Source: Stutzerimonas stutzeri (GTDB lineage Bacteria; Pseudomonadota; Gammaproteobacteria; Pseudomonadales; Pseudomonadaceae). From it: 64,000 nucleotides of DNA. Below the pieces are notes generated by a model that ran no database searches, was not told the DNA's origin, and worked only from the letters and a program-made list of their open reading frames with translations. The stretch's first letter is position 1. The number at the start of each line of letters is the position of its first letter. The stretch covers positions 1 through 64,000 of the forward strand of contig NZ_JAMOII010000008.1 in the NCBI RefSeq assembly GCF_024448985.1, given 5' to 3'. Shown here piece after piece: positions 1 to 64,000 of the stretch. Position numbers and translations under genes: made by a program.

Positions 1-176
1 TCCCGAATGCGGCCACGAAACAACAGCATCGCAGCGCCCGGTACCGCGCCTATTGAACGCAACAGCTCATCGTAGATGCCGGTAATAAAAGCGATGGTAC
101 CGCCAGAGACGCCCGGCACGACATCTGCCGCGCCCATCGCGACGCCCTTTAGGTACAACAACAACGCGTTTTTCAT
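1..176 (-). CDS. DUF368 membrane protein (PopT-type undecaprenyl phosphate translocase), N-terminal part
   Basis: This gene runs off the left edge of the window; only the first 58 codons are visible. The translated start contains the DUF368 signature region, with [14 protein letters not shown] at residues 14-27 followed by [15 protein letters not shown]368 proteins are polytopic inner-membrane proteins. Family members such as PopT of Vibrio cholerae have been reported as undecaprenyl phosphate translocases that return the lipid carrier to the cytoplasmic face. The ATG has a good ribosome site (GGAAGGA) and lies 17 bases after the pcm stop, so it is probably the last gene of the ispF-truD-surE-pcm unit. 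The family call is firm; the transport role is by homology. Confidence 0.85.
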
Positions 177-193
177 GCTTCCTTCCGCTGAGA

Positions 194-874
194 TCAAACT
201 ACAGGTCCATTAAGCAGCGGCACGAAGCGCACGGTATCCAGCAAGTGGCGGGAAAAACCGTCTTCCTCTCGAATGATCAGCATCAGTTGCTGGACTTCGC
301 CAACCCCGACCGGAATCACCAGCCGCCCGCCGGGAGCCAGTTGATCGAGCAGGGCTTGTGGTACGTCGGCTGCCGCCGCGGTAACGATGATGCCGTTATA
401 AGGCGCCAATGCAGGCCAACCTTCCCAACCATCACCCCAGCGAAAGACCACATTACGCAATTTGAGTTCGACCAGACGCTCTTTTGCACGATCCTGCAGC
501 GCCTGGATGCGCTCGACCGAGAATACCCGCTCGACCAGTTGTGCCAGCACAGCGGTTTGATAGCCGGAGCCGGTACCGATTTCCAACACTTTATCCAGCG
601 GGCCGTCTGCAAGTAGCAGCTCGCTCATGCGCGCGACCATGAACGGCTGCGAGATGGTCTGGTTGTGTCCGATTGGCAGCGCGGTGTCTTCGTAAGCGCG
701 ATGCGACAGAGCCTCGTCGACGAACAGATGACGCGGCGTGCGTCGAATGACCTCGAGCACGCGAGGATCGGACAGACCTTCCTCGTACAACCGCTGAATC
801 AGGCGATCGCGGGTGCGCTGCGAAGTCATGCCGGTGCCGTGGCGCAGCAGATCATCTTGTCCACGGTGATTCAC
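194..874 (-). CDS. pcm: protein-L-isoaspartate O-methyltransferase
   Basis: SAM-dependent enzyme that methylates L-isoaspartyl residues in aged proteins and so starts their repair in the cytoplasm. The PIMT motif [15 protein letters not shown] and the SAM-binding motif [12 protein letters not shown] are intact. The start chosen is a GTG at 874, which overlaps the surE stop as GTGA and has a strong GGAGG seven bases upstream, giving 226 residues. An internal ATG at 829 would give a 211-residue protein like that of P. aeruginosa but has no ribosome site. The gene is last but one in an ispF-truD-surE-pcm series and is probably translationally coupled to surE. Confidence 0.95.
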
Positions 875-1620
875 AGTACGTCCTCCAGCCAGTTATCGAG
901 TCCCCTGAACGCTTCATGGAACGTCCGATCGAGCTGCAACGGTGTAATCGACACGTAGCCCTGCATCACCGCATGGAAATCGGTCCCCGGGCCGCCGTCT
1001 TCAACGTCGCCGGCAACCGAAATCCAGTATCCATCCTTGCCTCGCGGGTTGGCTTGCTTCACAGGCGGTTTGGCCCGGCTACGGTGCCCAAGGCGGGTCA
1101 ACTGAATGCCGCGGATATGATCCAGCGGCAGGTTGGGCACGTTGATGCTGAGCACGGTACGTGGCGGCAGTTCGAGCTGATCGTGTTTCTCGACCAGCTT
1201 GCGAGCGATGTAGGCAGCCGTAGGCAGATTGTCCGGAGCGCGCGAGATCAGCGAAAACGCAAATGCCGGTTTGCCAGTGAAGCGGCCTTCGATTGCTGCA
1301 GCGACGGTGCCTGAGTACAGGACGTCGTCCCCCAGATTGGCGCCCAGATTAATACCGGAAACCACCATGTCGGGTGCTTCGTCGAGCAGCCCATTCATGC
1401 CCAGGTGAACGCAATCGGTAGGTGTGCCGTTCACGCCGATGAAACCGTTCGGCATGGTCGTAGGATGAAGCGGGCGATCCAGCGTCAGCGCACTACTGGC
1501 GCCGCTCATGTCCTGGATAGGGGCGACTACGCGGCACTCGGCATAATCGGCCAGCGCGTCATAAAGCGCGGCGAGCCCGGGTGCATACACCCCGTCGTCG
1601 TTAGCGATCAGAATACGCAT
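871..1620 (-). CDS. surE: 5'/3'-nucleotidase SurE (survival protein)
   Basis: Metal-dependent nucleoside monophosphatase of the SurE family, linked in many gammaproteobacteria to stationary-phase survival and commonly found beside pcm. The protein starts [15 protein letters not shown], where the paired aspartates bind the catalytic metal, and it is 249 residues, normal for the family. The start at 1620 was chosen because it begins the conserved core; it overlaps the truD stop by one base (TGATG), indicating coupled translation. The end overlaps pcm by four bases. A longer reading from 1680 would add an unrelated arginine-rich leader lying inside truD and was rejected. Confidence 0.96.
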
Positions 1621-2660
1621 CAGATGTCCGTCTGCCCTGCCAGGCTGACCAGCTCGCGCACCACGGCTGTGGCGAAGCATCCGGTCGGCAGGACGAATTC
1701 AAGTTGCAGAATGTCAGGCCCGGGATAATGCCACGACAAGCCGCCGATGGGGAGGCGAAGAATACGCCGTTCATGCTTCATTCCAGCTTCTGCGAGCCAT
1801 TTGGCGATTGCCGGCTCCGTTGCCGCGGCATTCGATTCCAGAACCTGTGTCATGCCGCCTGGGGGCGCCTCGCCGCCGCCCCACAAGGGGCCGGTAGGGT
1901 GCAGGTCGAGCATGGCCAGACGCGGGTCGCTGCATTCGGGCTCGCCTGCTGGGAAGAAGCTCCGACTGTCGGTGAAGGCCAACAGATCGCCCACCTGAGC
2001 CTTATCCCAGGTCCCGCTCGCGACACGCTCGGCCAAGACCCGATTGAACATATAGCTGCGCCCCGCCGAGAGCAGCCGCGAGCGCAGGTTGCGTTGCACG
2101 GGAAGCTCCTGTCGCTCGGCATATTCGCGCGCGCCATGAACGTTGCTGCCCTCGAAGCCGAAGCGCTGCAGGCCGAAATAGTTAGGCACGCCGTGCGTCT
2201 TGATTCGCTCGAGGCGCGCGTCCAGTTCAGCGTGTTCGGCCTGCAGTTGTGTCAGGCGCAGGGTGAAGCCGTTAGCCGAGTGGGCGCCGCGCTGCAGTTT
2301 ACGCTGGTGACGGCAGGTCTTGAGAATCCTCAGTGTTTCGTCTTCAGCTCTATCCAAAGTGGGATCGGCCTTGCCCGGCAGATGCAGGCTGAACCACTGG
2401 CGGGTCAGCGCTTGACGATCCTTCAGACCGGCGTAGCTGATATTGCGCACCGGGACTCCGGCGGCGCGGGAGATGCGGCGGGCCGCTTCCTCGGTATTGA
2501 GGTTGCGCTTCTCGACCCAGAGCCAGAGGTGCTCGCCTTCGCCGGACAACGGAATGTCCAGCACTTCATCGACTTGAAAGTCCTCGGCCACGGCCTTGAG
2601 CACCGCGCTGCCACATGGCCCGCCGTGCGCCTGCGGCCCGAGCAATTGGTCTTCGGTCAT
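1620..2660 (-). CDS. truD: tRNA pseudouridine(13) synthase
   Basis: Converts U13 of tRNA-Glu to pseudouridine. The 346-residue product has the TruD-specific segment [18 protein letters not shown] near residues 79-96, which holds the catalytic aspartate, and a later NYFGLQRFG motif. The gene overlaps ispF by four bases upstream and surE by one base downstream, matching the conserved ispD-ispF-truD-surE-pcm order, although here ispD lies about 6.5 kb away. Length and motifs are normal. Confidence 0.96.
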
Positions 2661-3130
2661 GCGCGGACCAGCAGGGCGACGGCGTGAACGGCGATGCCCT
2701 CTTCCCGCCCGACGAAACCCAGCTTCTCGGTAGTGGTGGCCTTGACGTTGACCTGGTCCAACTCGACCTGCAGATCTTCGGCGATCAGGCCGCGCATGGC
2801 CTCGATATGCGGCGCCATCCTCGGTGCTTGGGCAATGAGGGTGGCGTCGACATTACCGACCTCCCAGCCCTTGCTCTTCACCTGTTCCAGGACATGGCGC
2901 AGCAGTACACGGCTGTCGGCGCCCTTGAACTGCGGGTCGGTATCCGGGAAATGCTTGCCGATATCGCCCAGCGCGGCGGCACCGAGCAGCGCATCGCTGA
3001 GCGCATGCAGCAGCACGTCACCATCGGAATGCGCCAGCAGACCGAACCTGTGAGGAATCCGTACTCCACCGAGGGTAATGAAGTCGCCCTCGCCGAAGCG
3101 GTGCACGTCATAGCCGTGGCCAATACGCAT
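2657..3130 (-). CDS. ispF: 2-C-methyl-D-erythritol 2,4-cyclodiphosphate synthase
   Basis: Fifth step of the MEP isoprenoid pathway: forms the cyclic diphosphate from CDP-methylerythritol phosphate, releasing CMP. At 157 residues it is full length. The zinc ligands appear in GHGYDVHRF near the N terminus, and [26 protein letters not shown] follows in pieces typical of the family. It starts a four-gene overlapping series (ispF-truD-surE-pcm). The partner gene ispD, usually adjacent in enterics, is separated by the 3.2-9.5 kb accessory segment, as also known in P. aeruginosa, where formaldehyde genes sit between them. Confidence 0.96.
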
Positions 3131-3248
3131 AGTCAGAACACCCTTGAAAGATCAGCGGCGGATTCTACAGGAGACGTGATGGCTTGGCTCATCGGCTCCG
3201 GAGCCGGCATCAACGAGCGCGATAGTCACCATCAACCGAATCGATCCC

Positions 3249-3268
3249 ATATCGTTATTCGACGATAT
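3249..3268. promoter_or_regulatory. palindromic operator of the arsR-xenB unit
   Basis: A perfect inverted repeat, ATATCGT and ACGATAT separated by six bases, lies about 40 bases before the ArsR-type gene. ArsR/SmtB repressors typically bind AT-rich interrupted palindromes over their own promoter. A further ATCGCGAT lies just downstream near 3281-3288. The AT-rich composition contrasts with the flanking genes and fits a promoter/operator. Direct binding is inferred. Confidence 0.6.
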
Positions 3269-3309
3269 ATATTTCGCTCCATCGCGATAAACCGAACCAG
3301 ACGAACCCC

Positions 3310-3612
3310 ATGCCCGACGACTTCGACGACATCATCAAGGCCCTCGCCCACCCGCTACGCCGGGAAATCCTGCAGTGGCTGAAGGAGCCGCAACGGTATT
3401 TTCCCGAGCAGCACCATTCCCTGGAGAACGGCGTCTGCGCCGGGCAGATCGACCAGCGGGCCGGTCTTTCGCAATCGACGGTATCGGCCCACTTGGCCAC
3501 CCTACAGCGAGCCGGGTTGATCACCAGCCGCAAAGTCGGCCAGTGGCATTTCTTTCAACGCAATGAGCCGGTCATCCAGGATTTTCTGGCCCGCATCGGC
3601 CAGGAACTCTGA
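3310..3612 (+). CDS. ArsR-family winged-helix transcriptional regulator
   Basis: A 100-residue winged-helix repressor. The start IIKALAHPLRREILQWLK is the ArsR signature, and the recognition helix region reads LSQSTVSAHLATLQRAGLI. A segment rich in H, E and one C (around residues 33-46) interrupts the usual spacing; classical metal-binding ELCVCDL is absent, so it may sense an organic electrophile or redox signal rather than a metal. It sits 24 bases before xenB on the same strand and probably represses both genes through the palindrome upstream. Ligand unknown. Confidence 0.88.
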   Translation: MPDDFDDIIKALAHPLRREILQWLKEPQRYFPEQHHSLENGVCAGQIDQRAGLSQSTVSAHLATLQRAGLITSRKVGQWHFFQRNEPVIQDFLARIGQEL

Positions 3613-3636
3613 ATCTTCTATAGAAGGAGCAACACC

Positions 3637-4686
3637 ATGCCCACACTTTTCGATCCGATCCGCATTGGCGAGCTGGAACTGGCTAACCGCGTCATCATGG
3701 CGCCTCTGACCCGCTGCCGTGCCGAGCCCGGCCGCGTACCGGGCGAGCTGATGGTCGAGTACTACGCCCAGCGCGCCGATGCCGGCCTCATCATCAGCGA
3801 AGCCACCTCGGTAACGCCCATGGGCGTCGGCTACCCGGACACGCCCGGCATCTGGTCCGCCGAGCAGGTGCAGGGCTGGAAGAAGATCACCGACGCGGTA
3901 CATGCCAAGGGCGGCAAGATCGTACTGCAGCTCTGGCATGTTGGCCGCATCTCCGACCCGCTCTACCTCGACGGCGAGCTGCCGGTCGCACCCAGCGCCA
4001 TCAAGCCGGCCGGACATGTAAGCCTGGTACGGCCGATGAAGGATTACGAAACGCCGCGCGCGCTGGAAACCGAAGAAATAGCCGGCATCGTCGAGGCCTA
4101 CCGCAAAGGTGCCGAAAATGCCAAGGAAGCCGGTTTCGACGGTGTGGAAATTCACGGTGCCAATGGATATCTGCTCGACCAGTTCCTGCAGGACAGCACC
4201 AACCAGCGTACCGACCAGTACGGCGGCTCGCTAGCAAATCGCGCACGCCTGATGTTGGAAGTCACCGATGCCGCGATCAGCGTTTGGGGCGCCGGCCGCG
4301 TCGGCGTACACCTGGCACCGCGTGCCGACTCCCACGATATGGGCGACTCCAACCGCACCGAGACCTTCGGCTACGTGGCTCGCGAGCTCGGTAAGCGCGG
4401 CATCGCATTCATCTGCACGCGTGAAAAAGCCGGAGAAGACAGCCTCGGCCCGCAGCTGAAGCAGATCTTCGGCGGCGTCTACATCGCCAACGAACGCTTC
4501 ACTGGCGAACAGGCCAACGCCTGGCTGGCCGACGGCAAAGCCGACGCGGTGGCCTTCGGCATTCCTTATATCGCTAACCCGGACCTGGTCGAGCGCCTGC
4601 GCCAGGACGCGCCGCTCAACGAGCCCAAACCTGAGCTGTTCTACGCCCAGGGCGCAGAGGGCTACACCGATTATCCATCGCTCTAG
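3637..4686 (+). CDS. xenB: Old Yellow Enzyme family alkene/xenobiotic reductase
   Basis: FMN-dependent NAD(P)H oxidoreductase of the XenB/NemA group, known to reduce activated alkenes such as N-ethylmaleimide and nitro compounds such as nitroglycerin. The 349-residue barrel carries PLTRCR at residues 24-29, where T25 and C27 are expected to tune the flavin, the substrate-binding pair H173 and N176 in HGANGYLLDQFL, and RTDQYGGS. Length and sequence closely match remembered Pseudomonas XenB. A strong AGAAGGAG site precedes the ATG. The upstream ArsR regulator suggests induction by electrophiles. XenB is preferred over NemA, though the two are close. Confidence 0.9.
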   Translation: MPTLFDPIRIGELELANRVIMAPLTRCRAEPGRVPGELMVEYYAQRADAGLIISEATSVTPMGVGYPDTPGIWSAEQVQGWKKITDAVHAKGGKIVLQLWHVGRISDPLYLDGELPVAPSAIKPAGHVSLVRPMKDYETPRALETEEIAGIVEAYRKGAENAKEAGFDGVEIHGANGYLLDQFLQDSTNQRTDQYGGSLANRARLMLEVTDAAISVWGAGRVGVHLAPRADSHDMGDSNRTETFGYVARELGKRGIAFICTREKAGEDSLGPQLKQIFGGVYIANERFTGEQANAWLADGKADAVAFGIPYIANPDLVERLRQDAPLNEPKPELFYAQGAEGYTDYPSL

Positions 4687-4700
4687 CTCCAAGCGATGAA

Positions 4701-4736
4701 AAGGCCCAGCCGGTCACTCCGGTTGGGCCTTTTTTC
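4701..4736. terminator. bidirectional rho-independent terminator between xenB and fghA
   Basis: A GC-rich stem (AAGGCCCAGCCGG pairing with CCGGTTGGGCCTT, with one wobble) around the loop TCACT is followed by a T run on the plus strand and by TTTTC on the minus strand. It lies between the convergent xenB and fghA genes and can serve both. Confidence 0.9.
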
Positions 4737-4776
4737 GTTTTGATCGTTTCCATTCCCGCGGGGGAACGCCTTCCTG

Positions 4777-5622
4777 TCAGGACCTCAACGCCTCGGCATG
4801 ATGTCGCAGATGATCATCAATGAAGCTGGCGATGAAATAGTAGCTGTGGTCGTAGCCCGGCTGGATGCGCAGGGTCAGCGGGTGCCCCGCCGCCTTGGCC
4901 GCAGCCTCCAGCGCCTCGGGCTTGAGCTGGTTTTCCATGAAGTCGTCACGGTCACCCTGATCCACCAGCAGCGGTAGCTTCTCGCCGGCTTCGGCCAACA
5001 GCGCGCAGGTATCCCATTCGCGCCAGCGCGAGCGATCCTCGCCCAGATAGCGGGAAAACGCCTTTTCGCCCCAGGGGCAATTGGCGGGATTGGTGATGGG
5101 CGAGAAGGCCGAAACCGATTGATAACGTCCAGGATTCTTCAGCGCACAGACCAGCGCACCGTGGCCGCCCATGGAGTGCCCACTGATGCCGCGCTTGTCG
5201 GACACCGGGAAGTTCGCCTCGATCAACGCCGGCAATTCATCGACCACGTAGTCGTACATGCGGTAGTGCTGCGCCCAGGGCTTCTGTGTAGCGTTGAGGT
5301 AGAAACCGGCACCCAGGCCGAAATCCCAGGCACCGTCCGGGTCATCCGGGACGGCCGGCCCGCGCGGGCTGGTATCCGGCGCGACGATGATCAGCCCCAG
5401 CTCGGCGGCCAGCCGATGCGCACCGGCTTTCTGCATGAAGTTCTCGTCGGTGCAGGTCAGCCCCGACAACCAATACAGCACCGGCAGCTTCTCGCCCTGC
5501 TCCGCCTGCGGCGGCAAGTACACGGCGAACACCATGTCGCAGTTCAGGCTGCTGGAGCGATGACGGTAACGCTTGTGCCAGCCGCCGAAGCTCTTCTGGC
5601 AGGAGATGTTTTCAAGAGTCAT
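4777..5622 (-). CDS. fghA: S-formylglutathione hydrolase
   Basis: Hydrolyses S-formylglutathione to formate and glutathione, the second step of glutathione-dependent formaldehyde oxidation. The 281-residue alpha/beta hydrolase has the nucleophile S150 in GHSMGGHGA, plus the family segment [14 protein letters not shown] and a C-terminal GYDHSYYF holding the catalytic histidine. It lies downstream of adhC on the same strand, separated by about 90 bases of repeat sequence. Orthologous to the esterase gene next to adhC in P. aeruginosa. Confidence 0.95.
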
Positions 5623-5636
5623 AAGCCCTCCGGGCC

Positions 5637-5715
5637 GCTGGAAGCTGGAAGCTGGAAGCTGGAAGCTGGAAGCTGGAAGCGTGTGGCTTCAAGCTAAGAG
5701 CTTCCAGCTTCTGGC
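5637..5715. repeat. GAAGCTG heptamer tandem repeat with inverted copy
   Basis: The unit GAAGCTG is repeated five full times plus a partial copy at 5641-5680, preceded by a partial GCTG. After a short spacer, 5699-5711 (AGCTTCCAGCTTC) is a perfect 13-base reverse complement of the repeat, so the adhC-fghA spacer can fold into a long hairpin with alternative registers. It sits immediately after the adhC stop and before fghA. It could terminate, attenuate or stabilise the adhC message; the array may vary in length between strains. Confidence 0.85.
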
Positions 5716-6927
<1,212 letters not shown>

Positions 6928-6952
6928 TCACGTCTCTAAATAGGAGTCCGAC

Positions 6953-7852
6953 ATGAATCGCTGGGAAGGTCTCGACGAATTCGTCGCCGTCGCCGAATGC
7001 GGCAGCTTCATGCGAGCCGCCGAGCAATTGCGGGTATCGTCCTCTCACGTCAGCCGCCAGGTGGCGCGCCTCGAAGAGCGCTTGCAGGCCCGCCTGCTCT
7101 ACCGCACCACGCGCCGCGTCTCGCTGACCGAGGCAGGGCATACCTTTCTTTCCCGTTGCCAGCGCTTGATCGAAGAGCGCGACGAAGCCTTCCATGCCAT
7201 CGGTGACCTGCACGCGGCTCCCACCGGGCTACTGCGCATGACCGCTGCCGTGGCTTACGGCGAGCGCTTCATCGTGCCGCTGGTGAACGAGTTCATGGCG
7301 CAGCATCCGCAATTGCGGGTCGAGATCGAGCTGTCCAACCGCACCCTGGACTTGGTGCAGGAGGGCTTCGATCTGGCCATACGCTTGGGCCGGCTCAGCG
7401 AATCGCGGCTTGTGGCAACCCGCATCGCGCCGCGGGCCATGTACCTGTGTGCCGCGCCGGCCTACCTCGAACGCTACGGGCGCCCGCACACGCTTTCCGA
7501 ACTGGCGCGGCACAACTGCCTGGTGGGCACGGGCGATAGCTGGATGCTGCAGGTCGATGGCCGTGAGCAACCGTTCAAACCCAGCGGCAATTGGCGTTGC
7601 AACAGCGGCCAGGCGGTACTGGACGCCGCCCTGCGCGGCTTCGGGCTGTGTCAGTTGCCGGATTACTACGTGCAGGAGCCGCTGCGCCGAGGTGAGCTGG
7701 TGTCGCTGCTGGAAGCCAATCAGCCACCCAATACCGCCGTCTGGGCCGTCTACCCGCAGCGCCGCTATCCGCTGCCAAAGGTGCGCCTGCTGATCCAAGC
7801 ATTGAAGCAAGGCCTGGCCAGTCGCCCGGAATACCGCAGCGGACGCAACTGA
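6953..7852 (+). CDS. gfnR: LysR-family regulator of formaldehyde detoxification (GfnR-like)
   Basis: A 299-residue LysR-type regulator. The N-terminal helix-turn-helix spans roughly residues 3-62 (AECGSFMRAAEQLRVSSSHVSRQ); a LysR substrate-binding domain follows, with the subfamily segment EGFDLAIRLG near residue 145. It is divergent from adhC, the position of gfnR (PA3630) in P. aeruginosa, which activates the glutathione-dependent formaldehyde pathway. The symbol rests on position and family membership. The start has an AGGAGTCC ribosome site. Confidence 0.85.
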   Translation: MNRWEGLDEFVAVAECGSFMRAAEQLRVSSSHVSRQVARLEERLQARLLYRTTRRVSLTEAGHTFLSRCQRLIEERDEAFHAIGDLHAAPTGLLRMTAAVAYGERFIVPLVNEFMAQHPQLRVEIELSNRTLDLVQEGFDLAIRLGRLSESRLVATRIAPRAMYLCAAPAYLERYGRPHTLSELARHNCLVGTGDSWMLQVDGREQPFKPSGNWRCNSGQAVLDAALRGFGLCQLPDYYVQEPLRRGELVSLLEANQPPNTAVWAVYPQRRYPLPKVRLLIQALKQGLASRPEYRSGRN

Positions 7853-7983
7853 GGTGCTACGGCGCCGCGCGTCTGACTGCCTATTTCGGGAGGAACCCGC
7901 CTCCGTAGGCCACGTCGATATTGTGTAGCCGGTGCCCTTTGCGTTTGCCTGGAGCTACCCGGCGATTCAATCAGGAGGACATC

Positions 7984-8298
7984 ATGCAGATTCTGGTGAA
8001 CAGCAATCACAGCGTCAGCGTAACCAGCAACCTCGAGGAGCACGTGAAAGCAACTGTGGAGAGTGAGCTGGAGCGTTTCGATGATCAGCTGACCCGAGTC
8101 GAAGTTCATCTCAACGATGAGAACAGCGGTAAGAGCGGCCCTCAGGACAAGCGTTGTCAGATGGAAGCCCGAGTGAAAGGCCATGAGCCAATTTCGGCCA
8201 CCCACAAGGCGGACTCCATGACGCTCGCCATCGACGGCGCCGCGGAAAAGCTCAACCATGCCTTGGCGCATGCCCTGGACAAACTCAACCATCACTGA
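7984..8298 (+). CDS. short HPF/RaiA-family ribosome hibernation protein
   Basis: A 104-residue member of the S30AE (HPF/RaiA) family, which binds the 30S decoding region in resting cells. The fold is recognisable from MQILVNSNHSVSVTSNLEEHV, a middle beta strand TRVEVHLND, and the C-terminal helix MTLAIDGAAEKLNHALAHAL. It differs clearly from the standard Pseudomonas Hpf usually encoded beside rpoN, so it is probably a second, specialised copy. The ATG at 7984 has a strong CAGGAGG site; a longer in-frame reading from 7921 was rejected. Only 65 bases separate it from the baeRF-family gene downstream, with no obvious terminator, so both are likely one transcript. Confidence 0.88.
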   Translation: MQILVNSNHSVSVTSNLEEHVKATVESELERFDDQLTRVEVHLNDENSGKSGPQDKRCQMEARVKGHEPISATHKADSMTLAIDGAAEKLNHALAHALDKLNHH

Positions 8299-8363
8299 CC
8301 CGTCACGAACCAGGCCGTCAACGCCCGAGGGACCGAACCACCCGACTACGAAAGAGGCCATGC

Positions 8364-9530
8364 ATGAACAGATTGCTCGATCGTGAAACCATGTCCCAGC
8401 TGCTGGCGAAGCGCGAGGCACCCTGCCTGTCGCTGTACCAGCCCACCCACCGCAGCTTTCCCGAGCGCCAGCAAGACCCGATCCGCTTTAAGCATCTGGT
8501 GCGACAGCTCGAAGATTCTCTCAAACAGCAGGGCCGAGGCGATCAGGCCAAATCGCTGCTCGAGCCGTTTTACGCGCTGATCGATGATGTCGATTTCTGG
8601 AACTCCAATCGCGACGGCTTGGCCGTGTTCGGCGCCAAAGACTATTTCGAGGTGTTCCGACTGCAGCGCAACGTGCCGGAGCTGGCGGTCGCTAATGATC
8701 GTATGCACCTTAAGCCGCTGCTGCGCATTGCCCAATCCGCCGATCGTTACCAGATCCTCGCGATAACGCTGGATTCGGTACGCCTGTTCGAAGGCAACCG
8801 TGATGGTGTCGATGAAGTTCCGCTTGCCGACGGCGTACCGAAGACTGTGGAAGAGGCACTTGGCCGCGACCTGACTGAGAAAGGTCAAACAGGATTTCCG
8901 CAAGGTTATAGCCGCGCCAGCGAGCGTGGCGACCCCATGCAGGTTGAAAGCGGCGGGGCCGGGCGACAGGACGAAATCGATCGAGACCGCGAACGCTTCT
9001 TCCGAGAAGTCGATCGCGCCTTCCTTGAGCATCACAGCCGCAAGACCCGACTGCCGCTGATTCTCGCTGGACTCGCAGAACACCAGTCCCACTTCCGCAA
9101 GCTCAGTCACAACGAGTTTCTGTTACCCGACGGTATCGAAAACGATGTCTCCCTGCTCAGTCGGGACGAGCTGCGAGAAAAGAGTTGGATGGTAATGCAG
9201 CCGCGTTATATCAAACGCCTCGAAGGATTCATCAACCAGTACGGCGAATCGCACGGTCAAGGTCTGGCCACCGATCAGCTCGAACAGATCGGTCAGGCGA
9301 CTCTGGAAGGTCGGGTGGCGACGTTGCTGGTCGAAGCTGATCGCCAGATACCGGGGATGGCGGACAAGCAGGAAGGCAAGGCGATAGCGGTCGACGATGG
9401 GTCAGCCACCACACCCGATCTGCTCGACGAGTTGACGATCTGGACGTTGGAACAAGGCGGCGAAGTGATCTCGGTGCCCACCGAGCGTATGCCAACCGCG
9501 AGCGGCGCGGCGGCGATCTACCGCTACTGA
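8364..9530 (+). CDS. baeRF-family (Balon-type) ribosome hibernation factor candidate
   Basis: A 388-residue protein of the bacterial archaeo-eukaryotic release factor 1-like family (baeRF; relatives include mycobacterial Rv2629 and Balon of Psychrobacter). Family marks are WNSNRDGLAVFGAKDYFEVF at residues 79-98 in the N domain, a middle region with a helical charged stretch (203-225), and the C-terminal domain ending LLDELTIWTLEQGG then VPTERMPTASGAAAIYRY. Balon was described as entering the ribosomal A site with EF-Tu and protecting idle ribosomes. The eRF1 GGQ tripeptide is not present; the glycine-rich GGAGRQ at 197-202 is the nearest resemblance. Pairing with the HPF-like gene supports a hibernation role. 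Start has AGAGG upstream. Confidence 0.8.
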   Translation: MNRLLDRETMSQLLAKREAPCLSLYQPTHRSFPERQQDPIRFKHLVRQLEDSLKQQGRGDQAKSLLEPFYALIDDVDFWNSNRDGLAVFGAKDYFEVFRLQRNVPELAVANDRMHLKPLLRIAQSADRYQILAITLDSVRLFEGNRDGVDEVPLADGVPKTVEEALGRDLTEKGQTGFPQGYSRASERGDPMQVESGGAGRQDEIDRDRERFFREVDRAFLEHHSRKTRLPLILAGLAEHQSHFRKLSHNEFLLPDGIENDVSLLSRDELREKSWMVMQPRYIKRLEGFINQYGESHGQGLATDQLEQIGQATLEGRVATLLVEADRQIPGMADKQEGKAIAVDDGSATTPDLLDELTIWTLEQGGEVISVPTERMPTASGAAAIYRY

Positions 9531-9589
9531 TCAGTCACCGCCACGAAACTGCGAAAGAATCGCGCTTCACGACGCACAGCGCTGCGCAA

Positions 9590-10282
9590 TCACGATTGCC
9601 AGCGCTGCTGCAGCCATTGCAGATCTTCTGGACGCGTGATCTTTAAATTATCTGAGCGCCCTTCTATCAGCCGCGGACTGAATCCCGCCCATTCCAGCGC
9701 GGACGCTTCATCAGTAACGGCTGCACCAGCTTCGAGCGCGTTGGTAAGCGCATCGCGTAACGCCCCGAGGCGAAACATTTGCGGTGTGAAAGCCTGCCAT
9801 ATCACGCTACGGTCGATGGTTTCCACGACTCGTCCGTCGGCACCTGCTCGTTTCAAAGTGTCACGAGCCGGTACGGCGAGTAGCCCGCCGACTGGATCGT
9901 CGCCCAGTTCGGCCAGCAGTTTGTCGAGATCCTGACGCGAGAGATTGGGCCGAGCGGCATCATGCACCAGCACCCAGTCGCCGTCTCGTGCGCCTAGCTC
10001 GGACAGACGATGTAGCCCGGCCAGTACCGAGTCTGCACGTTCGGCGCCGCCGTCAGCGCGTTGAATGCGAGGGTCCTTGGCGCAGTCCAGACTCGCCCAG
10101 TACGGATCATCGGCGGCCAAGCCGACGACCAACCCAAGCAAACCGGGATGGTTGAGAAAACAGCTGAGCGTATGTTCGATGACGCTCTTGCCGGCCAAGG
10201 GCAGGTATTGCTTAGGCCGATCGGCGCGCATGCGGCTACCGACACCGGCAGCCGGTATCACGGTCCAGAACTCCGGGAACAT
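9590..10282 (-). CDS. ispD: 2-C-methyl-D-erythritol 4-phosphate cytidylyltransferase
   Basis: Third MEP-pathway step, transferring CMP to methylerythritol phosphate. The 230-residue protein has the nucleotide-binding start PAAGVGSRMRADRPKQYLPL and the VHDAARP motif near residue 107. It follows ftsB by 8 bases on the minus strand, the usual ftsB-ispD pairing, but its customary downstream neighbour ispF is more than 6 kb away beyond the formaldehyde and hibernation genes. Confidence 0.96.
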   Translation of the reverse strand: MFPEFWTVIPAAGVGSRMRADRPKQYLPLAGKSVIEHTLSCFLNHPGLLGLVVGLAADDPYWASLDCAKDPRIQRADGGAERADSVLAGLHRLSELGARDGDWVLVHDAARPNLSRQDLDKLLAELGDDPVGGLLAVPARDTLKRAGADGRVVETIDRSVIWQAFTPQMFRLGALRDALTNALEAGAAVTDEASALEWAGFSPRLIEGRSDNLKITRPEDLQWLQQRWQS

Positions 10283-10290
10283 GGCCGTCC

Positions 10291-10569
10291 TTACTCTGTG
10301 AGCTGGAATAGCGTCTCGCCTTCCTTGACCATCCCAAGCTCCTGACGAGCACGTTCTTCGACGGTTTCCATGCCCTGCTTGAGCTCCATCACCTCAGCCT
10401 CGAGGATGCGATTGCGCTCGAGCAAACGCTGGTTCTCGCCTTGCTGTTCAGCGATCTGCTTGTTCAGCCCGCTGACCTGAGCAAGGCTCCCCTCGCCCAC
10501 CCACAGACGGTACTGAAGACCACCCAACAACAGGATCAGAACGACGAACAACCAGTAGGGGCTACGCAT
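10291..10569 (-). CDS. ftsB: cell division protein FtsB
   Basis: Small bitopic divisome protein that forms the FtsQLB complex at the septum. From the chosen ATG (10569) the protein is 92 residues: a short cytoplasmic tail, a membrane segment WLFVVLILLLGGLQYRLWV at about residues 5-23, and a periplasmic coiled coil rich in Q, E and R (about 30-70). Longer in-frame starts at 10578 and 10632 exist, but the membrane segment sits at the very start in known pseudomonad FtsB. None of the three has a good ribosome site. Lies between eno and ispD. Confidence 0.93.
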   Translation of the reverse strand: MRSPYWLFVVLILLLGGLQYRLWVGEGSLAQVSGLNKQIAEQQGENQRLLERNRILEAEVMELKQGMETVEERARQELGMVKEGETLFQLTE

Positions 10570-10698
10570 GGACGGCATGGAACGGCTTCGGTTGGTTTCA
10601 GATGACGTGATATATGCAGCGGTCAGCGACATGGCCTGGCTTCCTTTGCTGGCGGGCGCATCGCCTCATTTCGACGGCGACCTTATCAGTGCTGAACG

Positions 10699-10707
10699 TT
10701 ATCCACA
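10699..10707. promoter_or_regulatory. consensus DnaA box (TTATCCACA) between eno and ftsB
   Basis: A perfect match to the strong DnaA binding 9-mer lies in the 180-base space between eno and ftsB, next to the eno terminator. One exact match is expected by chance about once in 130 kb counting both strands, so this may be coincidental. Confidence 0.35.
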
Positions 10708-10737
10708 AAAAAGGGCGACTAACGCCGCCCCTTTCTA
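10706..10737 (-). terminator. rho-independent terminator after eno
   Basis: On the minus strand AAAGGGGCG pairs with CGCCCTTTTTT around a short loop (one bulged base), ending in six T residues, 13 bases past the eno stop. It would separate eno from ftsB-ispD. Confidence 0.75.
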
Positions 10738-10749
10738 GCATGCGAAGTA

Positions 10750-14567
<3,818 letters not shown>

Positions 14568-14717
14568 TTAAGCGGCCGGCGCCGCCGGGGGAAAGCGAAG
14601 GTGCCATTGCGCATCGAGCGGCAATAGCGCAACTGCCACGGATTCGAAGAAACCGCAGAAGCTGTATTGAGACGGGAGCGTAGTCTACTGGAAAGACCCC
14701 ATCAGCTCAAACACGCA

Positions 14718-16001
14718 TCATGCCGGCGGCGTCCAGACGAGTGACACCGGGGCGACATCGAATTGGGGCAGATTCGCGATTGCAATCAACTCGCCATCGA
14801 GATAGAGCAGCGGCAGGCGTGAACGGACGAATCCCGGCACCTGGGCTTCGTTGAGCAGGCGCTTCAGATCGCGTCTGCCACGTCCGGGTACTGTCATGCT
14901 CTCGCCGCCTTGCCGATAACGAATCTCGAACGCGCCCTGCATCGCTCCTTCGAGGCTCACCGCGCCGTTACCGGCCAATGCCAGCGTGGTGACCCTTCGC
15001 TCCAAGGGAAACGCACCTGCGACCGCTTCGAGCCAGGGCCCGTAAAGCCACCATAGCCGACGTCCGGCACGATGAAGCTCGCCGCCCTCCAAACGCCAGC
15101 GGGGCGTGGCATCCACAGCGGCATCGCGCAGCGCCTCCCAGCCGGCCCAGTGGTCGGTATCCGGCAACAGCGTGAAATCAGCCAGCCAGTGGCGTAGCGC
15201 ATTGCGCTGTCTAGCCGAACTCAGTGAGCGCAGTACGGATAAGTCCAAGCTCCGCAGGGGAAGCCATGGCCAGTCATCTGGCGCTCGAGCCGCCAGTAGA
15301 TCCATCTCGGCGAGCTCATCGAGCAGCGACTGCGCTTCGGCCAGGTGCGCAGCGGTTCGAGCCATGCTAGACGGCGCGCGCGGCCAGCGCTGCTTCAGCA
15401 CCGGCATCACTTGGCGGCGAAGGTAGTTGCGCGAATGCACAAGGCTTGCGTTTGAGGGATCTTCGATCCACTCCAACTCTTGCGCGCGAGCGTAGGATTC
15501 CAAATCGGCCCGATCGATAGCGAGTAACGGCCGCACCAGCTTGCCTTGCCCTAGCGCGCGACTGATAGGCATCGCTCCGAGGCCGCGCACGCCGGCACCA
15601 CGCAACATACGAAACAGCAGTGTTTCGGCTTGGTCATCTTGGTGCTGAGCCATGAGCAGCACCTCACCCTCGCCAAGTTTGTCGGCGAAAGCCTTGTAGC
15701 GAGCCACTCGGGCGGCGCGCTCGATACTCGCGCCTGCCGCCACTTGCACCGGCACGACTTCAAGCGGAACACCCAAGCCATCGCAGATCTTCGCGCAGCG
15801 TGCAGGCCAGCTATCGGCGACCGCCTGCAAGCCATGATGAACATGAACGGCACTGAGCGGCGGCAACCGATGCTGCTGTCGCAGACGGACCAATGCAGTG
15901 AGCAGCACGGTCGAATCCAGCCCTCCGGAAAAAGCAACACGCCACGCCGGTGCATCGAGCCAGGGTTTCAGCGAGCAAAGGAGATGGGATTCAAGTGTCA
16001 T
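14718..16001 (-). CDS. tilS: tRNA(Ile)-lysidine synthetase
   Basis: Modifies C34 of the minor tRNA-Ile to lysidine, switching it to read AUA. The product is 427 residues from the chosen ATG, with the N-type ATP pyrophosphatase P-loop SGGLDST near residue 25, HHGLQ, and the C-terminal TilS domain with RYRQGGE and RRDLKRLLNE. The ATG at 16001 (MTLESHLL) is preferred over one ten codons earlier because homologues start there. Located between accA and pyrG on the same strand. Confidence 0.95.
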   Translation of the reverse strand: MTLESHLLCSLKPWLDAPAWRVAFSGGLDSTVLLTALVRLRQQHRLPPLSAVHVHHGLQAVADSWPARCAKICDGLGVPLEVVPVQVAAGASIERAARVARYKAFADKLGEGEVLLMAQHQDDQAETLLFRMLRGAGVRGLGAMPISRALGQGKLVRPLLAIDRADLESYARAQELEWIEDPSNASLVHSRNYLRRQVMPVLKQRWPRAPSSMARTAAHLAEAQSLLDELAEMDLLAARAPDDWPWLPLRSLDLSVLRSLSSARQRNALRHWLADFTLLPDTDHWAGWEALRDAAVDATPRWRLEGGELHRAGRRLWWLYGPWLEAVAGAFPLERRVTTLALAGNGAVSLEGAMQGAFEIRYRQGGESMTVPGRGRRDLKRLLNEAQVPGFVRSRLPLLYLDGELIAIANLPQFDVAPVSLVWTPPA

Positions 16002-16079
16002 GCGCCTGCGCTCGGAAAGGCGAAACGCCAAGGATCGGGCTGAAACGCTATTGATAACGCAGCCTGACCCGCACAGAGA

Positions 16080-16103
16080 AACGGCGAGCTTATGCCCGCC
16101 GTT
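16080..16103 (-). terminator. hairpin downstream of accA
   Basis: AACGGCG and CGCCGTT pair over a ten-base loop 18 bases past the accA stop; the minus-strand side continues TTTCTCT, a weak T tract. Probable terminator or 3'-end stabiliser. Confidence 0.55.
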
Positions 16104-16120
16104 ATGTCAGACCGTCACGC

Positions 16121-17071
16121 TCAAGCGATGCCGTAGCTCATTAGACGATCATAGCGACGGGCCAGCAGCGCGTCGGTATCGAGGCTCTTGAGCATATCAA
16201 GCTGCGAGGTCAGCTCGTCACGCAACGAGGCGGCCGTCACCGCAGGATTCCGATGCGCGCCACCCAACGGCTCAGGAATGATCTTGTCGACGATGCCCAG
16301 ATCTTTCAAACGCTCAGCGGTAACGCCCATGGCCTCGGCTGCTTCCGGCGCCTTTTCGGCGGTACGCCAGAGAATCGAGGCACAGCCCTCCGGAGAAATG
16401 ACCGCATAGGTGGAGTACTGAAGCATGTTCAACTGATCGCAGACACCAATGGCCAGCGCACCACCGGAACCGCCTTCACCGATGACGGTGGCGATGATCG
16501 GGGTCTTCAAACGAGACATCACGCGAAGGTTCCAGGCAATCGCCTCACTCTGATTGCGCTCTTCGGCATCGATGCCCGGATAGGCGCCAGGCGTATCTAT
16601 GAAGGTCAGGATCGGCATCTTGAAACGCTCGGCCATTTCCATCAGACGGCAGGCCTTGCGGTAGCCTTCAGGACGCGGCATGCCGAAGTTGCGGCGCACC
16701 TTTTCGCGGACTTCGCGGCCCTTCTGATGCCCGATGATCATCACAGGCTCACCGTTAAGGCGAGCCGTACCGCCAACAATCGCGGCGTCATCAGAGAAAT
16801 GCCGGTCGCCGTGCAGTTCTTCGAACTCGGTGAACAGATGTTTGACGTAATCGAGGGTATAGGGGCGCTGCGGGTGACGAGCCAGACGAGCGATCTGCCA
16901 GCTGGTGAGATTGCCGAAAATGCTCTCAGTGAGCGACTCGCTCTTGTCCTGCAGTCTGGCAATCTCATCGCCAATATTCAGCGAGTTGTCGTTACCAACC
17001 AAGCGCAACTCTTCGATCTTGGCTTGCAGGTCGGCGATCGGCTGTTCGAAATCGAGAAAATTCGGGTTCAT
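16121..17071 (-). CDS. accA: acetyl-CoA carboxylase carboxyltransferase subunit alpha
   Basis: Alpha half of the carboxyltransferase that, with AccD, moves CO2 from biotin to acetyl-CoA, the committed step of fatty acid synthesis. From ATG 17071 it is 316 residues starting [19 protein letters not shown], with the CoA-binding core [26 protein letters not shown] and [12 protein letters not shown]. An ATG two codons earlier is also possible; neither has a strong ribosome site. It follows dnaE by 188 bases. Confidence 0.97.
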
Positions 17072-17157
17072 AGTCATCCGTCATGCGTCGACGGCCAGGC
17101 GGCCGGGAAGCTGTTCCGTTTTTTGCGCCCTACCTTACGGGACGGACGCATTCAGGT

Positions 17158-17174
17158 CGAACAAAAAATGTTCG
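17158..17174. other. short A-rich dyad in the dnaE-accA spacer
   Basis: CGAACA and TGTTCG flank AAAAA in the 188-base space between dnaE and accA, about 90 bases upstream of accA. It could be part of an accA promoter or operator; nothing else recognisable lies in this spacer. Confidence 0.3.
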
Positions 17175-17259
17175 CAATTTTGACCGATTCAGGATCGGAT
17201 CGTATCGGCGGTCATCCGGACCGGCTACCAGCATTGGCACGCCAATCCGTTACGTCCCG

Positions 17260-20200
17260 CTATCGGTATTGCAAAAAGACGTTGTCGCGCCCGAACTGGT
17301 CACGCAATGCCTGAATCAAGTTGTCTGCTGGGTCGATCCGCCAGCTCTCGCCGAACTGCAACAACGCTCGTGCGTCGCTTCCGGTGTACTCCATTGTGAT
17401 CGGGCAGGCGCCGCGGTGACGTCCGCAGACATCAGCCAGCCAGCGCACCCGATCGCCTTTCAGCGCATCGCCAGCGACCTTGACACGCAAGCTCTCAGCC
17501 AGCCCGGTACGAGCCTCTTCAAGACTCATGACTCGCTTGGCGCGCAGACGCAAACCGCCGGAAAATTCATCGTTACTGACCTCGCCCTCAACTACTACCA
17601 GGGCGTCAGTCTGCAGCAGCGCCTGGGCGCTGTTGAAAGCTTCGGCGAACAGCGAGGCCTCGATCCGCCCCGAACGATCATCGAGGGTAATGAAGCCCAT
17701 CTTGTCGCCCTTCTTGTTCTTCATTACCCGCAGGTTGACGATCAAGCCGGCAATAGTCTGCTCACCACGTGCAGGGCGCAGATCGACGATCCGCTGCCGG
17801 GCGAAGCGGCGAACTTCACCCTCGTATTCATCGATCGGATGGCCGGTCAGATACAACCCCAGCGTGTCTTTCTCGCCCTTCAGACGTTCTTTCAGCGACA
17901 GTTCGCGCGCATTGCGATGGTTGGCATAGACATCGGCCTCAGGCTCGGCAAACAGGCCGCCGAAAAGATCCATGTGGCCACTCTCCGCGCTACGTGCCGT
18001 CTGCTCGGCCGCCTGAATGGCTTCTTCCATGGCCGACAGCAGCACCGCACGGTTGCGGTCGATATTGGCTTGATATGCCTTGGGCTCGTCTGAGAAATAA
18101 GGACCGAGGCGATCCAGCGCGCCACCCCGAATCAGCGCTTCCAGGGTGCGCTTGTTGATTCGCTTGAGGTCGACGCGACTGCAGAAATCGAACAGATCCT
18201 TGAACGGACCGCCCTCGTTGCGGCATTCGCAAATTGCTTCTACCGGACCTTCGCCGACACCCTTGATCGCACCAAGACCGTAGATGATCCGTCCATCGTC
18301 GCTGACCGTGAACTTGAACTCGGAATTGTTCACGTCCGGCGCATCGATGCGCAGCTTCATGCTGCGACATTCTTCGATCAGCGTGACCACCTTGTCGGTG
18401 TTGTGCATATCCGCCGACAGAACCGCAGCCATGAACGGCGACGGGTGGTGCGCCTTGAGCCAAGCGGTTTGGTACGAAACCAGACCGTAAGCAGCCGAGT
18501 GCGACTTATTGAAGCCGTAGCCCGCGAACTTTTCCACCAGATCGAAGATGTTGCCCGCCAGATCGGCATCAATGCCGTTGTTGGCACACCCCTCGATGAA
18601 GCCGCCGCGCTGCTTGGCCATCTCCTCGGGTTTCTTCTTACCCATGGCACGGCGCAGCATGTCCGCCTGGCCGAGTGTGTAGCCGCCCATCACCTGAGCG
18701 ATCTGCATCACCTGCTCCTGGTACAGGATGATGCCGTAGGTAGGCGCCAGCACCGGCTTGAGACCTTCGTACTGGTAATCCGAGTGCGGGTAGGAAATCT
18801 CCGCACGGCCGTGCTTACGGTTGATGAAGTCGTCGACCATGCCCGACTGCAGCGGCCCCGGACGGAACAGCGCCACCAGAGCGATCAGGTCTTCCAGGCA
18901 GTCCGGCTTGAGCTTCTTGATCAGCTCCTTCATGCCGCGTGATTCGAGCTGGAACACCGCGGTGGTCTCGGCCTTCTGCAGCAGCGAGAAGGTCGGCTTG
19001 TCGTCCAGCGGGATGAAGTCGATGTTCAGCGGTTCAAGGCCTTTCTTCGCCTGCTCGCGGTTGATCGTCTCCATGGCCCATTTGATGATGGTCAGGGTGC
19101 GCAAGCCGAGGAAGTCGAACTTGACCAGCCCGGCTTGTTCGACGTCATCCTTGTCGAACTGGGTAACCAGGCTGCCGCCCTCGTCATCGCAAGCAATAGG
19201 CGCGAAATCCGTGAGTTTGGTCGGCGCTATCACCACCCCGCCCGCGTGCTTTCCCGTGCCGCGCGTGATGCCTTCGAGCTTGAGCGCCATGTCCCAGATC
19301 TCTCGGGCGTCCTCATCGACGGCAAGAAAATCACGGAGCGGCTCTTCCATCTCGTAGGCTTTTTCCAGCGTCATGCCGACTTCGAAGGGAATCATCTTCG
19401 ACAATCGGTCCGCCAGGCCGTAGGACTTGCCTTGGACTCGCGCAACATCACGCACCACCGCCTTCGCGGCCATGGTGCCAAAGGTGATGATCTGGCTGAC
19501 CGCGTTGCGGCCGTACTTTTCCGCCACGTAGTCGATGACCCGGTCACGGCCGTCCATGCAGAAATCGACGTCGAAGTCGGGCATGGAAATCCGCTCGGGG
19601 TTGAGGAAGCGTTCGAACAGTAGGTCGTAGGCCAGTGGGTCGAGGTCGGTAATCTTCTGCACGTAAGCAACCAGCGAACCCGCGCCCGACCCACGTCCGG
19701 GCCCCACCGGGACGCCGTTGTTCTTGGCCCACTGGATGAAGTCCATCACGATCAGGAAGTAACCCGGAAAGCCCATCTGGATGATGATGTCGAGTTCGAA
19801 ATTCAGCCGATCTACATAGACCTGCTTCTTCGCCTCGTAGTCAGGCGTGTCCTTGGGCAGCAGCACCTCAAGACGTTCTTCCAGCCCTTCGAACGAGACC
19901 TTGCGGAAATACTCGTCCATGGTCATGCCATCCGGCACGGGGAAGTCCGGCAGGAAATAGGTGCCCAGCTGTACTTCGATGTTGCAGCGTCTGGCGATCT
20001 CGACCGTGTTTTCCAACGCCTCGGGCAGATCACTGAACAGTTCCCACATTTCCTCGGGCGTTTTCAGGTACTGCTGATCGGAATAATTTCGCGGCCGCCG
20101 TGAATCATCCAGGATGCGGCTCTCGCCGATACAGACACGGGTTTCGTGGGCTTCGAAATCTTCCTGTTTGAGAAAACGCACGTCGTTGGTAGCCACCAGC

Positions 20201-20781
20201 GGAACGTCACAACGCTGAGCCAGAGCGACCGCCGCGTGCAGATGCTCCTCATCATTGACGCGACTGGTGCGCTGCACCTCGAGATAGAAGCGCTGAGGGA
20301 AAACCGTTTGCCACTCGGTCAGCAATGCCTCGGCTGTCGCCTCCTCGCCTGCGAGCAGGGCGTGACCGATCTCCCCTTCCTTGGCGCCGGAGAGCGCGAT
20401 CAATCCTTCGGCTGCGGCCTTTACCCAATCGCGCTCGATGATGATCTGATCGTTGCGCTGCCCCTCGGTCCAGCCGCGCGATACCAACTCGGTGAGGTTC
20501 CGATAACCTTTGCCGTTCATCGCCAGCAACGTCAGCCGACTGAGCGGGCCGTCTTCGTCGCGACCGGCAAGCCAGATATCGGCACCACAGATCGGCTTGA
20601 TCCCGGCTCCTTGCGCAGCTTTGTAGAACTTGACCAGCGAGCACATGTTGCTCTGATCGGTGACGGCCACCGCCGGCATGCCCGCGCCAGCAACCGACTT
20701 GACCAGCGGTTTGACCCGCACCAGACCATCGACCAGAGAATATTCGGTGTGCAGACGGAGATGGACGAAGGAGACGGGCAT
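17260..20781 (-). CDS. dnaE: DNA polymerase III subunit alpha
   Basis: Catalytic subunit of the replicative polymerase. From the chosen ATG (20781) it has 1173 residues: PHP domain at the N terminus (FVHLRLHTEYSLVDG), palm with GPGRGSGAGS at 361-370 and catalytic aspartates D402 and D404 in PDFDVDF, then fingers with FNKSHSAAYG, tandem HhH, OB fold and C-terminal tail. An in-frame start 12 codons earlier was rejected because homologues begin at MPVSFVHLR and a CAAGG site fits the later ATG. Follows rnhB, as in most gammaproteobacteria. Confidence 0.97.
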   Translation of the reverse strand: MPVSFVHLRLHTEYSLVDGLVRVKPLVKSVAGAGMPAVAVTDQSNMCSLVKFYKAAQGAGIKPICGADIWLAGRDEDGPLSRLTLLAMNGKGYRNLTELVSRGWTEGQRNDQIIIERDWVKAAAEGLIALSGAKEGEIGHALLAGEEATAEALLTEWQTVFPQRFYLEVQRTSRVNDEEHLHAAVALAQRCDVPLVATNDVRFLKQEDFEAHETRVCIGESRILDDSRRPRNYSDQQYLKTPEEMWELFSDLPEALENTVEIARRCNIEVQLGTYFLPDFPVPDGMTMDEYFRKVSFEGLEERLEVLLPKDTPDYEAKKQVYVDRLNFELDIIIQMGFPGYFLIVMDFIQWAKNNGVPVGPGRGSGAGSLVAYVQKITDLDPLAYDLLFERFLNPERISMPDFDVDFCMDGRDRVIDYVAEKYGRNAVSQIITFGTMAAKAVVRDVARVQGKSYGLADRLSKMIPFEVGMTLEKAYEMEEPLRDFLAVDEDAREIWDMALKLEGITRGTGKHAGGVVIAPTKLTDFAPIACDDEGGSLVTQFDKDDVEQAGLVKFDFLGLRTLTIIKWAMETINREQAKKGLEPLNIDFIPLDDKPTFSLLQKAETTAVFQLESRGMKELIKKLKPDCLEDLIALVALFRPGPLQSGMVDDFINRKHGRAEISYPHSDYQYEGLKPVLAPTYGIILYQEQVMQIAQVMGGYTLGQADMLRRAMGKKKPEEMAKQRGGFIEGCANNGIDADLAGNIFDLVEKFAGYGFNKSHSAAYGLVSYQTAWLKAHHPSPFMAAVLSADMHNTDKVVTLIEECRSMKLRIDAPDVNNSEFKFTVSDDGRIIYGLGAIKGVGEGPVEAICECRNEGGPFKDLFDFCSRVDLKRINKRTLEALIRGGALDRLGPYFSDEPKAYQANIDRNRAVLLSAMEEAIQAAEQTARSAESGHMDLFGGLFAEPEADVYANHRNARELSLKERLKGEKDTLGLYLTGHPIDEYEGEVRRFARQRIVDLRPARGEQTIAGLIVNLRVMKNKKGDKMGFITLDDRSGRIEASLFAEAFNSAQALLQTDALVVVEGEVSNDEFSGGLRLRAKRVMSLEEARTGLAESLRVKVAGDALKGDRVRWLADVCGRHRGACPITMEYTGSDARALLQFGESWRIDPADNLIQALRDQFGRDNVFLQYR

Positions 20782-20880
20782 GAAAGAACCTTGAACTGGT
20801 GAAACGACAGGCCGCAAATTGTACCGGAAAGCCTGAACGATGAAGGCGACGGGTGATCACCAGTCGCGAAACGCGCCGGC

Positions 20881-21522
20881 TCAGACCGGTAAGGCAACCA
20901 TGATGCTGACAGACTCTGCGAGGGCGGTCTGCTCCAGCAGATTGCGTACCGGTGCAAACGATCGCCGATGGATGACTGACGGGCCGAGCCGCTGCAGTGC
21001 TTCCAAATGATGCGGCGTCGGGTACCCCTTGTGAGCCGACAGGCCGTAGCCCGGATAGCATAGATCCAGCGCACACATCTCCCGGTCACGGCTGACTTTC
21101 GCCAGGATCGAGGCAGCCGCGATGGCAGGCACCTGAGCGTCGCCTTGGATCACCGGAGCACTGGGCACTGCAAGCTGCGGGCATCGGTTACCGTCGATAA
21201 GGGCCAATCGGGGCGTCACACTCAGCCCTTCGACCGCTCGCTGCATCGCCAGCATGGTGGCGTGCAGGATGTTCAACTGGTCGATCTCGTGTACCTCGGC
21301 GCGGGCAATGCACCAGGCGAGCGCCTTCGCACAAATCTCGTCGAACAGCGCCTCTCGCCTTGCTTCGGTGAGCTTCTTCGAGTCATTGAGACCCTCGATC
21401 GGCCGCGCGGGATCGAGAATCACCGCAGCCGTCACGACAGGTCCGCACAGGGGGCCACGGCCGACCTCGTCGACGCCAGCGACCAGCTCTTCGACGAGGT
21501 TGAAATCGAGACCGATCTGCAT
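20881..21522 (-). CDS. rnhB: ribonuclease HII
   Basis: Cleaves RNA in RNA-DNA hybrids and removes single misincorporated ribonucleotides. The 213-residue protein has the catalytic [16 protein letters not shown] near residue 19, [13 protein letters not shown] and the [14 protein letters not shown] motif. The ATG at 21522 overlaps the lpxB stop by one base (TGATG). Last gene of the lpx run before dnaE. Confidence 0.96.
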
Positions 21523-22655
21523 CAGCTTGCCTCGACCAGTTCGAGTACCGCACTGGCAGCCTGACTCGACGCATCGCAACGCAGCGTCCGATGGATGGCG
21601 TCGAAGCCTTCGGTTTGTATATCGCCGTTGTCCAGCAGGGGCGACAGCAGTTGCGCCATGGCATCCGGAGTCGCGGCGTCCTGCAGAAGCTCTGGCACCA
21701 GCAAGCGCTGGGCAAGAAGATTGGGTAATGACACGTACGGACTTTTCACCATGCGTTTGAGGATGCGAAAGGTCAACGGCGCAACGCTATAGGCCACGAC
21801 CATGGGGCGCTTGAATAACAAGGCCTCGAGCGTCGCAGTACCAGAGGCGATCAGCACTGCATTGCACGCCGCCAACGCCTCATGGGACCGCCCATCGAGC
21901 AGCGACAGCGGTAAGTCGCGGCCAGCCAACATCTGCTCCAGCTGCGCACGTCTTTCGGGACTGGCACAGGGAACAATGAAGCGGATACCGGGGCGCATCG
22001 AACGTAGTCGGTCCGCGGCGTCGAGGAAAAGCTCGCCCAGACGACCCACTTCGCCACCCCGGCTACCCGGCATCAGCGCAACGATCATTCCTTCCTGCGG
22101 AAGGTTCAACGCAGCTCGTGCCGCGGCGCGATCGGGTTCCAGCGGAATGGTATCGGCCAAGGGATGGCCGACGAAACGCACCGCAACCTGGTGCGCGTCG
22201 TAGAACTTCGCCTCGAACGGAAAAAGGGTAAGCATCAGGTCGCAGGCGTCTCGGATCTTCATCACGCGCTTCTGCCGCCACGCCCATACCGAGGGGCTGA
22301 CGTAGTGCACAGTCTTGATACCGTTGCGCCGCAGCTTGAGGGCCAGATCCAGGTTGAAATCCGGTGCATCTATACCAATGAACACGTCGGGGCGGACTTC
22401 GAGCAGCGTTTTCAGCAAACGCTTGCGGCGTGCAAGAAGTTCGGGCAGCCGACCGAGTACCTCCACCAAGCCCATCACCGCCAGACGTTCCAGCGGGAAG
22501 TAGGATTTAAGCCCCTGCGCCTCCATGAGAGGACCGCCCACGCCAATGAATTCGACCTCCGGGTGCTGCGCTCTGAGCGCCTGCATCAGACCCGAACCAA
22601 GAATGTCGCCAGAGGCCTCACCGGCCACCAGCGCGACTGTCAGCGGCCTGGACAT
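21522..22655 (-). CDS. lpxB: lipid-A-disaccharide synthase
   Basis: Inner-membrane-associated GT19 glycosyltransferase that joins UDP-diacylglucosamine and lipid X to the lipid A disaccharide. The 377-residue protein starts [20 protein letters not shown] and contains [10 protein letters not shown] and [13 protein letters not shown]. The ATG at 22655 lies one base after the lpxA stop; a longer reading from 22730 overlaps lpxA and was rejected. Overlaps rnhB by one base. Confidence 0.96.
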
Positions 22656-22656
22656 A

Positions 22657-23433
22657 TCAGCGCGTGATGCCACGTTTCGAGGCTTGCACCGAATCACGGA
22701 ACAGCGCCACTTCGGGAAACGTCTGCGCATCGGCGGCGAGCGCGGTCAACGCAGCGTCGACCGTCAGCCCTTTGCGGTAGACGACCTTGTAGGCGTTGCG
22801 CAGGGCTGTGATGGCCTCGGCACTGAAACCGCGGCGGCGCATGCCCTCGAAATTCATGCTGCGTGCCTCGGCGGGATTACCGAATACAGTGACGAACGCC
22901 GGAACGTCTTTGCCAATGGCGGTACCCATGCCCGAAAAGCTGTATGCGCCGATATGGCAATACTGATGAACCAAGGTGTATCCCGACAAAATCGCCCAAT
23001 CGCCGACATGCACATGCCCCGCCAGCGCGGTGTTGTTCACCAGGATGCAATGGTTGGCGATCACGCTGTCATGACCGATGTGCGCGTAGGCCATGATGAG
23101 GTTATGGTCCCCGATGGTGGTTTCGCTTCGATCCTGCACGGTACCGCGGTGAATGGTCACGCCTTCGCGGATCACGTTGTGGTCACCGATCACCAGACGC
23201 GTCGGCTCGCCTTTGTACTTAAGGTCGGGCGTGTCCTCGCCAATCGAAGAAAACTGAAAAATACGATTATGGCGACCGATGCGGGTCGGCCCCTTGATGA
23301 CCACATGCGACGCGATCACCGTCCCCTCGCCTATTTCGACGTCCGGGCCGATGATCGACCATGGCCCGACCTGGACGTCATCCGGCAGCCTGGCCGAAGG
23401 ATCGACGATAGCGCGAGGGTCGATCAAACTCAT
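22657..23433 (-). CDS. lpxA: UDP-N-acetylglucosamine O-acyltransferase
   Basis: First step of lipid A synthesis, adding a 3-hydroxyacyl chain to UDP-GlcNAc. The 258-residue protein begins [16 protein letters not shown] with repeated left-handed hexapeptides; the catalytic histidine lies in the [13 protein letters not shown] region. The ATG at 23433 overlaps the fabZ stop by four bases. A longer in-frame reading from 23451 adds six residues inside fabZ and was not used. Confidence 0.96.
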
Positions 23434-23870
23434 ATCTTCTGTTCCGCGCAAATGATTTCGGCGGAGCAGACGAGCTTGCCTTCAACACTCGCGCGGCAAT
23501 CGAACTTCCAGATCCCGCGCTTGGCACTGATGAAAGACGCTTCAAGGCTCAGCTGATCGCCCGGCACGACCGGCTGGCGGAAGCGCAGCTTATCCGAGCC
23601 GACGAAATAATAAAGCGTACCGTCAGCCGGCTTGGCGCCCATCATCTTGAACCCAAGCAGTCCGGCCGCCTGCGCCATAGCTTCGATGATCAGCACGCCT
23701 GGCATGATGGGATGCTGTGGAAAATGACCATTGAAGAACGGTTCGTTGACGGAGACGTTCTTGTATGCGCGAACACGCTTGGCGTCCGTATCCAGCTCCG
23801 TCACCCGATCAACCAATAAAAAGGGGTAACGGTGAGGAAGGTATTCGCGAATCTCGTTGATATCCATCAT
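23430..23870 (-). CDS. fabZ: 3-hydroxyacyl-[acyl-carrier-protein] dehydratase FabZ
   Basis: Hot-dog fold dehydratase of fatty acid elongation, competing with LpxA/LpxD for hydroxyacyl-ACP, which explains its place in the lpx cluster. The 146-residue protein starts [21 protein letters not shown] and has the catalytic [19 protein letters not shown]. Two adjacent ATGs (23870 and 23867) are possible; a longer reading to 23924 was rejected. Overlaps lpxA by four bases; 95 bases separate it from lpxD. Confidence 0.96.
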
Positions 23871-23965
23871 ATGAAGAAAATGCCCGTAAGAATTATGGGA
23901 GCCAGCACGGCCAGGGTCGTGCACCCGCGGTAAAAGCCTCTAGCAGGGACGATCAGGCGATAGGG

Positions 23966-25024
23966 TCAGGCATCAGAAGCCGCATCCCCACGCGGGGTCA
24001 CGGAAGCCAGGCGTTTTTCCACTTGCTGCAGGCGACGAGCCATATCGTCGAGATGACGAATCCGGGCGGCACTCTTGCGCCATTCCGCGGCTGGCTGCAT
24101 GGCCGTCCCCGACGAATAGCTTCCCGGCTCTGTGATTGACCGAGTGACCATAGTCATACCGGTAATGAAGACGTTATCGCACACTTCGATATGTCCAACG
24201 AGCCCGACACCACCGGCAATCATACAGTTGCGGCCGATCTTGGTGCTTCCGGAAATACCGCTGCAACCGGCCATGGCGGTGTTATCGCCGATCTGGACGT
24301 TGTGCGCGATCATGATCTGGTTATCTAGCTTTACGCCATTCCCGATGATCGTGTCGGAGAGTGCCCCACGATCGATCGTGGTATTAGCACCAATCTCGAC
24401 ATCGTCGCCGATTCGCACGCCGCCGAGCTGAGCGATCTTTTCCCAACTGCCATTCTCGTTGGCGAAACCGAAACCTTCGCCACCGATCACAGCACCCGGC
24501 TGAATCACGACTCGCTCACCGATGCAGACGTCGTGGCAGAGGGTGACACGCGAAGCCAGACGGCCACCGGCGCCCACGCGGGTACGGGCACCGACGAACG
24601 ACTGAGCACCAATCACGACGTCCGGACCGATCCAGGCATCCGCCTCGATCACGGCTTGGGCGCCAATACTAGCGCTGGGGTCGACCTGTGCACTTGGATC
24701 AATGATGGCGCTTGGGTGAATGCCGCTGGCAGCCTTCGGCCGCGTCTCGAACAAGTGCGAGATGCGTGCATAAGCAAGGTAGGGATTGGCAACGAGCAGC
24801 GCAGTGCCGCTGTAACTTTCGGCGTCCTTCGGCGTAAGCAGCACGGCTCCGGCGCGGGTGTTCGTAAGAAACTTGCGGTACTGGGCGTTGGCCAGAAAAC
24901 TCAGCTGTTGCGGGCCGGCGTCCTGTAGCGTGGCCAGCCCCGACACCGGTTGTGCTGCATCGCCACGCAGGCTGGCGCCCAGCTGCTCGGCGAGCTCGCC
25001 GAGCGTATAGACGATCGTATTCAT
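23966..25024 (-). CDS. lpxD: UDP-3-O-(3-hydroxyacyl)glucosamine N-acyltransferase
   Basis: Third step of lipid A synthesis, N-acylating the deacetylated sugar. The 352-residue trimeric enzyme has an N-terminal uridine-binding domain ([20 protein letters not shown]), then about ten hexapeptide repeats with the catalytic HNVQIG and a C-terminal helical extension. The ATG overlaps the skp stop by one base (TAATG). Confidence 0.96.
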
Positions 25025-25527
25025 TAGCGCAGCTGATTCATGCGCTCGATGACTTGGCGGGTGATGTCGTACTGCGGCTTGACATCAACTACCGCGCCGC
25101 GTTCGAGCACCAGATCGTAGTCACCCTTCTTGATGACCTCTTCCACCGCCTTGTCCAGCTTCGGCTTGAGCTGCTTGAGCATATCGCGATCAGCAGCGGC
25201 CTTGGATTCGTTCAGCTCCTTGGAAAGAAACTGGAAATCACGCGCCTTCTGTTTGAATTCCAGCTCGAGGCGCTCACGTTCCGCCTGCTGCATCTTGTCC
25301 CCATCCTTGCCTAGACGGTCCTGGATGCGCTTGGCATCGCTTTCCAAGCCTTTGAGCTTGTCCAACTGCGGACCGAACTTCTTTTCCGCATCGACGGAAT
25401 AACGCTTGGCAGCATCCGATTCGAGCAGCGCCATCTGGTAGTTCATTACTGCAATCTTCATGTCAGCGAATGCAGGGGTCGCCGCTAGAGCAGCAGCCAC
25501 AAGGAGCAATTGAGTCAACTTACGCAC
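25024..25527 (-). CDS. skp: periplasmic chaperone Skp (OmpH)
   Basis: Trimeric periplasmic holdase that carries unfolded outer-membrane proteins to BamA. The 167-residue product starts at a GTG (25527), giving a clean signal peptide [20 protein letters not shown] followed by [10 protein letters not shown] and a long charged coiled-coil arm, then the conserved end [15 protein letters not shown]. The apparent ATG at 25620 would add 31 unrelated residues that overlap bamA's end, so the GTG is preferred; GAGTGG upstream is a plausible ribosome site. Sits between bamA and lpxD. Confidence 0.94.
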
Positions 25528-25573
25528 GGTATATACCACTCTAAGAAATACACTGGAGCAACGCTCCGGATGA

Positions 25574-27940
25574 TTAAAAGGTTTGGCCCAGCGAGAACTG
25601 GAAAACCTGAGTATCTGCATCGTCGGGCTTCACGACTGGCATCGCCAAGCTGAAACTCAAGGGTCCCATGGCGGTGATCCAAGTCAGACCCACACCGACC
25701 GAACTGGCCATGTCGCCGAAATCGATATCGCTGCACTTGGTCGATCCCGACGGACAGTTGGTGTCGTAGACGTTACCGATATCCCAGAACACAGAGGTAC
25801 GCAGCGAGCGCTGATCCTTGACGAAGGGCATTGGGAAAAGCACTTCCATTCCACCTTGGATCAGCACGTTACCACCAAAGGGCAGCTCATCTTGGTCAGG
25901 ATCTCTAATGGTTCCAGGTTTTCCGCCGGGATTACCCTCCCCTCGGCTCGGCGTACTGCGTGGCCCAAGACTACTGTCCTCGAAGCCCCGCACCGAGCTG
26001 AATCCGCCGGCATAGTAGTGCTCGTAGAACGGCAAGCGCGATGTCGAGCCGTAAGCATCGCCATACCCTAGCTGAGTATGCAGACGCATGGTGTAGCTCT
26101 CGCTCAACGGCACGAAAAGCTGACCGTTATAGTCGATCTTGTAGAAGGACAGGTCACTGCCTGGAATGGTGGTTTCCAGCGAGAGACTTTGCGAGTGACC
26201 GCGCGTCGCCAGTACACCGCGGTTCAGTGTGGATTCGGACCAGCCAACGGACGCCTTGAAGTTGAGGTAGCTGTCACCCTCCTCCTCCATGAAATCGAAA
26301 ATCTCGTCGACGGTGTAGCGACCAGTGTCGATGGTGTCCTGCTGCGCGGACAGACCAAACGACAACCGCGACGTCTCGCTGATCGGATAACCGATATTGA
26401 CCCCGCCGCCCAGGCTGTCGACCGAGTAGCTGGACACGTCATAGTCCAGCTCGTCGTAGTCAGTGGTCCGGTAGAAGGCGTTATAGCCAAGACTGACACC
26501 GTCTTCGGTCCAGTAGGGATCGACGAAGCCGAAGTTGTAACGCGACTGGTATTCGCTGCGGGTCAAACCGATGCTGACCCGGTTACCGGTCCCCAGAAAG
26601 TTGTTCTGGCTGATCGAACCACCCAGGATCAGACCAGCATTCTGAGCGAAGCCAATGCTCGCCATGATCGAACCGGAAGGCTGCTCTTCGACGCTGTAAT
26701 TCACATCGATCTGGTCATCGGTGCCAGGCACCTGCGGGGTTTCGACGTTAACTTCCTTGAAGAATCCCAAGCGCTCCAGACGGGTCTTGGACTGATCGAT
26801 CAGGTAGGTCGAGGCCCAGCCGCCTTCCATCTGGCGCATTTCGCGACGCAGTACTTCGTCTTCAGTCTTGGTGTTGCCACGGAAATTGATGCGATTGACG
26901 TAAGCCCGCTTGCCTGGATCGACGACGAAAGTAATCGATACGGTGTTGTCTTCATCATTGGCTTGCGGCACGCCGTTGACGTTGGCGAAGGTATAGCCTT
27001 CATTACCCAGTCGTCGCGTGATCAGTTCGGAGGTGGTGGTCATCACCTTTCGCGAGAAAACCTGGCCTTCTTTCGCCAGCAGCAGAGACTGCAATTCTTC
27101 CTGCGGAACCTTGAGATCACCACTCAGTTTTACGTCGCTGACCGTGTAGCGATCGCCTTCGGCGATATTCACGGTGACGTAAACGTCTTTCTTGTCAGGC
27201 GTGATGGATACCTGGGTGGAGGTGATATCCATGTTGATATAGCCACGATCCAGGTAGTAGGAACGCAGGCGTTCGAGGTCACCGGAGAGCTTTTCCCGAG
27301 CATATTTGTCGTCGTTACGGAAGAACGACAACCAATTGCTGGTCTTCAGCTCGAACAGATCGGTTAGGTCTTCATCGGGGAAGACCGAATTGCCAACGAC
27401 GTTGATGTGCTTGATCGAAGCGACCGAGCCTTCGTTGATGTTGATCTTCAGCGCGACGCGATTACGCGGCTGCGGGACGACCTCGGTCTCGATGGTGGCC
27501 GAGTAACGGCCCTGTGCAACGTATTGGCGTTGCAACTCGTTGCGTACGCCTTCGAGCGTCGCGCGCTGAAATATCTCACCCTCGGCGAGGCCCGACTGCT
27601 GCAAACCGGAAAGCAGATCTTCGGTTTTGATGGCCTTGTTGCCGTCGATTTCGATACCGGAAATCGATGGTCGCTCGACCACATTGATTACCAGCACATC
27701 GCCTTCGCGACCAAGCTGGATATCCTCGAAGAAGCCGGTACGGAACAGCGCGCGGGTTGCATCTACCAGACGACTGTCATCGGCAGCCTGACCGACGTTC
27801 AACGGCAACGCACCAAAGACACTGCCTGCGGAGACGCGTTGCAGGCCATTGACACGTATATCGGAGATGGTGAAGGACTCGGCGTGAACTTCGGCAATCA
27901 TCAGTGCGGAAATAACCGCAGGCAGCAGCAGACGTTTCAT
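25574..27940 (-). CDS. bamA: outer membrane protein assembly factor BamA
   Basis: Essential outer-membrane insertase. From ATG 27940 the precursor is 788 residues: signal peptide MKRLLLPAVISALMIAEVHA, five POTRA domains over roughly residues 22-420, and a C-terminal 16-strand barrel ending in the phenylalanine of SLGQTF. An AAAGGA ribosome site supports this start; the reading from 28009 runs into the preceding gene. It follows rseP, linking envelope stress proteolysis and barrel assembly. Confidence 0.97.
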   Translation of the reverse strand: MKRLLLPAVISALMIAEVHAESFTISDIRVNGLQRVSAGSVFGALPLNVGQAADDSRLVDATRALFRTGFFEDIQLGREGDVLVINVVERPSISGIEIDGNKAIKTEDLLSGLQQSGLAEGEIFQRATLEGVRNELQRQYVAQGRYSATIETEVVPQPRNRVALKININEGSVASIKHINVVGNSVFPDEDLTDLFELKTSNWLSFFRNDDKYAREKLSGDLERLRSYYLDRGYINMDITSTQVSITPDKKDVYVTVNIAEGDRYTVSDVKLSGDLKVPQEELQSLLLAKEGQVFSRKVMTTTSELITRRLGNEGYTFANVNGVPQANDEDNTVSITFVVDPGKRAYVNRINFRGNTKTEDEVLRREMRQMEGGWASTYLIDQSKTRLERLGFFKEVNVETPQVPGTDDQIDVNYSVEEQPSGSIMASIGFAQNAGLILGGSISQNNFLGTGNRVSIGLTRSEYQSRYNFGFVDPYWTEDGVSLGYNAFYRTTDYDELDYDVSSYSVDSLGGGVNIGYPISETSRLSFGLSAQQDTIDTGRYTVDEIFDFMEEEGDSYLNFKASVGWSESTLNRGVLATRGHSQSLSLETTIPGSDLSFYKIDYNGQLFVPLSESYTMRLHTQLGYGDAYGSTSRLPFYEHYYAGGFSSVRGFEDSSLGPRSTPSRGEGNPGGKPGTIRDPDQDELPFGGNVLIQGGMEVLFPMPFVKDQRSLRTSVFWDIGNVYDTNCPSGSTKCSDIDFGDMASSVGVGLTWITAMGPLSFSLAMPVVKPDDADTQVFQFSLGQTF

Positions 27941-28009
27941 GAAGTCCTTTCTTTTCAAACCTGATAATTGAACCTGCGCTTTGCGCGGCGACATCAAGGT
28001 ATATGGCAA

Positions 28010-29362
28010 TTAAAGGCGGCCAAGGTCGTTGACCAGCGCAAGCAGCATCACCCCAACAACCAGGCTGATACCGATCTGTACTCCCCAGCCCTGGACCCTG
28101 TCCGACAAGGGACGTCCACGGACCCACTCAACCAGATAGAAGAGCAAATGCCCACCATCCAGGACCGGGATAGGCAATAGATTGAGTACCCCAAGGCTAA
28201 TACTCAGGTAGGCGAGGAAGTTCAGAAAGTCGCCCACGCCCGACTGTGCAGAAGCGCCCGCCACTTTAGCAATGGTTATCGGGCCGCTCAAGTTTTTTAC
28301 CGAGAGCTCCCCGAAGAGCATTTTTTTCAAAGAATCGAGCGTCAGAACGCTCATTGTCCAGGTCCGACGGAGCCCTTCGACTACCGCTTCGAGCGGCCCG
28401 TAACTGACGTTTCGCAGCATTTCCGCCGGCCACTCACCGGCTGCGACTCCAGCACCAAGATACCCACGACGGCTACCGTCTTCACCCCGCTCGGCTAACG
28501 TTAGAGGCAGCTCCAACCGCTGCCCATCGCGTTCGATTTCGAGTTGAACGGCCTGACCGTACAGCGGCGTGACACGATCGATCACGTCCTGCCATTCGTT
28601 AAGCGCCTCGCCATCGAGGCTGAGCAGCCGATCGCCGAGACGCACGCCGGCCGCCTGAGCAGGCCCTTGTGGATCGAGTTGAGCGACTACCGGGGCGATT
28701 TCCGGACGCCAGGGGCGTATACCCAGCGAACCGATCGGGTCCGGTTCCTCGGCGCCTTTCAGCCAATCATTCAACTCCAACTGCAGTCGCTGCGACTGAC
28801 TGCTATCACTATCGCACACCAGCAATTCGAGCGAGCCGCTTTCGCCCAGCCGCCTGATCAGTTGAAGATTCACCTCTGACCAGCCCGAGGTAGATTTGCC
28901 GTTGACCTCTACGATTTCATGCCCGGCCATCAGCCCGGCGCGCTCGGCGAGGCTGCCCGCTTCGACAGCACCAACTACCGGTCGAATCTGCTCGGCCCCA
29001 AGCATTGCCAGCGCCCAGAAAAACACCAGCGCAAGGAGGAAGTTCGCCAAGGGCCCAGCCGAGACGATGGCGAAGCGTTGTTTCACTGACTTGCGGTTGA
29101 ACGTCTGATCCAGCAAGGCCGGTGGGACATCACCTTCGCGTTCATCGAGCATCTTCACATAGCCGCCGAGCGGAATCGCCGCTATGACGAACTCGGTGCC
29201 TTGACGATCATGCCAACGCACCAGTGGACGACCGAAGCCTACCGAAAAACGCAGAACTTTGACGCCGCAACGACGCGCGACCCAGAAATGTCCGTACTCG
29301 TGAAAGGTTACCAGCACTCCCAGCGCCACTAGGGTGCCGATGATCATGTACAGCGCGCCCAT
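28010..29362 (-). CDS. rseP: site-2 intramembrane zinc metalloprotease RseP
   Basis: Inner-membrane protease that completes cleavage of anti-sigma factors (RseA/MucA), releasing the envelope stress sigma factor; called MucP in P. aeruginosa. The 450-residue protein has the zinc motif HEYGH at residues 21-25 within the first membrane helix, two PDZ domains in the periplasmic part, and the second catalytic motif NLLPIPVLDGGH near residue 394. It lies between dxr and bamA, a conserved arrangement. Confidence 0.96.
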   Translation of the reverse strand: MGALYMIIGTLVALGVLVTFHEYGHFWVARRCGVKVLRFSVGFGRPLVRWHDRQGTEFVIAAIPLGGYVKMLDEREGDVPPALLDQTFNRKSVKQRFAIVSAGPLANFLLALVFFWALAMLGAEQIRPVVGAVEAGSLAERAGLMAGHEIVEVNGKSTSGWSEVNLQLIRRLGESGSLELLVCDSDSSQSQRLQLELNDWLKGAEEPDPIGSLGIRPWRPEIAPVVAQLDPQGPAQAAGVRLGDRLLSLDGEALNEWQDVIDRVTPLYGQAVQLEIERDGQRLELPLTLAERGEDGSRRGYLGAGVAAGEWPAEMLRNVSYGPLEAVVEGLRRTWTMSVLTLDSLKKMLFGELSVKNLSGPITIAKVAGASAQSGVGDFLNFLAYLSISLGVLNLLPIPVLDGGHLLFYLVEWVRGRPLSDRVQGWGVQIGISLVVGVMLLALVNDLGRL

Positions 29363-29442
29363 ATTTTCCTCTGCCTCGAAAGGCCTGATTAGAAGCCACC
29401 GACTCCGGTGAAATCAATTCCGCGCATCGCCACTGCCGGCCA

Positions 29443-30633
29443 CTACCGATCGCGATTATGCAACCAGCGCGACGCCAACGTGCGAGCCTGGGCGTCGGCA
29501 GCAAGCACATCTGCCAAGCAACGAGCCGGAACCGATGCTTCCTGGTCGAGTACGGCCTCGATGATACTCGCGATTTCAGTGAAGCGAATGCGACCGTCGA
29601 GGAACGCATCCACCGCCACCTCGTTCGCGGCATTGAGCATAGCCGGCGCCGTCCCACCGTCCTGAGCGGCCTGCCGAGCAATGCGAAGGCATGGGAACCG
29701 CTGCAAGTCTGGAGCTTCGAAGTTAAGACTTCCTGTCTGCAACAGGTCCAGCGCCGAAACTCCTGATTCGATTCGCTCCGGCCAGGCCAGCGCGTGCGCT
29801 ATTGGAGTGCGCATGTCGGGATTACCGAGCTGCGCCAGCACAGAGCCATCGATATAGTCGACCATGGAATGGATGACGCTTTGCGGGTGAATGACCACCT
29901 CGACTTGTTCAGGGCGCGCATCGAACAGCCAGCACGCCTCGATGAGCTCGAGTCCCTTGTTCATCATGCTCGCCGAGTCCACGGAGATCTTGCGCCCCAT
30001 GGACCAGTTCGGATGCGCACATGCCTGCTCGGCGGTTACGTCTGAAAGCTGTTCCAGCGGTAGCTGGCGGAACGGTCCTCCGGACGCGGTTAGCAGTATC
30101 CGCCGCACCCCGACGCTGCTGAGCCCTTGCGCATAGTTGCCCGGCAGGCATTGGAAGATAGCGTTATGTTCGCTGTCGATTGGCAGCAGTACGGCCTCGC
30201 TGTCCCGAAGCGCCTGCATGAACAGCGCGCCGGACATTACCAGCGCCTCCTTATTCGCCAACAGCACGCGTTTGCTGGCCTGCACGGCTGCGAGCGTGGG
30301 ACGCAAGCCAGCCGCACCGACAATAGCGGCCATCACCACATCAACCTCGGGATGCGCCGCAACCTCACTCAGCCCTCCCTCTCCGACCAGCACGCGAGTC
30401 TTTACAGCATCGCTGTCGAGCTGACTCTGCAGCTCGCGCCCCTTGTCGCTGTCAGCCACCACGGCATAACGTGGACGATGCATGCGGCAGAGCTCGCGCA
30501 GTTCAGCGACACGGCTGAAGGCAGTCAATGCGAACGTCTGGTAGCGTTCTGGATGACGAGAGATAACGTCCAGCGTGCTCAGGCCGATCGAACCGGTCGC
30601 CCCCAACACCGTTACCTGTAAGGGTCGATTCAC
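29443..30633 (-). CDS. dxr: 1-deoxy-D-xylulose 5-phosphate reductoisomerase
   Basis: Second, committed step of the MEP pathway, converting DXP to MEP with NADPH (also named ispC). The 396-residue product has the NADPH motif [16 protein letters not shown] at the N terminus, the catalytic loop region [10 protein letters not shown] and [12 protein letters not shown]. The start is a GTG at 30633 that overlaps the cdsA stop as GTGA; the earlier in-frame ATG at 30657 would extend into cdsA with non-homologous residues. Confidence 0.95.
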
Positions 30634-31445
30634 CAAGCACCCCAGCCAGCAAGCCACAACAAAACGGTAAACACCGGTACCGCCGCGGTCAGACTGTCGA
30701 TGCGATCCATCACACCACCATGTCCGGGCAAAAGCTGGCTGCTATCTTTGATGCCGGAGCTACGCTTGAACATGCTTTCGGTCAGATCGCCCACAACAGA
30801 GATCACAACCACCAGAGCAGCGCCGAGTAGCGCCAATACCAGCGCCCGCGGCGACCAGCCCTGATACAAGCCGACACCGAGCGTGATCAGCAGACTCGTG
30901 ACCAGCCCGCCAATCAAGCCTTCCCAGCTTTTACCCGGGCTAACCTGAGGCGCCAGCTTGCGACGACCAAAGGTCTTACCTGAAAAATAGGCACCGATGT
31001 CTGCCGCCCAAACCAGCACCATCACCGCTACGATCAGCCAATTTCCTTGCGGCCATTGTTTGAGCACGACGAGCGCCAACCAAGCCGGAAGCAAAATCAA
31101 CAAACCGATCGCGAGGCTGCCAAAGCGCCCTCCCCAGTGGCGTTGACTGCCTGGATATCCGAGCACCAATGCCGTTGCGATCAGCCACCAGACGACGCTG
31201 ATCGAGAGCAACCAAGGAGTCAGTGATGGCAGCTGGTACAGCGCAACGAGCAACAGGGCAACGACCAGCGCATAGCCGATTCTCGCGAACTGACCGGAAA
31301 AACCCGCCAGACGCGCCCATTCCCAGCCACCCAATACCACCACCACACCAATAAACAGCGCGAATGCGAGACCGTCGAGGAGAAAGAAGCCGATCAGTGC
31401 GATCGGCAGCAGGATGGCGGCGGTGATGATGCGTTGTTTCAACAT
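30630..31445 (-). CDS. cdsA: phosphatidate cytidylyltransferase
   Basis: Makes CDP-diacylglycerol from phosphatidic acid and CTP, the branch point of phospholipid synthesis. The 271-residue protein is very hydrophobic with about eight membrane helices, and has the CDP-DAG synthase signature near the C terminus: [19 protein letters not shown] followed by DRID. It overlaps uppS by seven bases and dxr by four, so it is tightly coupled in the run. Confidence 0.96.
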
Positions 31446-32200
31446 TCTGCACGGACCTCTGTCTCGACTTGATCGCCGGTCTTACCGAAACGCCGTTGCC
31501 GCTTGGCGAAATCGGCCAGAGCGGCGCGCATTGCATCGTGTTTGAAATCCGGCCAGAACAGGTCGGAGAAATACAGCTCAGCGTATGCCAGCTGCCACAG
31601 TAGAAAATTACTGATGCGCCGCTCGCCGCCGGTGCGAATGCATAGATCCGGCAGCGGCATATCGCTGGTAGCGAGATAGCTCTGGAAAAGCGCCGGTGTA
31701 ACCGACTCAGGATCTAGACGACCACTCTGTGCTTCACGAGCCATCCGCTGGGCCGCCTGCAGGATGTCCCACTGACCGCCATAATTCGCTGCGACCTGAA
31801 GAACGAAACGGCCAGCACCAGCTGTTATCTCTTCGGCCTCGAGCATTGCGGTCTGCAGCTCGGGATGAAAGCGCGAGCGATCACCGATGATTCGCAGGCT
31901 GATGCCGTTCTCATTGAGCTTGCGCGCCTCTCGGCGCAGCGCGGTCAGAAACAGCTCCATCAACGCGCCAACCTCATCAGCCGGCCTTTGCCAGTTCTCG
32001 CTGGAGAAAGCGAATAGCGTCAGCACTTCGACACCCGCCTCGGCACAAACCTCGATGACGGCTCGCACCGCATCGACACCCGCTTTGTGGCCGGCCACGC
32101 CCGGCAAGAGACGGCGCTTGGCCCAGCGATTGTTGCCATCCATGATGACTGCGACGTGACGGGGCACATGCCGCCCGGCAATCTGCCTGACCTTTTCCAT
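31439..32200 (-). CDS. uppS: (2E,6E)-farnesyl-diphosphate-specific undecaprenyl diphosphate synthase
   Basis: Cis-prenyltransferase adding eight isopentenyl units to farnesyl diphosphate to make the C55 lipid carrier for peptidoglycan and O-antigen. The 253-residue protein has HVAVIMDGNNRWAKRRLLPG with the catalytic aspartate near residue 21, the SSENW segment, and RTGGERRISNFLLWQ. Its substrate pathway genes (dxr, ispD, ispF) lie in the same window. Confidence 0.96.
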   Translation of the reverse strand: MEKVRQIAGRHVPRHVAVIMDGNNRWAKRRLLPGVAGHKAGVDAVRAVIEVCAEAGVEVLTLFAFSSENWQRPADEVGALMELFLTALRREARKLNENGISLRIIGDRSRFHPELQTAMLEAEEITAGAGRFVLQVAANYGGQWDILQAAQRMAREAQSGRLDPESVTPALFQSYLATSDMPLPDLCIRTGGERRISNFLLWQLAYAELYFSDLFWPDFKHDAMRAALADFAKRQRRFGKTGDQVETEVRAEC

Positions 32201-32348
32201 GAAACGACTCTACCTGCGCTCAATCACGTTGCGAACAATGGGTGGAACTGACGAAGGCAATTCCCGGGGCACATCCCCTCGCGCTTGGGATCCTGGACGG
32301 ATCGCGCGCTCCGACGCGAGCAATACGGACGAAGTCCTGTACCGCCCA

Positions 32349-32906
32349 TCAAACGGCCATCAGGTCGCTTTCCTTGCCCTCAAGCGCCTTGTCGATTTCC
32401 GCAACATACTTGTCGGTCAGCTTTTGAATGTCGTCCTGAGCCCGCCGATCTTCGTCTTCGCTGATTTCCTTTTCTTTCAGCAAATCCTTGAATTGAGCGA
32501 TGGCATCGCGGCGAATATTACGCACCGCAACACGAGCGTTCTCGGCTTCGGCACGCGCCTGCTTGGTATAACCCTTGCGTGTCTCCTCGGTGAGCGCAGG
32601 CATCGGAACACGGATAGTGGTACCGGCAGTTGCAGGATTCAATCCCAGATCAGACGTCATGATGGCCTTCTCGACGGCCTGAATCATGCTCTTGTCGAAA
32701 ACGGTCAGGGCCAGGGTACGGGAATCTTCGGCAACCACGTTTGCAACCTGACGCAACGGGGTATCGCTGCCGTAGTACGACACCATCACGCTATCGAGGA
32801 TGCTCGGGTGAGCACGGCCGGTACGGATCTTGGCGAATGCATGCCCCAGAGATTCCAGGGTCTTCGTCATACGCTCCTGGGCGTCTTGCTTGATCTCGTT
32901 GATCAT
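32349..32906 (-). CDS. frr: ribosome recycling factor
   Basis: Splits post-termination ribosomes together with EF-G. The 185-residue protein has the typical long-helix domain, starting [20 protein letters not shown] with [13 protein letters not shown], and ending [20 protein letters not shown]. Overlaps pyrH by four bases. The 148-base gap to uppS shows no gene. Confidence 0.97.
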
Positions 32907-33646
32907 TGGTTCTGTTCCTCGATCAGTGTTCCTTCAGCGCCGCCGAGCACGATATTGAGCAGGGCACCGGGCTTGTTCATGTTGAACACTCGCAGCGGCA
33001 TATTGTGGTCGCGGCATAGGCAAATGGCGGTCAGGTCCATGACGCCCAGCTTGCGGTCGAGCACGTCATCATAAGTCAGTTGTTCGAATTTCTCGGCATT
33101 CGGATCCTTGAAAGGATCAGCGGTGTAAACGCCGTCAACCTTGGTAGCCTTGAGCACCACATCAGCATGGATCTCGATAGCGCGCAGACAGGCGGCCGAA
33201 TCAGTGGTGAAGAAAGGATTGCCGGTGCCGGCCGAGAAGATCACCACTTCGCCGCTTTTGAGATGGCGCATCGCCTTGCGTCGATCGTAATGATCAGTCA
33301 CACCGACCATGGAAATCGACGACATGACCAGAGCGGGAATGTTCGAGCGTTCCAGAGCGTCGCGCATGGCCAGCGAGTTCATCACCGTTGCCAGCATTCC
33401 CATGTGATCGCCGGTTACGCGGTCCATACCGGCTGCCGAAAGGGCGGCGCCACGGAACAGGTTCCCGCCGCCGATAACCAGACCCACCTCTACGCCGATG
33501 CCTACCAGCTGCCCGACCTCCAAGGCCATGCGATCAAGCACCTTGGGATCAATGCCGAAGTCTTCCGAACCCATCAGGGCTTCGCCGCTTAATTTGAGCA
33601 GAATGCGTTTATAGCGAGGATTGCGTGCACTCATCTGCTGAGCCAT
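32903..33646 (-). CDS. pyrH: UMP kinase
   Basis: Hexameric amino-acid-kinase-fold enzyme phosphorylating UMP to UDP. The 247-residue protein has [13 protein letters not shown] near the N terminus, GGGNLFRG and the [19 protein letters not shown] region (read here as [15 protein letters not shown]). Upstream of frr in the conserved rpsB-tsf-pyrH-frr order. The 193-base gap to tsf contains the tsf hairpin and probably a pyrH promoter. Confidence 0.97.
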
Positions 33647-33786
33647 TGGCGTTGTCTCTCCTGCGGCGTTTGTATGACTAAGCTGGCTCTACTGCCAGAA
33701 AATATCTGCGCTATGACAGCACAGTGACGGGTTGGTGCCAGCGCTGACTATAGCGCGGCAGAAAACATTTCCACCCTCCAGTCTGA

Positions 33787-33822
33787 CGAAGAGGCCGCGC
33801 GCGTGAGCGGGCAGCCTCTTCG
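33787..33822 (-). terminator. hairpin downstream of tsf
   Basis: Nine-base perfect arms CGAAGAGGC and GCCTCTTCG flank an 18-base GC-rich loop, starting 18 bases past the tsf stop. There is no T run on the minus strand, so it may mark the 3' end of the rpsB-tsf message without being a classical terminator. Confidence 0.5.
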
Positions 33823-33839
33823 AGGACAGCAGAAGCGTC

Positions 33840-34709
33840 TTATTGCTTAGTGGCAGCTACCTGAGCCGCAACTTCAGCAGCGAAGTCGACTTCAGCACGC
33901 TCGATGCCTTCACCCACTTCGTAACGGACGAAGGATACGATCTCTGCACCGGCTTTCTTCGCCAGCTCGCCGACCTTGACGTCAGGATCTTTGACAAAGG
34001 CCTGCTCGACCAAGCTGGCTTCAGCAAGGAACTTACTGATGCGACCGGCAACCATCTTCTCGACGATTTCGGCGGGCTTGCCCTTGATCTTATCTTCGTT
34101 CAGCGCCAGGAAAATTTCCTTTTCCTTCGCGACGGCCTCTTCGGAAACCTGCGACGGATCCAGGAACTGGGGGTTGCTGGCCGCGACGTGCATGGCAATT
34201 TCTTTAGCCAACTCGACGTTACCACCCTTCAGGGCTACCAGAACGCCGATGCGATGACCATGCAGATAGGAACCAACCAGATCAGCTTCAACAGTGGTCA
34301 GACGGCGAATATTGACGTTCTCGCCGCACTTGGCAACCAGCGCCTCACGATCAGTTTCCTGAGCGGCAATCAGCGGAGCTGCATCGACCATCTTCTCGGC
34401 GAAGGCCTTCTCGACGCTGTTGCTTACGAAATTCTTAAAGTCGTCCTGCAGAGCCAGGAAGTCGGTCTGCGAGTTAACTTCGATAATTACGGCACGCTTG
34501 TTGTCATCGGCGACTTTGACCGCAATGGAACCTTCAGCGGCGATGTTGCCCGCCTTCTTGGCGGCCTTGATGGCACCAGCGGCACGCATGTCGTCGATGG
34601 CTTTCTCGATGTCGCCGCCGGCAGCGGTGAGTGCCTTTTTGCAATCCATCATGCCTTGGCCAGTGCGCTCGCGCAGTTCTTTAACCAGGGCTGCAGTGAT
34701 CTCTGCCAT
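33840..34709 (-). CDS. tsf: translation elongation factor Ts
   Basis: Guanine nucleotide exchange factor for EF-Tu. The 289-residue protein has the N-terminal UBA-like domain (LVKELRERTGQGMMDCKKAL), the core TDF motif in EVNSQTDFLAL and a C-terminal conserved YEVGEGIE. It follows rpsB after a 125-base spacer holding a terminator-like hairpin, which may lower tsf expression relative to rpsB. EF-Tu is also the reported carrier of Balon-type factors. Confidence 0.97.
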   Translation of the reverse strand: MAEITAALVKELRERTGQGMMDCKKALTAAGGDIEKAIDDMRAAGAIKAAKKAGNIAAEGSIAVKVADDNKRAVIIEVNSQTDFLALQDDFKNFVSNSVEKAFAEKMVDAAPLIAAQETDREALVAKCGENVNIRRLTTVEADLVGSYLHGHRIGVLVALKGGNVELAKEIAMHVAASNPQFLDPSQVSEEAVAKEKEIFLALNEDKIKGKPAEIVEKMVAGRISKFLAEASLVEQAFVKDPDVKVGELAKKAGAEIVSFVRYEVGEGIERAEVDFAAEVAAQVAATKQ

Positions 34710-34775
34710 GTTCGCAAATCCTCTCGATTCGATTTTCGATCATGCCCTATAACTCGGGCGATCAATTCGTGATTG

Positions 34776-34801
34776 GCAAAAAGGGGGCATAGCCCCCTTT
34801 C
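34776..34801 (-). terminator. rho-independent terminator/attenuator between rpsB and tsf
   Basis: AAAGGGGGC and GCCCCCTTT form a perfect nine-base stem over a three-base loop; on the minus strand it ends in CTTTTTGCC. Placed between two genes usually co-transcribed, it is likely a partial terminator that sets the S2 to EF-Ts ratio. Confidence 0.8.
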
Positions 34802-34834
34802 TGTTCAACGGGTATCAGCTATGCGACCGCGCGC

Positions 34835-35575
34835 TCAGCCTTGAGCGGCCTCGGGGGCGGCTTCTTCGACGAACTCGTCAGCACCACCGGCGCCATTCTG
34901 ACGGCCACGCAGCACAGCATCTGCCATGGAGCCCAGATACAGTTGCACGGCGCGGATGGCATCGTCATTACCAGGAATGATGTAGTCGACGCCTTCCGGG
35001 CTGCTGTTGGTATCGACGATACCGATGACCGGAATGCCCAGCTTGTTGGCTTCGGAAATGGCAATGCGCTCGTGATCGACGTCAACGACGAACATCGCGT
35101 CCGGCAGACCGCCCATGTCCTTGATACCACCCAGGCTACGATCCAGCTTTTCCAGATCACGGGTACGCATCAGGGCTTCTTTCTTGGTCAGCTTGTCGAA
35201 AGTACCGTCCTGGGACTGGGCTTCCAGCTCGCGCAGGCGCTTGATCGACGCACGGATGGTCTTGTAGTTGGTCAGCATGCCGCCCAACCAGCGATGATCG
35301 ACATACGGCGAGCCACAACGAGCGGCTTCTTCGCGAACGATCTTGCCAGCGGAACGCTTGGTACCAACGAACAGAATCTTGTTTTTGCCCGCAGCCAGCT
35401 TTTCAACGAACTGCAGCGCGTCGTTGAACATCGGCAGGGTTTTTTCGAGGTTGATGATATGGATCTTGTTGCGCGCACCGAAGATGAACTTGTTCATTTT
35501 CGGGTTCCAGTAACGGGTCTGGTGGCCGAAGTGCACACCGGCCTTCAGCATGTCGCGCATGGTGACTTGAGTCAT
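34835..35575 (-). CDS. rpsB: 30S ribosomal protein S2
   Basis: Small-subunit ribosomal protein. From ATG 35575 it is 246 residues, starting [19 protein letters not shown] with the family signature [20 protein letters not shown] split over residues 22-41 and [15 protein letters not shown] longer reading to 35716 is leader sequence. First gene of the rpsB-tsf unit, divergent from map. Confidence 0.98.
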
Positions 35576-35715
35576 GATACTTCCTCGGATAAGTCGGGTT
35601 AGGCCTCCACGCGTCCCGATATCCAACTCTTGCGAGCACCCAGGATACCGTGTCGACACGTGTGTGGGGTTAAGCGCAACGGGCCTCCCCGTTGAGCGGC
35701 GCGTTTTATAGCACA
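35576..35715 (-). promoter_or_regulatory. rpsB leader with structured elements
   Basis: The leader upstream of rpsB contains a perfect hairpin, AACGGG-GAGG-CCCGTT on the minus strand (35678-35693), and a 12-base palindrome CGTGTCGACACG (35649-35660). A TATAAA-like -10 box lies near 35704-35710, which would make the leader about 125 bases. rpsB is known to be autoregulated by S2 through its leader in E. coli; a similar role here is inferred. Confidence 0.45.
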
Positions 35716-35866
35716 AAGACAGCCTGGAAGGCTAGGCGGAAATTCTCGCGCACCCTGTTCTCGTTGAGCCCTCTAGCCTCCAGCGCTTTTATCAGCTCCT
35801 CATTCATTTGGTTTATCATTTGCGCTTTCGTTTTTCGCAGCGCTCCCCGGCGCCAATGAGGTTTGC

Positions 35867-36649
35867 ATGACTGTCACTATCAAGACTCCCGAAGATATCG
35901 AGAAGATGCGCATTGCCGGACGGCTCGCCGCCGAGGTGCTCGAGATGATCGGCGAGCACGTCAAGCCGGGCGTCACCACCGATGAACTGGATCGCCTCTG
36001 TCACGACCATATCGTCAATGTGCAGCAGGCCGTACCTGCCCCGCTCAACTACAAGGGCTTCCCTAAGTCGATCTGCACTTCGATCAACCACGTGGTCTGT
36101 CATGGGATTCCCAACGACAAGCCTTTGAAGGATGGCGACATTCTCAATATCGACATCACGGTCATCAAGGATGGTTACCACGGCGACACCAGCAGGATGT
36201 TCATCGTCGGCAAAGCGCCGGAATGGGCCGAGCGCCTGTGTAAGGTGACTCAAGAGTGCCTCTATAAAGGTATCGAGATTGTCCGTCCCGGCACGCGTCT
36301 AGGCGATATTGGCGAAGTGATCCAAAAGCACGCCGAGAAAAATGGTTTCTCCGTGGTCCGTGAATATTGTGGTCATGGCATCGGCAAGGTTTTTCACGAG
36401 GAACCCCAGGTGCTTCACTATGGCCGCGCGGGAACCGGTCTTGAACTTACGGAAGGTATGACCTTCACGATCGAGCCAATGATCAATCAGGGCCGTTCGG
36501 AAACCCGCCTGCTCGGCGATGGTTGGACAGCCATCACCAAGGACCGCAAGCTGTCCGCTCAATGGGAACACACGATTGTGGTCACCGCTGACGGCTATGA
36601 AATATTCACACTGCGCAGCGATGACACCATAGCTCGCACATCGCCATGA
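35867..36649 (+). CDS. map: type I methionine aminopeptidase
   Basis: Removes the initiator methionine from new proteins. The 260-residue protein has the dinuclear metal ligands in pieces: DITVIKDGYHGDTS (two aspartates), CGHGIGKVFHEEP (histidine), MTFTIEPM (glutamate) and QWEHTIVV (glutamate). A TGAGGT site precedes the ATG. Divergent from rpsB, as in other gammaproteobacteria, and followed by glnD after 37 bases. Confidence 0.97.
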   Translation: MTVTIKTPEDIEKMRIAGRLAAEVLEMIGEHVKPGVTTDELDRLCHDHIVNVQQAVPAPLNYKGFPKSICTSINHVVCHGIPNDKPLKDGDILNIDITVIKDGYHGDTSRMFIVGKAPEWAERLCKVTQECLYKGIEIVRPGTRLGDIGEVIQKHAEKNGFSVVREYCGHGIGKVFHEEPQVLHYGRAGTGLELTEGMTFTIEPMINQGRSETRLLGDGWTAITKDRKLSAQWEHTIVVTADGYEIFTLRSDDTIARTSP

Positions 36650-36686
36650 TTGCTTACCGATTTGATGTTTGACGGAGGGCGGCGAC

Positions 36687-39389
36687 ATGCCTCAGGTTGA
36701 TCCAGAGTTATTCGACCGCAGCCAGTTCCAAGCAGAATTGGCGCTCAAGGCCAGCCCCATCGCCGCCTTCAAAAAGGCCATTCGCAATGCGCGGGAAGTG
36801 CTCGACGCGCGCTTCCTGGCTGGCCGTGATATCCGCCGCCTGATCGAAGACCGAGCATGGTTCGTAGATCAGATCCTCAGGGCCGCCTGGGGCCGCTTCG
36901 ACTGGAGCAGCGATGCCGAAATCGCACTGGTTGCCGTTGGCGGCTATGGCCGCGGCGAGCTACATCCTTATTCCGATATCGATTTGCTGATCCTGCTCGA
37001 AGACAACAGCCACGAGAAATTTCGCGTCTCCATCGAAGGCCTTCTGACCCTGCTCTGGGACATCGGACTCGAGGTCGGCCAGAGCGTGCGTTCGGTCCGG
37101 GAGTGCGCCGAAGAGGCGCGTGCGGACCTGACGGTCATAACCAATCTCATGGAAAGCCGTACCATCGCTGGCCCCGAGCACCTACGGCAAAACATGCTGA
37201 AGGTCACCAACCCATCGGAAATGTGGCCGAGCAAGGAATTCTTTCTCGCCAAGCGTAACGAGCAGGCGGCACGCCACTCCAAGTACAACAACACCGAATA
37301 CAACCTGGAGCCGAACGTCAAAGGCTCACCCGGCGGGTTGCGCGACATTCAGACGATCCTGTGGATCGCACGCCGGCAGTTCGGCAGCCTGAACCTGAAT
37401 GCGATCGTCGACCAGGGGTTCTTGACCGAAGGTGAATTCGCCTTGCTGGTTTCAGGCCAGGAGTTCATCTGGCGAGTCCGTTACGGGCTGCACATGCTGG
37501 CTGGACGCGCGGAGGATCGCCTGCTATTCGACCATCAGCGCAGCCTCGCCGCCCTCCTCGGCTATAAGGACAGCGACGCCAAGCTGGCGATCGAACGCTT
37601 CATGCAGAAGTACTACCGTGTCGTCATGAGCATCTCCGAGCTCAGCGATCTGGTGGGACAGCACTTTGCGGAAGTTATTCTTTGGGAAGGCGACAGCGGT
37701 GATGCCGTACCGCTCAATAGCCGCTTTCTAGTACGCGACGGTTATCTTGAAGTAACTGACGACTCGGTGTTTCAACGCAGGCCCTTTGCGATTCTCGAAA
37801 TCTTCGTACTGCTGGCGCAGCACCCTGAAATTCAAGGCGTTCGGGCAGAAACCATTCGTCTGTTACGTGACCATCGCCACCTCATCGACGATGATTTCCG
37901 CAGCGACATTCGCAACACCAGCCTGTTCGTCGAGCTATTCAAGTGCAAGGAAGGCATCCACCGCAACCTGCGTCGAATGAACCGCTACGGCATCCTGGGG
38001 CGTTATCTGCCCGAGTTCGGCCATATCGTCGGACAGATGCAACATGACCTGTTCCATATCTACACAGTCGATGCCCACACGCTCAACGTTATCAAATACC
38101 TGCGCAAGCTCAGCAAGCCCGGCGTGGCGGAAAAATACCCGCTGGCCAGCAAGCTGGTCGAGCGCCTGCCCAAGCCTGAACTCATCTACATCGCAGGGCT
38201 TTATCACGACATTGCCAAAGGCCGCGGCGGCGACCATTCGGAACTTGGCGCAGTGGACGCCCAGGTATTCTGTGAGCGCCACAAGCTTCCCGCCTGGGAT
38301 ACACGCTTGGTGGTCTGGCTGGTAGAAAACCATCTGGTCATGTCCACCACCGCTCAGCGCAAGGACCTATCGGATCCTCAGGTCATCAACGATTTCGCCC
38401 AGCTGGTCGGCGATGAGACCCACCTCGATTACCTCTACGTGCTGACGGTGGCGGACATCAACGCAACCAACCCAACCCTCTGGAATTCGTGGCGCGCCAG
38501 CCTGCTGCGCCAGCTATATACCGAAACCAAACGAGCCCTCAAACGTGGCCTAGAAAACCCACTAGGTCGCGAGGAGCAGATTCGCCAGACCCAGCGCGCC
38601 GCGCTCGATAACCTGGTGCGCAACGGCACCGATCCCGACGACGCAGAACAGCTGTGGTCGCAGCTGGGCGACGATTACTTCATGCGCCACAGCTCCACTG
38701 ATGTCGCCTGGCATACCGAAGCCATCATCGAGCACCCAAGCGACGGCGGCCCGCTGGTTTTAATCAAGGAAACCACCCAGCGCGAGTTCGAAGGCGGCAC
38801 GCACATTTTCATTTACGCACCGGATCAACACGACTTCTTCGCGGTGACCGTAGCGGCTATGGATCAGTTAAATCTGAACATTCACGACGCCCGCATCATC
38901 ACCTCAAGCAGCCAGTTCACCCTGGACACCTACATCGTGCTGGATGCCGACGGCACACCTATCGGCAACGATCCGAAGCGCACCGAAGAAATCCGCCAAG
39001 GCCTGATCGATGCGCTGCGCAATCCGGACGATTACCTGACGATCATCAAGAAGCGCGTACCTCGCCAGCTGAAGCATTTCGCATTTCCTCCGCAGGTCAC
39101 CATCCATAACGATATGCAACGCCCGCAGACTATTATCGAAGTGATTGCGCCCGACCGCCCGGGCCTGCTGGCACGTATCGGCCAGCTGTTCCAAGACTTC
39201 GATCTGTCCGTGCAAAACGCCAAGATCGCCACGCTCGGCGAGCGCGTCGAGGACGTTTTCTTCGTCACCAACGCAGACAATCAACCACTATCGGATCTGA
39301 AACTTTGCGTTCAGCTACAACAGGCGATGATCAAGCAGCTGTCCCAGGAAAATGAGCACCAGCCCTCTCCAAGCAGCATCGTCATCTAA
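36687..39389 (+). CDS. glnD: bifunctional uridylyltransferase/uridylyl-removing enzyme GlnD
   Basis: Primary nitrogen sensor that adds or removes UMP on PII proteins according to glutamine level. From ATG 36687 (ACGGAGGG upstream) it is 900 residues: nucleotidyltransferase domain with [19 protein letters not shown], GlnD PII-UTase domain, HD domain with [18 protein letters not shown], and two C-terminal ACT domains (near 710-785 and 815-890) for glutamine binding. A start six codons earlier is possible. In P. aeruginosa dapC follows; here it is replaced by the mrp operon on the opposite strand. Confidence 0.97.
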
Positions 39390-39473
39390 CGTGCCGCTTG
39401 GGGAAATGACGGCAGCAAGCACGCGGCAAAGAGCGAGACCCTACGCAGAGGCCGGGCTCAATGCATAGCGCCG

Positions 39474-39803
39474 TCAGTCCCAAGGCTTGCCACGGGTTCG
39501 CTCGGTGCAGCTCAGCTTCTGCTGCATGGCAGCCTTCGCCAGTATGTGCGCGCTGACCGGAGCGGTGATGAAGAGAAACATGGTGATCAGCAACTCATGC
39601 AGGCTCAGGCCGTCGTTCATGCTGCTGAAGAAAATCATCGAGGCGATGACAATGCCGCCAACGCCGAGCGTCGTGGCCTTGGTCGGCCCATGCAGGCGCG
39701 TATAGAAATCGGGTAGACGATACAGGCCTATCGCACCGATCAATGCAAAGATACTTCCGATGATCAGGCAGGCGCTGACCAGCAACTCAATCCAGAACGG
39801 CAT
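39474..39803 (-). CDS. mrpG: Na+/H+ antiporter subunit G
   Basis: Small membrane subunit of the Mrp/Sha/Mnh multisubunit cation/proton antiporter. From ATG 39803 (GGGAGAG site) it is 109 residues with three membrane helices and the PhaG/MnhG motif GLYRLPDFYTRLHGPTKATTLG. The reading from 39833 adds ten residues that overlap mrpF and is not preferred. Last gene of the operon, facing glnD across an 84-base gap without a recognisable terminator. Confidence 0.94.
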   Translation of the reverse strand: MPFWIELLVSACLIIGSIFALIGAIGLYRLPDFYTRLHGPTKATTLGVGGIVIASMIFFSSMNDGLSLHELLITMFLFITAPVSAHILAKAAMQQKLSCTERTRGKPWD

Positions 39804-39813
39804 GTGCTCTCCC

Positions 39814-40083
39814 TCAATCGATGATGTCGCCATGCAGCAAATGCTTGCCCACCGCGACGGTACTGACGAACCCCATCACCGCAATCAGCAGCGCGGCTTC
39901 GAAAAACAGATCGGAAGCCAGCCAGATACCGAACAGCACGATCAGCGCCAGGCCGTTTATGTACAGCGTATCCAGCGCCAATACCCGATCAGGCATTTCT
40001 GGCCCCTTGACCAAACGAATGACATTGAGCAATGCCGCCACACCCAACAGGCCCATACAGAACGGAATCACATAGGCTAGCAT
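39814..40083 (-). CDS. mrpF: Na+/H+ antiporter subunit F
   Basis: Three-helix subunit of the Mrp antiporter, 89 residues, with the family pattern VKGPEMPDRVLALDTLYING. It overlaps mrpE by seven bases and is separated from mrpG by ten. In other Mrp systems MrpF is needed for assembly and for bile salt resistance; the precise role is by analogy. Confidence 0.94.
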   Translation of the reverse strand: MLAYVIPFCMGLLGVAALLNVIRLVKGPEMPDRVLALDTLYINGLALIVLFGIWLASDLFFEAALLIAVMGFVSTVAVGKHLLHGDIID

Positions 40084-40571
40084 TCGAAAATCTCCAGCAG
40101 CGGCGCCTCGTAGCTGCTCTTCACCTCAGCGACCAGCGCCTCGATATCGGGTGCGTCCAGCGCATGCAGAATCAACACCTTATGGTCCTCACTAAGGCCG
40201 GCTGACACCGTGCCGGGAGTCAACGAGATGATGCTGGTCAGCATTGCCAGCACGAACTCATTCTCGATCACCATCGGTACCTCGATGAATGCGGGCTGCA
40301 GCTTCTCCTGTGGTCCAAGCACCAGCTTCGCCACATGCATGTTGGCCACGACGATGTCATAGAACACTTTCAGCATGAACAGGCACAGCTTGAGCGGTTT
40401 GCGCACAGGCGGCACTTCGATCAGAAAACCTGAGACCAACAGCGGAATCGCCCAACCGAGGAACAGACCCAGCAAGATATGACCGGCCCCCAGGGTGTTG
40501 TTGAGCAAGAGCCATAGCGCCGTCAGCAATAATGTCAAAGCAGGGTTCGGCAACAGGCGGGACTTCTTCAT
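40077..40571 (-). CDS. mrpE: Na+/H+ antiporter subunit E
   Basis: Membrane subunit of 164 residues with N-terminal helices (PALTLLLTALWLLLNN) and a cytoplasmic domain containing TSIISLTPGTVSAGLSEDHK, the MnhE hallmark. Overlaps mrpD by four bases. Confidence 0.94.
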   Translation of the reverse strand: MKKSRLLPNPALTLLLTALWLLLNNTLGAGHILLGLFLGWAIPLLVSGFLIEVPPVRKPLKLCLFMLKVFYDIVVANMHVAKLVLGPQEKLQPAFIEVPMVIENEFVLAMLTSIISLTPGTVSAGLSEDHKVLILHALDAPDIEALVAEVKSSYEAPLLEIFEC

Positions 40572-42070
40572 GCACCAGCTCCCTGAATAATCTGCAGATA
40601 AGGACCAAGATCGAACAGCTGTGCAGCCGTGGCCTGGACGTAAGCCTGGATCGGCTGCGCGGCAACGACCAGCAGCACACTGCCCAACAGCAACCCAAAG
40701 GTTGCCAGCATGCGCAGCGAGTCGGCAGGCACCGCCACCACTGCCGCCTCGCTCGATCTCCAGAACACCAGGCTTCCAGCGCGGCTCAGCGCTATCACCA
40801 TACCCAACCCACCGATCAGCACCACAGACCAGAGCAAAGAGGCACCGCTACCGGGTGACACCGCCTGCAACAGCATCACCTTGCCTAAGAACCCGGAAAA
40901 CGGAGGCAAGCCCGCGACCGAAATCGCGCCGGCAAAAAATAGTGCTCCCAGCGTGAGAGGTTGTCTCAATGCTGGTGCCGAAGCCAAATCCGACGCCATC
41001 TCGCCCCGCTGACGAGCAATCACATCCGCCAGCAAGAACAGGCCGCCTGTCACCAATGTGCTGTGCAGCAGGTAGTAAAGCGCAGCGCTCATCCCTTGTT
41101 CAGTGCCCAGCGCAACACCTGCCAGCAGCGTACCCACCGAAACCACAACCAGATAAGACAGGAGAATCTGCAGGTTGCGCGCAGCCAGAGCGCCCAGCAC
41201 GCCGGCGGCGAGCGTGAGCATTGATAATGGCCACAGCCAATCGAGCACCATGTTGCTCAAGGTGCCCGCCTCGCTGCCGTAGATGAGCGTAAACACTCGG
41301 ACGATCGCATAGAGACCGAGCTTGGTCATGATCGCAAACAGCGCCGCAACCGGTGCCGTCGCTGAGGCATAAGCACGCGGAAGCCAAAAGTACAGCGGCA
41401 GGATTGCGCCCTTGAGGGCGAACACCACCAGCAGCAGATAACCCGCCGCCGCTAGAAGCGGCGCATCGGCAGGGTCAGCTGCCCCAACTCGGATGGCCAG
41501 GTCGGCCATGTTCAGCGTCCCGGTGAGCCCATAAAGCATGCTTACGCCCACCAGGAACAGCGCAGAACCCAGCAGATTCAGCACCACATAGTGGATGCCA
41601 GCTTGTACGCGCTTGGCACCGTTGCCGTGCAGCAACAACGCATAGGATGAAATCAGCAGGATTTCAAAGAACACGAACAGGTTGAACAGATCCCCGGTCA
41701 GAAACGCACCGTTGATCCCGGCCAATTGAAACTGAAACAGCGCATGGAAGTTCGGCCCTTTCTCGTCGTCCCCACGCGACGCATAAAGCGCCACGAAGCC
41801 GGCAAGTACCGCAGTTACCAACAACATCAACGCACTCAGGCGGTCGAGCAGCAATATGATGCCGAACGGCGGCAGCCAATCTCCCAGTTGGTAAACGAAC
41901 AGAGTGCCAGTGTTTGCCTGTAGCAGCAGCCATAGGGCCAGCGGCACCAGCAGCCAAGTCGCCAACAATGACACCAGACGTTTGAAGGGCAACGCCTGCT
42001 TATGGGTCAGCAGCAACAAACTACCGACGAACAGCGGAAGCAAGATCGGGAGGATCAACGCATGATTCAT
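40568..42070 (-). CDS. mrpD: Na+/H+ antiporter subunit D
   Basis: NuoN/NuoM-like proton-translocating subunit, 500 residues with about 14 membrane helices. Conserved features include the helix with FVFFEILLISSYALLL (the key glutamate) and the broken helix around LKGAILPLYFWLPRAYASA with its lysine. Overlaps mrpC and mrpE by four bases each (ATGA). Pairs functionally with the fused A subunit to form the two ion routes. Confidence 0.95.
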   Translation of the reverse strand: MNHALILPILLPLFVGSLLLLTHKQALPFKRLVSLLATWLLVPLALWLLLQANTGTLFVYQLGDWLPPFGIILLLDRLSALMLLVTAVLAGFVALYASRGDDEKGPNFHALFQFQLAGINGAFLTGDLFNLFVFFEILLISSYALLLHGNGAKRVQAGIHYVVLNLLGSALFLVGVSMLYGLTGTLNMADLAIRVGAADPADAPLLAAAGYLLLVVFALKGAILPLYFWLPRAYASATAPVAALFAIMTKLGLYAIVRVFTLIYGSEAGTLSNMVLDWLWPLSMLTLAAGVLGALAARNLQILLSYLVVVSVGTLLAGVALGTEQGMSAALYYLLHSTLVTGGLFLLADVIARQRGEMASDLASAPALRQPLTLGALFFAGAISVAGLPPFSGFLGKVMLLQAVSPGSGASLLWSVVLIGGLGMVIALSRAGSLVFWRSSEAAVVAVPADSLRMLATFGLLLGSVLLVVAAQPIQAYVQATAAQLFDLGPYLQIIQGAGA

Positions 42071-42396
42071 TCGCGCGGCTCCCTGCCATCCACATGGTCG
42101 GTGCGCAACTCACCCAGGCCGCGCAGTGACAGCACCACAATGAATGCGGTCATGGCGAAGCCGATGACAATGGCGGTTAGCACCAGAGCCTGCGGAAGCG
42201 GATCACCGTACTCGGCGCTTCTGCCTATTACGGCCGGCACGCCCGTGGCAAGCCTACCCATGGAGAAAATGAACAGGTTCACCGCGTAAGAAATTAGCGT
42301 CAGCCCCATCACCACGGGAAATATTCGCGCGCGAAGCAGCAGGTACACCCCACTTGCCATCATGATTCCCAGCGTTATCGCCAGTACAGCTTCCAT
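42067..42396 (-). CDS. mrpC: Na+/H+ antiporter subunit C
   Basis: NuoK-like subunit of 109 residues with three helices, including GVYLLLRARIFPVVMGLTLI and the VLTAIVIGFAMTAF segment. The ATG at 42396 has a near-perfect AAGGAGG site and overlaps the mrpA stop as TGATG; an in-frame GTG at 42414 is rejected. Confidence 0.94.
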   Translation of the reverse strand: MEAVLAITLGIMMASGVYLLLRARIFPVVMGLTLISYAVNLFIFSMGRLATGVPAVIGRSAEYGDPLPQALVLTAIVIGFAMTAFIVVLSLRGLGELRTDHVDGREPRE

Positions 42397-45188
42397 CAGA
42401 GCACCTCCTTGCACGATTGATCCTGACTGACATGGCCGATGTTGGACAAAATCAACAAAGTCGCGCCTACCACCGTCAGATAAACGCCCAGGTCGAACAG
42501 CATGGCCGTAGCCAGCTCGAACTCACCAATCAACGGAAGATGGAAATGACCGAAAGCCGAGGTCAGGAACGGCCGTCCGAACAACCAACTACCCAGCCCG
42601 GTCAGCCCGGCGATCAGAACCCCCAGTCCCGCGATACCGTGGTAGCTGAACGGTTGCCGCTGCTGTGCCCAGGTAACACCGTGTGAAATGTATTGCAGGA
42701 TCAGTGCGACCGCGGTGATCAGGCCGGCAATGAAGCCTCCACCCGGCAGGTTGTGGCCACGCAGGAAGATGAAAACAGAAATCAGCAAGGCCATCGGGAG
42801 CAGCGTACGTGACAGCGTATCCAGAACCATCGGATGACTATCGGTACTCCATAAACGTCCATGGTAATCCCGAAGCGGATGAGGCAGATGCAACCCATAG
42901 AGCAACCCATAGATGCCCACCGCAGCGATGGCCAGTACCGCTATCTCGCCAAAGGTATCGAAGCCCCGGAAGTCGACCAGAATGACATTGACCACGTTGG
43001 TTCCACCGCCGCCGGAAACGCTGTTTTCTAGGAAGAACGATGCAATGCTGTCGTAAGGACGCGTCAGCACTGCATAAGCGAGCAAGGCGATCATGGTGCC
43101 GAAGCTGCCGGCCAGAACCAGATCACGGAAGCTGCGCAGGCTGCTCGACTCTGTGGGCGTGCGGTCAGGCATGAAGAACAGCGCCAGGATCAACAAGATA
43201 ATGGTCACCACTTCGACCGAAAGCTGTGTCAGCGCCAGGTCGGGTGCCGAGTAGCGGGCGAACGCCAGCGCTACCATCAGGCCGACGACGCTCAGCACCA
43301 TCAACGCCACCAGACGCCGGCGGTGGAAAAATACCGTCAGCAGCGACGCCAGGCAGAGGACCAGCATCCCAAAAACAGTGATTGTGTCCGGCGGAGTGAG
43401 CGCAACCGGACCGCTCAACGCTTTCAATGGCGTCAGGGCGTACACCACTAGCAACAGGGAACTAAGTAGAACCAGCATCAGATAGCGTTGCAATGAGCCA
43501 GTTTCCAAGCGCTCGGTTAACCAGCGCGCGCTCCCGGCAAGATCGCTGATCACGCGCGTGAAGACCTGCAGCGAATCCACTCGAGGAAGCCCCTCGTACC
43601 AGCGGAACGCCCACTTGCGCAGCGAATAAATGAGCAACCCCCCCGCCAGCGCGACAAAGCTCATCAGCAGCGGCAGGTTGAAACCGTGCCAGATCGACAG
43701 ACTGTATTCGGGGACCGGGCCATTCAGGCTTCCGGCAACCGCAGCCGCCAGTAGCGGCGCTACGGTGTAGGCCGGCAACATTCCAACCAGTAGGCAGAGC
43801 AGTACCAGAATCTCCACCGGAATCTTCATGTAGCGAGCCGGTTCGTGTGGAGGATACTTGGGCAGATCGATCGGCTCGCCATTGAAGAAAACGTCATGCA
43901 CGAAGCGCAGCGAATAAGCCACCGAAAAAGCACTTGCCAGGGTCGCCAGTGCCGGAATCGTCCAATAGAAGCTGCCCAGCAGATGCTGATCGAGGGTTTC
44001 GGCGAAAAACATTTCCTTGCTGAGGAATCCATTGAGCAAGGGCACCCCGGCCATGGCCAGCGAGGCGATCATCGCCAGCGCCGCCGTGTGCGGCATGTAT
44101 TTCAGCATGCCGTTGATGCGCCGCATGTCGCGGGTCCCGGTTTCATGGTCGATGATGCCGGCAGCCATGAACAGCGACGCCTTGAAGGTGGCGTGGTTGA
44201 TGATGTGGAAGATTGCCGCCACCGCACCCAGCCGCGAATCAAGCCCGAACAGCAAAGTGATCAACCCAAGGTGGCTGATGGTCGAGTAAGCCAACAAGCC
44301 TTTGAGGTCGTGCTGGAACAGCGCCATGACCGCGCCGATCAACAGTGTTGCCAGCCCGGTCAAGCTGACCAGATAGAACCACCACTCCGAATCCGAAAGT
44401 GCTGGATAAAGCCGCGCCAGCAGAAACACACCAGCCTTGACCATGGTTGCCGAATGCAGAAAGGCCGAAACCGGTGTCGGTGCCGCCATTGCCTGCGGTA
44501 ACCAGAAGTGAAACGGAAACTGTGCGGATTTGGTGAAAACCCCAAGCAGCACCAGGATCAGCGTCAGCGGATATAGTGAGTGCGCCCGAATCAGGTCGCC
44601 CGACGCCAATACGGTGGTCAGCTCATAGCTACCGACAATATGACCGATCAGCAGAATGCCAGCCAGCAGCGCCAACCCGCCCCCGCCAGTCACCGCCAAC
44701 GCCATACGCGCGCCCTGACGGGCTTCGGTCCGATGATTCCAGAAGCCGATCAGGAGAAACGACGAGAGGCTGGTCAGCTCCCAGAACATCAGCATCAGCA
44801 GCAGGTTTTCAGCCAGCACCACGCCGAGCATCGCACCCATGAAAAGCAGGAAAAATCCATAAAAGCGCCCCATCGGCTCATGCTTGGATAGGTAATAACG
44901 CGCATAAAGGATGACCAGCAGACCAATGCCTAGAATCAGCAACGCAAACAAGAAGCCGAGTCCGTCGAGCCTCAGGCTCAGGTTCAACCCGAGTTCTGGC
45001 AGCCAGGGCATCATCTGTACGTCTATTTCGCCACCAAAGACAGCGGCACGTTTGGATAACAGAAGAACCAGAGCCGCCAACGGAGCCAACCCAGCACCGA
45101 ACGCACAGGCGGATCTACCAAAACGTTCGAACAGTAGCGGTAGGCAAATCCCTAAAAATGGCAGAGCGATTATCAGCGCAAGCGCCAT
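42396..45188 (-). CDS. mrpA: fused Na+/H+ antiporter subunits A and B
   Basis: Largest Mrp subunit, 930 residues from the ATG at 45188. Residues 1 to about 650 are NuoL-like with [21 protein letters not shown] in pieces, the HSATMVKAG motif, and [11 protein letters not shown]. The C-terminal third is the MnhB-like domain fused in frame ([23 protein letters not shown]). Such AB fusion defines the six-gene Mrp type of pseudomonads and rhizobia (ShaA/PhaA). The operon gives Na+ and pH homeostasis and is important under alkaline or salt stress. An earlier TTG two codons upstream was not used. Confidence 0.95.
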
Positions 45189-45321
45189 GAGCAAAAACCC
45201 CTTAAGCCGCGCATGCGCGCGGCAGTTATGTTCCCTGTCACGGATCTAAGCCCGAAGAGACATGGCGGTGTGGGCCGATTATCCATACCGGTCGAAGCAA
45301 CGTCATGGACTCAAGTATTTC

Positions 45322-45373
45322 GAAAAACAAAAGGCCCAGCCCAACACCGAGCCAGACGCTGCTCAGCCTGGGC
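45322..45373 (-). terminator. terminator downstream of the SlyB-like gene
   Basis: GCCCAG and CTGGGC arms 28 bases apart, followed on the minus strand by CTTTTGTTTTTC, lie about 100 bases past the lipoprotein stop. The rest of the 287-base space to mrpA (45189-45475) shows no gene and must contain the mrp promoter. Confidence 0.6.
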
Positions 45374-45475
45374 GTAAAAGCGCACGCGACGCGCATAACT
45401 TCAGGCCGGCATGCTTATAGCAAAATCACGGTGCGCGGCGACAGTGATCGTTCAGCCACAGCAGATTTGCCTACT

Positions 45476-45937
45476 TCAAGGTGCGATACGACTCGTACCA
45501 TTGACCGTCATGATGCGTACGCGCTGACCGACGCGAAAGACTTGGTTGGGCTCAACTTCCTGCACATAGGCGCGCATGTTTCCATCGTCCTCCCGCACTG
45601 TGATTTCAACCCCTTGTGCACGGGTGATGCCCTCCTCCGCCGCGGCGCCAAGCATGCCGCCAGCCACCGCGCCGATCACCGCCGCAACCGCACTGCCACG
45701 GCCACCGCCGACGCCACTGCCGGCTATACCGCCCACCACGGCGCCAGCACCGCTGCCGATTGGCGTCTTGGTGCCCTCGAGCTTGACCGGGCGCAGTGAT
45801 TCAATGGTTCCGTAACGGACGGTCTGAACCGTTCGTGCTTCGTCGCGGGAATAAGAATCCCCGGTGAGGTTCGATGTACAACCGCCGATGGTTAGCGCTA
45901 TGGCGGTAAACGAAGCAACAAAGATGGAGTTGCGCAT
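45476..45937 (-). CDS. SlyB-like glycine-zipper outer-membrane lipoprotein
   Basis: A 153-residue lipoprotein precursor with a lipobox LTIGGC (modified C20) and a glycine-zipper double helix (GSGAGAVVGGIAGSGVGGG, then AAVIGAVAGGMLGAA) followed by a small C-terminal beta domain ending RVGQRVRIMTVNG. This matches the SlyB/PcpY family of stress-induced envelope lipoproteins. The ATG at 45937 gives a proper signal peptide; the longer reading to 46006 does not. Position beside the mrp operon resembles the PA1053 locus. Confidence 0.85.
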   Translation of the reverse strand: MRNSIFVASFTAIALTIGGCTSNLTGDSYSRDEARTVQTVRYGTIESLRPVKLEGTKTPIGSGAGAVVGGIAGSGVGGGRGSAVAAVIGAVAGGMLGAAAEEGITRAQGVEITVREDDGNMRAYVQEVEPNQVFRVGQRVRIMTVNGTSRIAP

Positions 45938-46117
45938 GAAGTACTCTCCTCGAAACGGGTTGGCATTCCCGACCGCATCGCCCAGATGCCTGTGACGAAC
46001 AGACACTTGGCAGCGGTCTCGACCTTGCTCAGCATTCCTGAACTAAGACCTTACTTTACCCGAGGCGATCCCGCCCCGCATGTAAGCTGCTGTTCAAGCT
46101 ATTTCACAGGACTACCA

Positions 46118-46354
46118 ATGGACTACTTCATCATCACCGTTGTCACGCTCGCCGGACTGGTTTTTCATGCCTGGCTGTTTGTGCGCTTCAGGCGCTGGGC
46201 GGACCGGGACCTGGCGCTGTCCCTGGCGGGAAGCGATCCGAAAACTCGAGAGTGGGCGTTGCAGCGACTCGCGGCAGCGAAGGACGCTGGCGTGAGAAGG
46301 AAGGATTTGCAGGTTTGGCTGGAGCGAGAAATGGGGCGCTACGACGCCGAATGA
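46118..46354 (+). CDS. small single-pass membrane protein of unknown function
   Basis: A 78-residue protein with one N-terminal membrane helix (YFIITVVTLAGLVFHAWLFV) and a charged cytoplasmic tail with REWALQRLAAAKDAGVRRKD, probably helical. The ATG at 46118 follows a CAGGA site; an earlier in-frame start at 45986 lacks coding character. It is divergent from the SlyB-like gene and convergent with pdxH. No function recognised. Confidence 0.7.
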   Translation: MDYFIITVVTLAGLVFHAWLFVRFRRWADRDLALSLAGSDPKTREWALQRLAAAKDAGVRRKDLQVWLEREMGRYDAE

Positions 46355-46356
46355 CT

Positions 46357-46390
46357 CATGGTGGAGCCGGTTATACCGGCCTCCGCCATG
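46357..46390. terminator. long hairpin between convergent genes
   Basis: CATGGTGGAG-CCGG and CCGG-CCTCCGCCATG pair across TTATA with one wobble, directly after the small membrane protein's stop and 33 bases past the pdxH stop. No T run follows on either strand, so it is terminator-like rather than classical. Confidence 0.55.
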
Positions 46391-46422
46391 TGGACGCAGT
46401 CATGCTCCGAATGTAACAGCGC

Positions 46423-47070
46423 TCAGGGCGCCAGACGCTCACGCTTCCAGTTATTGGAGACGCACCGATAGTTGAGACGATCATGCAGACGGCTGGGGCG
46501 CCCCTGCCAGAATTCCATCCGCTCCGGCAGCAAACGGTAACCTCCCCAATGAGGAGGACAATGAGGCGCCTGATCGAGAAAACGTTGCTCGGTCTCGGCG
46601 AGCAGCCGCTCGAGCTCGGCCCGATCACGAATCGCTCGGCTTTGCGGTGAAGCCCAGGCCCCCAAGCGGCTCCCCAGCGGCCGCACCTGGTAATAGGCGT
46701 CCGACTCGGCAGCACTGACTTTCTCGACCCGCCCCTCGATTCGCACCTGACGTTCCAGGCTAGGCCAGAAGAACGTCATTGCAGCAAACGGACGAGCCGC
46801 CAGCTGCTCGGCCTTGGCACTTTCGTAGTTGGTAAAGAAGGTAAAGCCTTGATCATCCAACGCCTTGAGCAAGAGCACACGGCAATGCGGGCGACCTTCG
46901 GCATCGACCGTAGCCAGCGTCATAGCGTTCGGCTCGACTGGCAACTGCTCCGTCTGCACCGCGTCAGCGAACCACTGGCGAAAGAGTGCAAAAGGCTCGT
47001 CCGGCGCGTTCGCTTCGCTGAGCCCTTCGCGCGTGTAGTCGCGTCGCATGTCGGCCAAGGTCTGGGTCAT
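46423..47070 (-). CDS. pdxH: pyridoxine/pyridoxamine 5'-phosphate oxidase
   Basis: FMN enzyme making pyridoxal 5'-phosphate, the last step of vitamin B6 synthesis and salvage. The 215-residue protein has [21 protein letters not shown], the FMN-binding [17 protein letters not shown] region and the C-terminal signature ending RLHDRLNYR. Positioned next to an OmpA-domain lipoprotein gene as in P. aeruginosa. Confidence 0.96.
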
Positions 47071-47175
47071 CTCGGAATCCTGGAAACAGTCGAAGCCAAT
47101 AGTTTATCGATTTGCTATTGGGTCCCGCTTGATTCAACACAACAAGGCCAAACAGGAATTCGCTTAGCGGCTTGG

Positions 47176-47805
47176 TTATTTGGCCTTGGTCACCTCGGCA
47201 ACCGCAACCTGGGTCTCTTTGGTGGGCGCCTCACTGTACTGGGCAACCAACGACAGCAATGTCGGCTGAGGTGCCAGCACCATTTCGACTCGACGATTCA
47301 GAGCACGGCCTTCCTCGTTCTCGTTGGACGCGCGCGGCATATCCGAGCCCAGCCCTCGAATGCGCAGACGGTCGTGCTTCAAGCCGCTGAGACGAAAGAT
47401 CGCCGCAACGGCACCGGCACGCTGGCGGCTGATGTCGCGATTGATTTCCAGCGATCCAGTGCTGTCGGCATGACCAAGCACGATAACGGCGGTTTTCTCG
47501 TCACCTTCGACCAGTTTCGCCACGCGGCTGAGCGGGCCAAGTGTCACAGGCAGCAACATGCCAGGGCGGTCAGGATTGAACGATGCATCGACCGGCGCAG
47601 TGACCACCAGCACACCCTCACGCCGCTCGAGCTCGAAGCGACTATCCTTCAATGCATCGCGTAGCCGCGGCTCGTAGCCGTCCAGCCAGGCATGATCGAT
47701 AACAGTCTCCGGCACAACGACCGTCTCTTTTGGTTTCTCGCTGTTGGAGCTACAGCCACCAATGACCATGCAGAGAATGAAGAAGGCGCTTTTCGGCAAG
47801 TTCAT
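47176..47805 (-). CDS. OmpA-domain lipoprotein
   Basis: A 209-residue lipoprotein precursor: lipobox VIGGC with modified C18, a variable region, and a C-terminal OmpA/MotB peptidoglycan-binding domain (VLGHADSTGSLEINRDISRQ, then LRIRGLGSDMPRASN and NRRVEMVL). The ATG at 47805 yields the signal peptide; the longer frame to 47871 does not. It likely anchors the outer membrane to peptidoglycan. It corresponds to the OmpA-like gene beside pdxH in P. aeruginosa (PA1048). Confidence 0.88.
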   Translation of the reverse strand: MNLPKSAFFILCMVIGGCSSNSEKPKETVVVPETVIDHAWLDGYEPRLRDALKDSRFELERREGVLVVTAPVDASFNPDRPGMLLPVTLGPLSRVAKLVEGDEKTAVIVLGHADSTGSLEINRDISRQRAGAVAAIFRLSGLKHDRLRIRGLGSDMPRASNENEEGRALNRRVEMVLAPQPTLLSLVAQYSEAPTKETQVAVAEVTKAK

Positions 47806-47941
47806 GAGCCAGGTTCCGTGAGGTGGGTTGGCGAAACAGGTTGCGTGTGAATCTAGGCGTAGCTTAAGCAAGGATTTGTCTTAAATTGTGGACGCAGGTC
47901 ATTGTTATGAAAAGCTCTGCAATAGCGAACAGACGAGCGGT

Positions 47942-49090
47942 TCAACTCAAGCAAGCGTTCACGGTACGAGCCAGAGTCTGCGCACGTGGGTCCATCAAGA
48001 CATAGGGACCTAGCGTATTGGTGACATAGCCGAACGCCAAGTCGCGTTGCGGGTCGGCGAAACCGATGCAGCCACCCGCACCCGGATGGCCAAAGGCGCC
48101 GGGCCCCGCACCGAACCTTGCGTTCTCCACATCCGGCTGATCCAGCCAGCAACCCAAGCCGAAACGAGTACGACTCAGCAGCGTACGGTCTTCACCGAGA
48201 CAATGCTCACGGGTCATCTCGGTCAACAACTCATAATCGAGCAGCTCACCTCGCAGCAATCCGTCATAAAAGCCGGCCAGCGCCCGAGCATTGCCGTGTC
48301 CGTTAGCGGCGGGCTGAACCATTCGGCGCCACTCCGGCTTGTTGGCACTGTTCATGATCGATGGCGGGTTGGTGAACGCGCGGGCGGTGAGCGACTGCGG
48401 ATCACCCGTCAACGCCTTGAGCATGCGCTGAGCTGCCGCATCGCCGAAATTGTTCTTCTGCCTGGTCAAGTAACCGACACGGTCGAATTCGGCGTCGGCC
48501 AGCCCTAGATGAAAATCCAGCTTCAAAGGTCGGGCAGTACGCGCGACGATCGCTTCGCCCGGCTCACGGCCGTCGGCGCGGCGGATCAGCTCGCCGAGCA
48601 GCCAGCCGTAGGTAATCGCGGCATATCCATGACCGTCACCTGGCGTCCACCATGGGCTCTCGGCCGCCAAAGCGGTGATCATCGCGTCCCAGTCGTACAA
48701 CGCCTCTGGGGGCAACGGCTGTCGGATAGCAGACAGCCCGGCTTGATGGCTAAGCAGCTGCCGCAAGGTAATGGCCTGCTTGCCATTGGCGGCGAACTCC
48801 GGCCAGACACCTGCGACAGGTTCGTCCAGCTGCAGCTTGCCTTCGCCTACCAGTTGTAGGGCGGCGACCGCAGTAAAGGTCTTAGTGCACGAAAAAAGAT
48901 TGACCAGGGTGTCGCTTTGCCAGGCTTGCTCACCGGCATTGTCGGCTACGCCGGCCCAGAGATCGACAACGGTTTCGCCGCTAACCTTCACGCAGACCGC
49001 CGCTCCGCGCTGCTGGGTCTGCTCGAACAGATCGCTGAACGCGTCTTTGACGGCCTCGAAACGAAGATCGAAATATCCTTGAACCTGCAC
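47942..49090 (-). CDS. serine hydrolase / beta-lactamase-like esterase
   Basis: A 382-residue protein of the class C beta-lactamase fold (Pfam Beta-lactamase), with SxxK motif S67-C-T-K70, the tyrosine motif Y161-G-W and a late GHPGAGGC segment in place of the KTG box. No signal peptide is visible, so it is probably cytoplasmic and acts as an EstB-type esterase or peptidase rather than a resistance enzyme. Natural substrate unknown. Upstream space (49091-49230) to the dinG end shows no gene. Confidence 0.85.
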   Translation of the reverse strand: MQVQGYFDLRFEAVKDAFSDLFEQTQQRGAAVCVKVSGETVVDLWAGVADNAGEQAWQSDTLVNLFSCTKTFTAVAALQLVGEGKLQLDEPVAGVWPEFAANGKQAITLRQLLSHQAGLSAIRQPLPPEALYDWDAMITALAAESPWWTPGDGHGYAAITYGWLLGELIRRADGREPGEAIVARTARPLKLDFHLGLADAEFDRVGYLTRQKNNFGDAAAQRMLKALTGDPQSLTARAFTNPPSIMNSANKPEWRRMVQPAANGHGNARALAGFYDGLLRGELLDYELLTEMTREHCLGEDRTLLSRTRFGLGCWLDQPDVENARFGAGPGAFGHPGAGGCIGFADPQRDLAFGYVTNTLGPYVLMDPRAQTLARTVNACLS

Positions 49091-49230
49091 GTTCGCGCCC
49101 CTTGGTTATTAAGTATCCGGCGCATTGTCCCAGCCGCGCCGACGCAAGAAAACAGACTCGACGTCGATTACCGAACCATCAGCCGTTTGAATAAGTCCCC
49201 ATGAGGCGTACCGGATCGCCGCGAAAGGCG

Positions 49231-51375
49231 TTAACTGATTTCTCTTCGAAACGGGGGCAACGCATTGAGGATGGCCTTGCCGTAGCGTTGAGTGACGACA
49301 CGACGGTCAAGCAAAGTAATCGTGCCGCGGTCCTCTTCGGTTCGCAGCAATCGGCCACAGGCCTGGACCAGGCGTAATGACGCATCGGGCACGGCGATCT
49401 CCATGAAGGGATTGCCGCCCCGCGCCTCGATCCATTCGGCAAGCGCAGCTTCTACAGGATCATCGGGAACCGCAAACGGGATCTTGGCGATCACCACGTG
49501 CTCGCAATAGGCACCCGGCAGATCGACGCCTTCGGCAAAGCTTGCCAGCCCGAACAGCACGCTTTTCTCACCGTCATCCACACGCGCCTTGTGCTTGTTC
49601 AGCGTTTCCTGCTTGGACAAATTCCCCTGGATCAGTACCCGACGGCGCCAGTCACGGTCCAGTCCGTCGAATACGTCCTGCATCTGCTTGCGTGACGAGA
49701 ACAACACCAACGTCCCGCGCGAGGCCTCCACCTGCGCCGGAAGGTCACGTACGATCGCGGCCGTATGCGCGGTCGCGTCACGAGGGTCGGCATTGAGGTT
49801 GGGAACGCGCAGCACGCCGGCATCGGCATGATGAAACGGGCTCGGCACCACCGCAGTCACTGCGCATCGCGGCAGCCCGGCACGCATGCGGTATCGATCG
49901 AAACTGTTCAGTGCAGTGAGGGTTGCCGAGGTCACCAGCGCGCCGTAGCAGACGTTCCACAGATTACGCCGCAGCGTCTCGGCGGCCAGAATCGGGCTGG
50001 CGTTGACCTCGATATCGAATAGCGCGCCGCCTTCAGCCAGGGTCAGCCAACGTGCCATTGGCGGGCTGTCTTCCGGGTCGTCGACGGTAAAGGCCGTCCA
50101 TAGCTCCCAGTTGCCCTGAGCGCGGGTCAACAGGCTGCCGAACAACGGGTACCACTCTTCGGCCTGATGGCTGGCGATGCCGACACCCGCCTCGCCATCC
50201 ATCGCTTCCTTCAGCAGCTCGGTCAATCGCGTGAACAGATCGTTGAGCTTGGCGAAGCCTTTTTTCAGCTCAATGCCCAGTTCGATCAGGTGCTCGGGCA
50301 CCACGCCGCCGACAAAACGGTGTCTTGGCCGTTCGCGCCCTTCCATGTCCTCGCCTGCCTTGAAATCTGCCAACTGCTCGCAGGCGCTGAACATGAATTG
50401 CTGCTGACTGCGCAGGTCTCGGGCGATCTCTGGCACCGCCTCGATCAACCGACCCAGATCACCCGGTAGCGGATGCTGGGCAAGCAATTTGGTCAGGTTC
50501 TTTTCGATCTGCGCGAGCCAGTCGGCGGTGGAGCGCAGACGGGTAAAGTGTGCGAAATGGCCGATGGCCTTGTCTGGCAGATGATGACCTTCATCGAAGA
50601 CATAAAGCGTGTCACGCGGGTCCGGCAGCACCGCACCGCCACCCAGCGCCAAGTCGGCGAGCACCATGTCGTGGTTAGTAACGATGACGTCGACCTTGGT
50701 CATGCCTTCCCGCGCCTTGTAGAACGCGCACTGCTGGAAATTGGGGCAGTGACGACCGGTGCACTGGCTGTGGTCTGTGGTCAAGCGCGCCCAGTCCGGA
50801 TCGGCCAGCTCTTCCGGCCAGCTGTCGCGATCACCGTCCCAGCGATTGCCGGCCAGCTTCTCGATCATGCTGCCGAATAGCTTCTCGCTGCGCTCATCCA
50901 CGTCGATGCGAAAGCCTTCTTCCTCGAAGAGCTGAGCGGTAGCGCTCTGCGCCTGGCCTTCCTGAAGCAGGACGTCGAGCTTGGATAAACACAGATAACG
51001 GCCTCGCCCCTTGGCGAGCGCGAAGGAGAAATTCAAACCACTGTTGCGCAGCAGGTCCGGTAGATCCTTGTTTACGATTTGCTCCTGCAACGCGACGGTA
51101 GCGGTCGCGATCACCAGACGCTTGCCCGCTGCCTTCGCCGTCGGAATGGTCGCCAGACTGTAGGCAACCGTCTTGCCGGTACCCGTTCCAGCCTCGACCG
51201 CGACGACCGCAGGCTCACCGTCCCGGCGACCCTCGTCATCAACCTTGATCGCGCCCAGAACCTTCGCCACTTCGGCAATCATCAGGCGCTGGCCGTAGCG
51301 GGGCTTGAGGCCTTTGGCTTCGAGGAATCGCGAGTAGGCGCCCTGGATCTGGGACTTGAGTTCGGTGCTGAGCAT
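49231..51375 (-). CDS. dinG: ATP-dependent DNA helicase DinG
   Basis: Iron-sulfur superfamily 2 helicase that unwinds R-loops, D-loops and G-quadruplexes during SOS repair. The 714-residue protein has Walker A EAGTGTGKT at 61-69, the 4Fe-4S cysteines C129, C205, C210 and C216, the DEGHH Walker B at 261-265, and late helicase motifs such as LVQACGRLLRTEED. The upstream LexA box shows SOS control. There is no good ribosome site, but the ATG at 51375 starts the conserved N terminus. Confidence 0.96.
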   Translation of the reverse strand: MLSTELKSQIQGAYSRFLEAKGLKPRYGQRLMIAEVAKVLGAIKVDDEGRRDGEPAVVAVEAGTGTGKTVAYSLATIPTAKAAGKRLVIATATVALQEQIVNKDLPDLLRNSGLNFSFALAKGRGRYLCLSKLDVLLQEGQAQSATAQLFEEEGFRIDVDERSEKLFGSMIEKLAGNRWDGDRDSWPEELADPDWARLTTDHSQCTGRHCPNFQQCAFYKAREGMTKVDVIVTNHDMVLADLALGGGAVLPDPRDTLYVFDEGHHLPDKAIGHFAHFTRLRSTADWLAQIEKNLTKLLAQHPLPGDLGRLIEAVPEIARDLRSQQQFMFSACEQLADFKAGEDMEGRERPRHRFVGGVVPEHLIELGIELKKGFAKLNDLFTRLTELLKEAMDGEAGVGIASHQAEEWYPLFGSLLTRAQGNWELWTAFTVDDPEDSPPMARWLTLAEGGALFDIEVNASPILAAETLRRNLWNVCYGALVTSATLTALNSFDRYRMRAGLPRCAVTAVVPSPFHHADAGVLRVPNLNADPRDATAHTAAIVRDLPAQVEASRGTLVLFSSRKQMQDVFDGLDRDWRRRVLIQGNLSKQETLNKHKARVDDGEKSVLFGLASFAEGVDLPGAYCEHVVIAKIPFAVPDDPVEAALAEWIEARGGNPFMEIAVPDASLRLVQACGRLLRTEEDRGTITLLDRRVVTQRYGKAILNALPPFRREIS

Positions 51376-51386
51376 GGGCGCGTGGG

Positions 51387-51402
51387 CTGTATATATTTTC
51401 AG
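51387..51402. promoter_or_regulatory. LexA box of dinG
   Basis: CTGTATATATTTTCAG matches the gammaproteobacterial LexA consensus (CTG, ten bases rich in TA, CAG) at 14 of 16 positions and ends 11 bases before the dinG ATG. It lies in the 86-base divergent region shared with the CopD-like gene. Confidence 0.9.
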
Positions 51403-51461
51403 TATTCCGGAGAGGTGGCTATGATAGCGCGCGTTTCTTCAATCGCCACCGGAGATTTACC

Positions 51462-51926
51462 GTGACCGCCTTCGCCCTGCCCTATTCGCTCCACGTTCTG
51501 GCCGCCATGATCTGGGTCGGCGGTATGTTTTTCGCCTGGATGATAGTGCGCCCTGCCGCTGTCTCCGAGCTGCAGGCCCCCGAGCAGTTGAAGTTGTGGG
51601 CAGAAGTATTTCGCCGCTTCTTCAAATGGGTCTGGGTCACGGTACTGGTATTGCCGATCAGCGGTATCGGCATGTGGCACATGCGCTTCGACGGGTTGGC
51701 GGCGGCGCCCCGCTATGTACACATCATGGCTGGAGTGTTTTTGGTAATGCTGGCGCTGTTTCTGCGCATCCAGTTGTTGCAGCTGCCTGAACTCAAGCGC
51801 GCGATCACCGCCCAAAACTGGCCGGAAGGCGGCGCGGCGCTGGGACGGATCCGCCGGCTGGTAGGTATCAATCTATTGCTGGGACTGCTGCTCATCTTGC
51901 TGGCCAGCGCTCACCCATTGCTCTGA
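51462..51926 (+). CDS. CopD-like integral membrane protein
   Basis: A 154-residue four-helix membrane protein with the CopD-superfamily start SLHVLAAMIWVGGMFFAWMI (conserved histidine and tryptophan), a second helix VWVTVLVLPISGIGMWHM, a YVHIMAGVFLVML helix and a C-terminal helix. Relatives are linked to copper or haem handling, but no such link can be shown here. Divergent from dinG. Confidence 0.8.
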   Translation: MTAFALPYSLHVLAAMIWVGGMFFAWMIVRPAAVSELQAPEQLKLWAEVFRRFFKWVWVTVLVLPISGIGMWHMRFDGLAAAPRYVHIMAGVFLVMLALFLRIQLLQLPELKRAITAQNWPEGGAALGRIRRLVGINLLLGLLLILLASAHPLL

Positions 51927-51954
51927 ACCAGACGACTCGACTCGATGACATGAA

Positions 51955-51979
51955 AAAGCCGGGCGCAGTGCCCGGCTTC
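51955..51979. terminator. bidirectional terminator
   Basis: AAGCCGGGC and GCCCGGCTT form a perfect nine-base stem over GCAGT between the convergent CopD-like and OmpA-like genes. The minus strand continues CTTTTTC and the plus strand CTTCGTC. Confidence 0.85.
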
Positions 51980-51996
51980 GTCATTTCAGCCACACC

Positions 51997-52635
51997 TTAA
52001 GGGCGAGCTTCTACTTCCGCTTCTACACGACGGTTGATGGCCCGTCCTTCATCCGTCGAGTTGTCGGCAACCGGACGAGACTCTCCATAACCCACTGCGT
52101 CGACTCGACTACCATCCAGACCATGCTGATTGACCAGCACGTCGCGCACAGCGTTGGCACGGCGCTCGGACAGACGCTGGTTGTACGCATCGGTACCAAC
52201 CGAGTCGGTATGCCCCTCGACGACGGTCGAAGTCTGGCCATACTGCTTCATGAAGTCAGCCAGATCCTTGATGTCGGCCATGCTGTCCTGCTTGACTTGC
52301 GCACGGTCGAAGTCGAACTTGACGTCCAGCTCGACACGCACGGGCTCGGCCATGGGCTCTGGTTCAGGCTCGGCAACCGGCGTTGGCTCGACGGTCTCGA
52401 CCACGGCGACCGTCTCCTGTTCGGTACCGTTGGCCCAGCAGTACGCCGCAGCCACACCGCCACCGATCAAGGCACCGTACCCGGCGTAAGTGCTGCTTTC
52501 TATCGCACCCAACGCTGCACCGGTGACACCGCCGACCGCCGCACAGCTAGGCCAATCCTGCTTTTGCACCCCTGCACAGCCGGCCAGGAAGGTGGTCATT
52601 ACAATCACGGGTACTGCTGTCCGTAAGCTACTCAT
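51997..52635 (-). CDS. OmpA-family lipoprotein with glycine zipper
   Basis: A 212-residue lipoprotein precursor: lipobox FLAGC (C20), a glycine-rich segment (GGVTGAALGAIE and GALIGGGVAAAY), a proline/glutamate linker PVAEPEPEPMAEPV, and a C-terminal OmpA peptidoglycan-binding domain with VVEGHTDSVGTDAYNQRLSE and AINRRVEAEV. It is a second, distinct OmpA-domain lipoprotein in this segment. Likely outer-membrane anchored. Confidence 0.88.
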   Translation of the reverse strand: MSSLRTAVPVIVMTTFLAGCAGVQKQDWPSCAAVGGVTGAALGAIESSTYAGYGALIGGGVAAAYCWANGTEQETVAVVETVEPTPVAEPEPEPMAEPVRVELDVKFDFDRAQVKQDSMADIKDLADFMKQYGQTSTVVEGHTDSVGTDAYNQRLSERRANAVRDVLVNQHGLDGSRVDAVGYGESRPVADNSTDEGRAINRRVEAEVEARP

Positions 52636-52745
52636 CGGTAAAACCTCCTAGTTTGGAATCGGCCAGAGCGCCATGCGGGATGGCAAAGCGGCTCCAGTTA
52701 TAACGAGACTAGGACGGCGCACGCCGTCGCGCTAGTCTTTACACC

Positions 52746-53303
52746 TTGGCAAAACATACGAACCGCAATCTGCAGCGTGCAGTACGTAACTTCGAGGATC
52801 CCGGCTTGATCGCATCCGGCTCACTACAATCGCCGCAACAGGCACTGGCTGCACTGCTTGAGCAGTACGTGCCGATGCGGCTCCTGCAGGTTGGCCGTAG
52901 CGCCATGCCAGCAGTCGATGCGTTCAGCCGCAGCCATCTGAACAGCCACATCGACCACGCCCCGACCGCTCCGCTGCCCGACGAACTGGCGAGCCAACGT
53001 TATGATCTGGCGATCGTCGCCGATTGCCTCGAACATCTGCCCAAGCACGAAGGTCTGCAACTGCTCGGTGGCATCCGCAATCTCAACGCCAACCGAATCG
53101 CGGTTCTGATCGACCTCAATGCATGCGACTGGCAGGCCACCGACTTCTTTGCCCTCGCTCTGCAGATCAGCGCGCACTTCGAACGTGACCGCCAGACCCT
53201 GACCCTCTTCACCTACGACCTGCTTGCTTACAAGCAGGTTCCGGATTGGCTGAACGCGAAGTTTTGGGCCAATCCCCAGATGTTCGGTAAATATTGGTGG
53301 TGA
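52746..53303 (+). CDS. DUF6231-like protein with methyltransferase-type fold
   Basis: A 185-residue product if translation starts at the TTG at 52746; an in-frame stop at 52710-52712 limits the frame and the first ATG is at 52872 (residue 43). Neither TTG nor ATG has a convincing ribosome site. The core MRLLQVGRS, then [22 protein letters not shown] resembles a degenerate Rossmann methyltransferase, but the glycine-rich SAM loop is poor. It precedes ychJ by four bases, so the two are likely co-translated. Function unknown. Confidence 0.65.
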
Positions 53304-53307
53304 ATCG

Positions 53308-53793
53308 ATGATCAGCGAAACACAACATGACGCCAATTGCCCTTGCGGCAGCGGCGACTCGCTCAGCGAGTGCTGCGGGCGATACCACGGCGGCCAGCCG
53401 GCGCCGAGTGCGGAACGGCTGATGCGTTCACGCTATAGCGCCTACGTCTTAGGGCTCGTCGATTATCTCAAGGCCACGACGCTGCCCGTGCAGCAGCAGT
53501 CGCTAGACGTGCAATCGATGAGAGACTGGAGCGCCACGAGCACCTGGCTCGGGCTGGAAGTGGAAGACAGCCAACTCATTGGTGGGCAGCCGGAACACGC
53601 GCTGGTGACGTTCACCGCTCGCTGGCACGATCCGGCGGGGCAGCATGCTCAGCATGAACGTTCGGCTTTTGTTCAGCACGACGGGAAATGGTATTTCATC
53701 GATCCGACCGTCCCACTGAAAGCCGGTCGCAACGATCCCTGCCCTTGCCGCAGCGGCCAAAAATTCAAGAAGTGCTGCGCTACCTATATATGA
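53308..53793 (+). CDS. YchJ family SEC-C motif protein
   Basis: A 161-residue protein with two zinc-binding SEC-C type motifs, [14 protein letters not shown] near residue 10 and [15 protein letters not shown] at the C terminus, flanking an NTF2-like central domain ([17 protein letters not shown]). YchJ family members are common and uncharacterised; SEC-C motifs elsewhere bind SecB or ribosomes. It shares a transcript with the gene before it. Confidence 0.9.
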
Positions 53794-53833
53794 AAAAAGG
53801 CCGGCAAACGCATCGCGCCAGCCGGCCTTCTTT
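53793..53833. terminator. bidirectional terminator between ychJ and fpr
   Basis: GGCCGGC and GCCGGCC arms over a 15-base loop are followed by TTCTTTC on the plus strand and by CTTTTTTC on the minus strand. It serves the convergent ychJ and fpr genes. Confidence 0.85.
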
Positions 53834-53851
53834 CACGATTTCACCGAGTGC

Positions 53852-54628
53852 TTACTTCTCGACGAAAGCACGCTCGATCAGATAATGCCCTGGATCGCCC
53901 ATGCGCGGCGACGCCTTGAGGCCGAAGCTGTTCAGCACCTCGCTGGTTTCAGTCAGCATACTCGGGCTTCCGCAGATCATGGCGCGATCATCTTCGGGAT
54001 TGATTGGAGGCAGACCAATGTCGGTGAACAACTTGCCGCTGCGCATCAGGTCCGTCAGGCGTCCCTGATTTTCGAACGGCTCGCGCGTCACGGTCGGATA
54101 GTAAATCAGCTTTTCTTTCAGCGCTTCGCCGAAAAATTCGTTCTGCGGGAGGTGCTCGGTGATGAATTCCCGGTAAGCGACTTCGTTCACGTAGCGCACG
54201 CCGTGAATCAGCACGACCTTTTCGAAACGCTCATAGGTCTCCGGATCCTGAATTACGCTCATGAATGGCGCCAAACCGGTACCCGTGCTCAGCAAATAGA
54301 GATGTTTGCCTGGCAGCAGGTCGTCCAGGACGAGCGTGCCGGTAGGCTTACGGCTGATCATCAGCGAGTCGCCTTCCTTGAGGTGCTGCAGGCGCGACGT
54401 CAGGGGGCCATCCGGAACCTTGATGCTGAAAAATTCCAGATGCTCTTCATAATTCGGGCTGGCGATGCTGTAGGCGCGCATCAGCGGTCGGCCCTCGACT
54501 TCGAGACCGATCATCACGAACTGGCCATTTTCAAAGCGCAGCCCTGGATTACGGGTGGTTTTGAAACTGAACAGCGTGTCGTTCCAATGATGAACACTGA
54601 GGACTCGCTCGACGTTCAGGTTACTCAT
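53852..54628 (-). CDS. fpr: ferredoxin/flavodoxin-NADP+ reductase
   Basis: FAD enzyme moving electrons between NADPH and ferredoxin or flavodoxin, important in oxidative stress and iron release. The 258-residue protein has the FAD motif RAYSIASPNYEE, LTSRLQHLKEGD, and the NADP-binding GTGLAPFMS. It is divergent from finR, which in Pseudomonas activates fpr under superoxide or sulfur stress. Confidence 0.96.
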   Translation of the reverse strand: MSNLNVERVLSVHHWNDTLFSFKTTRNPGLRFENGQFVMIGLEVEGRPLMRAYSIASPNYEEHLEFFSIKVPDGPLTSRLQHLKEGDSLMISRKPTGTLVLDDLLPGKHLYLLSTGTGLAPFMSVIQDPETYERFEKVVLIHGVRYVNEVAYREFITEHLPQNEFFGEALKEKLIYYPTVTREPFENQGRLTDLMRSGKLFTDIGLPPINPEDDRAMICGSPSMLTETSEVLNSFGLKASPRMGDPGHYLIERAFVEK

Positions 54629-54690
54629 GTTACGGATTCCCCTTCTAGCTCGCGAAGAGCACGCTTTGATATTTACGAGAGTTTACCGGC

Positions 54691-54723
54691 ATCGTTAATA
54701 TCCGCTAAGTGAATATTAACGAT
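54691..54723. promoter_or_regulatory. FinR operator: perfect 11-base dyad in the fpr-finR region
   Basis: ATCGTTAATAT and ATATTAACGAT are exact inverted copies separated by 11 bases, the classic LysR arrangement, in the 117-base divergent region. A second short dyad, CGATA-N5-TATCG, overlaps the right arm toward finR (54720-54734). The placement suits both autoregulation of finR and activation of fpr. Confidence 0.8.
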
Positions 54724-54745
54724 ATATGTTATCGGTTATATAGAT

Positions 54746-55672
54746 ATGCATTTTACGCTGCGTCAGCTTCAGGTATTTGTTTCCATCGCCCGCCAGGAAA
54801 GCGTTTCCCGCGCGGCGCAAAGTCTTGCGCTGTCCCAATCGGCTACCAGTACTTCGCTAGCCGAACTGGAGCGGCAATCGGGCTGCCAGTTGTTCGACCG
54901 CGCCGGCAAGCGCCTGTGGCTCAATTCACTAGGTCATCAGCTGCTGCCGCAAGCGGTGAGCCTGCTGGATCAGGCCAAGGCCATTGAGGACCTGCTGGCC
55001 GGCAAGACCGGCTTCGGCTCACTCAACGTCGGCGCAACCCTGACGATTGGCAACTATCTCGCCACCTTGCTGATTGGCAGTTTCATGCAGCGTCACCCCG
55101 AGTGCCGAGTGAAGCTGCATGTGCAAAATACGGCGCATATTGTCCATCAGGTCGCACAACATGAACTTGACCTGGGTCTGATCGAAGGCGATTGCCAGCA
55201 CCCCGATATCGAAGTGTTGCCTTGGGTAGAAGATGAGCTGGTGGTCTTCTGCGCACCACAACATGTCCTGGCGGGACGCACCGAAGTAAGCATGGAAGAG
55301 CTTTCGCGTGAGGCGTGGATCCTTCGTGAACAGGGTTCCGGCACTCGGCGGACATTCGATCACGCGATGCGCCATCATCCCGCCAAACTGAATATCCGGC
55401 TCGAACTGGAACATACCGAAGCGATCAAGCGCGCCGTCGAATCGGGTTTGGGGATCGGCTGCATATCACGGTTGGCACTGCGCGACGCGTTTCGGCGCGG
55501 CAGTCTGGTTGCGGTGGAAACACCCGAACTGGATTTGACTCGGCAGTTTTATTTCATCTGGCATTCGCTGAAATACCAGACCGCAGCGATGCGCGAATTC
55601 ATCGAGCAATGCCGGGCGCTGACTGCAGGGGTACGGCGCAGCGATGAAATCGTCCTACCATCGATCGCCTGA
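54746..55672 (+). CDS. finR: LysR-family regulator FinR
   Basis: A 308-residue LysR-type regulator divergent from fpr, the finR position in pseudomonads. The HTH region covers about residues 1-60 (RQESVSRAAQSLALSQSATSTSLAELE), followed by the effector domain with the subfamily segments FLAGKTG-like DLLAGKTGFGSLNVGA and EAIKRAVESGLGIGCISR. The ATG follows the AT-rich operator with no clear ribosome site. Likely inducers in the family are superoxide and sulfur limitation. Confidence 0.87.
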   Translation: MHFTLRQLQVFVSIARQESVSRAAQSLALSQSATSTSLAELERQSGCQLFDRAGKRLWLNSLGHQLLPQAVSLLDQAKAIEDLLAGKTGFGSLNVGATLTIGNYLATLLIGSFMQRHPECRVKLHVQNTAHIVHQVAQHELDLGLIEGDCQHPDIEVLPWVEDELVVFCAPQHVLAGRTEVSMEELSREAWILREQGSGTRRTFDHAMRHHPAKLNIRLELEHTEAIKRAVESGLGIGCISRLALRDAFRRGSLVAVETPELDLTRQFYFIWHSLKYQTAAMREFIEQCRALTAGVRRSDEIVLPSIA

Positions 55673-55728
55673 TCGTAATCGTCTCGGTTTACGGGCCGCG
55701 CGCTCTTCGGCAAACCGTGACGCAGCCT

Positions 55729-56379
55729 TCAGCTGCCTGGAATCGACCCCATCTGCTGTAGCAACAACGCCGCTTGTGTCCGGGTACGAACGCCCAGCTT
55801 GCGGAAGATCGCAGTGACATGCGCCTTGATGGTCGCCTCGGACACGCTCAGCTCGTAGGCGATTTGCTTGTTCAGCAGGCCGTCACAAACCATGGTCAAT
55901 ACCCGGAACTGCTGAGGCGTGAGGCTGGCGAGACCCTCGCTGGCTGCCTTGGCCTCGGGGCTGACATGGGCAACGTCCTGAATATTGCTGGGCCACCAGA
56001 CGTCGCCGTCCAGCACCATTCGCACCGCTTCCTGAATAGTTTCCAGCGAACTGGATTTGGGGATGAAGCCACTGGCGCCGAACTCGCGCGAACGGGCGAC
56101 TACTGCCGCGTCTTCCTGGGCGGAAATCATCACTACCGGTAGCTGAGGATACTGCCCTCTGAGCAGCACCAATCCTGAAAAGCCATAAGCGCCCGGCATA
56201 TTCAGATCCAGCAGGACCAAATCCCAATCTACGGTCCGGGTCAGTTGAGCTTCCAGCTCGGCGATGCTCGCCGCTTCGGACAAATGCACGCCGTCGCCCA
56301 GACCAAGCGTCAAGGCTTGCTGGAGCGCACTGCGGAATAGAGGATGATCGTCAGCGATAAGGATTTCGTAAGCAGCCAT
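55729..56379 (-). CDS. erdR: NarL/LuxR-type response regulator (ErdR-like)
   Basis: A 216-residue two-component regulator: receiver domain with acidic pair D10-D11, phospho-acceptor D58 (LLDLNMP) and K108, and a LuxR-type helix-turn-helix over about residues 145-205 (VCDGLLNKQIAYELSVSEATIKAH). It matches the orphan regulator ErdR/AgmR of pseudomonads that controls ethanol and acetate metabolism genes; the symbol is by resemblance and by neighbourhood (PA3604 region). No histidine kinase is adjacent. Confidence 0.75.
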   Translation of the reverse strand: MAAYEILIADDHPLFRSALQQALTLGLGDGVHLSEAASIAELEAQLTRTVDWDLVLLDLNMPGAYGFSGLVLLRGQYPQLPVVMISAQEDAAVVARSREFGASGFIPKSSSLETIQEAVRMVLDGDVWWPSNIQDVAHVSPEAKAASEGLASLTPQQFRVLTMVCDGLLNKQIAYELSVSEATIKAHVTAIFRKLGVRTRTQAALLLQQMGSIPGS

Positions 56380-56601
56380 GGCAGACCTATGATTTTTTTA
56401 TTGGCGCTTTCACCGGCCTGAGCCGGATGCCGACTTCAGGTCGAAGAACCCGAGGCGTTCCTGATGGACCGCGGTGATGATATCGCGCCACCACTCGAAA
56501 TTCGATCACCGTTCCGCATTTAATCAGGGGCCCAGCCTAGTGGGCCGATGAATCTGTGGCCAATCGCATCGCTTTGATGCACAGTTCGCAGGTTTCTCCA
56601 G

Positions 56602-57537
56602 ATGAACTCAAACATGCGTAACCAAGCCCTTCGCGCTGATTTCCTGATGCTCATTACGGCCATGATCTGGGGCAGCGCTTTCGTCGCACAGCGGGTCGGA
56701 ATGGATAACATCGGCCCCTTCCTTTTTACCGGCCTGCGCTTCGCCCTGGGCGCCATCGTTCTCTTGCCTCTGCTACTGCATCAGGGCCGTGGAGCTGCTC
56801 GGCACGAGCCTTTCTTTCAGCGCAGCCTGCTGTTGGGCGGCCTCTGCATGGGGCTTGCGCTAACACTGGGCATCAATCTGCAACAGGTCGGCCTGCTCTT
56901 CACCAGCGTGACCAATTCCGGCTTTATCACCGGTCTGTACGTCATCGTCGTACCGCTGCTGGGGCTGATCATCGGCCAGCGAACCGGGGCAGGCACTTGG
57001 TTAGGTGCGATTCTGGCAGTGATCGGCATGGCCCTGCTCAGTATTGGCGAAAACTTCCAGGTCGCCTCCGGCGACTGGATACAACTGGCCGGCGCTTTCG
57101 TCTGGGGCGTACATGTGTTGCTGGTGAGTTTTTTCGTCGGGCGCCACGACGCCATCCGCCTGGCCTTTCTGCAATTTGCCACCTGCGCGGTGGTCAGTCT
57201 GGTGCTGGCGGCGGTCTTCGAGGAAGCCAGTCTGAACAGCATCTGGCTGGCGGCACCCGCTTTGATCTATGGCGGTCTATTTGCAGTGGGTGTTGGTTAC
57301 ACCTTGCAAGTAGTGGCGCAGAAGCACGCAATTGCCTCGCATGCGGCCATCATTCTGTCGCTCGAAGCGGTATTCGCCGCGATCGCCGGCGCGGTGTTTC
57401 TCGATGAAAGCCTCAGTATGCGCGGCTATTTCGGTTGCGCGCTGATGTTCGTCGGCATGCTCGCCGCGCAGCTTTGGCCGCGTAAGCCCCTGCCTATGGC
57501 TGTCGATAATGAAACTCCACAAACAGCCAGGCACTGA
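56602..57537 (+). CDS. DMT-family (EamA) transporter
   Basis: A 311-residue inner-membrane protein with ten hydrophobic helices in two EamA repeats; the first begins ALRADFLMLITAMIWGSAFV and the second DWIQLAGAFVWGVHVLLVSF. Substrate is unknown; family members export amino acids or nucleotide-linked metabolites. The 222-base space before it (56380-56601) shows only presumptive promoters. Confidence 0.88.
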   Translation: MNSNMRNQALRADFLMLITAMIWGSAFVAQRVGMDNIGPFLFTGLRFALGAIVLLPLLLHQGRGAARHEPFFQRSLLLGGLCMGLALTLGINLQQVGLLFTSVTNSGFITGLYVIVVPLLGLIIGQRTGAGTWLGAILAVIGMALLSIGENFQVASGDWIQLAGAFVWGVHVLLVSFFVGRHDAIRLAFLQFATCAVVSLVLAAVFEEASLNSIWLAAPALIYGGLFAVGVGYTLQVVAQKHAIASHAAIILSLEAVFAAIAGAVFLDESLSMRGYFGCALMFVGMLAAQLWPRKPLPMAVDNETPQTARH

Positions 57538-57551
57538 TCGCGCCGACCCTT

Positions 57552-58268
57552 TCAGCACCGCCTGAACGCCGCCAATGCCCGATGTGTGGCGTCGTCCGGA
57601 TCAGGCTTACGGTGGTGCTTGGCGCCCAGGTAATGATCGGTGAACACATCCAGCCAGGCATCCAGCGCACCAGCTGCCTGATCGTCCCCCGCCAGGTCCA
57701 GGCACAACGCGGCGACTTCAGCAGTGCAAAAATGCTCGCTACGCGTCGAGCGACGCAAACGATAGCGTGACACCGCCTCGGCCTGCAGGCTCAGCACGGG
57801 CAGGCCGCTCAGATAAGGACTCTTGCGAAACATCTTGCGTGCTTCGGTCCAGGTCGCATCGAGCAGGATGAACAGCGGGCGCTTGCCTGAGGACACTTCC
57901 ACTTGTGAAACCACCCGCTCGGGCTCGGCATACTCGCCGGGAAACACCACAATCGGCTGATACCGGGAATCGGCGAGCAGCGCCAGTAGCGCTGGATCCA
58001 CCCCGACCCGCTGCCAAGTGAAGGCGTAGGTATCGGCAACGATATCGGCAATCAGCCAGCCGGTATTGCTCGGCTTCAGCGGCTCGATGTCATGCATGAC
58101 CAGGCACACTGCACTGTTCGCCGCCACCCGCGGAAGCCAGTCACATAAGCAATGACTAGTGGCGACCCGACAACGTGGGCAGCGCGACGTACGCGATCCG
58201 CGTGCGATAAATGGCTTGGCGCTACGGGCCAGGCGCGCTTCACGCAAACGGGCTACAGCATGTGGCAT
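57552..58268 (-). CDS. tRNA-uridine aminocarboxypropyltransferase (DTW domain)
   Basis: A 238-residue DTW-domain protein, related to E. coli TapT (YfiP), which forms acp3U47 in the variable loop of tRNAs. A zinc-type cysteine cluster RCPRCRVATSHCLCDW lies near residues 29-44, and the diagnostic segment LDATWTEARKM near residue 136. It overlaps nothing and is convergent with the EamA gene over 14 bases. Orthologous to PA3606 by position. Confidence 0.85.
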   Translation of the reverse strand: MPHAVARLREARLARSAKPFIARGSRTSRCPRCRVATSHCLCDWLPRVAANSAVCLVMHDIEPLKPSNTGWLIADIVADTYAFTWQRVGVDPALLALLADSRYQPIVVFPGEYAEPERVVSQVEVSSGKRPLFILLDATWTEARKMFRKSPYLSGLPVLSLQAEAVSRYRLRRSTRSEHFCTAEVAALCLDLAGDDQAAGALDAWLDVFTDHYLGAKHHRKPDPDDATHRALAAFRRC

Positions 58269-58386
58269 GGGAAATTCGATCAGTCTGAGCGGGGCGGCAG
58301 TTTAGCAGCCTGGCCGGAAACCATGGCAGCCGCTGAACCGTGCAGGCGGACACCGGTCGAACGACGGCAGTCACCAGGAGATCACC

Positions 58387-58779
58387 ATGCACCGTCTGAC
58401 CACTCTATTCACGCTCTGCCTCGCCCTACCCTTCGCTCACGCCGCCACGGCACAGGATCAGGCACTCGGCCCGTTACTCGAGAAAGTCGCGAGCGAAAGC
58501 AGCATCGGAACACCGCGGGCAATCAACTCCGACCTCCTCGACGAAGGGTACAGCGTCGACGGTAATGAGCTGGTCAACCATTTGAGCGTCCAGCCCCGCC
58601 ATGCCGCGCAGATGCGTGACAATCCCAAGCAGGTCCGCACGCAGCTGGCTGCGAGTGTTTGCAGCAATGATGGCCTACGTCAGCTGATGGACCAGGGCGC
58701 GGTGTTGCGCTTCGAATTCAGCGAATACGAAAACAAGAAGCCGATAACAACCGAAAGGTACCGTGCTAGCGATTGCTGA
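58387..58779 (+). CDS. PA3611-family secreted protein
   Basis: A 130-residue precursor with a signal peptide (MHRLTTLFTLCLALPFAHAA, cleavage near residue 22) and a small mature domain with two cysteines (Val-Cys-Ser near 96 and the terminal cysteine), which could form a disulfide. It resembles PA3611 of P. aeruginosa, described as a quorum-sensing-regulated secreted protein; its role here is unknown. A CAGGAG site precedes the ATG. Confidence 0.78.
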   Translation: MHRLTTLFTLCLALPFAHAATAQDQALGPLLEKVASESSIGTPRAINSDLLDEGYSVDGNELVNHLSVQPRHAAQMRDNPKQVRTQLAASVCSNDGLRQLMDQGAVLRFEFSEYENKKPITTERYRASDC

Positions 58780-59094
58780 AAGTCCCTAATTGCTGAAAGC
58801 CTCTCAAAAGGGCAACTGCGTGCCTGCCCTGCCGCCTGGCAAAAGAATCGTGCTCGCTTGCCCGTTACTGATATGTCTTTATTCGATTGAACAAGGCGGT
58901 TCGCAGCACCAAGCAAGCACGCGGCTGATATCTCGATCTCCGCGATGGGCTACCGTTAACTTCAAAAGGCACAGAGCATTGCCCGATCTTGGTCTGTTCC
59001 AAAGATTACTGGCAAGCTTAAGCACACCGCGCGAACCCCTCGCGCAAGGCGGCCCAGAGCAACGCCGCAGGTTCCAATGCAAGGGAGACGTAGT
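58780..59094. other. 315-base intergenic space, no gene seen
   Basis: Between the PA3611-like gene and the LOG gene. It holds an 11-base direct repeat ATTGCTGAAAG (58772-58782, spanning the upstream stop, and 58789-58799) and presumably the LOG gene promoter. No convincing coding region, hairpin terminator or RNA gene was seen. Confidence 0.6.
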
Positions 59095-60177
59095 ATGCCT
59101 TTCGAACCGAACGACGACTTATCACGACATTTCGCGGCCAGCGGTGTCGAGCTGTCGAAAAGGGTTGATGACTTGGCGGCCTTGGTTGTACCGGCAGACA
59201 GCCCGAACCTCCCCCTTTACCGCGAAATGCTGATCACCATCATGCACCTGGCGCAAGCGGATCGAAGCCGTTGGAATGCCAAGATAATGCTGCAGACCAT
59301 GCGCGAAATGGAGCATGCCTTCAGCCGACTCGAACCGTTCAAGCGGCGCCGCAAGGTCACGGTGTTCGGCTCGGCACGTACGCCCGTCGAGCATCCGCTG
59401 TATGCGCTGGCACGCGAACTGGGTGAAACCCTGGCGCGCTACGACCTGATGGTCATTACCGGGGCCGGCGGTGGCATCATGGCGGCCGCCCATGAGGGCG
59501 CGGGCACGGACAACAGCCTCGGACTGAATATCACCCTACCCTTCGAGCAACGCGCCAACCCCACGGTGGACGGTACTGAGCATTTGCTGTCCTTCCACTT
59601 CTTTTTCGTGCGCAAGCTGTTCTTCATCAAGGAAGCCGATGCCTTGGTCCTGTGTCCCGGAGGATTCGGCACGCTGGATGAAACATTGGAAGTGCTGACG
59701 CTGATACAGACGGGAAAGAGCCCATTGGTGCCTATCGTTCTGCTGGACGAGCCCGGCGGCTCCTTCTGGAAGGACGCGCTGGACTTCATGCGCCGCCAAC
59801 TTGAAGGCAATCGCTACATACTGCCCACCGACATGCGCCTGATGCGGCTGGTTGATAACGCCGAAGACGCTGCCGTAGAAATTGATAAGTTCTACAGCAA
59901 CTTCCATTCGAGCCGCTGGTGGAAAGACCGCTTCGTCATGCGCTTGAACCACCAGCTGACCGACGCCGCACTGGACGTTCTGAACACCGAATTCGCAGAT
60001 CTTTGCCTGAAGGGTTGCTTCGAACAGCAGCCATGCTGCGCGATGGAACTGGATGAGCCGGAGTTGCGACAGCTACCGCGGCTGAGCTTCGTATTCAATG
60101 GCCGCGACCACGGTCGCCTACGCGAGCTGACCGACCTCATCAATGAGCGGCAGAACTGGGCAGTTTCACCAGAGTGA
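59095..60177 (+). CDS. LOG-family Rossmann protein with N- and C-terminal extensions
   Basis: A 360-residue protein whose core carries the LOG/lysine decarboxylase-like motif PGGFGTLDE at 188-196 and the FGSART strand with GAGGGIM (123-129). LOG enzymes hydrolyse nucleoside 5'-monophosphates to base and ribose phosphate. Ordinary LOG proteins are about 190 residues; this one has about 85 extra N-terminal and about 110 extra C-terminal residues, the latter with two cysteine pairs (CLKGC, PCC). An AAGGGAG site supports the ATG at 59095 over an earlier start. Nucleotide catabolism is the likely area; specificity is unknown. Confidence 0.82.
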   Translation: MPFEPNDDLSRHFAASGVELSKRVDDLAALVVPADSPNLPLYREMLITIMHLAQADRSRWNAKIMLQTMREMEHAFSRLEPFKRRRKVTVFGSARTPVEHPLYALARELGETLARYDLMVITGAGGGIMAAAHEGAGTDNSLGLNITLPFEQRANPTVDGTEHLLSFHFFFVRKLFFIKEADALVLCPGGFGTLDETLEVLTLIQTGKSPLVPIVLLDEPGGSFWKDALDFMRRQLEGNRYILPTDMRLMRLVDNAEDAAVEIDKFYSNFHSSRWWKDRFVMRLNHQLTDAALDVLNTEFADLCLKGCFEQQPCCAMELDEPELRQLPRLSFVFNGRDHGRLRELTDLINERQNWAVSPE

Positions 60178-60251
60178 ACGACTGAACCGCGAATAGGCTG
60201 CCTATCCGCCACCCAGGCCTGGAAAACATGCTGCGAAAAGAATCAGCCGCC

Positions 60252-60719
60252 TCAGCTATCGAGCGATCCGCGCTTTAACAGCCGGCCTATCATATCCAGA
60301 GGGTAACCGCGGTAACTGAGGAATCTGCCCTGCCGAGCGCGTTCCCGCTGGTCGCTCGGTAGCTCGCCGGCGAATTTGCGCATCCAGACCTCATGTAACT
60401 GCGCAGCCCAATTGAAGCCGCTATCACGCAACGCCTGCTCGATATCGTCCCGAGCAAGCCCTCGCTGAGACAGCTCCTCACGGATACGCAAGGGGCCGTA
60501 TCCCGCGTTTGCACGCATGCGGACAAAGCTTTCCAGATAGCGTGTTTCGCTGAGCAGTCCCTCCTCGCTCAACCGATCCAGCGCCGGCTCGATGAGTTCG
60601 GGCTGCGCGCCGCGCGTGCGCAGCTTGCGACTGAGCTCAATGCGCCCATGCTCGCGACGGGCCAGAAGATCCATGGCTGCCCGCCGCACGGCGGCGGGAC
60701 TATCGAGCACAACCGGCAT
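60252..60719 (-). CDS. recX: recombination regulator RecX
   Basis: Small helical protein that caps and limits RecA filaments. The 155-residue product has three RecX repeats, with [16 protein letters not shown] near residue 19, the [21 protein letters not shown] stretch in parts and a C-terminal [16 protein letters not shown]. It starts five bases after the recA stop on the same strand, so it is probably produced by read-through from recA under SOS control. Confidence 0.95.
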
Positions 60720-60724
60720 ACGGA

Positions 60725-61768
60725 TCAGAGATCGGCTTCGGCCAGATCTTCAGCCACCGGGTTGGCTTTGGTGTTCGGTGCGACCACCAACAATTTGTCG
60801 CGGATCTGTTGCTCGATCTCGCGGCCAATTTCCGGATTTTCTTCCAGGTATTTAGCGGCGTTAGCCTTACCCTGACCGATCTTATTGCCTTTGTAGGCGT
60901 ACCAGGCACCGGACTTTTCAACCAGGCCCTGCTGCACACCGAGGTCGATGACTTCGCCGTTGCGGTAGATGCCCTTGCCATAGAGGATCTGGAACTCGGC
61001 CTGGCGGAACGGCGGCGCCACCTTGTTCTTAACGACCTTGACGCGCGTTTCGCTGCCAACCACCTCGTCGCCTTCCTTCACTGCACCGGTACGACGAATA
61101 TCCAGGCGTACCGAGGCGTAAAACTTCAGCGCGTTACCACCAGTAGTCGTTTCTGGGCTACCGAACATCACACCGATCTTCATGCGGATCTGGTTGATGA
61201 AGATGACCAGGCAGTTGGCGTTCTTGATGTTGCCTGTGATCTTGCGCAGCGCCTGAGACATCAGACGCGCCTGCAGGCCTACGTGGGTATCGCCCATTTC
61301 ACCTTCGATTTCCGCCTTGGGTACCAGCGCCGCCACCGAGTCGACGATGATCACGTCGACGGCATTGGAACGCACCAGCATGTCGGTGATTTCCAGCGCC
61401 TGCTCGCCGGTGTCCGGCTGAGAGACCAACAAGTCATCGACATTGACACCGAGCTTGCCGGCGTAATCGGGATCCAATGCATGTTCGGCATCGACGAAGG
61501 CGCAGGTAGCACCCGCCTTCTGCGCCTCGGCAATCACCGACAGCGTCATGGTGGTCTTGCCCGAGGACTCGGGACCATAGATCTCGACGATACGGCCTTT
61601 CGGCAGACCGCCAATGCCCAGTGCGATATCCAGGCCCAGCGAGCCGGTAGAGATAGAAGGAATAGCCTGGCGATCGTGATCGCCCATACGCATGACCGCA
61701 CCTTTACCGAACTGTTTTTCGATCTGGCCCAAGGCGGCGGCCAAGGCGCGCTTCTTGTTCTCGTCCAT
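60725..61768 (-). CDS. recA: recombinase RecA
   Basis: Central recombinase and SOS co-protease. From ATG 61768 (GAGGA site) it is 347 residues with Walker [10 protein letters not shown] at 65-73, the catalytic region [18 protein letters not shown] and the acidic C terminus EDLAEADL. The reading from 61804 adds a leader inside the promoter region and was rejected. Controlled by the LexA box upstream. Confidence 0.98.
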
Positions 61769-61809
61769 TACAATCCTCACTTGATCAAGAGGGCCAGAGG
61801 CCACGACAA

Positions 61810-61825
61810 CTGTATAAGTAGACAG
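61810..61825. promoter_or_regulatory. LexA box of recA
   Basis: On the coding (minus) strand CTGTCTACTTATACAG fits the CTG-N10-CAG LexA consensus and lies 42 bases upstream of the recA ATG, the usual distance. Confidence 0.85.
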
Positions 61826-61858
61826 TATTAGAGCATAGGCAAAATAAAGCGCCTAGCC

Positions 61859-62353
61859 CTAAACCGATTTTTCTCCCGCCGCGAGCCGGATCAATCCGAC
61901 GAGCGCGGCGTCCACGCTCTGCTCACGTACGGCCTGCCGGTCGCCGTCGAACTGGAAGCGCTTGGCAACGATCTGGTCACCTGCCGCCCAAGCCAGCCAC
62001 ACGGTGCCAACCGGTTTCTCCGGCGAACCACCACCTGGGCCCGCAATACCGCTAACGGCGACGCCGTAATGCGCTCCGCTGGCGCGCAGTGCACCACGCA
62101 CCATCGCTTCTACAACCTCCTGACTGACTGCACCGACCTGGGAGAACAGATCGGCTGGCACGCCCAGCTGACGTGTCTTTTGCACATTGGAGTAAGTGAT
62201 GAAACCCGACTCGAACCAGGCCGAACTGCCAGCGATGCGGGTAATGGCTTCGGCGATGCCGCCGCCGGTACAGGACTCGGCAGTGGTGACCTGTGCACTG
62301 GCAAGCTGCAGCGCGCGGCCCAGTTCGGCGGCGAGTGCTTCGGTCGGGTTCAT
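61859..62353 (-). CDS. pncC: nicotinamide-nucleotide amidohydrolase PncC (CinA C-terminal domain)
   Basis: A 164-residue stand-alone CinA C-terminal domain that deamidates NMN to nicotinic acid mononucleotide, recycling NAD. The catalytic motif TTAESCTGGGIAEAI is near residue 23, and the VSGIAGPGGGSPEKPVGTVW segment follows. The N-terminal CinA domain is absent, as usual in pseudomonads. Upstream of recA in the standard order. Confidence 0.95.
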   Translation of the reverse strand: MNPTEALAAELGRALQLASAQVTTAESCTGGGIAEAITRIAGSSAWFESGFITYSNVQKTRQLGVPADLFSQVGAVSQEVVEAMVRGALRASGAHYGVAVSGIAGPGGGSPEKPVGTVWLAWAAGDQIVAKRFQFDGDRQAVREQSVDAALVGLIRLAAGEKSV

Positions 62354-62470
62354 CGCGATGTCCTCAGTGCAACGAAAAGACTACAGCCTACCTCAGCCAA
62401 AGGCGCTGTACAGCCGGTCTTCCGTTGGCCCATTGGAATCAGCACGCATTCCAAAGCTGTCCTTGGACAA

Positions 62471-62499
62471 TAGAAAACAGCCCCGCCGAAGCGGGGCTG
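62471..62499 (-). terminator. rho-independent terminator after the small acidic gene
   Basis: CAGCCCCGC and GCGGGGCTG form a perfect nine-base stem with the stable loop CGAA/TTCG; the minus strand continues TTTTCTA. Located 23 bases past the stop of the small gene and upstream of pncC. Confidence 0.88.
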
Positions 62500-62521
62500 A
62501 TCATCTTCAAGCGGAAGCTTT

Positions 62522-62689
62522 TCAGACCGTCGGAATGTCTGGATCGTCCTCGAACAACTCGACGTCCTCGTCGGTCAGCTCGCCATTGTCCGGATCCGAC
62601 ATGGGTGCGTCGTCGATGCCGGCGCCTTCCGGGTCGCCGGGTAGCTGCGCAGACGAATCGGGATTGTTAGGGTCGCTTTGGTCTTGCAT
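62522..62689 (-). CDS. very small acidic protein, function unknown
   Basis: A 55-residue reading frame (MQDQSDPNNPDSSAQLPGDP at the start, ending LFEDDPDIPTV) rich in D, E, P and S with no basic core, so probably disordered. It has a near-perfect GGAGG site; the second of two adjacent ATGs (62689) is best spaced at six bases. It has its own terminator and occupies the PA3619-like place between pncC and mutS. Too short for usual gene finders but well supported by these signals. Confidence 0.75.
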   Translation of the reverse strand: MQDQSDPNNPDSSAQLPGDPEGAGIDDAPMSDPDNGELTDEDVELFEDDPDIPTV

Positions 62690-62955
62690 CATTCACCTCC
62701 AACGAGGCCGCCTGTGGCCTCCTGTCATTCGAGCGGCACAGAGATGGATCGTGCAGACCGCCAGTCAGGATCAGGCCGACGTCCCCCGTCGACATTCGCT
62801 TCCGACCGCGCGTTAGCCCGGACTGATGGCCGTGATAACCTTGCGTCCCCCAAAAGGACGAGCGGCGAACTTCGAACCATTCGGCGCGAATACAACCCGA
62901 CTGCCTGACCTCAATCCTGCCCCACCGCAAACACTCGAACAGCTCTAATTCATTG

Positions 62956-64000
62956 ATGAAAAAAGAAATTCAGGATCTTTCCAAGCATACGCCCATGATG
63001 CAGCAATATTGGAAGCTCAAGCGCGAGCATCCAGATCAGCTGATGTTCTACCGCATGGGCGACTTCTATGAGCTGTTCTACGAGGACGCCAAGAAGGCTG
63101 CCAAACTACTGGATATCACTCTCACCGCGCGTGGCCAGTCGGGCGGTAATGCCATCCCCATGGCCGGGATTCCCTTTCATTCTGCCGAGGGCTATCTCAG
63201 CCGCCTGGTGAAGCTTGGCGAGTCAGTGGTGATCTGTGAGCAAATAGGCGATCCGGCCACCAGCAAGGGACCGGTGGAGCGCCAGGTGGTTCGCATCGTT
63301 ACCCCTGGCACGGTGAGCGACGAGGCGCTGCTCGATGAACATCGCGACAACCTGCTGGCCGCAGTGGTCGGCGATGAGAGGTTGTTCGGACTCTCGGTGC
63401 TGGACATCACCAGTGGTCGCTTCACGGTGCAGGAATTCGGCGGCTGGGAAACCCTGCTAGCCGAAGTGGAGCGGTTGAATCCCGCCGAACTGATGATCCC
63501 CGATGACTGGCCCGCAGGCCTGCCGTTGGAAAGACGCCGTGGCGTGCGCCGTCGTGCGCCTTGGGATTTCGACCGCGACAGCGCCTTCAAGGGCCTCTGC
63601 CAGCAGTTCACGACCCAGGACCTGAAAGGCTTCGGCTGCGAGAAGCTGACCCTGGCCATCGGTGCCGCCGGCTGCCTGCTGACCTATGCCAAGGAGACCC
63701 AGCGCACCGCCCTGCACCATCTGCGCAGCCTGCGTCATGAACGCCTCGACGACAGCGTGGTACTGGACGGCGCCACCCGACGCAACCTGGAGCTGGACAT
63801 CAACCTTGGCGGCGGGCGCGACAACACCCTGCAATCGGTGGTCGACCGCTGTCAGACCGCCATGGGTTCGCGCCTGCTGAGCCGCTGGCTGAACCGCCCG
63901 CTGCGCGATCGCCGGGTGCTGGAAGCTCGCCAGGACTCGATTACCTGCCTGCTGGAACACTACCGCTTCGAGCAGGTCCAGCCGCAGCTCAAGGAAATCG
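62956..64000 (+). CDS. mutS: DNA mismatch repair protein MutS, N-terminal part
   Basis: The gene runs off the right edge after about 348 codons. The visible part holds domain I with the mismatch-reading Phe-x-Glu motif at F37 and E39 in GDFYELF, the connector domain, and the start of the core lever domain. The ATG at 62956 begins [19 protein letters not shown]; a homologous start at the MMQQYW methionines is possible. The 266-base space before it shows no gene and presumably holds its promoter. Confidence 0.96.

Follow-up and report, generated by a model that had tools for sequence, protein, structure and literature searches.

Cryo-EM of proteins from Psychrobacter and mycobacteria has revealed the A-site half of ribosome hibernation modules of the kind considered here. 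The baeRF families, to which the putative A-site factor of the present locus belongs, were described in an account that we take to be the work of Burroughs and Aravind. In the consulted sections of that account (PMC6514570, 2019), baeRF families are found in a conserved neighbourhood with HPF and a possible joint action is raised, and thus the idea of a joint pair has been in print since 2019; the S30AE/HPF-baeRF pairing is likewise published in PMC10901736, again as judged from the consulted sections. Here we describe such a pair in a 64,000-nucleotide stretch of Stutzerimonas stutzeri DNA (the window), which lies on contig C8 of a 4.23-Mb genome. The observation of the pair is right, its function is likely and the pairing is known; what is new is a testable regulatory lead, a promoter-like footprint upstream of the two genes. 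The locus comprises the following features.

7892..7917, + strand: candidate promoter, an ECF-sigma-type footprint GGAACCC-N14-CGTCG (proposed -35 at 7892-7898, proposed -10 at 7913-7917)
7973..7979, + strand: ribosome-binding site AGGAGGA of the S30AE gene, read directly from the sequence
7984..8298, + strand: S30AE-family gene, 104 aa, short HPF/RaiA-type (PF02482 and TIGR00741; best PDB match 7m4z_v)
8364..9530, + strand: baeRF family 3 (Balon-family) gene, 388 aa (PF18845)
8442..8492, + strand: codons of the N-domain block PTHRxxPxxQQDPIRFK, baeRF residues 27-43, from the alignment of relatives and the alignment with Balon

The preliminary description of this DNA had reported an S30AE-family gene with a strong ribosome site, followed 65 bases later and without a visible terminator by a baeRF gene. 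Both statements hold: the ORFs are separated by 65 bases, the CAGGAG of the ribosome site is kept in all 34 aligned loci, and the interval 7700-9700 contains none on the + strand and a single terminator-like site on the - strand (shuffle mean 1.7). The pair is flanked upstream by a regulator gene (6953-7852), which we take to be of the LysR type, and downstream by a convergent gene (9590-10282) that from its sequence is presumably ispD-like. The closest named locus is that of Stutzerimonas stutzeri 28a39, whose baeRF shows 100% identity over the best-matching segment (residues 1-388). Comparison with nine relatives gave dN/dS values of 0.013-0.082 for S30AE and 0.029-0.141 for baeRF, rough figures with several dS above 1 that place both genes under purifying selection. 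A sigma-70 promoter for the pair was discarded, there being no sigma-70-like site in 7700-9700, as was an RNA element, the sole Rfam match in 7600-9800 having an E-value of 0.63 and a score below gathering. Recent transfer via phage or plasmid was also rejected, since the 17 plasmid records and one phage record that matched are every one below 60% identity. Homologues of baeRF at ~26% identity are found on five Moraxella plasmids (NZ_CP024445.1, AP031474.1, NZ_CP024181.1, NZ_CP068111.1 and NZ_CP135141.1), and an unannotated 4,362-base record for Listeria phage LM 4-14-1 (OR848657.1), which matches 99% of baeRF at 23.8% identity, is perhaps mislabelled and of bacterial origin.

Profile searches place the first protein in the S30AE family, as had been proposed, with 49.9 bits to PF02482 (cut-off 23.7) and 51.6 bits to TIGR00741 (cut-off 40.9). 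Its closest solved structure is 7m4z_v (E 1.6e-16, residues 3-103), identified in the consulted part of PMC8263017 as the hpf on the A. baumannii 70S ribosome, and by homology the window protein would bind idle 70S ribosomes through their 30S subunit. The genome contains four S30AE genes and a single baeRF3 gene. Against the canonical Hpf equivalog NF007780 (cut-off 125) the window protein reaches 26.7 bits, and the copy on contig C14 falls barely short at 124.7 bits; with four S30AE genes present and a canonical-looking hpf on C14, the earlier remark that the window copy differs from the usual Pseudomonas Hpf is borne out. The C14 gene sits between genes that we take to be rpoN-like and ptsN-like. 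The paralogs L003 (contig C2) and L004 (contig C18) are ~140 aa with long C-terminal tails, and score 30.7 and 21.2 bits against TIGR00741, under its cut-off of 40.9.

The second protein, previously assigned to the baeRF family from its motifs, matches PF18845 (baeRF_family3) with 154.1 bits (cut-off 31.5) over profile positions 1-168 of 168, and among solved structures it matches Balon chain 8rd8_B best (E 9.7e-18, residues 9-388), so that the assignment stands. The Balon equivalog NF052287 is matched over the full length with 166.8 bits, under the cut-off of 330, and all four baeRF relatives that were scored also lie under it (126.8 to 197.8 bits). In the predicted model the Balon fold extends across the full length, with Foldseek TM-scores of 0.54-0.64 to Balon-family chains; the Rv2629 chain ranks 8th, with two archaeal chains ahead of it. 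As a candidate counterpart of the beta-hairpin insertion that serves EF-Tu contact in Balon-like factors, the C-terminal part of the model shows two short strands, 330-334 and 339-342. The block PTHRxxPxxQQDPIRFK aligns with THREHPANDQDPIALK of Balon and would contact the decoding centre. Within it, F32-P33 stands opposite the HP of Balon's THREHP, presumably the published Balon HP motif; FP is found in 19 and HP in 11 of the 63 alignment rows. The strings GGQ and NIKS are absent from the window protein, and among the 63 aligned rows GGQ occurs somewhere in seven and NIKS in none. In three Ectothiorhodospiraceae relatives (L034, L035 and L036, from Thioalkalivibrio and Ectothiorhodospira) GGQ is found at the position of window residue 185, in the middle-domain loop where eRF1 carries its catalytic GGQ, either by chance or as a catalytic remnant. 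A crude count gives net charges of -14 and -6 for the two window proteins and -2 for the genome's canonical Hpf; within this count of three proteins, the acidity of both window proteins does not favour rRNA binding.

Within the genus, baeRF3 is present in 50 of 56 genomes and in 47 of them is preceded by an S30AE gene of the same orientation; the remaining genomes divide into three with baeRF3 alone and six with neither ortholog. When an ortholog of the window S30AE protein is defined by at least 145 bits to it (the next matches have at most 124 bits), none of the 56 genomes has the ortholog without baeRF, and co-occurrence gives a Fisher p of 2.6e-6, uncorrected for relatedness. Of the 298 genomes sampled from the family, 89 contain baeRF3. 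Outside the genus there are 39 baeRF loci, a few with short flanks, of which five (genera g4, g14, g15 and g16) have an adjoining same-strand S30AE gene and 34 do not, as judged with a purpose-built profile at E up to 0.001 that very divergent copies could escape; in one of the 34 an S30AE gene lies 1.9 kb off in the opposite orientation. Adjacency in 47 of 50 genomes and the absence of the ortholog from all six baeRF-less genomes support a genomic tie between the two genes. The suggestion that the HPF copy is dedicated to its baeRF partner is weakened, a strict partnership being rejected by the three genus genomes and 34 of 39 outside loci that have baeRF with no adjoining same-strand S30AE gene. 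A partner-specific S30AE clade across phyla was also put aside, as 20 of 29 inner branches have support below 80, the bootstrap is unsettled and the tree does not decide.

Among 77 named baeRF loci, 46 have a same-strand S30AE gene less than 500 bases away; among the remaining 31, the flank is short or the gene incomplete in several cases. The S30AE gene is upstream in 34 loci (28 of the Stutzerimonas group and six others, four of them Planctomycetota) and downstream in 12 (four from Thioalkalivibrio/Ectothiorhodospira/Wenzhouxiangella, one from Methylotuvimicrobium and seven from Chloroflexota). In L034-L037 (Thioalkalivibrio, Ectothiorhodospira and Wenzhouxiangella) baeRF comes first and 13 bases lie between the domain matches. 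An ispD-like gene 3' of baeRF is also found in 12 loci of g4, g6, g14 and g16, which makes the baeRF site look inherited in part of the family. In genus g18 (L118, L122, L149, L151 and L152) a divergent gene upstream of baeRF looks like RtcB. Such a neighbour would agree with the RtcB neighbourhood in the consulted part of the Balon paper (PMC10901736).

Alignment of the 160 bases upstream of S30AE from 34 loci reveals GGAACCC and CGTCG blocks, 14 or 15 apart, in 33 of them; in the 34th, L154, the motif is more distant, 237 bases 5' of the S30AE domain. In 49 of the 50 baeRF genomes of the genus the exact footprint GGAACCC-N14/15-CGTCGW precedes the operon, the missing genome (G037) reads GGAACCC-N14-CGTCTGA, and the three genus genomes in which baeRF has no S30AE neighbour keep the motif upstream of baeRF. 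It is placement that carries the argument. Of the 99 exact matches in the 56 genus genomes, 49 precede the baeRF operon in its own orientation and 50 are elsewhere, and with 99 matches for GGAACCCN{14,15}CGTCGW versus 156 for the reversed control, the pattern itself is unenriched and has no weight by sequence. A looser pattern was found twice in the window, against a shuffle mean of 1.97.

Beyond the genus, the footprint is exact in both g4 loci and has one mismatch in the g14 locus. In g6, where the S30AE gene is absent beside baeRF, it is exact in three of eight loci, and the variant in the other five deviates at two positions, a level that 29 to 40 of 200 shuffled sequences attain as well. 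In g5, where baeRF is found in other contexts, all 14 upstream regions in the alignment share TGAACTC-N14/15-CGTC with N[TA]A directly after it; a 15th locus, L141, which gave only a chance-level match in the motif scan, was excluded from this alignment. Single-locus matches in g5 are reached by 13 to 27 of 200 shuffles, and the weight of the g5 footprint lies in the alignment of loci, not in these. The footprint was not found upstream of the paired g15 and g16 loci (L121 and L148, two of the five paired outside-genus loci) or within 350 bases 5' of the three remaining S30AE genes in the genome, nor was its exact form found in distant named loci or in g18.

A wider regulon defined by the strict pattern was rejected on the counts for the genus given above together with those for the genome itself (GGAACCN{14,16}CGTCG, 10 matches versus 31 for the reversed control) and for 15 g5 genomes (TTGAACTCN{14,15}CGTC, 24 matches versus 13, with 17 of the 24 away from baeRF). 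These control counts and off-operon matches indicate that footprint sites elsewhere are mostly chance. At L159 (contig C7) of the same genome, GGAACC-N14-CGTCG lies 251 bases upstream of a gene resembling one that precedes baeRF in g5, where the L159-like gene of seven loci (L116, L134-L138 and L144) is presumably glutamine-amidotransferase-like; the site and this neighbour could reflect chance or shared regulation.

GAAC at -35 combined with CGTC at -10 is of the ECF sigma type. The AlgU consensus is GAACTT-N16/17-TCTNN and that of SigX is not precisely defined, according to the consulted part of PMC7641640. The window site, GAACCC-N16-TCGAT, agrees with the AlgU consensus in spacing and differs at three of nine specified bases, its proposed -10 having G in place of the AlgU T. 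The g5 sites, GAACTC-N16/17-TC, have the spacing to TC of the AlgU consensus, and the variants in G037 (TCTGA) and L145 (TCTTA) match the AlgU TCT. Moreover, the genome's only exact match to GGAACTT-N14/15-GTCTGA is upstream of an rpoH-like gene and has the same geometry as the footprint. None of the other ECF consensus sequences in the consulted parts of PMC12153292 and PMC3597554 matches the footprint. A PF04542 search of the genome returned 11 sigma genes, including SigX, the RpoE equivalog (AlgU), a PRK12537-type, two FecI-type, a SigJ-like and one further ECF factor. Because the footprint spacing matches, TCT variants occur and the rpoH-like site shares the geometry, AlgU is the leading candidate. 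Judged from these sequences, we lean towards induction of the operon by an ECF sigma factor; that AlgU in particular is the inducing factor is a more tentative proposal.

We consider it probable that the locus is a two-gene operon for ribosome hibernation that encodes HPF-like and Balon-like factors. As suggested by the footprint, transcription would start ~60 nt upstream of S30AE under envelope or general stress through an ECF sigma factor, for which AlgU (RpoE type) is the likeliest choice, and the two genes would be co-transcribed. By homology, the S30AE protein would occupy the mRNA/tRNA channel on the 30S subunit of idle 70S ribosomes, and the baeRF protein would fill the A site from the decoding centre to the peptidyl-transferase centre without hydrolysing peptidyl-tRNA, its C-terminal domain perhaps holding EF-Tu-GDP as Balon does. 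Both could be present on one ribosome, like Balon and RaiA in Psychrobacter. Weighing against a hibernation operon are the sub-equivalog Balon score, the TM-scores of 0.54-0.64, the F at the HP position, the acidity of the proteins and the 34 of 39 unpaired loci, and against its promoter part the unenriched pattern, the G in the proposed -10 and the presence of other ECF genes in the genome.

The two proteins might also be neighbours that work apart, separate hibernation factors under one stress promoter with an S30AE copy interchangeable with the other three. This would fit the three genus genomes where baeRF is unpaired and the footprint kept, the 34 of 39 unpaired outside loci, the presence of three other S30AE genes and an S30AE tree that resolves no partner-specific clade beyond part of the genus; with the S30AE ortholog occurring without baeRF in none of 56 genomes, and the pair recurring, with either gene first, in Planctomycetota, Chloroflexota and other Pseudomonadota, we judge it unlikely, if still a serious competitor. 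A role in rescue or quality control, in which baeRF acts on stalled ribosomes like Dom34/Pelota and S30AE then stores the freed ribosomes, draws on a fold common to eRF1 and Pelota and on the proposal of stalled-ribosome relief or A-site blocking for the baeRF clade (PMC6514570, consulted sections), and appears improbable to us. We give very little credence to the reading of baeRF as an alternative release factor with catalytic activity, acting in peptidyl-tRNA hydrolysis during stress: membership of the same superfamily, the GGAGRQ in the baeRF loop as a loose echo of GGQ, and the GGQ of the three Ectothiorhodospiraceae relatives in the same loop are set against a window protein that lacks GGQ, a loop (173-199) that has pLDDT below 50 in the predicted model and is variable among relatives, and the judgement in the consulted sections of PMC6514570 that most baeRF families are inactive.

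Under the hibernation-operon reading, the pair would be a genetically simple example of a hibernation module in a Stutzerimonas-type bacterium. If the promoter reading is also true, the switching signal is named, an ECF stress sigma factor parking ribosomes via a Balon-type factor. Our opinion is evenly divided on the broader proposal that in several Pseudomonadaceae genera an ECF stress sigma factor (AlgU likeliest) directly controls the Balon-family factor, whether or not the HPF partner is present, such that envelope stress, beyond starvation and cold, triggers A-site hibernation. In the open-access literature we found no title on AlgU together with ribosome hibernation in Pseudomonas and nothing on Stutzerimonas with ribosome hibernation. 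To our knowledge the sigma factors that drive Balon-type genes have hardly been studied, and the footprint makes the question accessible to a reporter assay.

Of the described systems, the canonical Hpf of the same genome has the S30AE domain in common with the window copy and differs in its NF007780 score (124.7 versus 26.7 bits) and in having no footprint in its 350 upstream bases; A. baumannii hpf (7m4z_v, E 1.6e-16) is the nearest solved relative of the window S30AE protein. The window pair shares family and neighbourhood with the baeRF clade that has an HPF neighbour (PMC6514570), whereas the window-type Pseudomonadaceae loci have an ECF-type footprint, a feature absent from the consulted sections of that account. 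With Balon (AOC03_06830 family, Psychrobacter urativorans, PDB 8rd8/8rdv/8rdw) the window baeRF protein shares, as predicted, the aeRF1-like fold over its whole length, the lack of GGQ and NIKS, and the THRxxPxxQDPI block. It differs from Balon in its sequence (21% identity in the structural alignment), in scoring under the NCBI equivalog cut-off, in the replacement of H by F at the presumed HP motif, and in the location of its gene directly behind an S30AE gene.
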